From: Candidatus Thalassolituus haligoni | GTDB taxonomy: Bacteria > Pseudomonadota > Gammaproteobacteria > Pseudomonadales > Oceanobacteraceae | DNA length: 64,000 nucleotides | Direction of reading: 5' to 3' | Assembly: GCF_041222825.1 (NCBI RefSeq) | Contig: NZ_CP139482.1 | Coordinates: forward strand, 899,001-963,000 | Part shown: in pieces, positions 1 to 64,000 of the stretch | How the letters are laid out: every line of letters starts with the position of its first letter | Position numbering within the stretch: the stretch's first letter is position 1 | Translations under genes and position numbers: made by a program | Notes under the pieces: generated by a model | What the model was told of the DNA's origin: nothing | What the model saw: only the letters and a program-made list of their open reading frames with translations | Database searches by the model: none

Positions 1-222
1 GGTATCCGTCGCCCAGCACAGTTTGTCTTTGGTTTCCTCAGCGTGCAAAGCATCGTACATGGCGGCAACCGACGCAGCGGCATTCTTGAAGGCCGGATGC
101 GCGGTGACATTCTCGACCCGCTCACCGGCGTAATACACCTCACGGCCATCGTTCAGGCTGGCAAGAAACTCCGCACCATTAAACGGACGTCCGGTTTGCT
201 GGATATGACTTTCAGGTTTCAT
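1..222 (-). CDS. HpaB-family 4-hydroxyphenylacetate 3-monooxygenase, N-terminal fragment (cut by window edge)
   Basis: The first 74 codons of a minus-strand gene are present; the rest lies outside the window. The peptide contains a GAEFLASLNDGREVYYAGER segment followed by VENVTAHPAFKNAA and YDALH. This is the conserved N-terminus of the HpaB/PvcC/4-hydroxybutyryl-CoA dehydratase flavin family, whose members hydroxylate phenols using reduced FAD or dehydrate CoA esters. The ATG is preceded by a GGAG ribosome site (ACGGAGCACTCAG). Family membership is fairly secure, but the substrate cannot be told from this fragment. It lies about 3 kb from a second, unrelated phenol-hydroxylase-type pair (3138-5398), so an aromatic catabolism region is plausible. 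Confidence 0.7.
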   Translation of the reverse strand, partial: MKPESHIQQTGRPFNGAEFLASLNDGREVYYAGERVENVTAHPAFKNAAASVAAMYDALHAEETKDKLCWATDT

Positions 223-656
223 CTGAGTGCTCCGTATTATTGTTGTTTGATCGTGATGACGAAGCACAGGTTACTGAAAAGCCGGGTGGGGGAATGTCCT
301 CAGAAAATGGGGACACAAAACACCGACGTCGTCCGGGATTCACGCAGGAGGTGACTTGCCGCCGACACGACGTGCCATTGGTCAGTGTTACTGGAAGGTG
401 TTTGGTCATAAACGATGGCCCGTTGTTCGCTACTGCTAGAAAAACTCGCCTTTCGTATAAAGTTCACGGATCATCGTGCCAAGCGATACGGATCCAATTG
501 GTTTGGTGGCATATGTTGACCAAACGCTGCGTATATATTAAATATTCAATAAAATCATTAGGTTAGGTTCTTTTGAGCAGATGCGATACTCAAAAAAATA
601 GCGGCGTTGCAATGAATCGTTATGCACTTACTAAAAATAATCGCCTTGAATGTAAA
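223..656. other. Intergenic region, no gene seen
   Basis: This stretch lies between the HpaB-like start codon and the restriction-locus scar. Open frames here are short, lack recognisable protein signatures and lack ribosome sites. The part around 520-570 is clearly AT-rich compared with its surroundings. The promoter of the minus-strand HpaB-like gene presumably lies at its left end, but I cannot place it with confidence. Confidence 0.5.
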
Positions 657-681
657 GGGATCATCTATTTAATCCTGCACC
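657..681 (+). repeat. Solo end of the ATCTATTTAATCC inverted-repeat element
   Basis: The sequence here (GGGATCATCTATTTAATCCT and the next few bases) matches the left end of the two complete elements at 1348-1511 and 15398-15560 at nearly every position. No matching right end is found nearby, so it is a single terminal repeat, probably left by a deletion. It abuts a fragment of a type I restriction methylase gene, consistent with the element sitting at a rearrangement joint. Confidence 0.6.
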
Positions 682-908
682 GCCAGATATGGGCCATTGC
701 CAACGATGTCCGAGGCGCAGTCGACGGCTGGGATTTCAAGCTCGACAAGTTCGATACCCTAACCAACTCAATCAGCGAGGGCTTGACCCGTGAAATCAAG
801 CTACCGGGATCAGCTGTTGAGTTTCCCCAAGCCAGACACGGCCACCGTCGCCCAATAAAGGAAGTAGCCCATGAGCCGAGCGTTGACCCTGCAAGATCAG
901 GCCACTGA
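678..908 (+). pseudogene. Type I restriction-modification remnant: hsdM 5' part joined to hsdS 3' part
   Basis: The frame reads HRQIWAIANDVRGAVDGWDF, which resembles the N-terminal region of type I DNA methyltransferase HsdM (usually about 500 aa). It then runs directly into LDKFDTLTNSISEGLTREI, which resembles the conserved spacer/C-terminal repeat of specificity subunit HsdS. The methylase NPPF/Y catalytic motif and all target-recognition domains are missing. I infer that a large internal deletion fused the two ends of a former hsdM-hsdS stretch. There is no plausible start codon for either original gene; the frame upstream is the solo repeat end at 657-681. Confidence 0.55.
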
Positions 909-1158
909 ATTTCTGCTGTATACCGCACCGGATGCCATTGTGGCGTTGTTACAGGCCAGCAGTCATCTGACCCGTCAGCCGCTGGCGGAGATCACCGGTA
1001 AAGACATTCAATACGTTCGCCGCTGGGAGGTAAAGGACGCCTACCAGAGCGAAGATGAGCTTGAGCGGGATCTGATCCGGGATTTACAGAATCAGGATAC
1101 GCAGGTGGTGGCGAGGATATTAGATGGGGTTAATGGAGCGGTTACGAAAATGTGGTAG
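871..1158 (+). CDS. Small protein, probable remnant of restriction-locus genes
   Basis: This encodes 95 aa with a good ribosome site (AAGGAAG, then ATG). The N-terminal QATEFLLYTAPD recalls the start of RhuM-type proteins that sit inside type I restriction loci. The later segment AYQSEDELERDLIRDLQNQD recalls the N-terminal region of HsdR endonuclease subunits. Neither family is represented at anything near full length. The frame overlaps the end of the hsdM/hsdS scar. The best reading is a chimeric relic of a collapsed type I restriction locus. It could still be translated, but no activity can be assigned. Confidence 0.4.
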   Translation: MSRALTLQDQATEFLLYTAPDAIVALLQASSHLTRQPLAEITGKDIQYVRRWEVKDAYQSEDELERDLIRDLQNQDTQVVARILDGVNGAVTKMW

Positions 1159-1347
1159 AACAGCGATGGTTGTTTGCAAAAAAAGGACACAAAATAAGGT
1201 AGGCGTGTGCCATGTTTGTGGCGTTGTTCGTTTGATGGTCATGCCGGATTGCTGAGGACGATAATAAAGAAATCTGTGTGGCGGGGATATTTTGGAGAAG
1301 CAGCTGCGGATTCTCTTATTTATACCAAGTGTGTCGGTTATGCTGTA

Positions 1348-1511
1348 GAGGGCATCTATTTAATCCGGCAGCCCCCCAGGGAGCGGGTTGCCGCCGTCCA
1401 GAGCGGTGTTGTCGAATGTGAAAAGGACTCGTCATTTCGCTGCATTCGCTGCCTTGCTCTGATCACCGGCAACACTCGCGCAGCGTCGTGCCGGATTAAA
1501 TAGATGTCTCC
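1348..1511 (+). mobile_element. MITE-like element, copy 1 (164 bp, 23-bp terminal inverted repeats)
   Basis: The left end GAGGGCATCTATTTAATCCG (continuing GCA) and the reverse complement of the right end, GGAGACATCTATTTAATCCG (continuing GCA), differ at only two positions over 23 bp. The interior has no transposase or convincing open frame. Its right-hand interior (GCAACACTCGCGCAG in reverse complement) matches the left interior of the element at 15398-15560, so the two are homologous copies in opposite orientation. Non-autonomous mobilisation is inferred. The end sequence resembles flanks seen next to REP-associated Y1 transposases, but no such gene is in the window. Confidence 0.65.
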
Positions 1512-1555
1512 TGTAAATATAAGAAAATTGTTAACATGAAAATAAAGGGTTGTTT

Positions 1556-2026
1556 ATGAGTGATGATAAGTCTTGTTGGTTCAAAGAGCCGGATATCGAA
1601 GAATTGAATTTCTTGGCAAAAGGCACTGCTAACGAACGTGTTGGTATTGAGATTACAGAAGCTGGCAATGATTATTTAAAAGGCCGAATGGAGGTCAATG
1701 AGAAAACCCGGCAACCGGCTGGTGTTCTTCATGGTGGCATGTCGGTTGTTCTGGCAGAAACGCTCGCTTCCTGGGGGGCTGCATGTGCCGTTGATCCTTC
1801 TAAATATCATTGTGTTGGTCAAGAAATCAACGCGAACCATATTCGTGCCGTCGATTCAGGATGGGTCTACGGTGTCGCGAAACCGTTGCATATTGGGCGA
1901 AAGACACATGTTTGGGAAGTGCGTATTCGAAATGAAGGTGAAAAGCTGGTCTGTGTTTCTCGCGTGACGATTGCCGTGCTTGAGACTCCGTCACAGTATA
2001 AGCCACAGGATAACAATATGGCTTAA
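1556..2026 (+). CDS. Hotdog-fold thioesterase, PaaI/YdiI type
   Basis: The product is 156 aa, typical for single-domain PaaI/YdiI-like acyl-CoA thioesterases. The core motif GVLHGGMSVVLAETLASWGA is the hotdog helix signature, in which the catalytic acid normally sits (here E after VLA). HVWEVRIRNEGEKLVCVSRV matches the C-terminal strands. These enzymes hydrolyse aryl- or acyl-CoA thioesters such as phenylacetyl-CoA shunt products. I chose ATG at 1556, spaced after AAAGGGT, over the in-frame TTG at 1550. It is monocistronic, immediately after MITE copy 1. The neighbouring aromatic genes suggest, but do not prove, an aromatic CoA substrate. Confidence 0.85.
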   Translation: MSDDKSCWFKEPDIEELNFLAKGTANERVGIEITEAGNDYLKGRMEVNEKTRQPAGVLHGGMSVVLAETLASWGAACAVDPSKYHCVGQEINANHIRAVDSGWVYGVAKPLHIGRKTHVWEVRIRNEGEKLVCVSRVTIAVLETPSQYKPQDNNMA

Positions 2027-2054
2027 ATGCAGCCTTATATAGGCATTCGGATTC

Positions 2055-2098
2055 TTTCTGCAGGAGGGCGCAAGCGCTTTTCTGCAGGAGGTCGCAAG
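2055..2098 (+). repeat. Two tandem 24-bp units (TTTCTGCAGGAGGNCGCAAG)
   Basis: Two direct copies, 2055-2074 and 2079-2098, differ at one base (GGG versus GGT). They lie between the thioesterase stop and the convergent LuxR gene. Both contain CTGCAG and a Shine-Dalgarno-like AGGAGG not followed by a start codon. Function unknown. Confidence 0.6.
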
Positions 2099-2174
2099 TA
2101 TCCTGCACATCGTTATCGGCCGATGAGTTAATGGCATTACATCGCCAACGATTGCATCAAATTCAGGAATCCTT

Positions 2175-2912
2175 TCACCGACACAAGGCAAATAACTGCG
2201 CCCGCGAGCAAATACCGAGCTTGTCGTAGGCGCGTTTTTTGTAGGTCACTACGCTGCTGGGGGAAATGGTCAGGTCGTGGGCAATGGTTTCGGATTTTTT
2301 GCCTGCCAGTACGGCTTCACACACCTGGCGTTCGCGTTCCGATAAAAACGCCAGCGGCCCCTGATTGAGCAGTTGGTTGTTCAGCAGGTAATGTTTGCTG
2401 ACCAGCAGGGCAAGCAGCCGTGCAATACCTTGCTCTTGTTGCTGGCTGTTGTTGAATAATGGTCTGAAATAGCCGCGACGGCTGTAGAGATTGATGTAGT
2501 AGTTGCCGCTGTCTGAGTGGCAAATCACGGACCATTTGTCGAGAAAACCTGGCTGTTCAAAAAAACGATTGCGGTAGTGCAGCCCCATGTTGCCACTGAG
2601 AACACCATAATGTTCGGTAATCAGTTGGTCTGGTTGGCAGTGACGTAGCTTGTCGAAGTTCGGGTCGTGGAGGTACTGGCGCTCGGAAATATAGGCCATG
2701 GCCAGCTGGCGGGCTGAGGCGTCGTGGCTGAAGTCTTTGTACAGCAGCGTACTGACGTGTTCGCCATCGGGGCAGAAAAAGATCATGCATTGGTCGCTGA
2801 GTAGCTGGTGTTGTAGCCAGTTGAGAAAGTGGTCGAAGAACGCCGGGGTGCCCAGCGATTCCAGCAGCGTCAGTTGTTGCTCGGTGGGTGGCGTGACTAT
2901 TGGCTGATCCAT
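2175..2912 (-). CDS. LuxR-type transcriptional regulator
   Basis: The product is 245 aa. The C-terminal 60 residues hold a LuxR/NarL helix-turn-helix (LSERERQVCEAVLAGKKSET, then SPSSVVTYKKRAYDKLGI). The N-terminal ~170 residues are an uncharacterised sensor region with no receiver Asp pocket and no clear autoinducer-binding Trp/Tyr set, so this is a solo LuxR-family regulator with unknown input. The ATG at 2912 has no strong ribosome site. It lies just downstream of, and codirectional with, the hydroxylase pair at 3138-5398, and may control that pair or the HpaB-like gene; this is positional inference only. Confidence 0.75.
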   Translation of the reverse strand: MDQPIVTPPTEQQLTLLESLGTPAFFDHFLNWLQHQLLSDQCMIFFCPDGEHVSTLLYKDFSHDASARQLAMAYISERQYLHDPNFDKLRHCQPDQLITEHYGVLSGNMGLHYRNRFFEQPGFLDKWSVICHSDSGNYYINLYSRRGYFRPLFNNSQQQEQGIARLLALLVSKHYLLNNQLLNQGPLAFLSERERQVCEAVLAGKKSETIAHDLTISPSSVVTYKKRAYDKLGICSRAQLFALCR

Positions 2913-3137
2913 AGGGATGGATGCTCGTTGTTATTGTTGTGATGCAAACCTGATTGTTGTTCAGTGTAATCAATTTTGACTGGCTGGCTGTCGTTATTTT
3001 TGGGGGACAGGCAAGGGCAGGGCAAGCAAGGGTGGGAGCCGTATTTATATCGGTGGCAAACCCTCCTGCGTGGATATATCCCGGTAGAAGGTGGCTTGCC
3101 GCCGATATGGGTGGGGATTGGTGGTCAGTGGTGTTGG

Positions 3138-4079
3138 TTACTGTACGGCGTCCAGCACTTTGCGGAAGGTGGCAACGTCTTCGGCGCTGAACTGGCCAAA
3201 TACGTCAGTCTGACGGTCGTTAGCTACTTTCCATAAGGTGGCTGCCTGTTCGATACCGGCGCGGGTCAGGCTGAGGATGTCGTCGCTGGCGGCAATCCAT
3301 TCTTTGCGTTTGAGGGTGTCCAGTGCGGCTTTCAAATCCTGATCCGGCATGCCAATACGTTGTTCCAGTTCACTGGCGGCGAGGCTGCCGAAGTCGTTCA
3401 GGGTCATGATCATGCGGGCTTCGATGGTACGCAGGCCGGTGGCCAGTTGCAGCGGTTGGTAACTGGTTTGGTAACGCTTCACTGCCTGAATCATCTGGTA
3501 GTAGAGGTTGTCGTGCAGACGCTGGGCGTTTTTCTCTTCGCCTTTGCTGGAGGCGTCAGAATCTTTTGGTTTGACTCCGGCATGGGGTATCACGGCGGAG
3601 TAGGCTCCGCCGTGATACAGCAATGGGGCGCGGCCAATGTCGTCGAAGGCGACGACGTTACCGATCAGAATCCAGTGGTCGCCACCGTCGATACGCTGGT
3701 AGTTTTCGCACTGAAAACGGGCGGCACAGTCGGGTAACAGGGGGGCGTTACCCAGACCTTTTTCGTAGTCGATGCGGGCAAATTTGTCGTCGGACGGACG
3801 GGCAAAGTGGTTCGACAGGTTGATCTGATCGGCGGCCAGCACGTTGACAGCAAAGTGGCTGGCTTGCTCGAAAATATCGACGCTGGCGGAGGTTTTCATG
3901 ATGCTCCACAGCACCAGTGCCGGGTCGAGGGAGACCGAGTTAAAGCTGTTGGCGGTGACGCCGGTTTGTACGCCGTTCGGGGTGCAGGCGGTAATGACGG
4001 TGACGCCGGTGGCGAAGTTGCCGAGGGCGCGGCGGAAGGCTTTGGGGTCGAAGTCGGTGGCGGTTTGTGTGGCTGACAT
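3138..4079 (-). CDS. Flavin reductase with C-terminal MarR-like domain (HPA hydroxylase C1-type)
   Basis: The product is 313 aa. Residues 10-165 form a flavin-reductase domain: FRRALGNFATGVTVITA, GVTANSFNSVSLDPALVLWS, and the GDH motif at 133-135 (GDHWILIGNV) that marks NADH-dependent FMN reductases. Residues ~190-313 are a MarR-like winged-helix extension. That two-domain layout and length match the C1 reductase of Acinetobacter p-hydroxyphenylacetate 3-hydroxylase, where the MarR-like part senses the phenolic effector and gates reductase activity. The start is ATG 4079 with AGGATA upstream; the longer upstream frame has no family support. It lies 152 bp downstream of the oxygenase gene. The exact substrate is not proven. 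Confidence 0.85.
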   Translation of the reverse strand: MSATQTATDFDPKAFRRALGNFATGVTVITACTPNGVQTGVTANSFNSVSLDPALVLWSIMKTSASVDIFEQASHFAVNVLAADQINLSNHFARPSDDKFARIDYEKGLGNAPLLPDCAARFQCENYQRIDGGDHWILIGNVVAFDDIGRAPLLYHGGAYSAVIPHAGVKPKDSDASSKGEEKNAQRLHDNLYYQMIQAVKRYQTSYQPLQLATGLRTIEARMIMTLNDFGSLAASELEQRIGMPDQDLKAALDTLKRKEWIAASDDILSLTRAGIEQAATLWKVANDRQTDVFGQFSAEDVATFRKVLDAVQ

Positions 4080-4145
4080 GGTGAGTATCCTGTGCTGGCG
4101 CAGTGGTGCGCAGTGCGCACCCTGAGGCGTCAATTTTGTGTTTCT

Positions 4146-4171
4146 CGTTCCCTCATTCTTGTGAGGGAACG
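4146..4171. repeat. 10-bp-stem palindrome between hydroxylase genes
   Basis: CGTTCCCTCA at 4146-4155 pairs perfectly with TGAGGGAACG at 4162-4171 around a 6-base loop. It sits in the 152-bp gap between the oxygenase and reductase genes, immediately before the second hairpin. It may stabilise or attenuate the polycistronic transcript. Confidence 0.6.
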
Positions 4172-4190
4172 CTGCGGTGGGCCGGGATCT

Positions 4191-4220
4191 CTGGCGACCA
4201 CGCCGGAGCGTGGGGGCCAG
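4191..4220. repeat. REP-like palindrome, copy 1 (CCACGC-CGGA-GCGTGG core)
   Basis: CTGGC..CCACGC and GCGTGG..GCCAG pair around a CGGA loop, with one 2x2 internal mismatch. The same core and loop recur in the perfect 19-bp-stem palindrome at 22887-22928. Two intergenic copies 18 kb apart point to a dispersed palindromic repeat family. Confidence 0.65.
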
Positions 4221-4231
4221 GTGAGAGCCGC

Positions 4232-5398
4232 TTACAGCAGGCTGGGATCGGGTTCCATACCGAGCAGTTCGCGGCCAATGATCTGCGCACAAACGTCGTA
4301 GTCGGTGTAGGCGTGGGCGGCGGTCATGTTGGATTCGCGCCACAGCCGCTGGCCTTCGCGCTCGTTATACCAGTTGGAGCCGCCCATCACGGCCCAGAGG
4401 CGGTTAACGGCTTCGACACACATCTTGATGGCGTAGGCCTGGTTGGTGCGCCAATGGGCCAGGGTGTAGCGATCCGGGTATTGGTGACGCTCGCCGTATT
4501 CCTTGTGCTCGTTCCAGGTTTTTTCGAGGTAGGCGCGGGCGGCGCAGACTTGCTGGTAGGACTCAGCCATGCGCAATACCGGCGCGACAGATCCCGCTAC
4601 TTTGGCGCCGGTGTAGGCGCGGACGCGGTTTTGGGTGATGTCTTTGTACACGGCGATCATGCGTTCGGCTACGCCCAGGCTCATGGCGGCAAAACCACAG
4701 GCGAAGTATGGCCGGTATGGGGTGTGGTAGATGTTACTTTCTGGATACAGGTCACGGCCAATATGACGGCCTTCCATCATGTTTTTGGCGGCCTGGATGC
4801 GGCGTTCGGGTACAAACACACCTTCGATACGGGCGGTTTTGGTGCCGGAACCACACATGCCAGCGGCGTACCAGTCGTCGATGATGGTGAATTCGGCTTT
4901 CGGAATAATCGCGAAGCTGTAGATTTTTTCGTCGTTGACCATGCGGTTGAGGCCAACCAATATCCAGTCAGCGTGGTCAACCCCCGAGCTCCATTTCATA
5001 TCACCGGTAAAGACGATGCCGCCGTTGGTTTCTTCGTAACGGCCAAACGGTGCAATCGAAGACGATGCCACGACATCGGGGTTTTCACCCCAGATCTCGT
5101 CCTGGGTTTCTTTGCTGAACATGGCAATCTGATGATTGTGAGTGCACAACAGGCTGTAGCCCCAGGCGGTGGAGCAGCAGGCACCAGCCAGTGCGGCGAT
5201 GCAGTCGGTGAATTCCGGCAGGCTCATTTCCAAACCGCCGTAGGCTTTCGGCAGGAAAGCGCGGTTCAGGCCGATGCCGTGCAGCATGTCGACGTTTTCT
5301 TGCGGGATCATGCGGATCTCTTCTGCTTTTGACGCATTGGCGCGAATCGCAGGCAGGATTTCGTGCAGCTTTTCCAACATCGGGTTGTTTGCAGTCAT
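4232..5398 (-). CDS. Flavin-dependent hydroxylase, acyl-CoA dehydrogenase fold (HPA hydroxylase C2/HsaA type)
   Basis: The product is 388 aa and colinear with the group D flavin monooxygenases (HPAH C2, HsaA). Recognisable parts are the N-terminal helical domain with LNRAFLPKAYGGLEMSLPEF, the mid beta domain (IVFTGDMKWSSGVDHADWIL), and the C-terminal AVMGGSNWYNEREGQRLWRE segment. It uses FMNH2 supplied by the reductase encoded 152 bp downstream to ortho-hydroxylate a phenolic substrate. I chose ATG 5398, preceded by AAGGCTG. Being upstream of its reductase in one transcription unit, with a LuxR regulator next, makes a phenol-hydroxylation operon. The family is confident; the substrate (p-hydroxyphenylacetate or another phenol) is inferred. 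Confidence 0.85.
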   Translation of the reverse strand: MTANNPMLEKLHEILPAIRANASKAEEIRMIPQENVDMLHGIGLNRAFLPKAYGGLEMSLPEFTDCIAALAGACCSTAWGYSLLCTHNHQIAMFSKETQDEIWGENPDVVASSSIAPFGRYEETNGGIVFTGDMKWSSGVDHADWILVGLNRMVNDEKIYSFAIIPKAEFTIIDDWYAAGMCGSGTKTARIEGVFVPERRIQAAKNMMEGRHIGRDLYPESNIYHTPYRPYFACGFAAMSLGVAERMIAVYKDITQNRVRAYTGAKVAGSVAPVLRMAESYQQVCAARAYLEKTWNEHKEYGERHQYPDRYTLAHWRTNQAYAIKMCVEAVNRLWAVMGGSNWYNEREGQRLWRESNMTAAHAYTDYDVCAQIIGRELLGMEPDPSLL

Positions 5399-5714
5399 GG
5401 TATTCAGCCTTGGGTATTTTGTTGTTTTTAATATCAGCAAGGTGTTGTCGGGCCCTGAGCAACACAGCGGAAGCTATTGCCGGAGCGTTTAGCTTCGATG
5501 GATTCATTATTGCGGCAGGCCATACTGGGGAACATGACGTTTTCTGGCTGGAAATGGGACTTTTCTGTTTGAATGGTTAGAGAAGATGGAACGTGGCGTG
5601 TGTGTGGCGTGGTTGTGGAGTGGTTGTGGCGTGGCGTGTGTGTGGCGTGGGTTGGAAAAAGGAGGGGAAGATAACAGAGCGCCGCCACTGACGACGGCCC
5701 TCTGCTAATAGCGC
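5399..5714. other. Intergenic region with GT-rich direct repeats
   Basis: This 316-bp gap holds the promoter side of the hydroxylase operon and the 3' side of dctM. The only structure I see is the GTGGCGTG-type repeat at 5593-5650. I found no properly spaced -24/-12 promoter despite the sigma-54 activator nearby. Confidence 0.5.
5593..5650 (+). repeat. Two identical 20-bp GT-rich direct repeats
   Basis: GTGGCGTGTGTGTGGCGTGG occurs at 5593-5612 and again at 5631-5650, with further GTGGCGTGG/GTGGTTGTGG variants between. Low-complexity sequence between two minus-strand transcription units; function unknown. Confidence 0.6.
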
Positions 5715-6998
5715 TTACTCTCCGATAAAGGCCAGACTTAATCCGGGCCAGAAGGTAATCACCAATACCGTTGCCAGCAGGATAAAGAAGAAAGGCAAGG
5801 TAGCGCGATACAACTCCATTACCGGTTTGTTAAAACGGAAGCTGGCAATAAACAGGTTCATACCGACCGGCGGAGTGAAGTATCCCAGCTGCATGTTGGC
5901 GAGGAATAAAATCCCCAAGTGAATCGGATGAATACCGTATTCCACCGCAATCGGCAGAATAATCGGAATCATGATCACAATGGCGGAGAAGATGTCCAGC
6001 ATCATGCCCAGAATCAGCAGGAACACCGTGAGCAGCAGCAAGAAAGTAAAACTGTCGCTGACGTGTTGCTGAATAAAGCCGAAGATTTTTTCCGGTACTC
6101 CAGCATCAATCATGTAGTTGGTGGATGCCATGGACACCGCCAGAATCAGCAGAATCGCCCCGACCAGCTTCATTGAATCCCGCATGACGGTAATCAGCTG
6201 TTTAAACGGAATTTCACGGCGAATCAGCGTAGAAACGATGAGGACGTAAAACGCGGTAATGGCGGCTGCTTCCGATACCGCAAACCAGCCGCCATAAATG
6301 CCACCCAATACCAGGAATGGCAGGGGCATTTCCCATTTGGTGTCTTTCAGCGCTGCCCAGGCTTCGGTCTTGTCGAAAGGATGGTGATTGCGTTCGGTCT
6401 TGCGTGACACCCAGCCGCTATAAAGCGACAGTGCGACCAGCATCAGACCACCGGGAAGCAAACCGGCGAGGAACAGGTCATCGATACTAACCGCCACGTC
6501 CAGTGACATTTGCTGCGCCACCACGCCGTATAAAATTAGCGGCAGTGAAGGAGCAAACAGCAAGCCAAGTGAGCCGGAGGTGGTGACCAGTCCGAGATTA
6601 AATCGCTCCGGGTAACCGGATTTCTGCAGGGCTGGTACCAGCAGTGCACCCAATGCAACGATGGTGACGCCGGAAGCACCGGTAAAGGCGGTGAACAGCG
6701 CACAGGTAACCAGTGCGACAATGGCCAGCCCGCCGGGCATCCAGCCGAGAAAGGCGTCGGTAATACGCACCAGCCGCTGTGGTGCCTTGCTTTCTCCCAG
6801 CAGGTAACCGGCAAAGGTAAACAACGGAATGGCAATCAGCACCGGCATTTCAGCAATCCGGTAAATCTCGACCGCCATTACCATCAGGTCAATATCGGTC
6901 TGATAAAATCCCCAGATGGCACTGGCGGCAATCACCACAAACAGCGGTGTACCGGACAATGCCAGTAATAACAGAATCAGTGGAACCAGTACGCTCAT
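5715..6998 (-). CDS. dctM: TRAP transporter large permease, DctM
   Basis: The product is 427 aa with roughly 12 hydrophobic segments, the usual DctM size. Family signatures include the N-terminal LILLLLALSGTPLFVVIAAS, then FTGASGVTIVALGALLVPAL, and the C-terminal GILFLANMQLGYFTPPVGMN. It is the ion-coupled membrane subunit that, with DctQ, moves the ligand handed over by DctP. Its ATG overlaps the dctQ stop by four bases (ATGA), so translation is likely coupled. The ligand class (organic acid, amino acid or sugar acid) cannot be read from the sequence; the adjacent aromatic genes are the only hint. Confidence 0.93.
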   Translation of the reverse strand: MSVLVPLILLLLALSGTPLFVVIAASAIWGFYQTDIDLMVMAVEIYRIAEMPVLIAIPLFTFAGYLLGESKAPQRLVRITDAFLGWMPGGLAIVALVTCALFTAFTGASGVTIVALGALLVPALQKSGYPERFNLGLVTTSGSLGLLFAPSLPLILYGVVAQQMSLDVAVSIDDLFLAGLLPGGLMLVALSLYSGWVSRKTERNHHPFDKTEAWAALKDTKWEMPLPFLVLGGIYGGWFAVSEAAAITAFYVLIVSTLIRREIPFKQLITVMRDSMKLVGAILLILAVSMASTNYMIDAGVPEKIFGFIQQHVSDSFTFLLLLTVFLLILGMMLDIFSAIVIMIPIILPIAVEYGIHPIHLGILFLANMQLGYFTPPVGMNLFIASFRFNKPVMELYRATLPFFFILLATVLVITFWPGLSLAFIGE

Positions 6999-7510
6999 GA
7001 ATGGGCCTCGGCTGCGGGGTGTTTGCCCAGCACTTTGATGACGGCTTCAATACTTTGAATGGCAAAGCGTAATGCCATTACCGTAAAACTGAAGGGGATA
7101 ATCAGTTGTAGCGGCCAGGCAGGAATCTTGCCGAAAGCGATATCGCCAAATTCTATCGCCAGTTCGATGTAGGCATAGCCGTTCCAGGCCACAATGGCAC
7201 AGATAAAGGCTGCAAACGCGGAGGTGACGACGGAGATGGCTTCGGATACAGCCTTGGGTGCCAGCCGGTTCACCAGGTCGATGGCAATGTGTTCGCGCCC
7301 GCGAGTGGCAACCATGCCGCCCAGCAAGCCGAGCCATAACACCATCACCCGCAGCGCGGGAGGAATCCACATAACGCCGCCACCAAAGACACTGCGGGCG
7401 ACAATATCAATGCCTGCCAGCAGTACCATAATCAGCAATACCAGTACCAACAGGCCGTCTTCCAATGTGTGAATGGCGCTGAGAAGACGCCGCAAAGGGG
7501 AGTGTTTCAA
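6995..7510 (-). CDS. dctQ: TRAP transporter small permease, DctQ
   Basis: The product is 171 aa with four predicted membrane segments, the standard DctQ layout, including LVLVLLIMVLLAGIDIVARS and VMVLWLGLLGGMVATRGREH (the conserved G-x-x-AxRxxxHI region). The initiation codon appears to be TTG, two bases after the dctP stop, with AGGT about nine bases upstream inside the end of dctP. No ATG is available until the middle of the first membrane helix. It lies between dctP and dctM in one transcription unit and bridges binding protein and large permease. Confidence 0.9.
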   Translation of the reverse strand: MKHSPLRRLLSAIHTLEDGLLVLVLLIMVLLAGIDIVARSVFGGGVMWIPPALRVMVLWLGLLGGMVATRGREHIAIDLVNRLAPKAVSEAISVVTSAFAAFICAIVAWNGYAYIELAIEFGDIAFGKIPAWPLQLIIPFSFTVMALRFAIQSIEAVIKVLGKHPAAEAHS

Positions 7511-7512
7511 GG

Positions 7513-8508
7513 TTATTGACCTGCCCGAATCGCGGCAATACGCGCCTGCAATTTCTTATACAGATCAACCGGATAGACTCCCTTGCTGGCCAGTTCGGTG
7601 AGGCTGTCGTCGGCCAGTTTCTGCCAGGTGGCTTTTTCGGCGTCGGTCAGTTGTACGAAGATCATGCCGCTGTCTTCCAGTGCCTTGCGAGCGCCGATTT
7701 CGTCTTCAGCGTTTTGTTTGTCCATCCGGGCGTAGGTTGCTTTCATGATGCGACGGACGATGGTCTGGTCTTCCGCTGACAGTTTGTCGAAGGCTTTCTG
7801 GTCGACCACCATCATGCCCAGCAGCGACAGCAGTGGCAGGTCGGTAACATGGCTCAGCTTGCTGTGCCATTGCAGTGCGATCGAGGCGGTGAGATTCACC
7901 CCGACAGTGTCGATCAGGCCGGTTTGCAGGCTGGTGTAAACGTCAGAAATCGGCAGTGAAATCGGCTCGATACCGGCTTTCTGGAAGACTGTCTGGCTGA
8001 CGATGTCGCCTTCTGGAGCCCAGACTTTCTGGCCCTGGAAATCGGCAGTGGTTTTGAGTGGCTTGTTACCCATGATGTAGGCGAAGCCGCCTTCCGTCAG
8101 ACCTAGTACGACGTAGCCTCTGGCTTCCAGGGCATCAACAATATAGTGGTCGAATTCGGCTCGGACAGCGCTTAATTCCGCCGGATCTCGGAAGGTAAAA
8201 GGCAAGCTGTAGAGCTGCACTTCGTTGGCAATATTGGTCAGTGCGCCGGAAGATACTGCGCCACCTTGCAGCTGGCCGATTTGCATTTTGCGCAGCACGC
8301 TCTTGTCGCTGCCCTGTACCCCACCGGGGAAGTATTTGATTTTGACGCGGCCTGCGGTTTCTTGCTTGATCTCGTCGGCAGCGGCACGCATCTGTTTCAT
8401 CCAGTTGGTGCCGTCGGGGGCCAGGGTGGCGATTTTCAGCGTTGCCGCCTGGGACATCGGACTCAGGCACAGCAGCATCAGGCCCAGGGCAATCAGTTTG
8501 TTTTTCAT
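7513..8508 (-). CDS. dctP: TRAP transporter substrate-binding protein, DctP
   Basis: The product is 331 aa with a Sec signal peptide (MKNKLIALGLMLLCLSPMSQ, cleavage after AQA/AA). The DctP fold is evident in LKIATLAPDGTNWMKQMRAA, then the conserved region around GDIVSQTVFQKAGIEPISLP and SDVYTSLQTGLIDTVGVNLT. It is a periplasmic receptor that delivers solute to DctQM. It is the third gene of a tatT-like-dctP-dctQ-dctM unit. The ligand-anchoring Arg usual in carboxylate binders is probably in the middle of the protein, but I cannot identify it securely by eye. Confidence 0.92.
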   Translation of the reverse strand: MKNKLIALGLMLLCLSPMSQAATLKIATLAPDGTNWMKQMRAAADEIKQETAGRVKIKYFPGGVQGSDKSVLRKMQIGQLQGGAVSSGALTNIANEVQLYSLPFTFRDPAELSAVRAEFDHYIVDALEARGYVVLGLTEGGFAYIMGNKPLKTTADFQGQKVWAPEGDIVSQTVFQKAGIEPISLPISDVYTSLQTGLIDTVGVNLTASIALQWHSKLSHVTDLPLLSLLGMMVVDQKAFDKLSAEDQTIVRRIMKATYARMDKQNAEDEIGARKALEDSGMIFVQLTDAEKATWQKLADDSLTELASKGVYPVDLYKKLQARIAAIRAGQ

Positions 8509-8542
8509 AGGTGGTTACTCTTGGCTTGTGGTCAAAAGGCGA

Positions 8543-9376
8543 TTATTCAAAAAAGTCGGCGGATTCTGCCAGTAGTTCAGCTGCCTGACGCTGGGCCAGG
8601 TAGTTGATCATGGTCAGACCTTCGGCTTCCGGGTCGGCGGCAATGGCTTCGTTGAGCAGGCGGTCGTGAAGTTCCTGGTCAAACATCAGCCGTGCGTACT
8701 GCTTGGCATATAAAACCTTGGCCATCAGGTGTTTGCCATTGCTGTATTGCAGCGCTTTTTCAAAATGTTCTCTGCCGACTTCCGGACGGCCACCCAGAGA
8801 CGGGGGCAGCTGAGTTTCCATGACACCGAGGTAGACCTGAAGTGTGCCTTGGTCGTAATCCGGTTTGATATTGGCGACCCACTGCATCAGCGCCTTGGTT
8901 TTGCCCAGTTCGGCAATCGCGCCCCAGTCGCTGCTGTTGGCTTGAATCCAGCCTGCCTTGGCGGCAGCGTAGGCATAGAAGACATGAATATCGTCTTCGT
9001 CGAACTGGTGGTTAAGCGCATCCAGCATCTCGTCTTGTGGCAATTTGACGGCGGCGCAAGCATCGTCGTCGTATTCACACAGGCCACGGGTGGCGTATTC
9101 CAGTGCCTTGTCGGCCATGCGTTTGGTCTGGATCGGGTCTCTGGAGAATACGCCGGAGTAAGCACCATAAAGCTTGGAGGCTGACAGCAGGAAATCTTCG
9201 TCATCCGGGTAGGTCAGTACCAGGGCATCGAGCAGCAGCAGATAGGCCGGTGCTCCGGCGGCAACTACTTCCGGGTTGTCGCTGTTCATCATCGAACGGG
9301 ACAGGTTTTTCGGCAGGTTGCCAACTGAGCAGGCACTCAGCGCCAGGGCGGCCAGTGCAATAGTGAGTCGTTTCAT
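8543..9376 (-). CDS. TRAP-associated lipoprotein of the TatT (T-component) family
   Basis: The product is 277 aa, beginning with a lipoprotein signal (MKRLTIALAALALSAC, Cys16 as the acylation site). The remainder is alpha-helical and TPR-like, with NLPKNLSRSMMNSDNPEVVA and AYLLLLDALVLTYPDDEDFL. This matches the TatT proteins described from Treponema, trimeric TPR lipoproteins that pair with TRAP binding proteins. It is directly upstream of dctP (34 bp), supporting that pairing. I start it at ATG 9376; the longer frame to 9442 would bury the signal peptide. The ribosome site is weak. TatT genes are less widespread than dctPQM, which makes the four-gene set noteworthy. Confidence 0.8.
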   Translation of the reverse strand: MKRLTIALAALALSACSVGNLPKNLSRSMMNSDNPEVVAAGAPAYLLLLDALVLTYPDDEDFLLSASKLYGAYSGVFSRDPIQTKRMADKALEYATRGLCEYDDDACAAVKLPQDEMLDALNHQFDEDDIHVFYAYAAAKAGWIQANSSDWGAIAELGKTKALMQWVANIKPDYDQGTLQVYLGVMETQLPPSLGGRPEVGREHFEKALQYSNGKHLMAKVLYAKQYARLMFDQELHDRLLNEAIAADPEAEGLTMINYLAQRQAAELLAESADFFE

Positions 9377-9483
9377 AGTCACGGGTGCTTGTAAAAATTT
9401 GGCGCAATTGTACACACCTTGGTGCCTGTCTTTAATGAGCAATACTCACAAGCATTCTGAACCAGTCGTTATTACACAAGAAT

Positions 9484-10881
9484 TCAGTGTTCCGCAGATG
9501 ACGGTTTGTCTGCTGTTGTTGCATCGGGGTTGTCTTGCGGGTTGCTGCGGGCATTGGCCAACTTGCGATACAGGGTGCGCTCGCTGATACCCAACTGTTT
9601 GGCCAGGCGGGCATTGTCGCCGCCAAACTGGTGGGCGATGGCCAGCAGGTAGCGGGCTTCGAGCTGATCCAGTGGCATGGCCTGATCGATACCGGTGGTC
9701 AGGTTGACGGACTGGATATTGTGGGAAGCTTGTGCGGTAGTCAGCAGTGAGTCGGGCAAGGTCAGGTGGCGCGGTTCAATCTCGCGGTCATCACACAGAA
9801 TAGTGGCCCGTTCCAGCCGGTTTCTCAGCTCGCGGATATTGCCAGGAAACTGCTGCTGTTCGAGCCAGTCGCAAGACGCGGCAGACAATACCCGTGGACG
9901 ATCCTGGCTCAGCTGTTGCAACAGTCTGCGCGCCAGCGGGACGATGTCTGCCCGCCGTTCGGCCAACGATGGCAGCAGAATCGGAAACGGTGATATGCGG
10001 TAGTACAGGTCTTGTCGAAAGGTGCCTGCCTCAACCATCTGGGTCAGCTGGCGATGGGTGGCACAGACCAGCCGGAAGTCGGCCTGCTGCGGGGTGACGC
10101 TGCCAACCAGGCGATAGCTGCCGGTTTCGATCAGGCGCAGCAATTTGACCTGCATGGCGAGCGGAATATCACCGACTTCATCAAGAAACAGGGTGCCGCC
10201 GCGAGCGGCTTCGACCAGACCCGGCTTGCGCTGGGTGGCACCGGTAAACGCGCCTTTTTCGTGGCCAAACAATTCGCTTTCGAACAGGCTTTCAGTCAGG
10301 CCGGAACATTCCACGGTAACAAAGGGTTTGTTGGCCCGTGCGCTGTGCTGGTGGATATGACGGGCGGCCAGTTCTTTGCCAGTACCGGATTCACCCAACA
10401 GCAGCACGCTGATTTCAGACGGTGCGGCCCGACCCAGCATGGCCAGCATCTCGGTATAAGCCTGACTGAACCCCAGCATTGGCCGCGACCCTGGCGTATC
10501 CGGGGTGCGTACCGGGGCCATTATTTCGACAAAGAATTCAATTTGGCCGTCGTCATTACGCACCGGACTCAGTTCGACATCGACGTGTTCCTTGCCTTGG
10601 CAGGTGTTGTGAATGTGCAGGATGCGCTGGCGCTGACCGGTGCGCAGGCAGCCTTGCAGAGGGCAGGTTTCACCGGCCTGATCACAGGGTACCTGATAGC
10701 CATGGGAGACTTCGTAGCAATGACGTCCGAGCAGGGCTTCGTTACCTGAAAAATGCTCCCGGTAAGCCTGGTTGGCAGCGCAAATACGGTAGTCACGATC
10801 CATCAGAATGGCGGGTGCGGAGATGGCGTCGAGCAAGGAGGAGATGCCGGGCAGGCTGCTGTAACTGCGAAGGTCTGACAT
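9484..10881 (-). CDS. Sigma-54-dependent activator: Cys-rich PAS, AAA+, Fis HTH
   Basis: The product is 465 aa. Residues ~15-125 are a PAS-like sensor carrying four closely spaced Cys ([16 protein letters not shown], then GETCPLQGC), a possible metal, Fe-S or redox site. The central AAA+ domain has Walker A GESGTGKE, the sigma-54-contacting GAFTGA loop, Walker [12 protein letters not shown] and the arginine-finger region. The C-terminus is a Fis-type helix-turn-helix ([20 protein letters not shown]). No receiver domain is present, so sensing is direct. ATG 10881 follows GGTGA; an in-frame GTG at 10890 is the alternative. It lies 107 bp upstream of the TRAP genes on the same strand and is their likely regulator. 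Confidence 0.88.
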
Positions 10882-11155
10882 AGGTGTCACCGGTCTGACA
10901 GTATTGGCAGAATGGTAGACGATGGCTGCTGTATTTTAAAGGCGTATTCGTTGCCAATCCTCTTGCCCGGTCTTTTTTGTCGGGCTTGTATTTTATCGAA
11001 AGCCCAGTAATAGCGCGCTTTTGAGCTGTTTTATGAGGATCTGGAAAATAAATGCCGCAGGGGCTTGGCAGACTGGCCCGTGATTTGCTGTTCCACTGGC
11101 ATAGTCAGCGACCAATGTCAGCTGTGACGGATACGAGACAACCGGCAGGAAGGGT

Positions 11156-11713
11156 ATGGCCAGAGTGAAACAATGGCGGATCAATCAACAACTCAGTTAT
11201 TTACTGTTTGATCCGATCTCCCGTCGTGGCGCGGTGATTGATCCACAACCGGCACTGGTGTCCTGCTATTTGCAGACGCTGGAGCAATTGGGGGTTGGTA
11301 ATGCCTATTTGCTGTTCACCGGTGCGGTGGCCAGTGGCGTGAATGTCCCCGGTCAGGTGTTAGGTGCGGATATGTTCTCCGCTGGGGCACTGTCTGGCCC
11401 GGTAGCACCGGATGCGCTGGCATTGGGAGAGAGCCGTATACGGATTATTGTTGATCCGGCAACCGCTCGGGTGGCTTATGCTTGTGACGGGCTGGTCTTT
11501 ACCGGTTTATGGTGGCTGGCGGGTGGGCTGCGACCATTTGTCGCATCTGAGCCAGAGGCTGACGTTGATAAGCTGCCGCTCCTCCAACTTCCAGATGACT
11601 ATGTGATCTACCCCGGACGGGTGTCCAGGGGGTTATGCATCAGTTCGGTAGCACAGGAAAAAGCCCTGTGTTGTGACCCGCTTCCTGCCGCTGTCGGAGC
11701 TCATTATGGCTAG
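11156..11713 (+). CDS. Metallo-beta-lactamase-fold homologue lacking metal ligands, first gene of the cyd operon
   Basis: The product is 185 aa. LSYLLFDPISRRGAVIDPQ, then YLQTLEQLGVGNAYLL, a late FTGLWWLAGG and LPDDYVIYPGR align in order with ETHE1/glyoxalase-II-like MBL proteins (SYLLADP..., THxHADH, FTGDALxIGG, LPDDTLVYPGHDY). Every position where the family has metal-binding His/Asp is substituted: the HxHxDH block reads TGAVASGVN and the final GH reads GR. A hydrolase or sulfur dioxygenase activity is therefore unlikely. It has a good ribosome site (AGGAAGGGT) and its end overlaps the start of the cydP-like gene, so it is cotranscribed with cytochrome bd. The fold assignment is by eye. 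Confidence 0.6.
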   Translation: MARVKQWRINQQLSYLLFDPISRRGAVIDPQPALVSCYLQTLEQLGVGNAYLLFTGAVASGVNVPGQVLGADMFSAGALSGPVAPDALALGESRIRIIVDPATARVAYACDGLVFTGLWWLAGGLRPFVASEPEADVDKLPLLQLPDDYVIYPGRVSRGLCISSVAQEKALCCDPLPAAVGAHYG

Positions 11714-11969
11714 TACATCCTCTCTTTGGTCGAAGCCGATCGTACGTGATCTGGCGTTGATCCTGGTGCTCAAGCTGGCATTGATTTTTACCTTGCGAGC
11801 ACTGTTTTTTTCTCAGCCTGTGGATCTGAGCGATCCACAGGCTGCCTTGTTACAGCAGCTGGGCAACGGTGAAGAACATGTTTCTCCCGCTCGTCCGGCG
11901 ACTGAATTTTCGCTTCCTCAACACTCAACTGAACGTTCCACGGCCCTGCCTTTGGAGGATCAACCATGA
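11706..11969 (+). CDS. cydP: Small cytochrome bd accessory protein, CydP family
   Basis: The product is 87 aa. The N-terminal [20 protein letters not shown] followed by [12 protein letters not shown] is the CydP signature: one membrane helix after a conserved basic stretch, then a soluble tail. CydP is a small protein encoded immediately before cydAB in many Pseudomonadota and is thought to assist the oxidase. I chose ATG 11706, six bases after GGAG; an upstream in-frame ATG at 11673 would add residues buried in the preceding gene. Its stop overlaps the cydA ATG (ATGA), indicating coupling. Confidence 0.8.
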
Positions 11970-13591
11970 TCAGTGAAAGTCTGGTGGACTTGTCGCGGCT
12001 GCAATTTGCCATTACCGCGCTGTACCACTTTTTGTTTGTACCCCTGACACTGGGGTTATCGTTTATTCTCGCCATCATGGAATCTGCCTATGTGATGACG
12101 GGCAAGCAGGTGTATCAGGACATGGTCAAGTTCTGGGGCAAGCTGTTTGGTATCAACTTTGCTTTGGGTGTGACCACCGGTCTGACGATGGAATTCCAGT
12201 TTGGTACTAACTGGGCTTACTACTCCCATTATGTCGGCGATATTTTTGGTGCGCCGCTGGCGATTGAAGGCTTGATGGCCTTTTTCCTTGAAAGTACGTT
12301 TATCGGCCTGTTCTTTTTTGGCTGGGATCGCTTGACCCGCCTGCAGCATCTGATGGTGACCTGGCTGGTTGCGCTGGGTTCGAACCTGTCGGCGTTGTGG
12401 ATTCTGATTGCCAATGGCTGGATGCAAAACCCGGTTGGGGCCGAGTTCAACTACAACACCATGCGGATGGAGATGACCAGCTTCGCCGACGTTATCTTTA
12501 ATCCGGTTGCCCAGGTCAAGTTTGTCCACACGGTGTCGGCTGGTTATGTCACGGGGGCGATGTTTGTCCTGGGCGTGTCGTCCTATTATCTGCTGAAAAA
12601 GCGTGATCTGCCGTTCGCCCGTCGTTCTTTTGCCATTGCCTCCAGCTTTGGTATGGCGGCTATTCTGAGCGTGATTTTGCTGGGCGATGAGTCCGGTTAT
12701 GAAATCGGCGATGTGCAAAAAACCAAGCTGGCGGCGATTGAAGCTGAGTGGGAAACCCATCCGGCACCGGCTGCCTTTACGCTGTTTGGTATTCCTAATG
12801 AGGAAACCATGGAAACCGACTATGCCGTGCGGATTCCCTGGGTTCTGGGCCTGATTGCTACTCGCTCGACCGATGAGGAAGTGGTGGGTATCAAGGATTT
12901 GCTGGTGGAACACGAAGAGCGGGTGCGTAATGGTATCGGGGCATACCAGCTATTTACGCAGTTGAAAGCCGGGGATGAATCTCCCGCAACCATGGCGGCG
13001 TTTGATGCGGTCAAGCACGATCTGGGCTATGGCTTGCTATTAAAAAAATACACACCGACCGTGACCAACGCGACGGAAGAGCAGATCAAGTCTGCGGCGC
13101 GTGACACCATTCCTGGAGTCGCACCGATGTTCTTTACCTTCCGCATTATGGTGGCCATTGGCTTCGCCATGTTCCTGCTGATTGCGCTGGCGTTCTGGCA
13201 CTCCGCTCGCCAGACCATCGATAAGCAAACCTGGCTGCAAAAAGCGCTGTTGTGGGCGATTCCATTACCCTTCCTGGCCTGTGAAATGGGCTGGTTCGTG
13301 GCTGAGTTTGGCCGTCAGCCCTGGTCGATTGGTGAAGTGCTGCCAACCCATTTGTCCGCCTCCAGCCGTTCGGTTGAAGACTTGTGGATGAGTATCGGTG
13401 GCTTCGTCGTGTTCTATACCGGCTTGCTGATTGCCGAGATGTTCCTGATGTTCAAGTTTGCTCGCCTGGGGCCATCGGCCATTCATACCGGCCGCTATCA
13501 CTTTGAGAAAGATGATGATCACACCACTGCGGGTGGTACAGCGGCTGGGCCACAGGCGCAACCGTTGCAAGCACGTAACGAACAGGCGTAA
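11966..13591 (+). CDS. cydA: Cytochrome bd ubiquinol oxidase subunit I
   Basis: The product is 541 aa, matching E. coli-type CydA with a long Q-loop (the [20 protein letters not shown] block belongs to that insertion). Haem ligands are in place: His in ALYHFLFVP near residue 21 (b595), His in [16 protein letters not shown] (b558) and Met in [11 protein letters not shown] (b558). The GRQPW motif sits near residue 450. CydAB oxidises quinol and reduces O2 with high affinity at the inner membrane, without pumping protons. It is coupled to cydP by a four-base overlap and followed nine bases later by cydB. Confidence 0.97.
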
Positions 13592-13600
13592 GGGGGAGTT

Positions 13601-14737
13601 ATGGATTACGAAGTATTAAAAATGGTGTGGTGGGTACTGATCGGGGTGCTGCTGATCGGGTTTGCGGTTACCGATGGCTTCGATATGGGGGTGGGGGCGC
13701 TGCTGCGTATTCTTGGCCGTACCGATACTGAACGACGGGTGATGCTGAATACCATTGGGCCGCACTGGGATGGCAATCAGGTGTGGTTTATTACCGCAGG
13801 CGGGGCCATTTTTGCGGCCTGGCCTGTGGTGTATGCAGTGGCGTTTTCCGGCTTTTACTGGGCCTTGTTGCTGGTGTTGTTTTCGATGTTTTTCCGGCCG
13901 GTCGGGTTTGAATATCGCTCGAAAGTGGATGATCCGCGCTGGCGTAATTTGTGGGACTGGGGCCTGACCATTGGCGGAGCCGTACCGGCGCTGGTGTTTG
14001 GTGTGGCCTTTGGCAACCTGATTCTGGGGGTGCCGTTTGATCTCGATGAATTTATGCGCTCAACCTATACCGGCTCATTCTGGGCGCTGCTGAATCCGTT
14101 TGGTCTGCTGGCCGGACTGGTGAGTCTGGGTATGTTGATGATGCACGGTTCGACCTGGCTGCAAATGCGTACTGATGGTGCCCTGCATGAACGCGCCCGT
14201 CGTATGGCGGTGGCGCTGGCGGTATTGGTGGCGGCGTTGTTTGCACTGGCCGGAGTCTGGATCTGGATGGGTATTGATGGCTATGTGATTGTGGATATCA
14301 AAAGTACCGCAGCGGCAGTCACGCCGCTGGATAAGCTGGTGATCACCCAGGAAGGTGCCTGGCTGGCCAATTACAGCACATACCCCTGGATGCTGGCAGC
14401 ACCGTTGCTGGGCTTCGCCGGACTGGCGCTGACGGCACTGATGTCGATGTTGAATCGCGGTGCCCTGGCGTTCGTATCCAGCTCGCTGGCAGTCACCGGG
14501 ATTATTCTGACGGCTGGTTTCTCCTTGTTCCCGTTTGTGATGCCGTCCAGCCTGGAGCCGTCTCACAGCCTTACCGTGTGGGATGTGGTATCCAGCGAAA
14601 TGACGCTGAACATCATGTTCTGGGTCGCGGTGATTTTTGTACCTATCGTGCTGAGTTACACCATCTGGGGTTACTACAAAATGTGGGGCCGGATGACCAA
14701 CAAGTTTATTGAAGATAACAAATACAGCACGTATTGA
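13601..14737 (+). CDS. cydB: Cytochrome bd ubiquinol oxidase subunit II
   Basis: The product is 378 aa (E. coli CydB is 379). The N-terminal GFAVTDGFDMGVGALLRILG and NTIGPHWDGNQVWFITAGGA are the diagnostic CydB signatures. About nine membrane helices are visible. A strong AGGGGGAG ribosome site precedes ATG 13601. It forms the heterodimeric oxidase with CydA. An 8-bp-stem hairpin in the gap after it separates it from cydX. Confidence 0.97.
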   Translation: MDYEVLKMVWWVLIGVLLIGFAVTDGFDMGVGALLRILGRTDTERRVMLNTIGPHWDGNQVWFITAGGAIFAAWPVVYAVAFSGFYWALLLVLFSMFFRPVGFEYRSKVDDPRWRNLWDWGLTIGGAVPALVFGVAFGNLILGVPFDLDEFMRSTYTGSFWALLNPFGLLAGLVSLGMLMMHGSTWLQMRTDGALHERARRMAVALAVLVAALFALAGVWIWMGIDGYVIVDIKSTAAAVTPLDKLVITQEGAWLANYSTYPWMLAAPLLGFAGLALTALMSMLNRGALAFVSSSLAVTGIILTAGFSLFPFVMPSSLEPSHSLTVWDVVSSEMTLNIMFWVAVIFVPIVLSYTIWGYYKMWGRMTNKFIEDNKYSTY

Positions 14738-14782
14738 TGAACCGACGCTGGTTATTCTGCAATATCAAAACCCGGAAATGGG

Positions 14783-14803
14783 GTCAGACGCCCGACGTCT
14801 GAC
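14783..14803 (+). promoter_or_regulatory. Hairpin between cydB and cydX
   Basis: GTCAGACG (14783-14790) pairs with CGTCTGAC (14796-14803) around CCCGA. There is no U-tract, so it is not a classical terminator. It could protect the 3' end of cydAB mRNA or set the cydX expression level. Confidence 0.55.
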
Positions 14804-14824
14804 TCAAACAACGAGGAAAATAGT

Positions 14825-14932
14825 ATGTGGTATTTTGCCTGGATTCTCGGTGTATTACTGGCCTGCTCCTTTGGCCTGATTAACGCCATGTGGCTGGAGT
14901 TTTATGAAGACCTGGATCGGGACGCGGAGTAG
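14825..14932 (+). CDS. cydX: Cytochrome bd small subunit CydX
   Basis: The 35-aa product reads MWYFAWILGVLLACSFGLIN followed by AMWLEFYEDLDRDAE. The MWYFxWILG start, single membrane helix and acidic tail are diagnostic of CydX, which stabilises the haem groups of CydAB. GAGGAAAA lies eight bases before the ATG. It is too short for ordinary gene calling. Its stop lies just before the ybgE-like start. Confidence 0.95.
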   Translation: MWYFAWILGVLLACSFGLINAMWLEFYEDLDRDAE

Positions 14933-14936
14933 TTTC

Positions 14937-15245
14937 ATGGCGTCTTCAACCAATACTCCGGTAGATTATGCGGCCTATGGGCCGCTGTATGCGGGCTGGG
15001 CACGAGCGCTGTCCTTTCTGGGCGCGCTGGTGCTGTCCGGTTTGCTGTTGGCCATGCCGCAGCTGGTGGCCGTTGGTTTGCACGAGTTGGATCACGGCTC
15101 GTTGTCGGCGGGGTTATGGGGTATTTCCGCCGGGTTTGTCCACGGTGTCGGCTATGTTCCGACAACCCGGCTCTGGCGGTATGCCTTCAGCCCTTATGTC
15201 GGCTGGCCATTGATGGGGCTGTGTGTGTACCTGTGGCTGCTCTGA
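14937..15245 (+). CDS. ybgE: Cyd operon protein YbgE family
   Basis: The product is 102 aa with three hydrophobic segments. ALSFLGALVLSGLLLAMPQL, GISAGFVHGVGYVPTTRLWR and the terminal PLMGLCVYLWLL match YbgE/CydE, a small membrane protein at the end of cyd operons with an unsettled accessory role. I chose ATG 14937, preceded by GGAG inside the end of cydX. The longer frame to 14904 would overlap cydX. It closes the MBL-like-cydP-cydA-cydB-cydX-ybgE unit. Confidence 0.85.
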   Translation: MASSTNTPVDYAAYGPLYAGWARALSFLGALVLSGLLLAMPQLVAVGLHELDHGSLSAGLWGISAGFVHGVGYVPTTRLWRYAFSPYVGWPLMGLCVYLWLL

Positions 15246-15397
15246 TCTGACAGCAGCGGGTGTCGGTAGTGAGTTGGGTGTCAGTTCAGTCACGGGTGTC
15301 TGTGGTCAGTCATGGGTGTAGGTATAGTGGTTGTGAGAGCAGATGGCTGTGGGGCCAGAGGTTGTACCGCCGGAGGATGACGGTTATATAGACTGTT

Positions 15398-15560
15398 GGG
15401 GACATCTATTTAATCCTGCACGGCTCTGCGCGAGTGTTGCCGGATGATCTCGACTCGGTGTCGCCGACGTTTGACTTGACCCGTCAGGCCTGCAAGTCGG
15501 CTTCGTGATTCGAAACCATCCGCTGGCCCAGAGTGAGCGCCGGATTAAATAGAAGTCTCC
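15398..15560 (-). mobile_element. MITE-like element, copy 2 (163 bp)
   Basis: The left end GGGGACATCTATTTAATCCT (continuing GCA) and the reverse complement of the right end GGAGACTTCTATTTAATCCG (continuing GCG) agree at 19 of 23 positions. The left interior TCTGCGCGAGTGTTGCCGG matches the reverse complement of the right interior of the copy at 1348-1511, so this copy is inverted relative to that one. It has no coding capacity. It sits between ybgE and the DUF898 gene; apart from it, the 346-bp gap holds nothing I recognise. Confidence 0.65.
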
Positions 15561-15591
15561 TATTTATTAACACGGATGTTGAGAACTCCCG

Positions 15592-16713
15592 ATGGAAACT
15601 GATTCTTTTGCTGGCCGGATGGCCACCGCAGCCAATGGCCATGACGATGTGACACCGCCTCCACGACCGAGTGAGGGTGGTGCGAGAGACGTACGAGTAC
15701 TGTTTTCTGGCCGCAATCTGGAATACCAGAAACTCTGGCTGGTCAATATGTTGTTGACCCTGCTGACGCTGGGCATTTACAGCGCCTGGGCCAAGGTACG
15801 TAATCACCGTTACCTGTATGGCCATACCTCGCTGGATGGCCATCGTTTCAGTTATCTGGCCAAACCGCTGCAAATCTTGCGAGGGCGCCTGATTGCCCTG
15901 CTGGTGTTGGTGCTGCTGTCAGGTGTTGCCTATGTCAGCCCGATAGCGGCGAGCTTGATGTATTTTCTGCTGATGTTTGCGGTGCCATGGCTGATTTGTC
16001 AGGGCATTCGCTTCACTTTGCGGATGACTTCCTACCGCCAGGTTCGTTTTGATTTTACCGGTGACTATGGCGGTATCATGGCGCATTTTATTTTTTTGCC
16101 GCTGATCGCCATGTTCACCTTCTACTTCGCACTGCCCTGGGTACTGAAGAAGATTGATCAGTACACCCATAACAACATCACCTATGGCGGCAAGGCCTTC
16201 AACGTGAGTAACCGGACGAGTGCGTATTATCACGCGGCACTGGTGTGTGTCGGCCTTGGCATACTCAGTATGGTGCTGCTGCTGCCGTTGTTCAGCCTGC
16301 TATCCGGTATTGGGGAGGGCGAGGGCGACGCTCCCCCGCGCTTCTGGTTGCCGGTGCTGCTGTTTGTGGCGATGTTTGTGATCAGTCAACTAGTTGCCGC
16401 CATATGGAGTGCCATGATCCGCAATCACCTGCTGGCCAATCTGTCGCTGGATGGCATCGCCACTTTTCGATCGGATGTCACGCCTATCGGTTACGCCGGG
16501 CTGGCAATATCTAATGCCCTGCTGTTAATCGTAACCTTGGGGTTGGCGTATCCGGTTACTCAGGTACGTATGCTGTGTTATTTGGCGGAACATACCGAGG
16601 TAACGATTCAGCCCGCGATGGATTCCATGATCAATACCGTGACGTCGCAGGATGGCGCTTTTGGTGAGGAAGCCGCAGGTTTGTTTGATGTTGATGTCTC
16701 GGTGCTGGGATGA
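15592..16713 (+). CDS. DUF898/YjgN-family inner-membrane protein
   Basis: The product is 373 aa. After a ~40-residue polar N-terminus the DUF898 repeat appears: LWLVNMLLTLLTLGIYSAWA then KVRNHRYLYGHTSLDGHRFS. A second copy of the same pattern occurs near the C-terminus (NALLLIVTLGLAYPVTQVRM). Eight or so membrane helices are visible. The biochemical role of YjgN is unknown. The stop overlaps the ATG of the M48 peptidase gene by four bases (ATGA), a pairing that recurs in gammaproteobacteria and suggests joint action. Confidence 0.85.
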   Translation: METDSFAGRMATAANGHDDVTPPPRPSEGGARDVRVLFSGRNLEYQKLWLVNMLLTLLTLGIYSAWAKVRNHRYLYGHTSLDGHRFSYLAKPLQILRGRLIALLVLVLLSGVAYVSPIAASLMYFLLMFAVPWLICQGIRFTLRMTSYRQVRFDFTGDYGGIMAHFIFLPLIAMFTFYFALPWVLKKIDQYTHNNITYGGKAFNVSNRTSAYYHAALVCVGLGILSMVLLLPLFSLLSGIGEGEGDAPPRFWLPVLLFVAMFVISQLVAAIWSAMIRNHLLANLSLDGIATFRSDVTPIGYAGLAISNALLLIVTLGLAYPVTQVRMLCYLAEHTEVTIQPAMDSMINTVTSQDGAFGEEAAGLFDVDVSVLG

Positions 16714-17789
16714 CAGCGGCTGTTGCCGGACAGTATCAGTTTGCCGATCGTGCTCTGGCCGTTGCGGCTGAGGCATTGCTGGATGACACCGGCGCGATTC
16801 ATGTGAATCGCACGGACGTACAACAAGGGCTGAAATACGCAGCAGCGGGCCAGTTTGTAGTAGAAAGTGCGGTGCCTGGCTTACCCCAAGAAGTCGTGTT
16901 TGAAGATAACGCCCGCTTTATTCCCGCCGATGTACATTGGCGCTGGTTAGTGGCTGGCCGTCGGCAATGTATACCTGAATGGCTGGAAAGCCGTTGGCTG
17001 GTGGTGCTGGTTGCGGCTTTGGCGGTGCCGCTGTGTTTATGGTGGGTCACGTTTCGTGGCATTCCAGCACTGGCGCAAACCACGGTAGAATGGTTGCCAG
17101 TACAGGTATCGCAGCAGGTTGGCCAACACACCCTGCAGGTTCTCGACTCGCTGCATTTTGAGCCGTCATCACTGCCCTTGCCACAACAGCAGCAGTTGCG
17201 TGTGCACTGGCAACAGGTGCTGGAACGGTTACAGCTTGAACCGGCGCAGTATCCCCTGATTTTCCGTACCGGGGATATGGGCGCGAATGCCTTTGCGCTG
17301 CCCGATGGCACCGTATTGGTAACAGACCAGATGGTGGATCTTACCGCGTCCGATGTGGATGCCCTGATCGCCGTTATGCTGCACGAAATTGGCCATGTGG
17401 AGTATCAGCATGGGATGCAGCTGATGGCGCGATCGGCCGCCACCTCAGTGTTGTTTGGCTTACTGTTTGGCGATATAGAGGGTAGCTCCGAGCTGCTGCT
17501 GGGGGCCGGAACCGGTTTGCTGGAAAATGCCTTCTCCAGGGAGATGGAGCGGCAAGCGGATGATTTTGCCATTGCCAGGCTGCAGCAACTTGGCCGGTCG
17601 CCGCTGGATTTTGCCCGTGCCATGCGGTTATTGATGGCGTCACATGCGGATGATCCGCTATCAACAGATCAACCGGGCTGGCAGCAGTATCTGAGTTCGC
17701 ATCCTGCTACGCTTGAACGTATCGAGGCGGCTGAGCAAGCCGGAGCAGCGGCAGCTGATGCGGCGGCGAGTTGCATCAATTGTGATTAA
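16710..17789 (+). CDS. Membrane-anchored M48-family metallopeptidase
   Basis: The product is 359 aa. A cytoplasmic-type N-terminus (1-90) is followed by one membrane helix (about 95-113) and an M48 protease domain with the zinc motif HEIGH at 225-229. A third-ligand Glu lies in REMERQADDFA near residue 278. The MGANAFALPDGTVLVTDQMV strand is typical of HtpX/Oma1/BepA relatives. It probably degrades or surveys envelope proteins. It is translationally coupled to the DUF898 protein, the likely partner or substrate. The C-terminus is Ala-rich and ends with a Cys pair. Confidence 0.88.
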   Translation: MTAAVAGQYQFADRALAVAAEALLDDTGAIHVNRTDVQQGLKYAAAGQFVVESAVPGLPQEVVFEDNARFIPADVHWRWLVAGRRQCIPEWLESRWLVVLVAALAVPLCLWWVTFRGIPALAQTTVEWLPVQVSQQVGQHTLQVLDSLHFEPSSLPLPQQQQLRVHWQQVLERLQLEPAQYPLIFRTGDMGANAFALPDGTVLVTDQMVDLTASDVDALIAVMLHEIGHVEYQHGMQLMARSAATSVLFGLLFGDIEGSSELLLGAGTGLLENAFSREMERQADDFAIARLQQLGRSPLDFARAMRLLMASHADDPLSTDQPGWQQYLSSHPATLERIEAAEQAGAAAADAAASCINCD

Positions 17790-17879
17790 GCCGGTTGGTT
17801 TGTATGGCGTTTGGGTGCACACTAATAATATGCCTGCATGGGCATGTTTGTTCCGGTTCGTTGGTCAAGAGGAAACCTG

Positions 17880-18260
17880 ATGATACTCAAAAAAGAAGAT
17901 TTGTTGGCCGAAGCACGGGTATCGGTTAACCCGGTTAACGTCGAAGAGGCAGAGTCCTTGTTGACCGCCGGTGCCGTGGTACTGGACGTGCGGGAGCCGG
18001 CCGAGTTCGAGATGGGACATTTGCCAGGGGCCGTGAATGTGCCTCGTGGAGTGCTGGAATTTCGGGTCGGTGATCATCCGGCGCTGATGGATACAGCAGC
18101 CACGATTGTATTGTATTGCAAGAATGGTGGCCGCAGCACACTGGCAGCTCATACCCTCAAGCGTATGGGGTTTGACCAGGTAAAAATGCTGGTGGGTGGT
18201 TTTGACGGCTGGAGCGGTGACGTCCACAAGGTGGAAGTTAATCCTAGCGTATACCAGTAA
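17880..18260 (+). CDS. Single-domain rhodanese
   Basis: The product is 126 aa with VVLDVREPAEFEMGHLPGAV and the active loop YCKNGGRSTLAAHTL, with catalytic Cys in CKNGGRS. No signal peptide is seen, so it is cytoplasmic. Rhodaneses move sulfane sulfur from thiosulfate or persulfides to an acceptor. I chose ATG 17880 with GAGGAAA in front; an in-frame ATG at 17838 lacks a ribosome site. It is monocistronic, ending at a factor-independent terminator at 18333-18365. Confidence 0.9.
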   Translation: MILKKEDLLAEARVSVNPVNVEEAESLLTAGAVVLDVREPAEFEMGHLPGAVNVPRGVLEFRVGDHPALMDTAATIVLYCKNGGRSTLAAHTLKRMGFDQVKMLVGGFDGWSGDVHKVEVNPSVYQ

Positions 18261-18332
18261 ATATACGGCCATAAGCCATTACAAACGGTAATTTGCCGTT
18301 CGCCATTCGCGGCAGATGGACACCAAGACAGG

Positions 18333-18365
18333 AGCGGATCGTGTTGATACATGTATCCGCTTTTT
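18333..18365 (+). terminator. Rho-independent terminator after the rhodanese gene
   Basis: AGCGGAT (18333-18339) pairs with ATCCGCT (18355-18361), with an additional GATACATGTATC inner dyad, and runs into TTTTT. Orientation fits the plus-strand rhodanese gene. Confidence 0.75.
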
Positions 18366-18418
18366 CAGAATATTAATATTCCTTTGTGCGTATTTAGTTA
18401 TTTATGGAGAGCATAACG

Positions 18419-18994
18419 ATGAAAAAATTATTGACGCTGGTCTGTGTACTGGGTGGCTCATTCGGGTCGCTGACCAGTGCAACCGTCAAGGCTGAACAGC
18501 TTGATGACGCCAGCCTGCGTATTGAAGCCCGGCAGCAGGCCATGACGTTTGGCAAACAGCTGAAACAAACGGTACAGCAGGGGATGAAGGCGGGCGGCCC
18601 AACCGCAGCCATTCATCTGTGTAATACCCAGGCACCGGCAATTGCCGCTGCCAACAGCCAGGGCGACTGGACGGTGGGGCGTACCTCGTTGCAGTTGCGC
18701 AATCCGGCCAATGCCCCGGACGCCTGGGAACTGGCGACCTTAAAATCTTTCGACCAGCGTCTGGCGGCAGGCGAACCTCCGGCTGCGCTGGAAGCCAGCA
18801 TGCTGGAGAACGGTGAATATCGTTATATGAAAGCGATTCCGACCGGAGCCTTGTGTCTGAACTGCCATGGTTCAGCGTTGGCTGAGCCGGTTAAAACTCG
18901 TCTCAGTGAGCTGTACCCGGCTGACCAGGCGGTGGGTTATCAGGTGGGTCAATTACGGGGTGCCTTTACCCTGCGCAAAACACTGGCTGACTAA
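18419..18994 (+). CDS. Periplasmic DUF3365 (Tll0287-like) c-type haem protein
   Basis: The product is 191 aa with a Sec signal (MKKLLTLVCVLGGSFGSLTS, cleavage near ATVKA). The domain contains a single c-type haem site CLNCH at 146-150 (ALCLNCHGSALAE), preceded by RYMKAIPTG, and TRLSELYPADQAVGYQVGQL with the closing RGAFTLRK, all hallmarks of DUF3365. Such proteins are haem sensors or small electron carriers; the partner is unknown. I used ATG 18419 following GGAGAG. It may share a redox context with the rhodanese and OsmC neighbours. Confidence 0.85.
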   Translation: MKKLLTLVCVLGGSFGSLTSATVKAEQLDDASLRIEARQQAMTFGKQLKQTVQQGMKAGGPTAAIHLCNTQAPAIAAANSQGDWTVGRTSLQLRNPANAPDAWELATLKSFDQRLAAGEPPAALEASMLENGEYRYMKAIPTGALCLNCHGSALAEPVKTRLSELYPADQAVGYQVGQLRGAFTLRKTLAD

Positions 18995-19044
18995 CCCCGT
19001 CAATGGTATTGATTGGTGATCCCCTATCCCTGGAAGCACAATAA

Positions 19045-19491
19045 ATGACAGCGAAGGTTTCAGAACACGGCATGGATTTACACTGGCAGCGTGAGGGTGA
19101 GTTCTCTCACCTGGGTTTTGAGCGCCGCCATCAACTCGACTTTGGCCATCAGGCACACATAGCAGCCGGAGGCGCTGGTAATGACTACGGCTGTGATCCT
19201 GAGCAGATGCTGGCAGCATCGATGGCCAGTTGCCATATGATGACCTTTTTGGCGCTGGCAGCCAAAAAGCGGCTGACCGTGGTGTCGTACGATGACCGTG
19301 CAGTAGCAGAGCTGGCACAGCGAGACGATGGCCGTTTCCATGTCGCCTGCATCCGTTTGTCACCACGGGTGGTGTTTGAGGGTGACAAGGTGCCCGATGC
19401 TGAAGCCATTATGGCCATGCATCACAAAGCTCATGAGCACTGTTTTATTGCCAACTCGGTACTGTGTGAGGTAGAGGTTAGCCCGCGTTAG
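19045..19491 (+). CDS. OsmC-family thiol peroxidase-like protein
   Basis: The product is 148 aa. The two family Cys are present, in MLAASMASCHMMTFLALAAK (peroxidatic) and HKAHEHCFIANSV (resolving). GCDPEQMLAASM is the usual lead-in. OsmC/Ohr proteins reduce organic hydroperoxides using dihydrolipoamide-type thiols. This one looks closer to the OsmC/YhfA-like groups than to Ohr. It is cytoplasmic and about 50 bp after the DUF3365 gene. The 3' side runs straight into the tandem repeat block. Confidence 0.88.
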   Translation: MTAKVSEHGMDLHWQREGEFSHLGFERRHQLDFGHQAHIAAGGAGNDYGCDPEQMLAASMASCHMMTFLALAAKKRLTVVSYDDRAVAELAQRDDGRFHVACIRLSPRVVFEGDKVPDAEAIMAMHHKAHEHCFIANSVLCEVEVSPR

Positions 19492-19509
19492 CAGACGGTT
19501 GTGTCATAT

Positions 19510-20396
19510 AACGTAGGGCCCGGCTCCATCCGTGGCCATTGCCGGTTCCATCGTGGCCAATCGTGGCCGTTGTGCAATATGCGCGGCCGTTTCGGACAGC
19601 CACGGAGGGCGTCCCTACGGCGTGTTGTATCCCCGTATTTTACCGACCCTTTGGGATTTTCTGGGTTTTGAATCAAATAATAACGTAGGGCCCGGCTCCG
19701 TCCGTGGCCGTTGTGCAATATGCGTGGCCGTTGCCGGTTCTGTCCGTGGCCGTTGTGCAATCTGCGTAGCCGTTTCGGACAGCCACGGAGGGCGTCCCTA
19801 CGGCGTGTTGTATCCCCGTATTTTACCGACCCTTTGGGATTCTGGGTTTTGAATCAAATAATAACGTAGGGCCCGGCTCCGTCCGTGGCCGTTGTGCAAT
19901 ATGCGTGGCCGTTGCCGGTTCCATCGTGGCCATTGTGCAATATGCGCGGCCGTTTCGGACAGCCACGGAGGGCGTCCCTACGGCGTGTTGTATCCCCGTA
20001 TTTTACCGACCCTTTGGGATCTTGGGTTTTGAATCAAATAATAACGTAGGGCCCGGCTCCGTCCGTGGCCGTTGTGCAATATGCGTGGCCGTTGCCGGTT
20101 CTGTCCGTGGCCGTTGCCGGTTCCATCGTGGCCGTTGTGCAATATGCGCGGCCGTTTCGGACAGCCACGGAGGGCGTCCCTACGGCGTGTTGTATCCCCG
20201 TATTTTACCGACCCTTTGGGATCTTGAATCAAATAATAACGTAGGGCCCGGCTCCGTCCGTGGCCGTTGTGTAATATGCGCGGCCGTTGCCGGTTCCATC
20301 GTGGCCGTTGTGCAATATGCGTGGCCGTTGCCGGTTCCATCGTGGCCGTTGTGCAATGCGTGGCCGTTTCGGACAGCCACGGAGGGCGTCCCTACG
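19510..20396 (+). repeat. Tandem repeat block, five units of ~172-195 bp
   Basis: Units begin with AACGTAGGGCCCGGCTCC at 19510, 19682, 19863, 20043 and 20238. Each unit carries variable numbers of a GTGGCCGTTGTGCAATATGC / GTGGCCGTTGCCGGTTCC sub-repeat. It then has TTTCGGACAGCCACGGAGGG CGTCCCTACGG, and the first four a spacer ending TTTTGAATCAAATAATAACG or close to it. The unit start and the GCCACGGAGGGCGTCCCTAC end are inverted relative to each other, so each unit can form a large hairpin. Periods of 172 and 181 are not multiples of three, so the frames running through it are not a repeat protein. There is no CRISPR-like spacer diversity. Function unknown; satellite-like, RNA or recombination hot spot are options. 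Confidence 0.85.
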
Positions 20397-20408
20397 CTGA
20401 CGGCGAGC

Positions 20409-20534
20409 ATGTCTTCACTGATGATGCAGCAGGATGAAGCGGGCCAATCCCGGCTAATACGGGAGCAATCTCGCCAGCTCAAGGTGTTGGAGCAACGCCT
20501 TGAGCGTATCGAAAAGAAGCTGGATATGTTGTGA
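20409..20534 (+). CDS. Short coiled-coil protein or truncated gene end
   Basis: The 41-aa frame MSSLMMQQDEAGQSRLIREQ continues SRQLKVLEQRLERIEKKLDM and ends with Leu, a strongly helical heptad pattern. It begins 13 bases after the tandem repeats end. The same frame stays open far into the repeats, so the original 5' part may have been displaced by them. The ribosome site is poor. I do not recognise the family. It could be a free micro-protein or the 3' stub of a longer coiled-coil gene. Confidence 0.35.
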   Translation: MSSLMMQQDEAGQSRLIREQSRQLKVLEQRLERIEKKLDML

Positions 20535-20560
20535 GAGCCACTTCCATGCGTGTTGTTTTC

Positions 20561-20902
20561 TCAGGCCTGCTGTTCGTGCCGACTGGCACATTGCAGGCAG
20601 CGAATTGCATAAGGCACTGCTTCCAACCGTGCGCTTTCGATGGTTTCTCCACATTCAATACAGCTGCCGTAAGTGCCCTGTTCAATTCGCTCCAGCGCCT
20701 GCTGGATCGCTACTGCTTCAATACAGGCTTCGCCGCTGATAGCGCCCAGTACCTCGTCGTTTTCACGCTCGGTTGCCTGTTCGGCAAAATCTGCCGACAG
20801 TGGGTTGTCACGGTGACTGGCGAGTCGTTCGGCATCGACAGAGCGGGTTTGAAGCTCATCCAGCTGTTGTCTCAAGCGGCTCCGTAGTGCATCAATGTTC
20901 AT
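20561..20902 (-). CDS. DksA/TraR-family zinc-finger protein
   Basis: The product is 113 aa. A helical N-terminus (MNIDALRSRLRQQLDELQTR) leads to the C4 zinc finger CIECGETIESARLEAVPYAI followed by RCLQC, spaced as in DksA/TraR proteins. The coiled-coil tip segment reads ERENDEVLGAISGEA and lacks the exact DxxDxA of true DksA, so it is a DksA-like paralogue that may bind the RNA polymerase secondary channel. GGAGAATCCG precedes its ATG. It is transcribed toward the repeat block. Confidence 0.85.
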   Translation of the reverse strand: MNIDALRSRLRQQLDELQTRSVDAERLASHRDNPLSADFAEQATERENDEVLGAISGEACIEAVAIQQALERIEQGTYGSCIECGETIESARLEAVPYAIRCLQCASRHEQQA

Positions 20903-21072
20903 CGGATTCTCCTTAATAAACGTCGAATATATTGGCGTGTCTGGCTGTCAAATTACGTTGGCTGTTGCCCGACCGCCTTGATATGGGTCAGCGGCGTGCA
21001 AGACAGCTTTGGCTAGACTGAAGAGAGTGGCTTTTGCCTTGTTTTTGTTCGTTTCTGCTCCTGGAGGTCGTT

Positions 21073-22209
21073 ATGGCCAATGCCTCAGAACAGCGTTTTA
21101 TCGACCCCTACCAGCAGTTGGCGCAGCCGCTGTCATTCGGTGATCGGTTGCAGCATCTCTATCGGGTGTTGCGTGAACAGTATTCCGGTATTGATCGTTT
21201 GTCGCTGGCGTTGTATCAGCCAGACAGTGATCAGCTATCGACCTTTACCTGTGCCGGAGATGACGCATCGCCACTAACGGGGTACAGCGTGTTATTAGAC
21301 GCGGTGCCATCGTTAAAAGTTCTGGCCGATAACCCGCTGGTGCGGGTGGTCGGTGATATGCGCGAGTTTCGCTCTGATGAGCTGTCAACGCATACGGCGG
21401 CGCTGTTGGGGCAGGGTTATCGCTCAAGCCTGACGATGCCATTGACGGTGGAAGGACATTTCCTCGGGATGCTGTTTCTGAATGCTCGTACCATTGACTA
21501 TTTCTCGGCGCCCATGGCGGCGTATTGCACCCTGTGGGGCCATTTGGTGGGGCAGACGCTGGCGCAGGAACAGGAGACGTTACGCCGTCTGCATGCGCTG
21601 GCACGTTGGGCACTGGATGTCAGTGGCGTGCGCTGTATTGAATCGGACGACCATATGCAGCGTATGGCCGCATACACTCGGCTGATTGCCCGGCAATTAC
21701 AATCGTCACAGCCGTTGTCAGACAGCTGGATAGAATATCTGACGCTGTTTGCGCCGTTACATGATATTGGCAAAATATCGGTGCCGGATCGGATTCTGCA
21801 CAAGCCGGGCAGTCTGACCGCAGAGGAATTTGATGAAATGAAGCGTCATGTTTCTGGGGGCAAGACACTGCTTGAAAAGGCGATTCGGCGTTTTGATCTG
21901 GCCCGGATCGAGCACATCGATATGCTGATGAATATTATCCAGTACCACCACGAGAAGCTGGATGGTTCCGGTTATCTGGGGCTGAATGGTACCCATGAAA
22001 TTCCGCTGGAAGCTCGTATTGTCGCCGTGGCGGATATTCTGGATGCGTTGCTGAATGCCCGTTGTTACAAGCAGGCATGGGAAGAAGATGCGGTGTGGCA
22101 GGAACTGGAGCGGCTTTCCGGTCGCCAGCTGGATCCCGACTGCGTAGCGGCGGTGCTGGATAACAAAGCCGCGATTCAGGATATTCAGCAACGCTGGCCT
22201 GCCCGTTAG
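21073..22209 (+). CDS. GAF-HD-GYP protein, putative cyclic-di-GMP phosphodiesterase
   Basis: The product is 378 aa. Residues ~20-170 form a GAF-like sensor; ~190-375 form an HD-GYP domain with HDIGK at 230-234, HHE at 292-294 and DGSGYL at 297-302, where the consensus is DGSGYP. Metal-binding residues are intact, but the Pro of GYP is Leu, which may weaken recognition by GGDEF partners or alter activity. ATG 21073 follows GGAGG. There are no membrane segments. It is convergent with the CBS-domain gene, with a weak GGCACC/GGTGCC hairpin between. Confidence 0.85.
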   Translation: MANASEQRFIDPYQQLAQPLSFGDRLQHLYRVLREQYSGIDRLSLALYQPDSDQLSTFTCAGDDASPLTGYSVLLDAVPSLKVLADNPLVRVVGDMREFRSDELSTHTAALLGQGYRSSLTMPLTVEGHFLGMLFLNARTIDYFSAPMAAYCTLWGHLVGQTLAQEQETLRRLHALARWALDVSGVRCIESDDHMQRMAAYTRLIARQLQSSQPLSDSWIEYLTLFAPLHDIGKISVPDRILHKPGSLTAEEFDEMKRHVSGGKTLLEKAIRRFDLARIEHIDMLMNIIQYHHEKLDGSGYLGLNGTHEIPLEARIVAVADILDALLNARCYKQAWEEDAVWQELERLSGRQLDPDCVAAVLDNKAAIQDIQQRWPAR

Positions 22210-22258
22210 GTTGGCACCGGATTGGGTTTGGTGCCGGAGCAAGTATTAAAAACGATCG

Positions 22259-22687
22259 CTAGTTGTTCTGTTGCAGTAACGTAATGGCCAGTTTTACAAA
22301 GTCTTGTGATGTCAGCATGCCGACCAGTACCTTGTGTTCATCGGTGACCAGCACACACCCTTGGCGGCGATTGGCGCGCAGGCTTTCACCCGCTTGCTGC
22401 AATGAGGTATCGGGCGTCACAGTGACAACCTCATGCTGCATGCACTGGCTGATGCCGGTTTTGCTCAGGTATTCCTGCAAGTGGTGGGCACCAAATTTAT
22501 CGGTGATGCGGAATGCTTCCGTCAGAAATTCCCGTTGGCTCATCAGGCCACAGAGTTTGCCCTCTTCATCCACCACAGGAATATGGCGAATATGGTGTTC
22601 TGCCATCGTCTTTTCTGCATCGCGCAGGGTATCCGTTGGCAAATGGGTATGAAGGTGAGTGGTCATCAGTTGTTTGACGAGTTGCAT
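22259..22687 (-). CDS. Tandem CBS-domain protein
   Basis: The product is 142 aa, consisting only of two CBS motifs (VKQLMTTHLHTHLPTDTLRD, then QCMQHEVVTVTPDTSLQQAG), each closing with a GLMSQREF or GMLTSQDFV type strand. Such stand-alone Bateman modules bind adenosine nucleotides and act as energy sensors. No partner can be read from the neighbourhood, which is unrelated signal-transduction genes. Confidence 0.88.
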   Translation of the reverse strand: MQLVKQLMTTHLHTHLPTDTLRDAEKTMAEHHIRHIPVVDEEGKLCGLMSQREFLTEAFRITDKFGAHHLQEYLSKTGISQCMQHEVVTVTPDTSLQQAGESLRANRRQGCVLVTDEHKVLVGMLTSQDFVKLAITLLQQNN

Positions 22688-22886
22688 GGTGGTTCCTGCC
22701 TTGGCTGTTCTGATTACAGTAAAGCAGGAAAATACCGATCCGGCGGATAAATACGAAAACCCATCACTGTCTATTGAATCGCTGTTACAGCCCTTGGTCA
22801 GCCTCCTTGAAAGCGGTTGGGTTCAGTCAGCCGCGTTGGCCGCATTATGTGCAGTGATTTAGGACTGCCCTGTTGGTCGATAAGTG

Positions 22887-22928
22887 ATACCCCTGGCCAC
22901 CACGCCGGAGCGTGGTGGCCAGGGGTAT
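22887..22928. repeat. REP-like palindrome, copy 2 (perfect 19-bp stem)
   Basis: ATACCCCTGGCCACCACGC (22887-22905) is the exact reverse complement of GCGTGGTGGCCAGGGGTAT (22910-22928) around a CGGA loop. It shares core and loop with 4191-4220. It is located downstream of the endonuclease gene and may also serve as its transcription stop, although no U-tract follows. Confidence 0.7.
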
Positions 22929-22975
22929 GCAGAGCAGCCTGGTGATACTGCCAACAACCTGTCAACAACCGCGCT

Positions 22976-25036
22976 TCAGTTACCCCAGATTTCAGCCACC
23001 AGTTCCGGGTGGTCGATAAAGGGATTACGGTTGCCCTGGTGGCTGTAGGCGGCGTCGTTACGATCAAGTTCTTTCTGGCTGACGGGGTCGGCGTTGTGCC
23101 AGCTTTTCATCAGGTTCAGGTACCAGATTTCAAAGACCTGATCGCTGCTGCCATTGAGTACGGCATCGCCATAGCTGGACTGGGTCTCCCAGCCGGAAAT
23201 CACGTCTTCGTAGCGGGTGGCCATGTAGAAATAGGTGCGGGCCAAATCGCCTTTGAACTCGTCGATGGGTTCGAATACGGTGCCGGAGTAGCCCAATCCG
23301 GATTCGGCACTGCCCAGTTTGGAGCCATTGCTGGAGGTGTAGCTGGCGGTAGCCACTTCGCCGTAAGGGTAGCTGCTGCGCTTGCCGTTGACATAGCCAT
23401 CGGAGGCGTAAATATGGTGTACGTCGGAGTTCATCGGTTCTATTGCACCACCAAACCAACTGCGTGGGAAAGTATGTTCTCGGTTATAGCAGGAGCCTTC
23501 GCCGCTGTAGCTGCCGCACTGGTCACTGCTGCTGGTGTAGGTGTATGGGTCTGAACCGTTCGGATTTTCGGAGTAAATATCCAGCAGGCTGCCGTCGGCT
23601 TCGTAATAATTATCGCGTTCGTAGTTGCTGTAGAAGGTCCATAAGGCACTGTAGCCCTGGGCGCTGTGGCCAGCGCTGATGATGTTGTGCAGCTCAGTTT
23701 TGAGGACATAGCCACTCAGGCCATTGGCACTGGCGTAGTAGCCAATGAGGTCGGTGCTGCCGGTTCCTGTACCGGTATCTGTCCCAGCTCCGGTGTCTGT
23801 AGCGGAACCCAGGATGAAACTGGTGCTTTCGCTGCTGGCAAATTCGCTGCCGCTGGCGACGCTGGTGCCGTCGAGAACGAGGTCGTAGGAACCGTTACCA
23901 AATGAGCAGCACATACCGTCGTCATAGCTGTCGTTAATGGTGAAGGTGTAGTCGTCGTCTTCCAGGCAAATATCTTCGCTGTAGCTGGTGTTGCTGCTGT
24001 AGCCGTTACCATTGGCGATGTCGGTGCCGCTGCTGTTGCTGATGGCCCAGCTGGTTTCGGCGCCGTAGTTGTCGGTAGTCAGGCTCAGAGTGCCTGCTGT
24101 GCAACTGGCACCACTATCCGTTGCTCCTGTACCACCGGATGAACCTCCGCCAGTTTCTGTGCCGCCGGATGATCCGTCGCTGCTATCGGCGACAGTAACG
24201 CTGTTGCTCTGGCTGCTGGTGAACTGGTCGCCACTGACCACTTCGGTACCAGCCACCACCACTGCAAAAGAGCCGTTGCCGTACGAGCAGCAAATACCAT
24301 CGCCGTAGCTGTCGAGAATGGTAAAGGTGTAGTTACCGGTATCCAGGCAGAATGTTTCGGTGTTGCTGCTGTTGTTGTCGTAATTGCCGCCGCTGGCGAC
24401 TTCGGTGCCGCTGGCATTGAGGATGTACCAGCTGGTTTCGGAGCCGTAATTATCGGTCGTGATATTGACGTCGGTCGTGACGCAGCTGCCACTGCTTCCT
24501 GTGTTGCCGCTGTCTGCACCAGTGTCTGTCGCGCTGTCGGTGGTTGGTTCAAAGTCGTCGACATACACCAGTTCCGAGCCATCAAAGCCGCTTTGGTCGT
24601 AAAAACGCAGGCCCACTTCGATGGAACCTGTGCTGGTGGCGGTATAGCTGTAGCTGAGTTGCTGCCATTGATCGGTCAGGCTGTTATCGGAATAGCCCTG
24701 ATAATCGGCGACATACAGGCGTGCCTGGACGTGGCCTTCGGTGTGATAAATCCAGGCACTGAAGTCGTAGTGGGTACCGCTGGTGACACTGACGGTCTGG
24801 CGCAAGTCGGTAGAACTTTGGGTGCCGGTATTGACCGTAATGGCGGCCGACTGGTTGCCGCTATACACCACACTGCTGGACGCGGCAAGACTGATGCCGC
24901 TGTCGATGGTGGTCCAGTCGTCGGGAGTTGAGTTAGTCCATTGTTCAAAATCGCCATTGGCGACGGTCGCATGGCCGGTACTGGCAACGGCGAGTGCCGA
25001 TGACAGTAACAGCGCGGCGGAAATCTGTTTCAACAT
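22976..25036 (-). CDS. Secreted endonuclease I family nuclease with N-terminal ligand-binding modules
   Basis: The product is 686 aa. A signal peptide (MLKQISAALLLSSALAVAST) is followed by a CBM-like jelly-roll (about 25-165, NGDFEQWTNSTPDDWTTIDS). Two ~75-residue repeats come next, each with DNYGxETSW and DSYGDGICCSYGNGS / DSYDDGMCCSFGNGS, joined by Ser/Gly/Thr linkers. The C-terminal 260 residues are an endonuclease I (Dns/NucM) domain with the catalytic NREHTFPRSWFGG. It probably degrades extracellular DNA for nutrients or competence control. Start 25036 is preferred over 25045 because AGG lies nine bases upstream. Confidence 0.85.
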   Translation of the reverse strand: MLKQISAALLLSSALAVASTGHATVANGDFEQWTNSTPDDWTTIDSGISLAASSSVVYSGNQSAAITVNTGTQSSTDLRQTVSVTSGTHYDFSAWIYHTEGHVQARLYVADYQGYSDNSLTDQWQQLSYSYTATSTGSIEVGLRFYDQSGFDGSELVYVDDFEPTTDSATDTGADSGNTGSSGSCVTTDVNITTDNYGSETSWYILNASGTEVASGGNYDNNSSNTETFCLDTGNYTFTILDSYGDGICCSYGNGSFAVVVAGTEVVSGDQFTSSQSNSVTVADSSDGSSGGTETGGGSSGGTGATDSGASCTAGTLSLTTDNYGAETSWAISNSSGTDIANGNGYSSNTSYSEDICLEDDDYTFTINDSYDDGMCCSFGNGSYDLVLDGTSVASGSEFASSESTSFILGSATDTGAGTDTGTGTGSTDLIGYYASANGLSGYVLKTELHNIISAGHSAQGYSALWTFYSNYERDNYYEADGSLLDIYSENPNGSDPYTYTSSSDQCGSYSGEGSCYNREHTFPRSWFGGAIEPMNSDVHHIYASDGYVNGKRSSYPYGEVATASYTSSNGSKLGSAESGLGYSGTVFEPIDEFKGDLARTYFYMATRYEDVISGWETQSSYGDAVLNGSSDQVFEIWYLNLMKSWHNADPVSQKELDRNDAAYSHQGNRNPFIDHPELVAEIWGN

Positions 25037-25350
25037 GATCATCATCCTGGGTGGTTCTGACGTAGTTTGGGTCTGGTCAAGCAGAACGGCGCAGGCTAGT
25101 TGAGAGAGATGACAACAAGACTGAAAAAAGATGACAGTGACTTCCCGCTGCGGTTTTTGTGAACCGATAGCGTTTGTTGATCTGACGGGTTATGTAACAG
25201 CTGTTCTATTGGTTCCCGTAACGCCGCTGTTAATACTGTGACACAGTGTCGCACGGTCTGGATTTGAACGGATGTCCCCCGCATTATCGCCGCTGGCTGG
25301 CACTCACAGCCAACGGCGAATTCTTAATGTCATCCAGTAAGGACACATCC
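25037..25350. other. Divergent promoter region between the nuclease and the MbnP-like gene
   Basis: This 314-bp intergenic region must hold both promoters. I see a dyad GTGACACAGTGTCGCAC at 25238-25254 about 100 bp before the MbnP start, and a short perfect palindrome AACAGCTGTT near 25196-25205. Neither matches a regulator I know. There is no gene. Confidence 0.4.
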
Positions 25351-26256
25351 ATGACCGTTCTTTTTACTCTCCCCAGCGCGACTTTTTTAACCGCTTTCAG
25401 TGTGATGACCGCCAGTGTTTTGCTGGTCGGTTGTGGCAGTGACAGTGGCAGCGACAAAGATTCAGCCACGGCAGATTCATCTGCCAGCTACAGCCTGCCG
25501 TTTTCTGCATCCGTTGGTGCCGAACCCCTGGCCTGTGGTGAGCGAACCACTTTGGCGGGTAACGCCAATGAAGGGAATGGCAGTCTGCCGCAGATCAGCG
25601 ATTTCCGTTTGTATATCTCCGACGTACAGCTGGCAACCGCCAACGGAGACTTCGTCAGTCTGACACTGGATCAGACCGACTGGCAGTACAACAATGTGGC
25701 ACTGCTGGATTTTGAAGATGGCACCAGCACTTGCACTGCATCCACCACGGCAACCAACAGGGTGATTAGCGGAACGGCCCCAGCCGCAGACTACAGCCGG
25801 GTGCGTTTTACTCTGGGTGTGCCGGAAGAACTCAATCATCTGGATCGTGCCACGGCGCTATCACCGCTGAATATTGATGGCCTGACCTGGAGCTGGGCAG
25901 GGGGTTACAAGCACGCCCGGATGGATATTGTTGGCTGGAATATCCACCTTGGCACGACCGGTTGTACGCTGGATGAAAATAACACCAATCTGGATTGCTC
26001 TAACGCACGTCCGAACCGTCCGACCTACACCTTTGCCAGCCTGACGCCGGGCAGCAGTACCATCAATTTTGACTATGCGGCACTGGTTGCCGGGTCTGAT
26101 CTGAGCAGTAATACCGAGGGCACGGCGATCGGCTGCATGTCGTCCGCCGATGATCCCGAATGTGAGGCCCTGTTTACCCGTATGGGGCTGGATGTGACCA
26201 CTGGTCAATGCCTGGCTGATGGCTGTGACTCCCAGTCCTGGGTGACGGTCGAATAA
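25351..26256 (+). CDS. MbnP-like lipoprotein (metallo-mystery pair, WxW/four-Cys protein)
   Basis: The product is 301 aa. The lipoprotein signal has its Cys in SVLLVGC near residue 28. The family's WxW motif is at LTWSWAGGYK (near 181-183), with FRLYISDVQL and the paired Cys in the C-terminal half (TGC, LDCSN, IGCMSS, PECE, QCLADGC). MbnP proteins are periplasmic copper binders whose Trp can be oxidised to kynurenine by the partner MbnH. ATG 25351 follows AAGGAC. The stop is directly followed by the MbnH start codon. Copper as ligand is inferred from the family. Confidence 0.85.
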   Translation: MTVLFTLPSATFLTAFSVMTASVLLVGCGSDSGSDKDSATADSSASYSLPFSASVGAEPLACGERTTLAGNANEGNGSLPQISDFRLYISDVQLATANGDFVSLTLDQTDWQYNNVALLDFEDGTSTCTASTTATNRVISGTAPAADYSRVRFTLGVPEELNHLDRATALSPLNIDGLTWSWAGGYKHARMDIVGWNIHLGTTGCTLDENNTNLDCSNARPNRPTYTFASLTPGSSTINFDYAALVAGSDLSSNTEGTAIGCMSSADDPECEALFTRMGLDVTTGQCLADGCDSQSWVTVE

Positions 26257-27411
26257 ATGCAGCTGATCAGTTTATCTGTCCGGTGGCTGGCAGTCGGGTG
26301 TCTGTTGTTGCTGGCGGGGTGTCAGTCGTCCGACTTTGATCTGCAGCTGCAGCAGCAGGCAGAAGGCGTTACCTTGTTGCAACTCAGCAGTGAGGGCGGT
26401 TTTGTGCTGCCTGCTATCCCGGACGAGAATCCGCTGACAGATGCCAAAATTACCCTGGGCCGTTTTCTGTTTTACGACCCCCGGCTGTCGGCCAATCAGA
26501 CCCAGAGTTGCGAGAGCTGCCATTTTCAGGCGTTGGCTTTTACCGATGGTAAAGCGGTGCCGACCGGCTCGACCGGTGAGGCTCTGGTGCGTAATTCGCA
26601 AACGCTGACCAACGTGGCCTATAACGCGACTTATACTTGGTGGAATCCGATTTTCACCCGCATTGAATTACAGTTGGCGATGCCTCTGACCGGGGATACC
26701 CCAGCAGAGCTGGGAATTAATGACGCCAATCTGGCCGCGATTCTTCAACGCTTTCGCAGTGATACGGTTTACCAGGCCTTGTTTGCTAACGCCTTTCCGA
26801 CAGCGACGGACCCTTTTACCCTGACCAATATCACCCGTGCGCTGGCGTCCTTTACCCGCACGATGATTTCCGATCGCTCACCCTATGACCGTAATGAACT
26901 GTCGGACTCTGCCCGTCGGGGCGAGGCGTTATTTTTCTCCGAGGCGCTGGAGTGCTTCCACTGTCACAACGGTTTTAATTTTTCCAGCTCCACTATCACC
27001 ACGAACACCCGCTTTCCGGAACGGCCCTTTTTTAATACCGGTTTGTACAACATCGATAATCAGGGCAGTTATCCGAGCGACAATACCGGCAAGTATCAGG
27101 TTACGGGTGACTGGAATGATATGGGGGCTTTTCGTCCGCCGACCCTGCGTAATATCGAATTGACCGCACCCTATATGCACGACGGTTCCATTGCCACGCT
27201 GGCAGCCGTGGTGGACTTTTACGCAGCTGGAGGGCGAAACCTGACCGCTGGTGCTTATCGCGGTGATGGTCGTAATAATCCGTACAAGAGCAGTTTTGTG
27301 AATGGTTTTGACCTGACGGCCGCAGACAAGACGGATCTGATCAATTTTCTTCACAGCCTGACCGACCAGGAATTTATTAGCGATGACCGTTTTGCCAATC
27401 CGTTTGAATAA
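26257..27411 (+). CDS. MbnH-like di-haem cytochrome c peroxidase family lipoprotein
   Basis: The product is 384 aa, starting on the base after the MbnP stop. The lipoprotein signal ends in LLLLAGC (Cys22). Two c-type haem sites are visible, CESCH near 85-89 and CFHCH near 233-237. The MauG/CcpA fold is supported by GRFLFYDPRLSANQTQSC and by FRPPTLRNIELTAPYMHDGS in the C-terminal half. MbnH uses a high-valent di-haem state to modify a Trp of MbnP. The gene pair with no spacing argues for a dedicated enzyme and substrate. A true H2O2-scavenging peroxidase is the alternative but fits the neighbourhood less well. Confidence 0.88.
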   Translation: MQLISLSVRWLAVGCLLLLAGCQSSDFDLQLQQQAEGVTLLQLSSEGGFVLPAIPDENPLTDAKITLGRFLFYDPRLSANQTQSCESCHFQALAFTDGKAVPTGSTGEALVRNSQTLTNVAYNATYTWWNPIFTRIELQLAMPLTGDTPAELGINDANLAAILQRFRSDTVYQALFANAFPTATDPFTLTNITRALASFTRTMISDRSPYDRNELSDSARRGEALFFSEALECFHCHNGFNFSSSTITTNTRFPERPFFNTGLYNIDNQGSYPSDNTGKYQVTGDWNDMGAFRPPTLRNIELTAPYMHDGSIATLAAVVDFYAAGGRNLTAGAYRGDGRNNPYKSSFVNGFDLTAADKTDLINFLHSLTDQEFISDDRFANPFE

Positions 27412-28606
27412 TCTCCGTTGTTTTGCGGCGGCCTCCAGTCTGATGGTTTTACCGGTACTGGCTGACAGTGGTCATCAGCATGAAACCGCCGCTGCGGGTG
27501 AGACTGGGCAAGACCGGACGCCGTGGCAACTGGATGTAGTGATGGGCTATCAGAAGACCGCGACACCACTGATTGCCGGTTTTCTGCCTTACGACGGTCA
27601 TTACCGCAGCGCCGGATTTGGCTTGCAACACCTGGATATCGGACGGTCGTTTCGGTTGCCAGATCAGGGCGTGTATGGGCAGGTGGTGGTGTCGCGTCAC
27701 CGCAGCAGTACCGACATCCACGAAGCCTGGATCGGACACCGTAGCGGTGCTTGGCAGCTACAGGCTGGGCAGCAGCTGGTTGATCTTGGTTGGCTGAATC
27801 GATTGCATAGCCACGACCGCTTGTTTGTTGATCTGCCGCTGATGTATCAGGCGATGTGGGGTGGTGAGTGGTCAGAAGCCGAAGTACGGCTGGGCTATCA
27901 GAGGCAGGATTTGGATTCAAATTCGGGTCTGTGGCAGTGGCATTCAGCGCTGAGTTTGCTGGGCACCAGCCAAATGAACACCGCCAGGGACGGCGTGGCT
28001 GCCATGGTCACTACTGCCGTCAGTGCTCGCTACGGGCAGTGGCAGCATGCCATCAAACTGGATGTGTATGGAGCCGAGGTGGGGCAACGGGGCATGCAGT
28101 TGTTCTCCACCAGTACGGCCACTCATAGTCATGGCTCGACGGCGACCGAGTATTTTGACGGTGGTATTGGTCATATCGCCATGGGCTTGTCCAGTGAGTG
28201 GGACAACACATGGGGCCGCTGGCGGCTACAGGGCGAGTATCAACAACGTCAGGAAAAAGGGGATCTCAGCAGTGCTGCCGGGCAAACCACCGATGCCAGC
28301 GCAGTACTGGATCTGCGCAGCTGGGGCAGTTATCTCGACCTGTCGTGGCAGCAATCAAGGCTGGCAGCCGGTGTACGCTGGCAGACGCTGGGCAGTGATG
28401 TGGGCTTGAGCCGGGTATCTGGAGATGATCTGGCCGATTCGATTCTTAACCACCAGAGCCGCAGCCCCAGCTATCTGAATATGCTGATCGCCTGGCGTTT
28501 GCCATGGCAGGGCAGCAAGCTGCGGCTGCAATATAATGTGCCCCTGACCGATGCCCTGGCGCTGCCCAGAATACAGCTGCAGTGGCTGTACAGCGTGGCG
28601 TTTTAA
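27383..28606 (+). CDS. Predicted outer-membrane beta-barrel protein linked to the MbnP/MbnH pair
   Basis: The product is 407 aa. A signal peptide (about 1-27, ending PVLADSG) is followed by His-containing SGHQHETAAAGE. Alternating amphipathic strands then run to a terminal Phe (QLQWLYSVAF), the usual barrel end signal. No TonB box or plug domain is visible. Further His clusters occur (LHSHDRLF, TATHSHGS). It overlaps the MbnH gene by 29 bases, so it belongs to the same transcript. I infer a metal-related channel or a porin. AGGA lies ten bases before ATG 27383; a later start at 27443 would remove part of the signal. Confidence 0.65.
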   Translation: MTVLPIRLNNLRCFAAASSLMVLPVLADSGHQHETAAAGETGQDRTPWQLDVVMGYQKTATPLIAGFLPYDGHYRSAGFGLQHLDIGRSFRLPDQGVYGQVVVSRHRSSTDIHEAWIGHRSGAWQLQAGQQLVDLGWLNRLHSHDRLFVDLPLMYQAMWGGEWSEAEVRLGYQRQDLDSNSGLWQWHSALSLLGTSQMNTARDGVAAMVTTAVSARYGQWQHAIKLDVYGAEVGQRGMQLFSTSTATHSHGSTATEYFDGGIGHIAMGLSSEWDNTWGRWRLQGEYQQRQEKGDLSSAAGQTTDASAVLDLRSWGSYLDLSWQQSRLAAGVRWQTLGSDVGLSRVSGDDLADSILNHQSRSPSYLNMLIAWRLPWQGSKLRLQYNVPLTDALALPRIQLQWLYSVAF

Positions 28607-29086
28607 TCAGCTCTCGCTGGCAATAGCCGCCAGTTTTCCGCGCGTTAGCGCCAACAAGTCGGCGGCTGCCAGTTCGATCTCCAGCCCGCGACGGCCACCG
28701 CTGACATTGATGGTGGTCTGCTGTTCGGCGCTGCTGTCCAGTACGGTGGGTAATAACTTTTTCTGCCCCAGCGGACTGATGCCTCCCACCACATAACCGG
28801 TGGTTTTTTCCGCAACAGCAGGATCGGCCATATCGGCTTTTTTGGCACCCAATGCTTTGGCGATGGCTTTCAGGCTGAGTTTTTTGTCCACCGGGATAAT
28901 CGCCACAGCCAGGGTGCTTTGATGGCCACTGAGGCTGACCAATAAGGTTTTGAACACCTGTGAGGGAGGCAGGCCGAGTGCTTCCGCAGCCTCACCACCC
29001 CAAGAGTCGGCCTTGGGATCGTGTGGGTATTCATGCAGGGTGAACGTGATCCCGGCTTTTTTGGCCAGGTTAATGGCAGGGGTCAT
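28607..29086 (-). CDS. ybaK: Cys-tRNA(Pro) deacylase YbaK
   Basis: The product is 159 aa of the YbaK/EbsC family. It starts MTPAINLAKKAGITFTLHEY and carries VFKTLLVSLSGHQSTLAVAI, the substrate-pocket Lys in VFKTL, and the TGYVVGGISPLGQKK loop, which together are diagnostic of YbaK. The enzyme clears mischarged Cys from tRNA-Pro. Its stop abuts the stop of the convergent barrel gene with no intergenic base, and its ATG overlaps the DUF1653 stop by four bases. Confidence 0.93.
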   Translation of the reverse strand: MTPAINLAKKAGITFTLHEYPHDPKADSWGGEAAEALGLPPSQVFKTLLVSLSGHQSTLAVAIIPVDKKLSLKAIAKALGAKKADMADPAVAEKTTGYVVGGISPLGQKKLLPTVLDSSAEQQTTINVSGGRRGLEIELAAADLLALTRGKLAAIASES

Positions 29087-29400
29087 AACGCATCCACAGG
29101 CAGGGTGTCCGGCTTGGACGGCAGCTCGATAGGCCCCAGATAATCAAACCGGGCAACCGCTTTGCCTTCCACATCGATTGTTTCAATAAACATCCGGTAT
29201 GGCCGTACCCAATGGCTGAAGTCGCCATACAGGGTGCGGTAGTGCACCAGCCATTCTTCGGTTTCGCTATGGCGTACCAGACCGAAGACTTCGTAGTCCT
29301 GGCCCTTGTAATGGCGGTAACGCCCAGGACGCAGGCCCGCCGGGCAGGGATTAACGGTGTTGGCTGTGACAGTGTTGGCTGTGGGGTGCTGCAGACTCAT
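29083..29400 (-). CDS. DUF1653 protein
   Basis: The product is 105 aa. The DUF1653 core is complete: GRYRHYKGQDYEVFGLVRHS, then WLVHYRTLYGDFSHWVRPYR and MF. This is a small cytoplasmic beta-barrel domain of unknown function; related domains resemble SH3-like folds. The ~25-residue N-terminal extension is low complexity (TANTVTANTVNP repeats). It is coupled to ybaK by an ATGA overlap. Confidence 0.88.
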   Translation of the reverse strand: MSLQHPTANTVTANTVNPCPAGLRPGRYRHYKGQDYEVFGLVRHSETEEWLVHYRTLYGDFSHWVRPYRMFIETIDVEGKAVARFDYLGPIELPSKPDTLPVDAL

Positions 29401-29414
29401 GGTATGACTCGTCC

Positions 29415-30116
29415 TTATTCCAGTTCAAAACGCACATCGACACTGGCGCTGATGGTTTGTTGCTGTACCAGCATAGGGGCGCTTTTGCTGCGGGTATCGG
29501 CGGCCATTTCCCGCATGGCGTACATCGGCTGGGGTGAGCTGGAACCGCTTTCGCTAATCGCCAAGACGTTCCCCAGCCGGCTACCGAGGGTGCTGGCCAT
29601 CAGTTTGGCCTTGTCTCTGGCTTTCAGCAAGGCGGCCTTCAGTGCCTGGTTTTCCAGCCCATCGCGATCGTCGAAACGAAATTGACTCTGGCTGATTTGC
29701 ACCAATGGGTTTTGCATCAGTTGATGCACCAGTTCGCCGTAGTTATCCAACTGGCGCAGGGTAATCGCGATCTGGCGGGTGACCTGTTCACCGACATAGG
29801 TGCGGCCTTTTTCATGCCATTGGTATTGGGGGTAGTTGGAGATTTGCTCAGCTCGCACCGAATCTTCGGCAATGTTCAGCTTGCGGGTGACTTCCATCAG
29901 CTGATGAAAGCTGTCGTCGACCTGACGTTTGGCGTCTGCCAGGGTCGGGCGGGTATCGCTGATATTCAGGTTGAGCAACAGGTAATCCGGGGTTGCCTGA
30001 ACATCGGCGCTGGCAGAGACCTGGACGTAGGCCTCTTCGGCAGCCTGGCTCGGCAGTGCCAGCAAGGTGATCAGCGGCAAACACAACAGCAGGGCAGTAT
30101 GGGTGAGGCGTGTCAT
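29415..30116 (-). CDS. Periplasmic SIMPL-domain (DUF541) protein
   Basis: The product is 233 aa with a signal peptide (MTRLTHTALLLCLPLITLLA, cleavage near SQA/AEE). The rest is one SIMPL domain: VQVSASADVQATPDYLLLNL at the start and ALKAALLKARDKAKLMASTL before the C-terminal QQTISASVDVRFELE. E. coli YggE belongs here and is linked to oxidative stress; its mechanism is unknown. I used ATG 30116 because AAAGGA is six bases upstream; ATG 30122 would have no spacing. Confidence 0.88.
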   Translation of the reverse strand: MTRLTHTALLLCLPLITLLALPSQAAEEAYVQVSASADVQATPDYLLLNLNISDTRPTLADAKRQVDDSFHQLMEVTRKLNIAEDSVRAEQISNYPQYQWHEKGRTYVGEQVTRQIAITLRQLDNYGELVHQLMQNPLVQISQSQFRFDDRDGLENQALKAALLKARDKAKLMASTLGSRLGNVLAISESGSSSPQPMYAMREMAADTRSKSAPMLVQQQTISASVDVRFELE

Positions 30117-30166
30117 GGGCATTCCTTTGGCAGGGCGTTGAGTGGTGGTTCTGACCTCATTCCGGT

Positions 30167-31141
30167 TCAGAAGTGCTGGTAGCCGGATGTTTTCAGCTGC
30201 AACGGCAGGCCATCAAGCGAAACGGTCACTGCGGGTGGCTGACCAGGGGCTGCTGGCAGGCACTGGCCAATACGACTCAGGGGAAGAGCCAGTCGTTGCG
30301 CCAGTGTCTGAATGTTGGCCTGCTGTGCAGGGGAGGCGGTAAATAATAATTCATAATCGTCGCCACCCGTCAGGCAGTTGGGCCAGTCGGGATGACCACA
30401 GCCGACGGCTGTCGGAATCTGCTCTCCGGTCAGGGCCAGGCTAACCGCCGAGGCGGTGGCAATATGGTGGGCGTCTTGCAACAGGCCGTCGGAAATATCC
30501 AGCGCGGCTGTGGCGATCCCTAGCAGTGACTGGCCGAGTGACAGCCGGGGTGTGGGGTAATAATAAGCGGCAGCGAGCCCATCGGTGGTCTCAGGGTTGG
30601 CCAGCACGGTGGGCAAGGACAGGGCTGCGGCACCAATATATCCACTGACCCAAACATCATCTCCGACCCTGGCACCGCTGCGCGTCAAACCGGTTGGTGT
30701 CGGGGCAGTGGCTACCCAGCCCTGTACCAGGATGCTGATTACCAGGGCTGGCCCACGAGTGGTGTCGCCCCCCAACAGGCTGATACCGAATTCGGTAGCG
30801 GCGTCGCGCAAGCCATGAGCAAAATCATCAAGCCAGTCCGTTTGGTTGTCTGGCAGAGTGAGGCCGAGTAAAAAACCCTGTGGCGTCGCACCCATGGCCG
30901 CCAGATCACTGACGGCACAGCGCAGAGTGCGCTGGGCGATCAGTTGGGCAGGAGCGTTGGCAGGGAAATGGACGTCGGCAACCTGGGTGTCGAGGCTTTG
31001 TACCAGGTGCTGACCCGCAGGCGGGCAAATAACGCTGGCATCGTCACCAACGCCCAGCAGGGTCGCAGCGTTTTGCGGGTAGCCGCTGCTGAAGCAGCGC
31101 TGTATCAGCGCAAATTCAGAACCACCCGGCTGCTCGCTCAC
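30167..31141 (-). CDS. thiL: Thiamine-monophosphate kinase
   Basis: The product is 324 aa (E. coli ThiL is 325). [20 protein letters not shown] holds the metal-binding GDDA, and [36 protein letters not shown] and [16 protein letters not shown] are the further PurM/ThiL-family signatures. It phosphorylates thiamine monophosphate to the active diphosphate. The initiation codon is GTG at 31141, overlapping the nusB stop (GTGA). It is the last gene of the nrdR-rib-nusB-thiL unit. Confidence 0.95.
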
Positions 31142-31626
31142 TGTTCTTTGTTGTCCTGCCGCTGTGGTGCACGGGCACCACGAATCTCGACCCCCCGTTC
31201 ACGCTGGGCCAGTTTGTCGAGGACGCCATTGATGTACTTGTGGCCGTCGGTGGCACCAAAGATTTTGGCCAATTCCACCGATTCGTTAATTACGACCTTG
31301 TAGGGTACATCTGGCCGACGGCACATTTCGAAGGCACCAAGACGCAGAATGGACAGCTCAACCGGTGTCATTTCATCAAGGCGACGATCCATCAGCGGGG
31401 CTATTTTTTCATCCAGGGCAGAACGCTCACGCGGTACGCCGTGGAGAATGTCGTGGAAATATTCCAGGTCGACCTTGCTCATGTCGTTATCGGCACGAAA
31501 TTCCGATTCAATCTGAGTCAGGTTGGCACCGGCGATATGCCACTGGTACAGCGCCTGCAAGGCAAAACCACGCGCTTTGCGGCGCGCAGCAGGACTGGGT
31601 TTATGGTTGCCAGAAGCACGTGACAT
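31138..31626 (-). CDS. nusB: Transcription antitermination protein NusB
   Basis: The product is 162 aa. [20 protein letters not shown] opens the NusB fold, and [20 protein letters not shown] followed by [25 protein letters not shown] closes it. NusB with NusE binds boxA RNA for rRNA antitermination. GGAGG lies about ten bases before its ATG. The order ribH-nusB-thiL is conserved in gammaproteobacteria. Confidence 0.96.
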
Positions 31627-31631
31627 GCGGA

Positions 31632-32108
31632 TCAGGCCTCCAGGGCGGACAGCAGGGAAACCATTTCAAAGGCAGACATTGCCGCTTCTTCCCCTTTGTT
31701 GCCGGCCTTGGTGCCAGAGCGTTCAATCGCCTGTTCAATGCTGTCGACGGTCAGTACACCGAAGGAAACCGGTACGCTGTATTCCAGCGAGACGTTGGCC
31801 AGGCCTTTGGTGCATTCACCAGCGACGTATTCGAAGTGTGGTGTCCCACCACGAATCACTGCGCCGAGGGCAATGATGGCATCGTATTGTTCAGAGGCGG
31901 CGATACGCTGCACTACCAGAGGAATCTCAAACGCACCCGGTGCACGAATAATCGTGATGTTTTCTTCGTCAACACCGTGACGCAGCAGGCTGTCGACTGC
32001 GCCTTCAAGCAGGCTTTCCACAACAAAGGCGTTCCAGCGACCAACGACAATGGCGTATTTACCGTCGTTCGGGGTGAGGTTGCCTTCAATGGTTCTGATC
32101 TGTTTCAT
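31632..32108 (-). CDS. ribH: 6,7-dimethyl-8-ribityllumazine synthase
   Basis: The product is 158 aa with the active-site segments [40 protein letters not shown] and the [20 protein letters not shown] block. It condenses the ribityl-pyrimidinedione with dihydroxybutanone phosphate, the penultimate step of riboflavin synthesis, as an icosahedral or pentameric assembly. It is five bases upstream of nusB and 30 bases downstream of ribB. Confidence 0.97.
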
Positions 32109-32138
32109 GAGTATTTCCAGTTTGTAAGCAGGGGAATG

Positions 32139-33254
32139 TCAGGCATCAAATGGCAAGTATTCGGTAATTTCGAGATCGAAACCCGAGATGCCGCTGTATT
32201 TCATTTCCGAGCTGAGCAGGCGCATTTTCTGAACGCCCAGCTCGCGCAGGATTTGGGAGCCGGTGCCAATGGTCAGGAAGGCACCGGAGCTGTCCTTGTT
32301 GGGACTACGCACCGGGCGGGCGCGGCCAAAGAAGTCACCAAGGCTGTCTTCAATCGATTCGCGCTGACCCGCCGACAACAACACCAGTACGCCTTCGCCT
32401 TCATCGGCGATACGTTGCAGCGCATGGGAAGACGACCAGCTGGAGCCGCTGGTTGGGCGCATGCCCAGCACGTCGCGCAGATAGTTATTGGTCTGTACCC
32501 GCACCACGCAGGGGCTGTCCGGGTGAATGTCACCGAGGGTCAGCGCCAGATGTGTTTCGTTCTGGATGGTGTCGCGGAAGGTGTGTAACACAAAATCGCC
32601 ATATTCGGTGGAGATGTCGTCCTTGCTGACCAGCTCAACGGTTTTTTCATTGGCGATGCGGTAGTGGATCAGGTCGGCGATTGTACCGATCTTGATGCCA
32701 TGCTTTTCCGCAAACACTTCCAGTTCCGGGCGACGGGCCATGGTGCCATCAGGGTTTAATACCTCAACGATGGCAGCGGCGGGGTTAAGACCCGCCAGGC
32801 GTGCCAGGTCACAACCGGCTTCAGTATGGCCAGCGCGACTCAGCACCCCCCCCGGACGGGCGCGTAACGGGAATATATGCCCCGGCTGGACGATGTCTTC
32901 CGGTTTACCCATCGGGTTCACGGCGGCGAGAATAGTGGCGGCACGGTCGGCGGCAGAAATACCGGTAGTGACGCCTTCGGCGGCTTCAATGGAAACCGTG
33001 AACGGGGTGTAAAACTTGGCGCCGTTGGCGGTTACCATGGCGGGTAAACCGAGGTAATCACAACGTTCTGCTGACAAGGGAAGACAGATAAGACCACGCG
33101 CTTCGGTGGCCATAAAGTTGATGATTTCTGGCGTCACTTTCTCTGCAGCAACAATAATATCGCCTTCGTTTTCACGGTCTTCGTCATCCATCAGGATGAC
33201 CATTTTACCGTCATGGATGTCGGCAATAATTTCTTCGATGGTGTTCAGTGCCAT
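32139..33254 (-). CDS. ribB: 3,4-dihydroxy-2-butanone-4-phosphate synthase with degenerate GTP cyclohydrolase II domain (RibBX type)
   Basis: The product is 371 aa. The N-terminal ~200 residues are a complete Rib[21 protein letters not shown], the LCLPL loop, and [20 protein letters not shown]. The C-terminal ~165 residues follow the GTP cyclohydrolase II fold, but the zinc-binding CxGDxxxxxRCDCG region is absent (the equivalent reads [20 protein letters not shown]). The RibA activity is therefore probably lost, as in the RibBX hybrids described from Shewanella and relatives. A separate ribA is then expected elsewhere. The start at 33254 has only a weak ribosome site. Confidence 0.92.
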
Positions 33255-33320
33255 AATGAGCCTGTTCAGAATAACCTGTGAGTGTGTGTCGGTGCCGATC
33301 TTGTTGCCGGTCAGTTCCGC

Positions 33321-33974
33321 CTATTTCCAAAACCCGTGTTGCGCCAGAAAAGCCGCATCCATGGGTGTTTTTTCTGTGGTTGCTGGTGCCTTGACCAACT
33401 GTTCCAGATAGCGGGCAATCATATCAACTTCCAGGTGAACCTGCTGACCCGGCTGAATGGAAATCAATGTTGTCTCCGCCGCAGTATGGGGCACAATATT
33501 CAGTGTAAAGCCGTCGTCGTTGAGGGCATTGACAGTCAGGCTGACGCCATCGACGGTAATTGAACCCTTGGCGGCGATATAACGCGTCAGTTCTGCCGGA
33601 GCATTGACGCCGAGGCGAATGGAACGTGCATCGGCCTGACGACTGCTGATACGGCCAACGCCATCAACGTGGCCACTGACCATATGGCCGCCCAGGCGGG
33701 TCGTCGGCAGTAGCGCCTTTTCCAGATTCACCCGTGTGCCTGCTTGCCAGGCACTAATACGCGTGTGGGACAGTGACTCGCGTGAGACATCGGCCACAAA
33801 ACCGTCGCCGGGCAGTGCCACGACCGTCAGGCAAACGCCGTTGGTGGCAATGCTGTCGCCGAGTTTGACATCAGTCAGATCCAGCGCACCGCTGCGGATC
33901 GTCAGACGCAGGTCGCCAGAGACGCTGGTAACGCTGGCGACGGTGCCGATCGCTTCGATAATTCCTGTAAACAT
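33321..33974 (-). CDS. ribE: Riboflavin synthase, alpha subunit
   Basis: The product is 217 aa with the MFTGIIEAIGTVASV start typical of the family and two lumazine-binding repeats, each with an SIATNGVCLTV or SITVDGVSLTV strand. It dismutates two lumazines into riboflavin and the pyrimidinedione. The order ribD-ribE-ribB-ribH is the common gammaproteobacterial arrangement. No FMN riboswitch signature is visible upstream of it or of ribB. Confidence 0.97.
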   Translation of the reverse strand: MFTGIIEAIGTVASVTSVSGDLRLTIRSGALDLTDVKLGDSIATNGVCLTVVALPGDGFVADVSRESLSHTRISAWQAGTRVNLEKALLPTTRLGGHMVSGHVDGVGRISSRQADARSIRLGVNAPAELTRYIAAKGSITVDGVSLTVNALNDDGFTLNIVPHTAAETTLISIQPGQQVHLEVDMIARYLEQLVKAPATTEKTPMDAAFLAQHGFWK

Positions 33975-34044
33975 GGCTGCTCTCTATCGGTCTCTATTTC
34001 TATTGGCATTGGCGACAAGCCGGATGCCGTTGCTCAGCATTCGG

Positions 34045-35184
34045 CTAACCGGGCTGATTTTGTTCAGGTCGTAAGATCAGGCGCAGATCGTTGCCAATCA
34101 TGCGTATATCCTGCCATTGCCAGCGCATCTGTTGTTGCATGCTCTCTAGTGGCAGCACCAGTAACGGGCGGGCACTGCTGCCCAACAAGGTGGGTGCGCA
34201 GTACAACACCAGTTCGTTTACCAGACCGGATTCGACAAAGGCCGCCGCCAGGTGAGCGCCACTTTCGACCAGCACTTCGTTGTGGCCTTGTGCGGCCAGA
34301 AACTGCAGCAGGGCTGGCAGGTCGACCTTGCCAGAACGGGTCGGCGGGCTTTGCCAGAGCGTCAGTTGGCCCAATTCTGCCGCCCGCTGGACGGTGACGC
34401 GAGTCGGGTCGGTAACCGCCAGCAAAATATCCCCAGACTGGTTAAACAGTTTTTCGTTGCCGCTCAGCCGTTGCTGGCCGTCAATCACCACCCGCAAGGG
34501 CTGACGCCACAGGTGTTCAGGCTGTTCAATACCGGTTTCGGCTGGCCGGACGGTCATCGACGGATTGTCGATCAGCACCGAGCTGGCACCGGTAATGACG
34601 GCACAGCTGCGCGCCCGTAAGCGTTGAACATCACGTCGGGCGTCCGGGCCGGTGATCCATTGGCTTGCGCCGCTGGCCATGGCAGTACGTCCATCCAGGC
34701 TTTGGGCCAGTTTGATGCTGACCCAGGGCAGCCCACTGCGCATACGCTGGATAAAACCGGTATTCAGAGCTTCGGCCTGGGCTTGCAAGCAGCTTTCTGT
34801 GACCTCGATTCCGGCATCGCGCAGGTGTTGAAAGCCGCGTCCGCCTACTTGGGGGTTGGGGTCGCGGCAAGCGCCAACCACTCGGGCTACACCGGCTGCT
34901 GCCAGGGCATTGGCACAGGGGGGGGTGCGGCCAAAATGGCTGCAGGGTTCGAGGGTGACGTAAGCGGTGGCATGTTGGGCCTGATCACCGGCCATGCGCA
35001 GGGCGTGCACTTCGGCGTGTGGTCCACCGGCTTGCTGGTGCCAGCCTTCGCCGATCAAGCGGTTGTCCTTGACGATGACACAGCCAACTCGGGGGTTGGG
35101 GCTGGTGGAATAAAGGCCGCGTTCAGCCAGTCGCAGCGCTTTGGCCATCCAGTATTCATCGCTGTGTTCAATAGGGGTATTCAT
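34045..35184 (-). CDS. ribD: Bifunctional pyrimidine deaminase/reductase RibD
   Basis: The product is 379 aa. The N-terminal deaminase domain shows the zinc site HAEVHAL and [11 protein letters not shown]. The C-terminal reductase domain starts near [20 protein letters not shown] and includes the NADPH-binding [20 protein letters not shown]. It performs two successive steps of riboflavin synthesis. Its ATG overlaps the nrdR stop by four bases. Confidence 0.97.
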
Positions 35185-35666
35185 GCGTCGACTGCTGTGA
35201 TGACGGCAGCGGTGACGCTGTCTGTCAGGCGTTCAATTTCGGCGCGGAATTCGTCCAGATCCTTGAAGCTGCGGTATACCGAGGCAAAGCGGACGTAAGC
35301 GACTTGATCCAGCTGGCGTAATTCGGCCATGACACATTCGCCGATCTGGCGACTGGAAATTTCCCGGTCGTTTTTGTTACGAATGGTTTGCAGAATGCGA
35401 TGGATGGCAGCATCCATGGTGTCGACCGGAATCGGGCGTTTTTCCAGCGCTCGTTCAATACCACTGCGGAGTTTGCTCTCGCGGAAGGTTTCCCGTTCGC
35501 CATTTTGTTTGATCACATGGGGAAAGGTCAGTTCGACGCATTCAAACGTGGTGAAACGCTCGGCACAGCCCAAGCATTCGCGACGACGGCGAACCTGGGC
35601 GCCGTCAGCCATCAAGCGTGAGTCGACCACCTTGGTTTCCGGATGTGAACAGAATGGACAATGCAT
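35181..35666 (-). CDS. nrdR: Transcriptional repressor NrdR
   Basis: The product is 161 aa. The N-terminal zinc ribbon [20 protein letters not shown] ends with [12 protein letters not shown], and the ATP-cone follows ([20 protein letters not shown]). It represses ribonucleotide reductase genes according to dATP/ATP. First gene of the rib unit, and coupled to ribD; nrdR-ribD linkage is widespread. The sequence before ATG 35666 has no obvious Shine-Dalgarno match. Confidence 0.97.
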
Positions 35667-35781
35667 AGGCGGAACTGACTAAAGAGCGTGATACGGCCGT
35701 AGTGGCCAAAGCGCGCCAGTGTACTCCTGACGGAATGGTCAGGCAATGGCATTCGCTGCAGTGGTGTCGCCGGAATTGACT

Positions 35782-36138
35782 TCAGGCGCTCTCGCAAGCG
35801 CTGGCGGTCAGGCGTTCGATCAGTTCATCCAGAGGCGTCGGGTCGGGTTCAAAGTGATCGATATTGCCCCAGTTGCGGAATGGACTCACGGCAAAGCCCT
35901 GGGTGACATCGTTAAAATAAAGACAGTGGCGGCTGAAGGTCGCCAGTACCCAGAAGCCGCAGCCTTCATCGGCCCAAGGGTGCTGTTGCCATATTTCGGC
36001 ATCCGGCAGGCGCACCAGTTCCCAGAGGGCTTTGACAGGTGCTTCCATGCTGGTTTCTGCGCGTTTGATCAGATCCAGTAGGCGGGACTCGGAAATAGGA
36101 GTCCAGCCACAGGCGCATTGTTCGGTTGACGTCGTCAT
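35782..36138 (-). CDS. Conserved-looking protein of unknown function
   Basis: The product is 118 aa, not recognised. There is no signal peptide or membrane helix. It begins MTTSTEQCACGWTPISESRL, with a CxC pair. Trp/His-rich WQQHPWADEGCGFWVLATFS is followed by LYFNDVTQGFAVSPFRNWGN, and the tail is acidic and helical. ATG 36138 follows AGGATGCCTCTG; the longer frame to 36186 has worse initiation signals. It stands alone between nrdR and glyA on the minus strand. The paired Cys could bind metal. Confidence 0.6.
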   Translation of the reverse strand: MTTSTEQCACGWTPISESRLLDLIKRAETSMEAPVKALWELVRLPDAEIWQQHPWADEGCGFWVLATFSRHCLYFNDVTQGFAVSPFRNWGNIDHFEPDPTPLDELIERLTASACESA

Positions 36139-36310
36139 CAGAGGCATCCTGAGTATCAGAAAGAGTACGATCGGAACTTCTTGCACGAGCGCTGCGATTC
36201 TAAAACGTCGGGGTCAAGTTGCAATAAAAAACTGCAGTGTCGGGTGAAAATCTGTGTTGAGCAGACTCCTGGACGATGGAGCGTAGCCGCTAGCGGCCGG
36301 TCGGGGCGGG

Positions 36311-36339
36311 CATCGCGCCACAGCAAGTGTGGCGCGATG
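36311..36339 (-). terminator. Strong hairpin downstream of glyA
   Basis: CATCGCGCCACA (36311-36322) pairs with TGTGGCGCGATG (36328-36339), a 12-bp perfect stem around GCAAG, starting 18 bases after the glyA stop. No U-tract follows on the minus strand, so termination may be Rho-assisted or the hairpin may protect the mRNA end. Confidence 0.55.
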
Positions 36340-36356
36340 TGACAGGTCGATCGATG

Positions 36357-37619
36357 TTAGCGGTAAACCGGGAATTGGTCACACAAGGCAATTACCTTGG
36401 CTTTCACTTCGGCTTCAACGTGTGCTGAGGTGCCATTTTCCAGACTATCCAGAACGTCACAGATCCAGCCCGCCAGTTCCGTGGCTTGCGCTTCACCAAA
36501 ACCACGGGAAGTGATTGCCGGACTACCGATACGCAGACCCGAGGTTACGAACGGAGAACGTGGGTCGTTGGGAACGGAGTTTTTGTTGACAGTGATATTG
36601 GCGCGACCGAGTGCGGCGTCGGCGTCTTTGCCGGTGTATTCCTTGCCAATCAGATCCACCAGGAACAGGTGGTCGTCGGTACCGCCAGAAACGATGTTGA
36701 TGCCACGTTCAATAAAGGTTTTCGCCATGGCCTGGGCGTTTTTTACCACCTGAGCCTGATACGTTTTGTATTCCTCCGACATGGCTTCCTTGAAACACAC
36801 GGCCTTGGCGGCAATCACGTGCATCAGCGGGCCACCCTGGGATTCCGGGAAGACGGCGAAGTTGAGTTTTTTGTTCAGTTCTTCGTCTTCTTTCGCCAGA
36901 ATCAGGCCACCACGCGGGCCACGCAGGGTTTTGTGAGTGGTGGTGGTAACGACATCGGCGATACCGACAGGCGTCGGGTAGACACCGGCAGCAACCAGAC
37001 CGGCAACGTGAGCCATGTCGACGAACAGGTAGGCACCGACGGCATCAGCGATGTCGCGGAAACGCTGCCAATCGACGATACGGGAGTAGGCCGAGAAACC
37101 GGCGATGATCATCTTCGGCTGGTGTTCTTTTGCCAGGCGTTCAACTTCTTCGTAGTCGATTTCACCGGTTTCCGGGTTCAGCCCGTACTGGATGGCATTG
37201 TAGATGCGACCAGAGAAAGAGACCGACGCGCCGTGCGTCAGGTGACCACCGTGGGCCAGGCTCATGCCCAATACGGTATCGCCAGGCTTGACCAGCGCCA
37301 TAAAGACGGCGGCGTTGGCCTGGGAGCCAGAGTGAGGCTGAACGTTGGCGTACGGTGCACCAAACAGTTCCTTGGCGCGGTCGATGGCCAGCTGTTCGAT
37401 CACATCAACGTGTTCACAACCACCGTAGTAACGCTTGCCTGGATAACCTTCGGCGTACTTGTTGGTCAGCTGGGAACCCTGGGCTTCCATGACCCGTGGG
37501 CTGGTGTAGTTTTCGGAAGCAATCAGCTCGATATGGTGTTCCTGACGCTGGTCTTCAGCCTGCATGGCTGACCAGAGATCCGGGTCAAAGTCGGCAATGT
37601 TCATGTCGCGGCTAAACAT
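36357..37619 (-). CDS. glyA: Serine hydroxymethyltransferase
   Basis: The product is 420 aa. The PLP lysine is in [20 protein letters not shown]. Other signatures are [40 protein letters not shown] and [17 protein letters not shown]. It converts serine and tetrahydrofolate to glycine and methylene-THF. I chose ATG 37619, nine bases after GAGG. The frame extends upstream to 37652, but that part is not conserved. Confidence 0.97.
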
Positions 37620-37727
37620 CAGGGCGTCCTCGGTGTGTGGGGCGTTGCGCATCGGGTCGTGGCTACGCCGGGCAATTTAAAAGGGCGAGCATTCTACCCT
37701 AAATTGTGGCTTGCTGGCACGTGAGTG

Positions 37728-40700
37728 TTATTCACCGTCAGACTGAGTGTCTTTCAACTGCATTGCACAACAAACTTGTTGGGTTTTAATGCGGTTTTCG
37801 AGCTCTTCGGCGGTGGCCGGGTATGACAACAGGTAACCCTGGATCTTTTCACAGCGGGCCTTGACCAGGAATTCGAGCTGGTCGCAGTTTTCGACGCCTT
37901 CCGCAATCACACCGAGGCCGAGGTTGTGGGCCATGGCGATAATCGTGCGGGTGATCTGGGCGTCATCACGGTTGGCTGGCAGGTTCTGGATAAAACTGCG
38001 GTCGATCTTGAGCATATCGACCGGGAATTGTTTCAGGTAGTTGAGTGACGAATAGCCGGTACCAAAATCATCAATCGAGATGCGTACACCCAGTGCCCGT
38101 AATTCGTGTAATACCGACAAGGTGAAGTCGATGTCGTCAATCAACACCGATTCGGTCAGTTCCAGCTCAAGATGGCTGGCTGATATGCCGGATTTTATGA
38201 TTGCCTGTTTGACCTCCTCGACAAAGCCCGGATATTTGAACTGGCGCGCCGATACATTGACCGCGATCAGACGAACCGAACTGTTGAGTTCGAGCCAGCG
38301 CGCCATTTGCAGACAGGATTGTTCCAACACCCAGCGCCCCACTGACACAATCAGACCGGTATCTTCCAGAATGGGCACAAACACCTGGGGTAATACTTCG
38401 CCCCGCACCGGGTGTTGCCAGCGTAGCAGGGTTTCCACGCCGACGGCCTTGAGCGTCCTGGAGTCGTATTGTGGCTGGAACAGCAGATACAGCTCCTGTT
38501 TCTGAATCACCTGGTGCAGGTCATTTTCCAGTTCCATGCGTTCAACCGCCCGTCGATTCATGGTGGCGTCGTAGAATTGCAGGTTGTTACGACCGGCATC
38601 CTTGGCGTGGTACATCGCCATGTCGGCGTTTTTCAACAGTTCGATGACACTGTTGCCATCGCTCGGGTAGGTGGCGATACCAATGCTGGCACTGAGAAAC
38701 AGCTGGTGCTTGCCAATGTAATAGGGTTGGTTGATTTCTTTGAGAATGCGTTCTGATACCCGTTGGGAAATCGCGACTACATCGTCGGCGGAATCCTTGA
38801 AGGCGAGGCTGATGGTGAACTCGTCGCCGCCCATCCGGCACACCATGTCACCACTTTTAACACAGTGACGCAGGCGTTCGGCAACCTCGATCAATACCTT
38901 GTCGCCCGCCGGGTGACCAAGTGAATCGTTGATCGGCTTGAAGCGGTCGAGATCGATAAACAGCAATGACAGGAAACCGTCGGAACTGTCGGTCTTGTGC
39001 ATCAACAACTCCAGCCGTTCGTGCATCTGGGCGCGGTTGGCAAGGCCGGTCAGCGGGTCGTAATACGCCAGGCGGTGAATGCGTTCTTCGTTGGCTTTAC
39101 GTTCGGTGACGTCCGACATGATGATGGTCAGGCTCTGAATCTCGTGCTGCTGATCGCGAATGATGCTGATGCCGGTCCAGGATGTGCGGATTTCGCCATT
39201 CAGACAGCGGTATTTCAGCTCTCCCTGCCAGTAGTTTTCAATCACCAGGGTTTCGATAATCTCGTGCATGTACTGGTTGTTGCGATGTTCCGGTGCTACC
39301 AGGTGATCCGGGGTCTTGCCAATGATTTCATTACTCGCAAAGCCGGTGATATGGGTAAAGGCCCGGTTAACCTTGACCACCCGGAAGTGGGCATCGGCAA
39401 CAATAATGGCCTCGTTGGTGTTTTCAAACACATCGGCCGCCAGTAGCAGTTCGCGCTCGTTCTGACGTTTTTCGGTGACGTCGCGGCAGATGCCGATGAT
39501 GCCTTGCATCGCACCGTCCTGGCCCCAAATCATACTGGCCTGCAGCTCCAGCAAGCAGCGTGTGCCACTGCGAGTTTTAGCCTGAATGTCTTTTTGTACC
39601 AGGACATTGCGGTAGAGTCCGGGGTCGTTGCCGTTATTCTGCAACGCCTGACGCAGGCTTTGCTGTAATTCACGGAACAAGCTGCGGATATCCCGGCGGC
39701 TGAAAATCGCGCCGATACCGAGGCCAAGCAACTCGTCTGGCGGATAGCCCAGCAGCCGCTGTACCGACGAGCTGACAAAGTTGAGCTGCATCTGATCGTC
39801 TGTTGCCCAGATGACGTCGGTCATGTTCTCGGCCACCATGCGGTAACGGGCTTCGCTTTCGGCGACTTGTTGTTGCTTGGTAAGCTCGGCGGTTACATCC
39901 CGAGCCGTGCCTATATAACGATCCACCTTGCCGTTATCACTGTGCTGGAATGGCGTAAACTCGAAGCGAATAACCCGGATGCTGCCATCGTAATGACGGA
40001 ATTGGGCGCTGGTGACCAGTGGTTGTCCGGGAGGCAGTTTTCTGACGACCGTCATGACCTGGAGACAGTGTTTTTTTACCTCGTCAGAGGCATACAGCAG
40101 CCAGTCGTGGCCATCACGATTATCGGTTGCCGGGTAACCAAGCGTTTGGGAACCGGTGCGGTTGCAGTAAACAAGATCGGGTTCCAGCCGATCATCGAGA
40201 TTGGCGACAAAGACGGTATCCGGCATGGCAGCCATCACGGCAGCCCAGAAGGCTTCCTGTTCCCGTGTCTGTTCTGAGGCACGCTTTTCTTCGGTGATAT
40301 CAATCAGGGAGATCATCAGTTTGTGGTCGAAGCCGGGACTGAAGTGGGCCGACAGTTCTCGCTGTTGGCCATCAAAGCGTTTGACGGAGACATTGGTGTG
40401 GGTATAGCGGGTCTGTTCGTTGAGGCTGTGGCGGATCATCTCGAGAAAGGCTTTACCGTCATCAATAAACAGTTCCCGAAACTGCAGTTGCAGTTGTGGC
40501 CGACTGGTGGCTCCTGCCAGCACCACGGCCGCCTGGTTGGCATTAACAATCACCAGGCTGGAGAGCGTGTTGCGGAACTCGGAAACATCCAATAACCAGT
40601 GGGCCACACCCGCTTCTTCGAACAGGGACATATAACGCTGGCGGCTCAGTTCCAGTTCGCGACGGGTGCGCACCGAAATGCTGATGTCACGCAGTATCCA

Positions 40701-41873
40701 GACGATGCCATCCAGTTGCCGGTCGCGATACAGCGGGTGGTAGCTTTGCTCCAGAATGCGGGACTCGCCGTCGAGGGAGATCGACAGAGTGCGACCATTA
40801 TCGCGCAGGACTTCCAGCTCGCGGGCGTTGAGGCCGTGGGACCACAATGCCCGAGGATGCGGCCAGGCTTCGGCGAGTGTGCGGCCGAGGACAATCGCGT
40901 GACCATTTTGCTCAAGCAGTAGCTTGGCGCGGTTGTTGATATAATTAATGATGCCGTCGGCGTCGGTAGAAATCAGGGCGTCTTCTATCGACTGCAGCAC
41001 CAGATCGGCCCGTTCTTCAGCCTGTTGACGCTGGCTATCCGCATGCCTGGCGGCCTGCTCGGCTTTGCGAATAAAACGCCAGAATGCCAGCGCAAATGCT
41101 ATCAGTACCAAGATCAGCAGCAGTGGTGCAACCAGACGTCCGGCGAGCTGGCGCTCCAGATAACCTGGCACCTGTCGCGCAACGACAGACCACTCAGTGC
41201 CGGTGATTGTTTTTTGTGCCAATGGTGCATCATGGGGGAGGTTGTCTGGCCGATTATTTAATGTGTCGCCTAATGCGCTGCCAGAACGGCTATTCACCAG
41301 ACTGAGGCTGATATCCGGGTTGCTGCTGGACAGGGTATTGGCACTGAAGTGGTTAACCGAGTGGCGGCTGGCAACCTGATACTGCTGATTGCTGCGATTG
41401 CACCAGGACACCAGATAGAGTTGTCCATTGACTAGTTGCGGTTGTGTTGCCAGCTGACGTTGCGGATTTTCTGCCAGGGCAAACAGCAGCTCCTGGCTGA
41501 CTGGCAGACCTGACAACGTGTGTTGATAGATGATGTTTTGAGCCGATGCCACGATGGCGATGGCTTCCAGTGACGGTGTTAATCCGGCCAGTTGATCGAG
41601 TTTGGCTGTGGCTGACAACTGCTCGGCTGTGGGGATATGTTCGCGCAGATGGCACTGTAATGGCGTATAGGCCAACAGCAGGGAACTGAGAGCGGTGGCC
41701 TGTTGGTTAACGATAATACTGGCGCTGGTGAGTAGTTTTTCCCGATCGGAACAGACGTGCTGATACACATTGAATACGACAATCGTAACCATGATGACAA
41801 AGGCGGGGATAAAAAAGCGCTGTGGGCCTGCTCCTGACTGCACGGGGTTGCCTGTTTGTTTGTCATGCTGCAT
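37728..41873 (-). CDS. Membrane-bound multi-PAS GGDEF-EAL protein
   Basis: The product is 1381 aa. One membrane helix lies at about 20-40 and a second at about 240-263, bracketing a ~200-residue periplasmic sensor. At least four PAS-type modules follow (about 285-925). The GGDEF domain (CRMGGDEFTISL, near 1013) and EAL domain follow; the latter begins ETLLRWQHP (near 1147), with LELELTESVLI, SIDDFGTGYSSLNYLKQFPV DMLKIDRSF and AEGVENCDQLEF. The EAL triad reads ETL, a substitution also found in active enzymes. Both cyclic-di-GMP synthesis and hydrolysis look chemically possible. AGGA precedes the ATG. It is monocistronic. Confidence 0.92.
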   Translation of the reverse strand: MQHDKQTGNPVQSGAGPQRFFIPAFVIMVTIVVFNVYQHVCSDREKLLTSASIIVNQQATALSSLLLAYTPLQCHLREHIPTAEQLSATAKLDQLAGLTPSLEAIAIVASAQNIIYQHTLSGLPVSQELLFALAENPQRQLATQPQLVNGQLYLVSWCNRSNQQYQVASRHSVNHFSANTLSSSNPDISLSLVNSRSGSALGDTLNNRPDNLPHDAPLAQKTITGTEWSVVARQVPGYLERQLAGRLVAPLLLILVLIAFALAFWRFIRKAEQAARHADSQRQQAEERADLVLQSIEDALISTDADGIINYINNRAKLLLEQNGHAIVLGRTLAEAWPHPRALWSHGLNARELEVLRDNGRTLSISLDGESRILEQSYHPLYRDRQLDGIVWILRDISISVRTRRELELSRQRYMSLFEEAGVAHWLLDVSEFRNTLSSLVIVNANQAAVVLAGATSRPQLQLQFRELFIDDGKAFLEMIRHSLNEQTRYTHTNVSVKRFDGQQRELSAHFSPGFDHKLMISLIDITEEKRASEQTREQEAFWAAVMAAMPDTVFVANLDDRLEPDLVYCNRTGSQTLGYPATDNRDGHDWLLYASDEVKKHCLQVMTVVRKLPPGQPLVTSAQFRHYDGSIRVIRFEFTPFQHSDNGKVDRYIGTARDVTAELTKQQQVAESEARYRMVAENMTDVIWATDDQMQLNFVSSSVQRLLGYPPDELLGLGIGAIFSRRDIRSLFRELQQSLRQALQNNGNDPGLYRNVLVQKDIQAKTRSGTRCLLELQASMIWGQDGAMQGIIGICRDVTEKRQNERELLLAADVFENTNEAIIVADAHFRVVKVNRAFTHITGFASNEIIGKTPDHLVAPEHRNNQYMHEIIETLVIENYWQGELKYRCLNGEIRTSWTGISIIRDQQHEIQSLTIIMSDVTERKANEERIHRLAYYDPLTGLANRAQMHERLELLMHKTDSSDGFLSLLFIDLDRFKPINDSLGHPAGDKVLIEVAERLRHCVKSGDMVCRMGGDEFTISLAFKDSADDVVAISQRVSERILKEINQPYYIGKHQLFLSASIGIATYPSDGNSVIELLKNADMAMYHAKDAGRNNLQFYDATMNRRAVERMELENDLHQVIQKQELYLLFQPQYDSRTLKAVGVETLLRWQHPVRGEVLPQVFVPILEDTGLIVSVGRWVLEQSCLQMARWLELNSSVRLIAVNVSARQFKYPGFVEEVKQAIIKSGISASHLELELTESVLIDDIDFTLSVLHELRALGVRISIDDFGTGYSSLNYLKQFPVDMLKIDRSFIQNLPANRDDAQITRTIIAMAHNLGLGVIAEGVENCDQLEFLVKARCEKIQGYLLSYPATAEELENRIKTQQVCCAMQLKDTQSDGE

Positions 41874-42057
41874 CGATCTGATTCCTGCTCATAGCCTTAC
41901 TCTACTGAGTGCCGAATCAGCCCATTGGCTGATCATCGCCCTTGAAAGCCAAATCACGCCGGAACCGACCGCTAGCAATGGGATAGTGATGTCGCTGATT
42001 GCCATTTTCGGCGGATTTGAGTAGTTTGGCGCAGCATTTATAGTTAAGGGTTTCACC

Positions 42058-43719
42058 ATGGCACAGTATGTATTTACGATGAACCGTCTGGGCAAGATTG
42101 TACCGCCCAAGCGTCAGATTCTACGCGATATCTCTCTATCTTTTTTCCCCGGTGCCAAAATTGGTGTACTTGGTCTGAATGGCTCCGGTAAATCGACCCT
42201 GCTGAAGATTATGGCAGGCGTTGATCAGGATTTCATTGGCGAAGCCCGTCCCCAGCCCGACCTGAACATAGGCTATTTATCTCAGGAGCCGGAACTCGAT
42301 CCGGCCAAAGATGTCAAGGGCAACGTCGAAGACGGCCTCAGTGAGCTGATGAATGCCAAGACCGAACTGGATGCAGTTTATGCGGCGTATGCCGAGCCGG
42401 ATGCCGATTTTGATGCACTGGCTAAAAAACAGGGCCAGCTCGAAGCCCTGATCGAAACCGCCGGTGGCCATGATATTGATCGCCAGATGGAAATCGCCGC
42501 CGACGCCTTGCGGCTGCCACCCTGGGATGCCGATGTCACCAAGCTGTCGGGTGGTGAGCGTCGTCGTGTTGCCTTATGCCGATTGTTGATGTCGAAGCCG
42601 GACATGTTGCTGCTGGACGAACCGACCAACCATCTGGATGCCGAATCGGTCGGCTGGCTGGAGAAATTTCTCGAAGAGTACCCCGGCACCGTGGTGGCGA
42701 TTACCCACGACCGTTACTTCCTCGATAACTGTGCCGAGTGGATTTTGGAGCTGGATCGTGGCCACGGTATCCCTTACGAGGGCAACTACACCACCTGGCT
42801 GGAAGCGAAAGAGAAGCGTCTGGATCAGGAAAAGAAAGAAGAAGATGCTCACGCCAAGGCCATCAGGCACGAACTGGAATGGGTGCGTCAAGGAGCCAAG
42901 GGCCGTCAGTCGAAGTCCAAGGCGCGTTTGGCCCGGTTCGAAGAGATGAACTCGCGCGAGTTCCAGACCCGCAACGAAACCAACGAAATCTACATCCCAC
43001 CTGGCCCGCGCCTGGGTGACAAGGTAATTGAATTCCATAACGTCACCAAATCTTTCGGTGATCGGGTGTTGATTGATGACCTCAGCTTTACCGTACCGGC
43101 TGGTGCCATTGTTGGTATTGTTGGTGGTAACGGTGCGGGTAAATCAACCTTGTTCCGCATGATTGCGGGGCAGGAACAACCGGATTCCGGCGCAGTCGTG
43201 ATGGGTGAAACCGTCAAGCTGGCATTTGTTGAACAGCTGCGTGATGAGCTGGACGACAAGAAAACGGTATGGGAGGCGATTTCTGACGGCCAGGATATGT
43301 TGAATATCAATGGCAAGGAATACCCAAGCCGCTCCTATATTGGCCGCTTCAACTTCAAGGGTGGTGACCAGCAGAAGCGTGTGGGCGACTTGTCCGGTGG
43401 TGAGCGTGGCCGCTTGCAGCTGGCTTATACCTTAAAGCAAGGGGCTAACGTACTGTTGCTGGACGAACCGTCCAACGACCTGGATGTGGAAACCCTGCGG
43501 GCACTGGAAGAAGCGGTATTGGCCTTTCCGGGCGCGGTAATGGTGGTCTCCCACGATCGCTGGTTCCTCGACCGTATTGCCACGCACATCATGGCGTACG
43601 AAGGCGATTCCAAAGTGAACTTCTTTGAAGGCAACTACACCGAATACGAAGCCGATCGCAAAAAACGTCTGGGTGCCGATGCTGCGCCAAAACGTATGAA
43701 GTACAAGCGCCTGGCGTAA
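42058..43719 (+). CDS. ettA: Energy-dependent translational throttle protein EttA (ABC-F)
   Basis: The product is 553 aa (E. coli EttA is 555). Two ABC domains without membrane parts are present: Walker [10 protein letters not shown] and GGNGAGKST, signatures [13 protein letters not shown] and [13 protein letters not shown], and Walker [12 protein letters not shown] and [11 protein letters not shown]. The start [20 protein letters not shown] is characteristic of EttA. It binds the ribosomal E site and gates the first peptide bond according to ATP/ADP. AAGGG precedes the start by seven bases. Confidence 0.97.
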
Positions 43720-44006
43720 GTCGGGCTGGTGTGATGCGAGATGTGATGCGTGTCGGGAGTGGCTCATACGTACGTCCGGGTATGACTGTTTTTTTGTACT
43801 ATTCTTGGGCCACCCCGTACCCGCAGGCACAAACAGGCACGACAGGCCGCGTCCAATAATTGAGGAGGCGGCCAAGACACAATGGTCGATTAATCGAATA
43901 GCGAACCAATGTTTCTTCCGCATGGTTACACCCGGAAGGGTGGTATGCTGATACCTCGTCCGATCATTCTTCCGCTTTCGACCCAGGTCAATTCAACAAG
44001 TACATC

Positions 44007-45215
44007 ATGAGTAGCCATCCACTGTTTACCGATTTTTCCATCCCCTTGTCCGTGACGCTGGCCGCCACAATCGGGCTGGAGGACGCTGTCTTGCTGACCA
44101 TTATCAATCAGGCTGCGGTATTGCAGCACGACAGTAGCCGTCATGGCATTCGGTTGGCGCGGGAAACGGTGCGGCAGCAATTACCCTTTTGGGATGATGT
44201 GACGATTCGTCGTACCCTGGCCAGTCTGGTCGACAAGGGGCTGGTGCGCTTGCACGGCCCGATGTATCCGGAAAGTATTGAACTGGTACTGAGCTTTGAT
44301 CAGAACCAGTCCTCGGTCAACGCTTCCGCCCAGCGAGTCGAAACCAGCCAGGCCATGGGCACCGGGTCTATGGGGCGTGGGCCTATAGGCACAGGGTCGC
44401 CGCCAACCAGCGCGATACCGACAGGTCACCAGGGGATCAGCAACGAGTGGCAGCCCGGTGCTGACACTCTGACGCGACTGCAACAGCATGGTATTCCCAC
44501 CAGTTTTATCTGGACCCAGCGGGATGTCTTTTTATTGCAGGGGCAAGAGCAGGGGGCTAATCGTAATGACTGGAATACCCGCTTTTTCCGCTTTGTCAAA
44601 AAACAGTGGGTGTACGCCCAGAACGACGCCGAACGTCAACGGCTACAGCAGGAAAACCAGCTGAATCGCAGTGGTTTTAATGTTGCCAGTGACGAAGCTG
44701 CACCCATTGGCCACCAATGGCGACCAAGTGAGGACGCGCTACAGATTTTGCAACGTTCAGGTATCGATCAGCAGTTTATTGACGACGCGGTAGCCGAGTT
44801 TATTCTTTACTGGCGCGAGCGGGGCGATGCGTTAAAAACCTGGAACAGCAAGTTTATTCAGCATATTCGCCAGCAATGGGCACGCTATTCAGCAGCCATG
44901 GAACACTCTACGGTGCCCTTGCCGATCGCCAGCGACTGGCAGCCCTCGCGCGATTGTTACGATATTCTCGCCATGGCTCATATTGATCCGCAATTTGCCC
45001 GCGAACGGGTAGCCGAGTTTGTACTCTACTGGCGTGACTCCCATCAGGTGCATAACAGCTGGAACAGTCGCTTTTTGCAATACATCAAACAACAGTGGGC
45101 TCGTCAGTTGTCGCAACCGACCACCCAAGGAGGCAAGAATGGACAAACAACTGCTGAACCGGACTACACAACAGTTGAAGCAAGTTTGCGCCGACTCAAC
45201 GACACCAGCTGGTGA
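44007..45215 (+). CDS. Replication protein with winged-helix N-terminus and three DnaT-like repeats
   Basis: The product is 402 aa. Residues ~5-95 look like a winged-helix domain (RLARETVRQQLPFWDDVTIR RTLASLVDKG). Three copies of the DnaT C-terminal domain follow, at about 148-201, 238-291 and 311-364. Each copy has W(R/Q)PS/G.D.L..L...GI, a VAEFxLYWR or related helix, and WN(S/T)(K/R)F..(H/Y/F)(I/V)(R/K)(Q/K)QW. Classical DnaT has one such ssDNA-binding domain. A Gly/Ser/Thr linker (118-140) separates the parts. The gene overlaps the lambda-P-like loader gene by 77 bases, so the two are expressed together. There are no phage genes nearby. Confidence 0.8.
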   Translation: MSSHPLFTDFSIPLSVTLAATIGLEDAVLLTIINQAAVLQHDSSRHGIRLARETVRQQLPFWDDVTIRRTLASLVDKGLVRLHGPMYPESIELVLSFDQNQSSVNASAQRVETSQAMGTGSMGRGPIGTGSPPTSAIPTGHQGISNEWQPGADTLTRLQQHGIPTSFIWTQRDVFLLQGQEQGANRNDWNTRFFRFVKKQWVYAQNDAERQRLQQENQLNRSGFNVASDEAAPIGHQWRPSEDALQILQRSGIDQQFIDDAVAEFILYWRERGDALKTWNSKFIQHIRQQWARYSAAMEHSTVPLPIASDWQPSRDCYDILAMAHIDPQFARERVAEFVLYWRDSHQVHNSWNSRFLQYIKQQWARQLSQPTTQGGKNGQTTAEPDYTTVEASLRRLNDTSW

Positions 45216-45789
45216 TGATGGCTCGCGAGAAGCCAACACCGCACAAAAATCAGCACTGAATCAAATGTTCGAGCTGTTTCGCTTCAACTACCACAACCAG
45301 TTTCTTAAAGCCTTTCCCGACGCGGCGACCCTGATCACCGCCAAGCGATTGTGGGCCAGGTTGTTAATGGACTATCCGGCCAGCATGATATTGTCGGCGG
45401 CTGAGCGAGCAGTGAAGGAGTGCAGTTACCTGCCGAATGTGCATGAGGTGATTTCTCGTTGTGATCTGGCGGCAGAATTTGGTGTTCCAGACGCTCACGC
45501 CGCTTATATAGAAGCCTGTCGGGCACCGTCACCAAAAAAGGACTTCGGCTGGAGTCACCCTATCGTCTATTTTGCCGGGCGCGCCAGCGACTGGTTTTTT
45601 CTCGCCAACAGTACTGAGCAGCAGGCATTTTCGGTGTTCAAGCGTAACTACGACTTGCTGCTGCAACGACTGCAACAGGGTGAGGATATTCAGCTGGCCG
45701 TCGACAAGGCGCTGCCCGTCACCATCGAACGCCCACTGGATCGTCAGCAGCAACAAGCGAATTTGCAGCAGCTGAAGTCATTGCTGTGA
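45139..45789 (+). CDS. Lambda-P-like replication protein (putative helicase loader)
   Basis: The product is 216 aa. FELFRFNYHNQFLKAFPDAA, LWARLLMDYPASMILSAAER and AVKECSYLPNVHEVISRC resemble the phage lambda P family, proteins that load DnaB by opening its ring. There is no AAA+ ATPase domain, so it is not DnaC. A strong AAGGAGG site lies just before ATG 45139, inside the 3' end of the DnaT-repeat gene; a longer in-frame extension to 45019 is rejected. A C-terminal Gln-rich helix follows. The pair looks like a chromosomal, phage-derived helicase-loading module. Confidence 0.75.
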   Translation: MDKQLLNRTTQQLKQVCADSTTPAGDDGSREANTAQKSALNQMFELFRFNYHNQFLKAFPDAATLITAKRLWARLLMDYPASMILSAAERAVKECSYLPNVHEVISRCDLAAEFGVPDAHAAYIEACRAPSPKKDFGWSHPIVYFAGRASDWFFLANSTEQQAFSVFKRNYDLLLQRLQQGEDIQLAVDKALPVTIERPLDRQQQQANLQQLKSLL

Positions 45790-45866
45790 CGGGATCAATA
45801 TCCTTCTAACGGGTAATTGAAGAGGATTTTTCGTCAGATCGTTTGGGTCATTCGTAGTAACAGGTA

Positions 45867-45893
45867 CAAAAAACCCGGCCGAAGCCGGGTTGC
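45867..45893 (-). terminator. Rho-independent terminator of the symporter operon
   Basis: On the minus strand, AACCCGGC-TTCG-GCCGGGTT is followed by TTTTG, an 8-bp GC-rich stem with a UUCG tetraloop and U-tract, 23 bases after the symporter stop. On the plus strand there is no U-tract. Confidence 0.9.
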
Positions 45894-45915
45894 AGAGCGG
45901 GTAGTTCAAAACATT

Positions 45916-47697
45916 TTAGTGATCCTGAGCGGCGCCAGCGCCTTTGGGAACACGGATACTTTCGACCATTTCTTCAATATGTTTAGGTACGGGAGCTGTC
46001 ATGCTGGTTACCGCAAAGGCAACAACAAAGTTGATCAGCGCACCCATGGCACCAAAGGCTTCCGGTGCAATACCAAGGAACCAGTTGTCCGGTGTGTTTG
46101 GCAACATTTCGGTGCCAGCAACAAAGAACCAGCCTTTGTAGGTGAAGATGTATACCAGGGTAGACAGCAGACCAGCCAGCATACCGGCGACCGCTCCGGT
46201 GTTGTTGATCTTGGTGCTGAAGATACCCATCATCAATGCCGGGAAGATCGAGGACGCTGCCAGACCAAAGGCCAGAGCCACTACCTGAGCCGCGAATCCG
46301 GGCGGATTCAGACCAAGGTAACCCGCCACCAATATGGCACCTGCCATGGCGATACGAGCAGCCATGAGTTCCTGCTTCTCACTGATGCCTGGCATAAAGG
46401 TGCTTTTCAGCAAGTCGTGCGAGATAGCCGAAGAGATTGCCAGCAACAAACCGGCTGCTGTTGACAGTGCAGCTGCCAGACCACCAGCGGCTACCAGTGC
46501 AATGACCCAGTTAGGCAGGTTGGCAATTTCAGGGTTGGCCAATACCATGATGTCTCGGTCAACCTTGACCATTTCATTGCCTTTCCAGCCGTATGATTCA
46601 GCTTTGGCGGCGAACTCAGGGTTTGAGTCATCGTAGTACTGGATACGACCGTCACCGTTTTTATCTTCAAACTGCAACAGACCGGTGGTTTCCCAGTTCT
46701 TGAACCAATTTGGACGCTTTTCATATTCCAGGTTGGCTTGCGGGTCGCCTACAGCAAATTCAGGGTTCTGAATGGTGTTGGTCAGATTCAGGCGGGCCAT
46801 GGAGCCAACGGCTGGAGCCGTGGTATAGAGGATGGCAATGAACAGTAATGCCCAGCCAGCAGATTTACGCGCATCGGATACTTTCGGTACGGTGAAGAAG
46901 CGGATGATCACGTGAGGCAAGCCAGCTGTACCAAACATCAGTGACAGGGTGTACATCATCATGTTGAAGGTACCGCCTTTCTGGGCAGTGTATTCTGCAA
47001 AGCCGAGATCAACCAGGGTTTGATCCAGTTTGACCAGTAGCGGCGTGCCATCAGCCGTATCGCTGAGGAAACCCAGTTGTGGCAGCGGGTTGCCGGTCAG
47101 GTTCAGCGAGATAAACACCGCAGGAACGGTGTAGGCAAAAATCAGTACACAGTATTGCGCGATCTGAGTGTAGGTAACGCCCTTCATGCCGCCCAATACG
47201 GCGTAGAAGAATACAATCGCCATACCGGAGTACAGGCCGGTTGCGTAGTCAACGTCGAGGAAGCGCGAAAAGGCCACGCCGATCCCTTTCATCTGACCAA
47301 TAACGTACGTCAGTGACGCCACAATCAGACAGATAACAGCAACGATACGGGCGGTTTTGGAGTAGTAACGGTCGCCAATAAAGTCAGGCACCGTGAATTT
47401 GCCAAATTTACGCAGGTAAGGTGCCAGGCACAGTGCCAGCAGTACATAGCCACCGGTCCAGCCCATCAGGAAGATGGAGGCATCATAGCCTTTAAAGGCG
47501 ATCAGGCCGGCCATGCCGATAAAAGAAGCCGCAGACATCCAGTCGGCACCGGTTGCCATGCCATTAGCGACCGGATGAATACCACCGCCTGCAGAGTAAA
47601 ATTCGCCGGTCGTGCCCGCTCGGGCCCATACCGCAATACCCATATACAGGGCAAAGGTCAGACCTACAACGATGTAGGTTAAGGTCGTGAGATCCAT
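45916..47697 (-). CDS. Sodium:solute symporter, VC_2705/acetate-permease-like
   Basis: The product is 593 aa with about 13 membrane helices. The family is shown by the opening LTFALYMGIAVWARAGTTGE FYSAGGGIHPVANGMATGADW MSAASF and GLAASSIFPALMMGIFSTKI. A ~90-residue soluble insertion (about 330-410) is characteristic of the VC_2705 subgroup relative to E. coli ActP. It probably imports acetate or a related short-chain carboxylate with Na+. GAGGAATC precedes the ATG. The upstream gene is its DUF4212 small partner, 27 bases away. Confidence 0.9.
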   Translation of the reverse strand: MDLTTLTYIVVGLTFALYMGIAVWARAGTTGEFYSAGGGIHPVANGMATGADWMSAASFIGMAGLIAFKGYDASIFLMGWTGGYVLLALCLAPYLRKFGKFTVPDFIGDRYYSKTARIVAVICLIVASLTYVIGQMKGIGVAFSRFLDVDYATGLYSGMAIVFFYAVLGGMKGVTYTQIAQYCVLIFAYTVPAVFISLNLTGNPLPQLGFLSDTADGTPLLVKLDQTLVDLGFAEYTAQKGGTFNMMMYTLSLMFGTAGLPHVIIRFFTVPKVSDARKSAGWALLFIAILYTTAPAVGSMARLNLTNTIQNPEFAVGDPQANLEYEKRPNWFKNWETTGLLQFEDKNGDGRIQYYDDSNPEFAAKAESYGWKGNEMVKVDRDIMVLANPEIANLPNWVIALVAAGGLAAALSTAAGLLLAISSAISHDLLKSTFMPGISEKQELMAARIAMAGAILVAGYLGLNPPGFAAQVVALAFGLAASSIFPALMMGIFSTKINNTGAVAGMLAGLLSTLVYIFTYKGWFFVAGTEMLPNTPDNWFLGIAPEAFGAMGALINFVVAFAVTSMTAPVPKHIEEMVESIRVPKGAGAAQDH

Positions 47698-47724
47698 TAT
47701 TGATTCCTCAGCTATTTATTTTTA

Positions 47725-47988
47725 TTAGTCTTCAACGCCGAATTCACGATCGAGATCGCGCATTTTCTTGGCGTAATAAAATACGATTGCGAGGAACACA
47801 TAAATGGAACCTTGCTGAGCGAACCAGAATCCCAACCCAACGCCACCCACCGGGATAACATCGAGTATCGGACGAAGCAAAATACCGAATCCATATGAGC
47901 ATAAAGCCCAAATTACCAGCAGCACTTTCATCAGATTGATGTTTCTGCGCCAGTAGGCCTTTTTGTCGTCATCAGACTTGAAAGCCAT
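47725..47988 (-). CDS. DUF4212 symporter small subunit
   Basis: The product is 87 aa with two membrane helices. RRNINLMKVLLVIWALCSYG, FAQQGSIYVFLAIVFYYAKK and the final MRDLDREFGVED define DUF4212, which is nearly always encoded just before VC_2705-type symporters. A strong AGGAGGGG site precedes the ATG. It probably assists membrane insertion or function of the symporter. Confidence 0.93.
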   Translation of the reverse strand: MAFKSDDDKKAYWRRNINLMKVLLVIWALCSYGFGILLRPILDVIPVGGVGLGFWFAQQGSIYVFLAIVFYYAKKMRDLDREFGVED

Positions 47989-48308
47989 AACCCCTCCTAA
48001 TTGTTATTTTATAGGTAAGCTAAAACTAGCAGCTAAGTCTGATCGCGCAACAGATAGACCTTGGTAGTAGCCTCAAAATAGGCCACATTTGTGGATAAAA
48101 TATTTGTTAAATCAGCAGGTTATAGAAAGTCAGCCGGTTGCTATACCATGGTCGCAAGCATCAGGCCTCGCCTGTTTGACCGCGTGGGCGGGGAGACAGC
48201 CTGAGGGTTGACGTTGTGGGCTGAACGGCGGGTTGAAAAGGGTGCGTTCCGATCAACGCGCCAGGTGTCTAGCCCGGCATATAAGCAGTAGTGAACGGAG
48301 CAGAGTCT
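47989..48308. other. Divergent promoter region between DUF4212 and the dGTPase gene
   Basis: The 320 bp are AT-rich near 48000-48120, where the symporter promoter should be (TATAAAAT on the minus strand near 48010). A CCACA-TT-TGTGG dyad lies at 48083-48094; no regulator is assigned. No gene is seen. Confidence 0.45.
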
Positions 48309-49670
48309 ATGGAAAAGCAACCGCATGGCGGGCGCATGAACTGGCGGCAATTACTGTTGCCGCTGCGCTACGGCGAAACCCAGGCACGTCTGGCGCTGGA
48401 TATCGGCCGTACTCCCTTTCACAAGGACTACGACCGTATTATTTTTTCGTCGGCGTTTCGGCGGTTGAATCGTAAAACCCAGGTGCATCCGCTGACCGAG
48501 AACGATCATTTGCACAGTCGCCTGACTCATTCACTGGAAGTGGGGTGTGTCGGCCGCTCGCTCGGCAGCATGGTCGGTAACGCCATGGCGCATAAACTGC
48601 CGGAGTTTATCGATGCTGGCGATCTCGGTGCATTGGTTCAGGCCGCTTGTCTGGCTCACGATATTGGTAATCCTCCCTATGGACACAGTGGTGAAGACGC
48701 TATTCGGCACTGGTTTATGGATCCACAGAATCACCATTTTCTTGAAGGCTTGTCTGCACTGGAGCAGGCCGACCTGATGACCTTTGAGGGTAACGCCCAA
48801 GGGTTACGGCTGGTGACTCAGGTGGAATACAACCGCTTCAAGGGCGGTATGCGGTTAACCTATGCGACGTTGGGGACGTTTCTCAAATACCCCTGGAGTG
48901 TTGCCGAAGTGACGCAGGGCAGAGCGAAAAAATTTGGCTGTTATCAGTCGGAGCTGCCGATTCTGCGAGAAGTCGCCAGCGCCTTGGGGCTGCTCAAGCG
49001 GGGAGAGGATCGCTGGTGTCGCCACCCGCTGGTGTATTTGGTCGAGGCCGCTGATGATATTTGTTACGGTCTGATTGATCTTGAAGATGGCGTTGAAGTG
49101 GGCTTGTTGCAGTATCACGAGGTCGAAACCCTGCTCAGTCCGTTATTGGTCGATCAGTGGGAACAGGTTCAGGAAGACCTGGCCAACGAAGAGGGTGACC
49201 GGCGCAAGTTACAGATTCTGCGCGGTTATGCGATGGAGGTGATGGTACAAGCGGTCAGTGCCAGCTTTACTCGCCATGAAGCGCAACTGCTGCAGGGCTG
49301 TCTGGACGGCGGCATTATTGACTATTGCCCGGAAGCTGTGCGCCATGTGGTGGCGGATGCCAAGGAACTGGCGCGCCAGCGCATCTTCAGAGACGGGCGC
49401 AAGCTGACAATCGAGATTGGCTCCTACACGACATTGGGTATTCTGCTGGACGCTTTTCTCAGTGCGGCGCGAGAGTGTTCAACCAGTCAGGCTCCGACGT
49501 TTCGTAATGCCCGCTTGCTGGAATTGATGGGAGGTTCGGCTCCACAGCCCGGCTGGACACTGTATGAGAGTTATATGCGCACCATCGATTATATCTCGGG
49601 TATGACCGATACCTATGCGGCCAGTCTGGCGCGGCAGTTTTCCGGCTATTACCCACCAACGCAGGGGTAA
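48309..49670 (+). CDS. dgt: Deoxyguanosinetriphosphate triphosphohydrolase (dGTPase)
   Basis: The product is 453 aa. HD metal ligands are visible: RLTHSLEV (His74) and LAHDIGNPPYGHSGE (His117-Asp118, His126), plus YLVEAADDICYGLIDLEDGV carrying the distal Asp. The FSSAFRRLNRKTQVHPL segment is the substrate-binding signature. It hydrolyses dGTP to deoxyguanosine and triphosphate. I chose ATG 48309, eight bases after GGAG. It ends at a dyad hairpin shared with the convergent gene. Confidence 0.93.
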   Translation: MEKQPHGGRMNWRQLLLPLRYGETQARLALDIGRTPFHKDYDRIIFSSAFRRLNRKTQVHPLTENDHLHSRLTHSLEVGCVGRSLGSMVGNAMAHKLPEFIDAGDLGALVQAACLAHDIGNPPYGHSGEDAIRHWFMDPQNHHFLEGLSALEQADLMTFEGNAQGLRLVTQVEYNRFKGGMRLTYATLGTFLKYPWSVAEVTQGRAKKFGCYQSELPILREVASALGLLKRGEDRWCRHPLVYLVEAADDICYGLIDLEDGVEVGLLQYHEVETLLSPLLVDQWEQVQEDLANEEGDRRKLQILRGYAMEVMVQAVSASFTRHEAQLLQGCLDGGIIDYCPEAVRHVVADAKELARQRIFRDGRKLTIEIGSYTTLGILLDAFLSAARECSTSQAPTFRNARLLELMGGSAPQPGWTLYESYMRTIDYISGMTDTYAASLARQFSGYYPPTQG

Positions 49671-49677
49671 GAGACAA

Positions 49678-49704
49678 CAAACAGAGGCCAGTGGCCCCTG
49701 TTTG
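49678..49704. terminator. Bidirectional hairpin between dgt and the 5'-nucleotidase gene
   Basis: CAAACAG-A-GGCC (49678-49689) pairs with GGCC-C-CTGTTTG (49693-49704) around AGT. It is flanked by convergent stops. It has no clear U-tract on either side, but the position suits a shared transcription end. Confidence 0.6.
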
Positions 49705-49733
49705 GGTGGATAGCAGAACCAGCCGGTTCTGGC

Positions 49734-51693
49734 TCAGAACCCGGTGCAGCTGCCACTGCTGTGATTGCAGCTGTCCGTGCCAATATAGGATTGGGTGGAG
49801 TATTCACTGATGGGCAGCTTGTTGACGGTTTGGCCAGCGTCACTGAGCTGCTTGACGTAGTCCATGAAGCCTTGCGCATACTCGGTAAAAGTATCGACAT
49901 AGGCATCCCCGGTGATCTCGGCAAAGGTGGTGTAACCGTCCTGGCCAGCGGCAATATAGTTGTTGGTCACCACGGTATAGGTGGCGGCGAGATCAAGGGC
50001 GCCCCAGTCACCGGCGACGCGGGAGTTGACTTCCAGATTGCTGAAACGGCTGCCCTTGGCCTGCGAGGCATCTACGTCAAAACGCAGGCCGGATGCGTAA
50101 GGGTACGAACCGGTAGAACCGCCCTCACTGAGGGCGTAGTCGAACGCATCTTCCAGAACATTCTTGATCTGTTGGCCAGTCATTTCCAGAGTTGCCATGG
50201 TGTTGGCAAATGGCAGCAGCGAGTAAGCGTCTGCAATGGTGTAGTCACCGCTGGCGACGTCGACCCGGACGCCGCCGCCATTTTGAATGGCGATGTCAGC
50301 CGTTGGCGTGATGGTCATAAAGGCTTTGGCGACGATGTTGGAGATATCGCTGCCATGCACGGTGGTATCCGATACATCACAAATACTGGAGCGGCCCTGG
50401 CCGGGAATACGCTCAAGGCAGAGATCTTCCGAGATGGTGCCAATGACGGTTTGACGCAGTACATCGGCAACCTGATCGTAGCCTGCCAGAATAGCGGCAC
50501 TGTTGCTGTCGGCGACGGTAGACACCACGTCGTCGTCAGCGGTCAGCTGCTGTGTCACTGTAAACGCATCCACGGCGTCCAGCGTGCGATCTTCACTGCC
50601 GTTATAGGCATATGTGAAAGTGGTGCCAATTGGCAGGTAGGGGTGACCGGAACATTGGGTGACAACCCCGTCGGCATCAAACCTGACATCCAGTTTGCCC
50701 AACAAATGGGCGTATTCCCAGGCATGTACAACACAGGTGGTGTCACCATCCTTGTTGGTGACGATGGTGGGGTATGCCGCTACCGGATTGAAGCCCAGCT
50801 TGGTAAAGGTACTGTCACCCAGCAGGGTGTGTGAATCGCCCCCGACAATCACATCAACGCCAGTCAGGTTGGATGCCAGAGTCAGATCGTTGGCATATTG
50901 ATAGTGGGTCATCAGGATGATCTTGTTAATCCCCGCCGCTGTTAACTCGTCGATGTACTGTTGGGCGGTTTCGGTCTCATCCAGCAACAGGGTACCGGCA
51001 TCGAGGAAGGAGGAATTCTGGGTTTTGCTGGCGATATCGATACCAATAATACCAATTTTTTCACCGTCTTTTTCAACGATGGTATAGGGCTGAATATAAC
51101 CACTGGCGATGGCCGATGTGGCGGATGGTTGCACATTGGCAGCCAGGGTCGCGGTTTCGCAAGCGCTGGCGTTGAGGGAGTCGAGGAAGTTGGCCAGGCC
51201 GGAGTCGCCGCCATCAAATTCGTGGTTGCCGAGGGCAAAGGCATCAAAGCAGATCTGGTTCATAACGGCAGCATCGGCAGTACCGTTGAACAGTGAAAAG
51301 TACAGCGTACCGGTAACCGCATCACCGGAGTGCAGTTTCAGCACATTGGTGTGCTGGTTGCTCAGGGTGTTGAACAGCGTGGTCAGCATCGGGAAGCCGC
51401 CGTATTCAACCGCGACTTCGCTGATGGCTTCGTCGGCTTCCGTTTTGGCGTTTAACGCCAGCGCCGAGGTGTCGATATCCAGTGTTTCTGCCGAGAGATG
51501 CGAGTGGTGGTCATTCATATGCAGAATGGTCAGATCCAGCGCTTTGGCGGTTGGCGCGTTCGTTCCGTCGCTGCCATTGGATCCATTCTGACCGTCTTGA
51601 CCGTCTTGACCGTCCTTGACCGTCCTTGCCATCACTGCCACACGCCGCCAGTACGATTGCCAGTGCAAGCGTGGATAATCTGAATAGGTTCAT
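49734..51693 (-). CDS. 5'-nucleotidase/2',3'-cyclic phosphodiesterase lipoprotein, frameshifted near its N-terminus
   Basis: The bulk frame (from about 51668) encodes a metallophosphatase domain: ILHMNDHHSHL, LHSGDAVTGTLY, ALGNHEFDGGDSG and GGDSHTL. A C-terminal 5'-nucleotidase domain follows (AIQNGGGVRVDVASGDYT). The true N-terminus lies in another frame: MNLFRLSTLALAIVLAAC, a lipoprotein signal, then GSDGKDGQ. The frames meet in 9-bp GACGGTCAA repeats encoding a collagen-like DGQ linker. One extra G at about 51615 breaks the register. A full product of ~650 aa needs that base removed. It could be a sequencing error, a real mutation or slip-strand phase variation. Periplasmic nucleotide scavenging is the family role. 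Confidence 0.8.
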
Positions 51694-51917
51694 GTCATCG
51701 TCCTCTGAAGATTGGGATTAGCCGAGAATGAGAAACGCTATGGTTGGTTGATGAATTTCCGGTTACTTGCAGATGACGCATGAATGACAATCGCTGACCT
51801 TTCTTTGACATTGTCCAGGCTTATCCTGCGAGGCGAATCGCCTGCAGCGGTTGCAACAAGGCGCGGAAACCACCATTTTGTCGCCATCAGCCGGATCAGG
51901 TCGTCAGGAAAACTGCC

Positions 51918-52841
51918 ATGTTAGTAATTGTTGCGTATTTACTGGTCATCCTTATTTGGTCGACCACACCACTGGCGTTACAAGCGAGCCAGGAAGGTAT
52001 CGGGTTTTTTATGGCCGCCATGCTGCGAATGACCGTGAGCGCCATGCTGTCGCTACCGCTGGTATGGATTATGGGGCAGCGGCTGGAGCGCTCGCGGCAG
52101 GCGATCAACAGTTATGTTGGCGGCACCATCGGTATTTATGGCGCCATGATGGCGGTGTATTGGGGGGCTCATTACATCCCGTCCGGGTTGATCTCGGTGC
52201 TGTACGGACTGAGTCCGATGCTGTCGGGGGCGATTGCCTGGGTTTGGCTGAAAGAACGTGAGTTGACGCCTGCCAGAGTGTTTGCCTTGCTGGTGGCGCT
52301 GGCTGGGCTTGGACTGGTCGTGGCTGCTCGCCTGGATCTGGATGAGCAGTCCTGGCGGGGCATTGTCGGCACTCTGGTCTCGGTATTTTGTTTTGCCTTG
52401 AGTGCCGTCTGGGTCAAACGCTCCAACGCCGGGTTGCATCCGATGGTACAGACCAGCGGCAGTTTGTTGTTGTCGTCGGTGTTGTACGTCTTGTCGATTC
52501 CGTTTTTCGGTTTGGTCTGGCCTGATCGATGGCCAACCAGAGGGTTGCTCAGTCTTGGTTACCTGACGGTGTTTGGCTCACTGCTCGGGTTTGTACTGTA
52601 TTTCCTGGTGTTGCGTCATTACAGCGCCGCGCGGGTCACCATGATTACGTTGATTGCACCGGTTTTGGCGGTGCTCTGGGGCCATCTGTTGAACGATGAA
52701 ACGCTGCAGCTGGCGACGTTGCAGGGCGCTGGTTTGCTGCTGCTGGCGCTGGCCTTGTATCAGTGGCCACAGAGGCTGGATCGTCTGCTGCATCATGGGC
52801 TGCTGGCTCCGCAACGTTGGCGGGCGCGGAAAAAAGCTTAA
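51918..52841 (+). CDS. EamA/DMT-family transporter
   Basis: The product is 307 aa with ten membrane helices in two EamA repeats. The second includes GIVGTLVSVFCFALSAVWVK and GSLLGFVLYFLVLRHYSAAR; ITLIAPVLAVLWGHLLNDET is the usual end signature. Members export amino acids or other metabolites. The substrate cannot be told. It is followed 49 bases later by flgP, which has its own ribosome site, so they may be cotranscribed. Confidence 0.9.
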   Translation: MLVIVAYLLVILIWSTTPLALQASQEGIGFFMAAMLRMTVSAMLSLPLVWIMGQRLERSRQAINSYVGGTIGIYGAMMAVYWGAHYIPSGLISVLYGLSPMLSGAIAWVWLKERELTPARVFALLVALAGLGLVVAARLDLDEQSWRGIVGTLVSVFCFALSAVWVKRSNAGLHPMVQTSGSLLLSSVLYVLSIPFFGLVWPDRWPTRGLLSLGYLTVFGSLLGFVLYFLVLRHYSAARVTMITLIAPVLAVLWGHLLNDETLQLATLQGAGLLLLALALYQWPQRLDRLLHHGLLAPQRWRARKKA

Positions 52842-52890
52842 CTCAATGTATTTTCGGCCGATAACTGCTGTAAACCGGTCGGAGATCATC

Positions 52891-53493
52891 ATGAAACGAG
52901 TGCTATATCTGCAGATACTTGTCTGTACGGCGTTAATAATGACAGGGTGTAGCGACATGCTGATGCGCCACAGCAGCACACCGAAAGACGCCGAAGCGTA
53001 TTTTTCACCGGTAGAACAACAAATTGATCCGATCGCCCCCATGCTGCTGCGAGTGGTGGGGTATGGCGCAATGGCAAATGGCAAAGGCATGACGGACGCC
53101 CAGCGGCGTTTGTTGGCGATTCGTGCTGCCCGTATGGATGCTTATCGAGCCATGGCTGAACGGGTGTACGGAACGGCCATTCAAGGGAGTACCACGGTGC
53201 GCGATATGGTGGTCGAAAACGACCGTCTGAAAACCTATATCGAAACCTGGCTGCATGGCGCCCGCGTGGTCAGTTCGGATGTGATGCCGGATGGGACGGT
53301 GGAAACTCTGCTGGAAATGACCATTGATCAGGGCTTCCGTAACTGTCTGCAAACCATGGATAACCAGCGGGTTAACGTTGATTGTCGAGTTTCCCTTGGC
53401 GGCGCGAGCTTGAGCCAGTTTGTTGAACGCCAGCGCAGCCGGGTCAAGGGTGAAGCGCCCGTGCCTGACTCCGGTTTTTATTTTATCGAATGA
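52891..53493 (+). CDS. flgP: LPP20-family lipoprotein, FlgP-like flagellar H-ring protein
   Basis: The product is 200 aa. The lipoprotein signal MKRVLYLQILVCTALIMTGC has Cys20. The LPP20 domain is seen in RLLAIRAARMDAYRAMAERV YGTAIQGSTTV and LKTYIETWLHGARVVSSDVM. In Vibrio, FlgP with FlgT builds the outer H-ring around the flagellar basal body. GGAG is six bases before ATG 52891; the frame extending into the DMT gene is not used. Its stop is followed by flgT after 32 bases. Confidence 0.85.
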   Translation: MKRVLYLQILVCTALIMTGCSDMLMRHSSTPKDAEAYFSPVEQQIDPIAPMLLRVVGYGAMANGKGMTDAQRRLLAIRAARMDAYRAMAERVYGTAIQGSTTVRDMVVENDRLKTYIETWLHGARVVSSDVMPDGTVETLLEMTIDQGFRNCLQTMDNQRVNVDCRVSLGGASLSQFVERQRSRVKGEAPVPDSGFYFIE

Positions 53494-53525
53494 TGATGGT
53501 TCCTGACCGGAGCCGGGAGGCTGCA

Positions 53526-54734
53526 ATGTGTGCAATATGGTATGCCGGAGTCAGTAGTGTGCTGCTGTTGTTGCTCAGTGGGCCAGTACAGGCGCAGACG
53601 GTGGAGGTGACCGGTCGCGCCGTCATTGAAATATCGGTTAATCAGGCCCGCGAAGATGCCCTGACCGATGCGTTACGGCAGGCGGGGTTGACGGCTGGAG
53701 CCAGTATCCGCTCGACCCAACGTCTGTCTGCCGGGCAGTTGGAGCAGGATGATATGGATATTCGCAGTCGTGCCCGAGTGCACAATATCGAAGTATTGGG
53801 AGAAGGTCAGCACAACGGCATCTACGAGCTGGAAATTCGGGCAGAGGTGCGCCCGGAAGCCATGTGTTCGACCAGTCAGCAATCCTATCGCAAGGCGATT
53901 GCAGTGGCTGGGTTTGGTCTGGCACAACCGTCCCAGGCAACTCTGGGACGGCTGCAGAATATCGAACAGGATTTACCGCGAGTACTGATCAGTGAATTGA
54001 ATAACAGCCGCTTTGTTCAAGCGCTTGATGCCAGCCGAATCAGCCTGTACGAAGATCCACGCCGGGCACCATCAATGGAGACGAGTCAGCAGCGGTTGAC
54101 GACATCGGTGGCGCTGGCAACCCGGTTGGGAGCGCAATATGTAGTGTCTGGTGTGGTGCGGCAGCTGGGGCAAGGCAATCCGGGCAAGCAAACTGAACCC
54201 GAACCACAGGCCGGTTGGAGGTCGCTATTGGGGCTGGATAGGGCAACCCTGGAGCGTGAGTTTGTCGCCGATCTGTTTGTGCATGACGGCCTGAGCGGTG
54301 CCTTGTTGTTTCAGCGTACTTATCAGGGTTCTGGCGCCTGGACACCGGAGCGGAATGCCAGCGTCGGGTTTGCTTCGCCGGTATTCTGGGACACTCCCTA
54401 TGGCAAGGAAGTGGGACATATTCTGGAAGCCATGGTCGATGACATTGGAGAAGTCATACGGTGTCAGCCATTCATGGCTCGTATCGTGGCAGCCCGAGGC
54501 AAGCGTATACACATTGAAGCCAGTGGTGGTACCGGTATTCGTCCCGGTGACAAGTTTCAGGTGTACCGCACTGGCACCTTTTATAATCTTGACCTTGAAC
54601 CCCGTACCGAGCTGACTGATATGGCAACCGAAGTCGTGATCAAGCAGGTACAGCCCCAGTTTGTGGTGGCAGAAATGACCAGTGACGCGGCCTCGCTGGC
54701 GATCCAGCGCGATGATCTGGTGATTGCCTGGTGA
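53526..54734 (+). CDS. flgT: Flagellar assembly protein FlgT
   Basis: The product is 402 aa with a signal peptide (MCAIWYAGVSSVLLLLLSGP, cleavage near VQAQ). The N-terminal domain (VEVTGRAVIEISVNQAREDA LTDALRQA) resembles LPP20. The middle (RKAIAVAGFGLAQPSQATLG, ATRLGAQYVVSGVVRQLG) is TolB-like, and the C-terminal domain is small and beta-rich (GGTGIRPGDKFQVYRTG), as in Vibrio FlgT. It is a periplasmic H/T-ring protein needed for stator placement. ATG 53526 has GGGAGG six bases upstream; an earlier ATG at 53490 lacks one. No other flagellar genes are nearby. Confidence 0.87.
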   Translation: MCAIWYAGVSSVLLLLLSGPVQAQTVEVTGRAVIEISVNQAREDALTDALRQAGLTAGASIRSTQRLSAGQLEQDDMDIRSRARVHNIEVLGEGQHNGIYELEIRAEVRPEAMCSTSQQSYRKAIAVAGFGLAQPSQATLGRLQNIEQDLPRVLISELNNSRFVQALDASRISLYEDPRRAPSMETSQQRLTTSVALATRLGAQYVVSGVVRQLGQGNPGKQTEPEPQAGWRSLLGLDRATLEREFVADLFVHDGLSGALLFQRTYQGSGAWTPERNASVGFASPVFWDTPYGKEVGHILEAMVDDIGEVIRCQPFMARIVAARGKRIHIEASGGTGIRPGDKFQVYRTGTFYNLDLEPRTELTDMATEVVIKQVQPQFVVAEMTSDAASLAIQRDDLVIAW

Positions 54735-54795
54735 TTGCCTGGTGATTGTTGGTAATTGACGAGAAAATTAATCGAAGAGTTGAGAGGTTGCGGAC

Positions 54796-54819
54796 GGCCC
54801 GACTCCAGGGAGTCGGGCC
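54796..54819. terminator. Bidirectional hairpin between flgT and spoVR
   Basis: GGCCCGACTC (54796-54805) pairs perfectly with GAGTCGGGCC (54810-54819) around CAGG. It lies between two convergent genes. A short U-rich stretch (TCTAT) follows on the plus strand only. Confidence 0.7.
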
Positions 54820-54850
54820 TCTATCCTCGCTCGGGTGCTGGCTGACAGCG

Positions 54851-56377
54851 TTAGTCTGCTACTTTCATGGAAGGGCAGCTGTGCTTGCTCATCAGTTTGC
54901 CATCCTTGTAGGTTTCCAGATGAATATCAAACCCCCACAGATAATTAAGATGCTTGAGCACCTCGTGCACATCGGTGGAGAGCGGCGTGCCATCCTGCAT
55001 GGTATGGCGCAACGTCATGGAACGATCCCCTTGCAGGTCGACGGACCAGACCTGGATATTCGGCTCCCTGACCGACAGGTCGTACTGGCGCGCCAGCATT
55101 TCCCGCACCTTGCGATAGCCGCTGTCGTTGTGAATGGCTTCGATCTCGTAATGGGAGCGCTCGTCATCGTCATAAAGACTGAAGAGATGGAATTCCCGCA
55201 TCAGGTGAGGTGACAAGAATTGCTGTACAAAACTCTCGTCCTTGAAGTTGTGCATGGCAAAGTGCAAGGTCTCCAGCCAGTCTTTACCGGCGATATCCGG
55301 AAACCATTCATAATCTTCAGCGGTCGGGTTTTCGCAAATCCGTTTGATGTCCCTGAACATGTTGAAGCCGAGTGCGTAGGGGTTGATGCCTGAGTAATAG
55401 GGCGAGTCAAAGCTCGGTTGGTGCACCACATTTGAATGCGATGACAGCACCTCCATCATAAAACCATCGGTGACCTTGCCTTCATCATACAGGTGGTTCA
55501 GCAGGGTATAATGCCAGAAGGTAGCCCAACCTTCGTTCATCACCTGGGTCTGGCGTTGTGGATAAAAATATTGCGAAATCTTGCGCACGATACGCACCAG
55601 CTCCCGCTGCCAGGGGGCCAGAATCGGGGCGTTTTTTTCGAGAAAATAGAGCAGGTTTTCCTGCGGTTCTTCCGGGAATTTACCTTGTTTGTTTTTGACT
55701 TCATCAGTGTTGTAGGTCGGTAGCGTACGCCAGAGATCGTTGATTTGCCGTTGCATCTGGTCTTCCCGTTCTTCCTGGCGCAACTTTTCTTCGGCGGCGG
55801 ATATTGGCCGTGGTCGGCGATAGCGATCAACACCATAGTTCTGCAGTGAATGGCAGGCATCCAGCACACGTTCAACTTCTTCGCTACCGTAACGTTCTTC
55901 GCACTTGCGGACGTAGTGCTTGGCAAACAGCAGGTAATCAATGATAGAGCTGGCGTCTGTCCAGGTCTGGAACAGGTAGTTACCCTTGAAAAAGGAGTTG
56001 TGGCCGTAACAGGCATGGGCAATCACCAGTGCCTGCATCGGCATGGTGTTTTCTTCCATCAGGTAAGCAATGCAGGGGTCTGAGTTAATGACAATCTCGT
56101 AAGCCAGACCCATTTGCCCGCGCTGGTAGCTTTTCTGGGTAGCCAGAAACTGCTTGCCGTAAGACCAATGGTTGTAGCCAATCGGCATGCCCACCGATGA
56201 GTAGGCATCCATCATTTGTTCAGCGCTGATGATTTCAATTTGGTTTGGATAGGTTTGGAGGCCATAACCCTTGGCGATACGGGCAATTTCCCGATCGTAG
56301 TCTTCCAGCAGTGCAAAGGTCCAGTCAGAATCCGTGGACAGGTACTCGCGCTTGTCTGACGTTTGATTGAGACTCAT
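54851..56377 (-). CDS. SpoVR-family protein (YcgB-like)
   Basis: The product is 508 aa (E. coli YcgB is 510). Conserved SpoVR parts include [40 protein letters not shown] and [20 protein letters not shown]. The [20 protein letters not shown] block contributes conserved His. Biochemistry is unknown; it is linked to stress and stationary phase through PrkA and YeaH. Its ATG overlaps the yeaH stop by four bases, so the three-gene prkA-yeaH-spoVR order is intact. Confidence 0.94.
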
Positions 56378-57660
56378 ACGGCCTCCTTGTAACGCTCTTT
56401 GGCAAACAGTTCCCGGAAGACCGGAAAGATATCACCGGGATTACGGATCTGGGCGGTGGCGAACTGGTGGGCATTGGCTTTGGCAACGCTTTGATAGGCG
56501 TACCAGAGTGCCTGATGCTCATGCGGGGTGATTTCTATATAGGCAAAGTGCTGGATGATGGGCAACAGCTGATCGGCGAGTATTCTGGCGCAAATAGGGG
56601 AGTCGTCATCCCAGTTGTCGCCGTCAGATGCCTGGGCACCGTAGATGTTCCAGCCACCACTGAGGTAGCGCTCCTGAACAATGTCATTCATCAGCTTCAG
56701 CGCACTTGATACGATGGTGCCGCCGGTTTCTCTGGAGTAGAAAAACTCTTCTTCGGTGACTTCCTTGGCGCTGGTGTGGTGACGAATAAACACAATCTCG
56801 ATGTGCTCATAGTTCTTTTCCAGAAAGAGGTAGAGCAACAGGTAAAAGCGTTTGGCCAGATCCTTGACGTCCTGGGTCATGGAACCGGAGACATCCATCA
56901 GACAAAACATCACCGCCTTGCTGGTAGGGGTTGGGACTTTGACCTGATTGCGGTAGCGCAGGTCAAGCTGGTCGATAAAAGGCAGCAGCTTGAGTTTTTT
57001 CTCCAGTGATTCGATTTCTTCCCGCATGGCGGTTATCTGGTCTGCATGGGTTTTGGTATTGCCAGCCGCCAGCATGGCTTCGATTTCGCTGGTCAGTTCC
57101 CGAATACGCCGACGTTTGCCTGCTCCCATCCCGATGCGGCGAGCATGGGCATTACGCAGGGAGCGGACAACCGAGAGGTTGTTGGGCGTGCCTTCCGAGA
57201 CAAAACCGGCCCTCCGGGTCTTGAACTCTTTCGACTGCGACAGGGTTTTCTTGACCATGTTGGGTAGTTCAAGGTCATCAAACAGGTATTTGAGAAACTC
57301 GTCCTTGGTAATAAAAAAGCTGAAGTCGTCTTCCCCTTCGCCCTGATTGCTGGCTTTGCCGGAACCGGAGCCGCCACCACCACCTTTGGGTTTTTCCAGC
57401 TGGTCGCCGGTATTGAATTCCTTGTTGCCCGGAAAGACCCGATGCTGTTTACCACCCTGGCCATGGCTGATAACGGGTTCATGGGTATTGCGGGTCGGGA
57501 TGCTGATTTGCTCTCCCCGCTCCATATCGGTGATGGAGCGGCGATTGACGGCGTCGGATACGGCTTCCTTGATGTGCTGGCGATAGCGGCGTAAAAAACG
57601 CTGCCGATTCACCATACTCTTGTTTTTGCCGTTAAGACGTCGATCAATGATATATGACAT
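56374..57660 (-). CDS. yeaH: YeaH-family (DUF444) VWA-like protein
   Basis: The product is 428 aa, DUF444/UPF0229. A Gly-rich linker ([17 protein letters not shown]) separates a basic N-terminus from the core. That core contains a VWA-type metal site, [20 protein letters not shown] (DxSxS). [20 protein letters not shown] and AALWYAY-like C-terminal segments match family members. It acts with the PrkA kinase in nutrient-stress responses. I used ATG 57660 with GGAG eight bases upstream rather than 57675. Confidence 0.94.
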
Positions 57661-57805
57661 ATATAGTCTCCACACGTCAGAAGCTCCCCGGTGGAGCTTC
57701 TCTGGCCCATAAGCCGCCCGGCTTTGAGCAAGGCTGGCTATTCGGGCAGACCATCGGCCGGAAACCGTGCAGCGACTAACTAAACGCTACACGGGTTTAA
57801 ACCGG

Positions 57806-59728
57806 TTACTGGGACTTGCGTACGCGCAGGTACCACTCGGATAGCAAGCGCACCTGTTTCTCGGTATAGCCTCGTTCAGTCATGCGAGCAACAAAATCGT
57901 TATGTTTCTTCTGATCCTGGTTGGAAGACTTGGCAGAGAAGGAAATAACTGGCAGCAGGTCTTCGGTATTGGAGAACATTTTTTTCTCGATAACGGAGCG
58001 CATTTTCTCGTACGACTGCCAGGAAGGATTGTTGCCGTTGTGGTTGGCTCTGGCGCGTAAAACGAAGTTGACGATCTCGTTGCGGAAATCTTTCGGGTTG
58101 CTGATACCGGCGGACTTCTCGATTTTTTCCAGTTCTTCGTTGATCGCTACACGATCCAGTATTTCGCCGGTTTCCGGGTCGCGGTATTCCTGATCCTGAA
58201 TCCAGAAGTCGGCATAGGTAACGTAGCGGTCAAAAATATTCTGGCCGTATTCAGAATAGGATTCGAGATAAGCGGTCTGGATTTCCTTGCCGATAAATTC
58301 AACGTAATCCTGGGCCAGATATTCTTTCAGGTAATTGAGATAGCGGTTGTGGGTTTCTTCTGGATATTGCTCCTGCTCGATCGCCTGTTCGAGAATGTAC
58401 ATCAGATGTACCGGATTGGCGGCGACTTCGGTGGCGTCAAAGTTGAAGACCTTGGAGAGGATCTTGAAGGCGAAACGGGTGGATATCCCGTTCATGCCTT
58501 CATCAACACCGGCTGCGTCGCGATATTCCTGCAGTGACTTGGCCTTGGGATCGGTATCCTTGAGATTTTCACCGTTATAGATACGCATCTTGGAGTAGAC
58601 ACTGGAGTTTTCTGGTTCTTTCAGACGGGACAGAACGGTGAACTTGGCCAGCATCTTCAGGGTATCTGGTGCGCAAGGAGCATGAGCCAGCGAGCTGTGT
58701 TCCAGCAGCTTTTCGTAGATTTTCACTTCTTCGTTAACGCGCAGGCAGTAAGGCACCTTGACGATGTAAACACGGTCGAGGAAGGCTTCGTTGTTCTTGT
58801 TGTTCTTGAAGGTTTGCCATTCCGATTCGTTGGAGTGAGCCAGAATAACGCCTTCAAACGGAATCGCACCCATGCCTTCAGTGCCATTGTAGTTACCTTC
58901 CTGAGTGGCGGTTAGCAAGGGGTGCAGCACCTTGATCGGTGCCTTGAACATCTCGACAAATTCCATCAGGCCCTGGTTGGAGCGGCACAAGGCACCGGAA
59001 TAGGCGTAGGCATCCGGGTCATCCTGGGAATAGTCTTCCAGTTTGCGAATATCCACCTTGCCCACCAGTGAGGAAATATCCTGGTTGTTTTCGTCGCCCG
59101 GCTCGGTTTTGGCCACCCCGATCTGGTCGAGAGTCGAAGGGTAAAGCTTGACCACTTCGAATTTGCTGATATCGCCGCCCATTTCATGCAGGCGCTTGAC
59201 CGCCCAGGGCGACATCACCCGACCGAGGTAACGGCGCGGAATGCCAAAATCTTCTTCCAGAATGTCGGCATCTTCGGCCGGGTCAAACAGCCCCAGCGGC
59301 GATTCGAAGACCGGTGAACCCTTGATGGCATAAAACGGCACATTCTGGATCAACAGTTTCAGGCGTTCAGCCAGCGACGATTTACCGCCGCCAACTGGCC
59401 CCAGCAGATACAGCACCTGCTTGCGTTCTTCCAGCCCCTGAGCAGCATGACGGAAGTAGGAAACGATACTTTCTACCGCTTCTTCCATGCCGTAAAACTC
59501 ATTAAATGCCGGATAACGCTTGATGACCTTGTTGGAGAATATGCGACTGAGGCGCAGGTCTTTGGACGTGTCTACCAGTTGCGGCTCACCGATGGCCAAT
59601 AACAAACGTTCGGCGGCTGTGGCATACACACTCGGGTCTTTTTTGCAGAGCTCGAGGTAGTCTTGCAGGCTCATGACTTCTTGCTGAGTGGCCTGATAAC
59701 GATCTTGATAGCGGCTGAATACACTCAT
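57806..59728 (-). CDS. prkA: PrkA serine protein kinase (YeaG-like)
   Basis: The product is 640 aa (E. coli YeaG is 644). The N-terminal AAA+ domain has Walker A GPVGGGKSS at 110-118. The C-terminal PrkA domain contains ISTRFAFKILSKVFNFDATE and the closing GYTEKQVRLLSEWYLRVRKS. The family is reported as a kinase or AAA+ protease, active in starvation and stress. I used ATG 59728, six bases after GAGGTG; the 12-codon extension to 59764 is unsupported. It is the first gene of the three-gene unit, with a 145-bp spacer to yeaH. Confidence 0.95.
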   Translation of the reverse strand: MSVFSRYQDRYQATQQEVMSLQDYLELCKKDPSVYATAAERLLLAIGEPQLVDTSKDLRLSRIFSNKVIKRYPAFNEFYGMEEAVESIVSYFRHAAQGLEERKQVLYLLGPVGGGKSSLAERLKLLIQNVPFYAIKGSPVFESPLGLFDPAEDADILEEDFGIPRRYLGRVMSPWAVKRLHEMGGDISKFEVVKLYPSTLDQIGVAKTEPGDENNQDISSLVGKVDIRKLEDYSQDDPDAYAYSGALCRSNQGLMEFVEMFKAPIKVLHPLLTATQEGNYNGTEGMGAIPFEGVILAHSNESEWQTFKNNKNNEAFLDRVYIVKVPYCLRVNEEVKIYEKLLEHSSLAHAPCAPDTLKMLAKFTVLSRLKEPENSSVYSKMRIYNGENLKDTDPKAKSLQEYRDAAGVDEGMNGISTRFAFKILSKVFNFDATEVAANPVHLMYILEQAIEQEQYPEETHNRYLNYLKEYLAQDYVEFIGKEIQTAYLESYSEYGQNIFDRYVTYADFWIQDQEYRDPETGEILDRVAINEELEKIEKSAGISNPKDFRNEIVNFVLRARANHNGNNPSWQSYEKMRSVIEKKMFSNTEDLLPVISFSAKSSNQDQKKHNDFVARMTERGYTEKQVRLLSEWYLRVRKSQ

Positions 59729-60269
59729 TGGGCACCTCTTCGGCTGGTAGATATCGTTGTTCAATTGACGTCCAGAACTGCGGCGTTCCTCTTTTTGATT
59801 CGGTTGTTCAGATACAAAAGCATACTTTCCAATGCCTTTAAAGCTCGCTGTCTAATGCTTTGGTTTGGCAGCACCGGATTGGTTCAGTCTAGTCGTTGTT
59901 TGACGCTGATGACTTTTTGACTCTTCAATGTGTTATGCATTGAGTGTGCCGTAACAGCGTATGCCAACGTCAAAATGGAAGGTCGACAATGGCGGGAGCT
60001 AACAGGGGTTAGACCTGTGGCAAGGAATTGGCTACTGCACGGGAGCAAACGGGCGTGACGAAAAGGTGCTTGTCATTGTCCTGACGACGGTATGGTTAAC
60101 AAAGGTTCATGCGGCGAAGACGCAGGCGTGGCCAGGATCATGCGGAGGAGGTATCAGAGGCGCGGATAGTGGCCTGATGGTGGCGGTGAGATTGGCCTGC
60201 AAGTCTGATCGCCGCAGGCCCTGCGGGAGAGAGCTTGCCGGATGTTAGCAAGCCCTGATATCGCGGTGG
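59729..60269. other. Intergenic region upstream of prkA
   Basis: The 541 bp between glpE (3' end) and prkA (5' end) hold no convincing gene. Open frames are short and without signatures. A CCGCAGGCCCTGCGG dyad lies near 60212-60226 and may mark the glpE transcript end; it lacks a U-tract. The prkA promoter should be within 59730-59950, but I cannot define it. Confidence 0.5.
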
Positions 60270-60593
60270 TTAACCGTGTTGACACAATTCTGGGCAGGTC
60301 ACTTTCCACATCTCGTAACCCCCTTTCAGGCTGTACACCGACTCGTAACCCTGCTCGGCAAAGAACTGGGCCGCACCCTGGCTGGAATTGCCATGATAGC
60401 AACAGACGATCAGGGGTTTTTGCTTGCTGGTCGCTGCGATAAAGTCATTCAGGTTCTGGTTGTCGACACGTTGTGCCGCATTCATATGGCCAGACTGGTA
60501 GCTCATGGCATCACGGATATCGGCGATCTGAACATCACCGTTGGCGATCATGGCTTTGGCATCGGCTGCATTTATCTGGGTAAAACCGCTCAT
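60270..60593 (-). CDS. glpE: Thiosulfate sulfurtransferase GlpE
   Basis: The product is 107 aa, a minimal rhodanese like E. coli GlpE (108). The active loop is IVCCYHGNSSQGAAQFF, with the Cys directly before YHGNSS catalytic. VQIADIRDAMSYQSGHMNAA is the conserved CH2A-like region. It transfers sulfur from thiosulfate to cyanide or thioredoxin in vitro. AAGGAG precedes the ATG. Encoded downstream of apaH with a 21-bp gap, probably in the same transcript. Confidence 0.93.
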   Translation of the reverse strand: MSGFTQINAADAKAMIANGDVQIADIRDAMSYQSGHMNAAQRVDNQNLNDFIAATSKQKPLIVCCYHGNSSQGAAQFFAEQGYESVYSLKGGYEMWKVTCPELCQHG

Positions 60594-60614
60594 CTGTTAC
60601 TCCTTTAATAGGCG

Positions 60615-61418
60615 TCAGGCCGAAGCTGGTACGGCATAGCGCTGTCTGTTGTTCAGGCTCATGGCTGTTAGCTGTCCGCCCCAGACACAGCCAGTGTCGA
60701 GGGCTTCGATATGATTGTGGTGAATATTGCCGTTCAGTGCTGCCCAGTGACCAAAAATCAGGCGTGTTTGAGTGTTGCTTGCCTCAAACCAGGGCATAAA
60801 TCCTTTCGGTGCACTGTCGAGACCTTCCTTGGCGCTAAAATCAAGGCGGCAATGAGTATCGATAAAGCGCATGCGTGTCAAATAGTTGACAATCGTGCGC
60901 CAGCGCTCAGGCCCTGTTAATTGTTCATCCCAGATGTCCGGTGCATTGCCGTATAGCTCGCGCAGCAGGTCTTGACTCTGGTCTCCCTGCAAGATCTGCT
61001 CGACTTCTGCTGCCAGTGCTCTGGCCTGTGTTGCCGACCAGATGGGTGGAATACCGGCATGGCTCATACACCATTGCTGGTCATCACTCAGGTGCACTAA
61101 TGGGCAATAGCGTAACCAGTGCATCAGTTCATCGCAATCCGGTGCGTTCAGGACGCTGTCGAGGGTGTCGCTTTTGCTCTTGCGACTACTGCCGTAGTAA
61201 CGCGCCAGCAGGTGCAGGTCGTGGTTACCTAATACGGCGACAACGCTGTCTCCCAGCGAGCTGGCCCAGCGTAATACCTCCAGACTTTGCGGGCCCCGGT
61301 TAACCAAGTCTCCCGCGAGCCAGAGCTGATCATGCTGTGGATCAAAATGTATCAGTTCCAACAGCCGTTGTAGCGGTTCATAACAGCCCTGAATATCACC
61401 AATGGCGTAAGTGGTCAC
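60615..61418 (-). CDS. apaH: Symmetrical bis(5'-nucleosyl)-tetraphosphatase ApaH
   Basis: The product is 267 aa. Metallophosphatase motifs: YAIGDIQGCYEPLQRLLE, WLAGDLVNRGPQSLEVLRW, VLGNHDLHLLA and MSHAGIPPIW. It hydrolyses Ap4A to ADP and removes Np4 RNA caps. The start codon is GTG at 61418 with GGGAGCC upstream. A 153-bp gap separates it from apaG. The surA-pdxA-rsmA-apaG-apaH order is the classical enterobacterial one. Confidence 0.96.
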   Translation of the reverse strand: MTTYAIGDIQGCYEPLQRLLELIHFDPQHDQLWLAGDLVNRGPQSLEVLRWASSLGDSVVAVLGNHDLHLLARYYGSSRKSKSDTLDSVLNAPDCDELMHWLRYCPLVHLSDDQQWCMSHAGIPPIWSATQARALAAEVEQILQGDQSQDLLRELYGNAPDIWDEQLTGPERWRTIVNYLTRMRFIDTHCRLDFSAKEGLDSAPKGFMPWFEASNTQTRLIFGHWAALNGNIHHNHIEALDTGCVWGGQLTAMSLNNRQRYAVPASA

Positions 61419-61571
61419 GGTCTGGCTCCCTGTCAGACGGATTGAAAATCTGTCCGCGTTACGATGACTGCGTTAAAAATGACCTTTAAATACGCATTTC
61501 TGACTGCTAAACCGCTTTTTTAATCATTTTTGTCTTGCGCTGACGGCATCGAAAGCGTTGCTCAGCGCCCC

Positions 61572-61949
61572 CTAATTCAAGGCGTAGGTGGTTGCCAGGG
61601 TGAATACCGGGATGGTGGCGTGAAACAGGGTGCCATCATCCGCTTCCATCACATAGTAACCACGCATACTGCCAACCGGGGTGCTCAGTACGGCCCCAGA
61701 GGTATAATCGAACTGCTGTTGCGGGGCAATATTGGGCTGTTCTCCGACTACGCCTTCACCTTTGACTTCCTGTATATCGCCATTGCCATTGGTAATAAAC
61801 CAGTGGCGGGTTTTTAACGTGGCACCCTGATCCCCCTGGTTGCTGATGCAAACCTGGTAGGAAAATACAAAACGTTCATCTTCCGGGTCAGATTGTTCTT
61901 CCAGATACTCTGGCAGCACGGTCACCCGGATGCATTCACTCAGTCCCAT
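61572..61949 (-). CDS. apaG: ApaG protein (Co2+/Mg2+ efflux-associated)
   Basis: The product is 125 aa, the same length as E. coli Apa[48 protein letters not shown] and [20 protein letters not shown] form the immunoglobulin-like fold of the family. Function remains unclear. ATG 61949 lies inside the rsmA end (14-base overlap), with GGAG seven bases upstream; the longer frame to 62003 is rejected. Confidence 0.95.
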
Positions 61950-62778
61950 TTTCTTTCTCCGCTTGCTCAGACAGCTGTAATACGGCATCGGCAATACGGA
62001 CATAGTCTTCCAGTGTCAGTACTTCCGGGCGCAGCTGTGTATCAATGCCCAATGCTTCCAGTTGTTCGGCGCTGATGAGCTTTTTTAAAGTGTTTCGTAT
62101 GGTTTTACGACGCATACTGAAGGCTTCACGTACGACGGTTTGTAGCATTTTTGTATCTTTAGCGACGATCGGCAGTGTTTCGTAAGGCGTCATTCTGACA
62201 ATGGCAGACTCTACTTTGGGCGGCGGATTAAACGATCCTGGCCCGACAATAAACAGCAGCTCTACCTTGCAATAATACTGTGTCATGATGCTCAAGCGGC
62301 CATAGTCGGAGTTACCCGGTACCGCTGCCAGGCGTTCGACCACTTCTTTTTGCAACATGAAATGCATGTCTTGCACCAGTGCATGGTGGCTCAGCAAATG
62401 AAAAATCAGTGGTGTGGAAATATTGTAGGGCAAATTGCCAATAATACGCAGACGTTTGCCGGGTTCAGCCAGCTGACTGAAATCGAACTTGAGGGCATCC
62501 CCTTCGTGAATTTGCAGGCCGGGATAATTAAAGAACTTGGTGCGCAAGATGGGAATCAGATCACGATCCAGCTCAACCACGTTTAACTTGCCAGTGGCTT
62601 CCAGCAGCGGCTCGGTAATGGCGCCCATGCCTGGGCCAATTTCTACCAGACAATCATCATCCTTGGGGTAAATGGCGTTGATGATGTTGCTGATCACATA
62701 GGGGTCATGGAGAAAGTTCTGCCCAAAGCGCTTGCGGGCCTTGTGGCCGTGCAGATTGGGTTTGGGGTGGCGACTCAT
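61936..62778 (-). CDS. rsmA: 16S rRNA dimethyladenosine transferase RsmA (KsgA)
   Basis: The product is 280 aa. [20 protein letters not shown] at the N-terminus, the SAM-binding [16 protein letters not shown], the motif IV NLPYNIS and [20 protein letters not shown] are all family hallmarks. It methylates two adenines in helix 45 of 16S rRNA as a late ribosome-assembly checkpoint. Its ATG overlaps the pdxA stop by four bases. Confidence 0.97.
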
Positions 62779-63779
62779 GCGGTTTTGACTCCGGCGGTGT
62801 GGCGGCTGTCGGCCATGTGTGCTGCGACGGCAATGGCCGTGTGCAGGCTACCACTGTCGGCCTTGCCGGTGGCGGCAAGGTCGAGGGCGGTACCATGGTC
62901 GACAGAAGTACGAATAAAGGGCAGCCCCAGTGTGATGTTGGCGGCGCGCCCGAAACCATGAAATTTCAGCACTGGCAGGCCTTGATCGTGATACATGGCG
63001 AGGGTGGCGTCAGCGCCAGCGAGATGTTTGGGTGTATACAGGGTATCGGCGGGCAGTGGCCCGATCAGATGGATGCCTTCCTGGCGCAGCTGTGCCAGCG
63101 TGGGTTCGATAATGTCCTGTTCCTCGTGGCCCAGATGGCCATTTTCTCCGGCGTGAGGATTGAGGCCAGCCACCAGAATACGTGGCTGCGGGCAGCCAAA
63201 AAACATTTTCAGGTCATGATCCAGAATACGGATAACCCGGCTCAGGCGCTCGGGGGTGATAGCATCGGCGACGTCCCGTAGCGGCAAGTGGGTGGTGACC
63301 AGAGCCACCCGCAGATCGGTGGTGGCCAACATCATCACAACTTCTTCCACACCGGCAAAATCACGGAAGTATTCGGTATGGCCACTGAATGGCATACCGG
63401 CATCATTGATCACACCTTTGTGCACCGGGGCGGTGACAATCGCATCCCAGTGACCCTCGTTGCATCCCTGAGCTGCGATGGTCAGGGTATCCAGTACATA
63501 ACGGGCATTGGCCGGGTTGAGTTCACCGGCAACGGCGGGTTGTTGCAAGGCGACCGGCTGAACATACAGCGTACCCGTTGGGGTCGGAACTGTGGCGCTG
63601 GCCGGGTTAAAATCCACCAGGGTCAGCGGCAAGCGGAGTTGTCTGGCCCGTTCAGCCAGCAGCTGTGGGTCTGCGATCACCACCAGTTGGTGTTCACTTC
63701 CCTGCTGAGCCAGCTGAATACAAAGGTCGGGGCCAATACCGCCGGGTTCTCCGGCTGTTATTGCCAGACGCAGGGTCAT
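62775..63779 (-). CDS. pdxA: 4-hydroxythreonine-4-phosphate dehydrogenase
   Basis: The product is 334 aa. [20 protein letters not shown] opens the protein. Metal-binding His lie in [21 protein letters not shown] and [16 protein letters not shown]. It oxidises 4-phosphohydroxythreonine in pyridoxal phosphate synthesis. Coupled to surA upstream (ATGA overlap) and rsmA downstream. Confidence 0.97.
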
Positions 63780-64000
63780 GCAGGCTCCTTGATGTCAACA
63801 TAGGCTTCGGTGCGGATTTTGCGCAGCCACAACGGCAGCTCTTCTTCAAAGCGACGCGAGTACAGCAATTGACGGATCTGGTTGCGTTGCATTTCCTTAC
63901 CGATATCACTTTGGCGTTGGGCTTGCACCTGCAATATGTGCCAACCGAACTGGGTTTCAAATGGTGCACTGATATTGCCGATTTGTGCCTGCTGCATGGT
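63776..64000 (-). CDS. surA: Chaperone SurA, C-terminal part (cut by window edge)
   Basis: Only the last 74 residues and stop are in the window. [20 protein letters not shown] is the end of the second parvulin PPIase domain. [20 protein letters not shown] followed by [14 protein letters not shown] is the C-terminal helix that packs with the N-terminal chaperone domain. SurA is the periplasmic chaperone for outer-membrane proteins. Its position before pdxA is the standard order. Confidence 0.93.

Follow-up and report, generated by a model that had tools for sequence, protein, structure and literature searches.

A chromosomal DopC-DopE pair as a probable domesticated phage-type loader of DnaB in a bacterium with no detectable DciA

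The window, a stretch of 64,000 nucleotides, covers positions 899001-963000 of a 4.38 Mb one-contig genome, a window position being the genome coordinate minus 899000. Within it lie two overlapping genes, here called dopC and dopE, whose features are collected in Table 1. The original prediction had described a protein with a winged-helix-like N-terminus and three DnaT-type repeats that overlaps by 77 bases a lambda-P-like protein with its own ribosome site, between ettA and an acetate-type symporter gene. All of these elements were found again, the winged helix as a structure prediction and the symporter as one of the solute:sodium type; from their sequence, we take the two neighbours to be ettA and a solute:sodium symporter gene. 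An ORF caller starts dopE at TTG 45019, but the ATG that follows the ribosome-binding site is the likelier start. When starts are chosen by their Shine-Dalgarno sequences, 46 loci, the window included, have a callable start; the dopC/dopE overlap measures 60-130 bases in 34 of these, and its median is 86 bases.

Table 1. Features of the dopC-dopE locus and its neighbours, in window positions
Feature	Position	Strand	Remarks
dopC-like gene	44007..45215	+	ATG start, 402 aa; predicted winged helix, three DnaT domains, C-terminal NDTSW
dopE-like gene	45139..45789	+	ATG start, 216 aa; lambda-P-family helicase loader, by profiles and predicted fold
Predicted winged-helix domain of DopC	44040..44306	+	residues ~12-100
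DnaT repeat 1 of DopC	44433..44624	+	44.8 bits; most divergent repeat
DnaT repeat 2 of DopC	44703..44900	+	PF17948
DnaT repeat 3 of DopC	44922..45116	+	91.3 bits
DopC C-terminal peptide NDTSW	45198..45212	+	proposed DopE-docking motif
dopE ribosome-binding site AGGAGG	45128..45133	+	inside dopC
dopC/dopE overlap, 77 bases	45139..45215	+	DopC tail encoded there too
ettA (presumed)	42058..43719	+	upstream neighbour
Solute:sodium symporter gene (presumed)	45916..47697		downstream neighbour

DopC matches the DnaT domain family PF17948 with an E value of 4.3e-62 and 206 bits, against a cut-off of 25. It is laid out as a predicted winged helix, a low-confidence linker, the three DnaT domains and a short tail ending NDTSW. 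A Foldseek search with the DopC model gave no match under E 0.001, and the winged-helix matches for the N-terminus came via a second look at the predicted structure. Three DnaT domains are the usual form of DopC: by genome counts, 22 of the 28 families that carry the pair have one or more members with at least three, and in 15 of those 22 three or more were read directly in one frame of the loci. Two members of family f16 have four. A single-DnaT form without a winged helix is found in families f2, f8 and f35 (loci L035, L036, L039-L041 and L047-L049), adjoining genes that from their sequence we take to be metG and/or apbC-dcd, and a single-DnaT form with a winged-helix-like N-terminus is found in families f6, f27 and f38, in other gene settings. 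One form in family f47 lacks the winged helix and has two DnaT domains.

E. coli DnaT, a replication-restart protein, has as its partner DnaC, an AAA+ loader rather than one of the P type. DopC shares with it the domain that binds single-stranded DNA, and dnaT likewise directly adjoins a loader gene, dnaC. However, E. coli DnaT has one such domain while DopC has three, and it lacks the DxSW tail motif described below. The E. coli domain has been solved bound to single-stranded DNA (structure 4ou6).

By sequence profiles and predicted fold, DopE is a member of the lambda-P helicase loader family, as the original prediction had it; Pfam, PHROG, profile-profile and fold comparisons agree on this. 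The protein matches PF06992 (E 1.9e-8, 34.7 bits, cut-off 26) and the PHROG 'P-like helicase loader' family (E 2.3e-16), and an NCBIfam search gave no match. Aligned to lambda P with hhalign it reaches a probability of 94.8 (E 5e-8), and when the DopE family profile is run against the PDB, lambda P ranks first (E 2.3e-6). The predicted model has a mean pLDDT of 86, and its best solved relatives in the fold comparison are lambda P and then the SPP1 loader G39P, although with lambda P the rmsd is large (8.8 over 189) and such a Z score can, by the tool's own warning, arise by chance with helical models. Closer to home, the window's DopE is 54-69% identical to the DopE of the 24 best named contigs, among them Oceanobacter, Thalassolituus, Bacterioplanes and Oleispira. 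Loaders of the P type bind DnaB and open its ring, according to the sections consulted of PMC6391071 and PMC9912922.

The same genome was searched for other helicase loaders, for the restart proteins PriB and PriC, and for DnaB. A search for DciA (PF05258) gave no match in the genome; its control was positive in 7 of 14 known genomes. Neither DnaC nor DnaI was found in the genome, the three matches of the AAA+ family profile being what we take to be DnaA and Lon, and a 42-codon frame. PriB and PriC stayed below cut-off, the best PriB match (24.1 bits against a cut-off of 72) lying in a 270-codon frame that is probably SSB. There is one DnaB, at 3.45 Mb behind a gene that we take to be rplI, and it does not adjoin dopC-dopE.

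DciA is the helicase loader of most bacteria, and DopC-DopE presumably has the same role. In a profile survey of 145 genomes of the order, a P-like gene was found in 90 and DciA in 45 (42 over cut-off), while 11 had neither at threshold. Only one genome, G060, had both, and its P-like gene scores 30.7 bits, has no DnaT adjoining and falls among phages in the tree. The DnaT domain occurs in 89 genomes, which are exactly the 90 P-like carriers minus G060; with that one exception the pair and DciA are mutually exclusive across the order. Counted by family code (n = 47), 28 families have the pair only, 17 have DciA and two have neither. The 145 genomes are related and the distribution follows clades, so that these counts are not independent trials.

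Of the restart proteins, PriC was over cut-off in none of the 145 genomes, and matches below cut-off (E up to 1e-3) were seen in three, all with a P-like gene, in frames of 367-716 codons. PriB was over cut-off in 15 genomes, all among the 55 without a P-like gene, and 43 further genomes gave PriB matches below cut-off, which we took for SSB. None of the 90 P-like carriers had either protein over cut-off; since PriB is missing also from 40 of the 55 genomes without one, its absence is weak, suggestive evidence. The E. coli controls were positive for the DnaT, P-like, PriC and PriB searches.

A class-wide draw of 369 genomes gave at least 22 with matches to the DopE profile, 12 with DciA and 10 without (this genome included); scoring covered part of the candidates, and 7 of the 21 other loci were fetched. 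At four of these (G318, G424, G147 and G189) a DopE-like frame, short in G147 and very divergent in G189, adjoins a protein with two or three DnaT domains, and the genomes have no DciA. A fifth locus, of G304, has the fusion described below, and no DnaT was found at the DopE-profile loci of G461 and G227.

The phage relatives of DopE, found in 14 of 50,697 phage records and on 46 viral contigs, raise the question of whether the pair in the window is a prophage remnant or the replication module of a mobile element, with no role for the host. The original prediction had asked whether homologues are confined to prophages or missing from close relatives, and neither is the case. The pair is present in all five family members drawn (this genome and four others) and in the 28 families of the survey, and its chromosomal neighbours recur. 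DopC itself gave no tblastn match in the same 50,697 phage records, no tRNA lies within 30000-60000 of the window, and inspection of the listed window ORFs brought no phage gene to notice. We therefore regard the absence of a host role as extremely improbable, and we reject a prophage origin of the window copy on the presence in all family members drawn, the recurrent neighbours and the lack of a tRNA within 30000-60000.

Among the best 80 of at least 538 named relatives, with flanks of up to 6 kb, the upstream flank contains radA in 39 and ettA in 12, the downstream flank dnaB in 34, and the presumed ettA of the window agrees with the gene order of these relatives. The closeness to dnaB and the exchange with dciA are the best hints at function. 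What gives the pair its wider interest is this combination: a two-protein loader of phage type that is found in 28 of 47 families of one order, lies near dnaB in so many of the best-matching named relatives and excludes DciA in all genomes but one.

The pair corresponds to DopC-DopE, which Brezellec et al. (2017, Genome Biol Evol 9:1561) reportedly put forward as a third kind of helicase matchmaker. They are said to have described adjacent genes of the lambda O/P type in bacteria without dciA and dnaC/I, and to have derived DopE from lambda P and DopC from lambda O. The window agrees with that description in having an adjacent chromosomal pair in a genome without dciA and dnaC/I. The idea put forward in the original prediction was thus right but, as far as the pair goes, not new: the domesticated two-protein loader is well supported, and the claim that it is a new form of primosome or of restart machinery holds in part only, DopC-DopE having been proposed already. 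Leaving Brezellec et al. 2017 aside, we found in the open-licence literature no experimental test of the pair and no report of its tail motif, of the block captured by a phage, of the fusion (all described below) or of the PriB pattern. In the parts consulted, PMC5109545 (2016) presents the Cellvibrionales as an order without DciA and DnaC/I, names three such species of Oceanospirillales in a legend and treats the loading of DnaB in these Cellvibrionales as an open question; named relatives of both kinds carry the pair. DopE is named among the loader families in use in a passage of PMC13326638 (2026).

With the lambda O/P system the pair shares the gene order, the overlap, the family and fold of P, and the C-terminal end, which in lambda O carries NTDW. 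DopC differs from lambda O in having DnaT domains, none of which was found in lambda O. The hhalign probability was 0.1 for DopC against lambda O and 1.2 against a Pseudomonas phage O, where only the tail aligned. A direct homology of DopC to lambda O is unsupported by this comparison, and DopC is therefore tied to O by its tail, its gene order and its partner only.

The tail is strongly conserved. A motif [DN]-x-[SDNT]-W, which was picked after the sequences had been inspected, occurs within the last 30 residues of 128 of 131 chromosomal DopC proteins and of 24 of 2508 other ORFs (at least 150 aa). Of the 131 proteins, all with a stop in reach, 52 come from the genomes drawn, 78 from named contigs and one from the window, some genomes being in both sets; seven chromosomal loci without a DnaT frame in reach were left out of the count. 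Of the three proteins without it, one (L111) has a frame that appears to be broken, and the other two carry the near-motifs DKEW and DRHW. Lambda O ends ...LTNTDWIYGVDL and the O protein of phage Tr60_Ab31 ends ...NDTSWAVGLEQDLF. A slightly wider form, [DN]-x-[SDNTE]-W, was looked for in the 45 phage loci that have an ORF upstream: 11 carry it, lambda O and a host-like contig (L144) included, and 34 do not. The extreme C-terminal end of lambda O is described as important in a source that, in the portion consulted, names the allele Oam29 in its text but, in its table, has Oam29 at another place and Oam205 last.

In the window the whole DopC tail is encoded inside the 77-base overlap, and the residues TPAG of DopE are its out-of-frame reading. 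The dopE frame could force part of the conservation, and the tail might on that ground be a mere by-product of coding for dopE. However, lambda O and Tr60_Ab31 O keep the motif though the O/P overlaps there are only 4 and 1 bases, and a phage protein described below (L199) retains LTDRSWAE although no dopE follows it. These cases argue that the tail is itself under selection, and we consider a by-product unlikely.

Among 51 viral loci, a DnaT domain lies beside P in four, as one copy each in an O-like protein (L163, L176, L177 and L181); these loci are a possible source of the domesticated module. The L199 protein stands apart, with two copies and no P found in the 8.65 kb covered. It is a 265-aa protein (L199:2862-3656, on the 57.9-kb viral contig L199/L200) with an initiator-like N-terminus, which matches the phage replication initiators of PHROG 9474 with E 3.4e-14, followed by two DnaT domains and LTDRSWAE. 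Its DnaT repeats match repeats 2 and 3 of the window in order, at 53% and 49% identity against 30-34% otherwise, and over 57% of its length the protein is 83% identical to P0002, a DnaT-domain protein of 383 aa that we took for a host DopC. The neighbouring genes are NinB-, NinG-, endolysin- and tail-chaperone-like, and no match to the DopE/P profile was found in the 8.65-kb stretch L199 of the contig. Just one contig with such a DopC block was found.

A natural fusion was seen in G304, a genome with no detectable DciA. There a single 385-aa frame (L195:4371-5525) consists of a DopC-like winged helix and remnant followed by the N-terminal domain of DopE, with hhalign probabilities of 96.9 and 97.8 for the two parts. 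This supports the view that the two proteins act together.

For the trees of DopE and phage P, 103 loci were offered, of which 96 were kept for the first tree and 79 rows for a careful second one. Lambda P, L158, L183, L185, L187, L193 and L195 were too weak or short for the first tree, and 17 more rows (long branches and near copies) were left out of the second. The window's DopE falls in a group of 38 rows (support 92/95) that includes a viral-contig row, L144, and adjoins one phage group. A second chromosomal group, of 7 rows (100/96), stands next to the P protein of Halomonas phage QHHSV-1 (97/89). On these sequences, two domestications of DopE are likely. A single origin of all chromosomal DopE is disfavoured by the two groups, but an AU test does not reject a single chromosomal clade (p 0.185). 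The simpler reading of the DnaT domains is that they multiplied after domestication.

We conclude that DopC-DopE is very probably a domesticated module of the phage O-P type which has taken over from DciA the loading of DnaB on the chromosome. Judging by the exchange with dciA, its first role would be in the initiation of replication; a further role in restart is inferred from the DnaT domains and because PriB and PriC stay below cut-off. DopE, going by its family and fold, would bind DnaB as lambda P does, holding the ring or opening it. DopC would be the platform: its winged helix may contact duplex DNA or a DNA-bound protein, its three DnaT domains would coat single-stranded DNA, and the [DN]-x-[SD]-W peptide at its C-terminus may dock DopE-DnaB. 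DopC could gather on single-stranded DNA, either at oriC or at replication forks, where DopE would pass DnaB to the strand. Together they would place DnaB at oriC and, as the lack of PriB and PriC over cut-off suggests, probably at restarted forks too.

The emphasis could also be reversed, the pair serving mainly in replication restart, as a primosome of the DnaT type that brings its own loader, while oriC uses an unrecognised factor or DnaA alone. E. coli DnaT is named a restart protein in PDB entries 9zbt and 9zbu, and the survey found PriB and PriC over cut-off in none of the P-like genomes. Such a system would, however, leave the absence of dciA where the pair occurs unexplained, and the P-type loader of lambda works in origin initiation, according to an excerpt of PMC6022878. 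We judge a mainly restart role to be distinctly improbable and prefer loading of DnaB in place of DciA.

More tentatively, and with somewhat less than even confidence in the whole, DopC may be a modular recruitment scaffold whose second and third DnaT repeats, together with the [DN]-x-[SD]-W peptide found also near the end of lambda O, form a portable unit for docking P/DopE-DnaB. One phage or more would have acquired this block from a host DopC, placed it after an initiator-like domain of its own and, dispensing with a P gene, would recruit DopE-DnaB from the host. The module would have replaced DciA, and perhaps the PriB restart branch, probably more than once, with the DnaT domains multiplying after domestication. 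Given the tail motif, the block captured by a phage and the fused protein, the contact between O and P can itself be put to the test in a cellular system.

Loci L191 and L192, from G318 and G424, belong to genomes of 1.2-1.3 Mb outside the order, with DopE beside a two-DnaT DopC and no DciA; these genomes are possibly SAR86-like, and a DnaT-domain protein from SAR86 (P0109) is among the homologues. Within the order, three genomes of family f35 (G034, G100 and G128) have 4-10 P-like matches each, the extra ones being probably prophage copies beside the chromosomal one.
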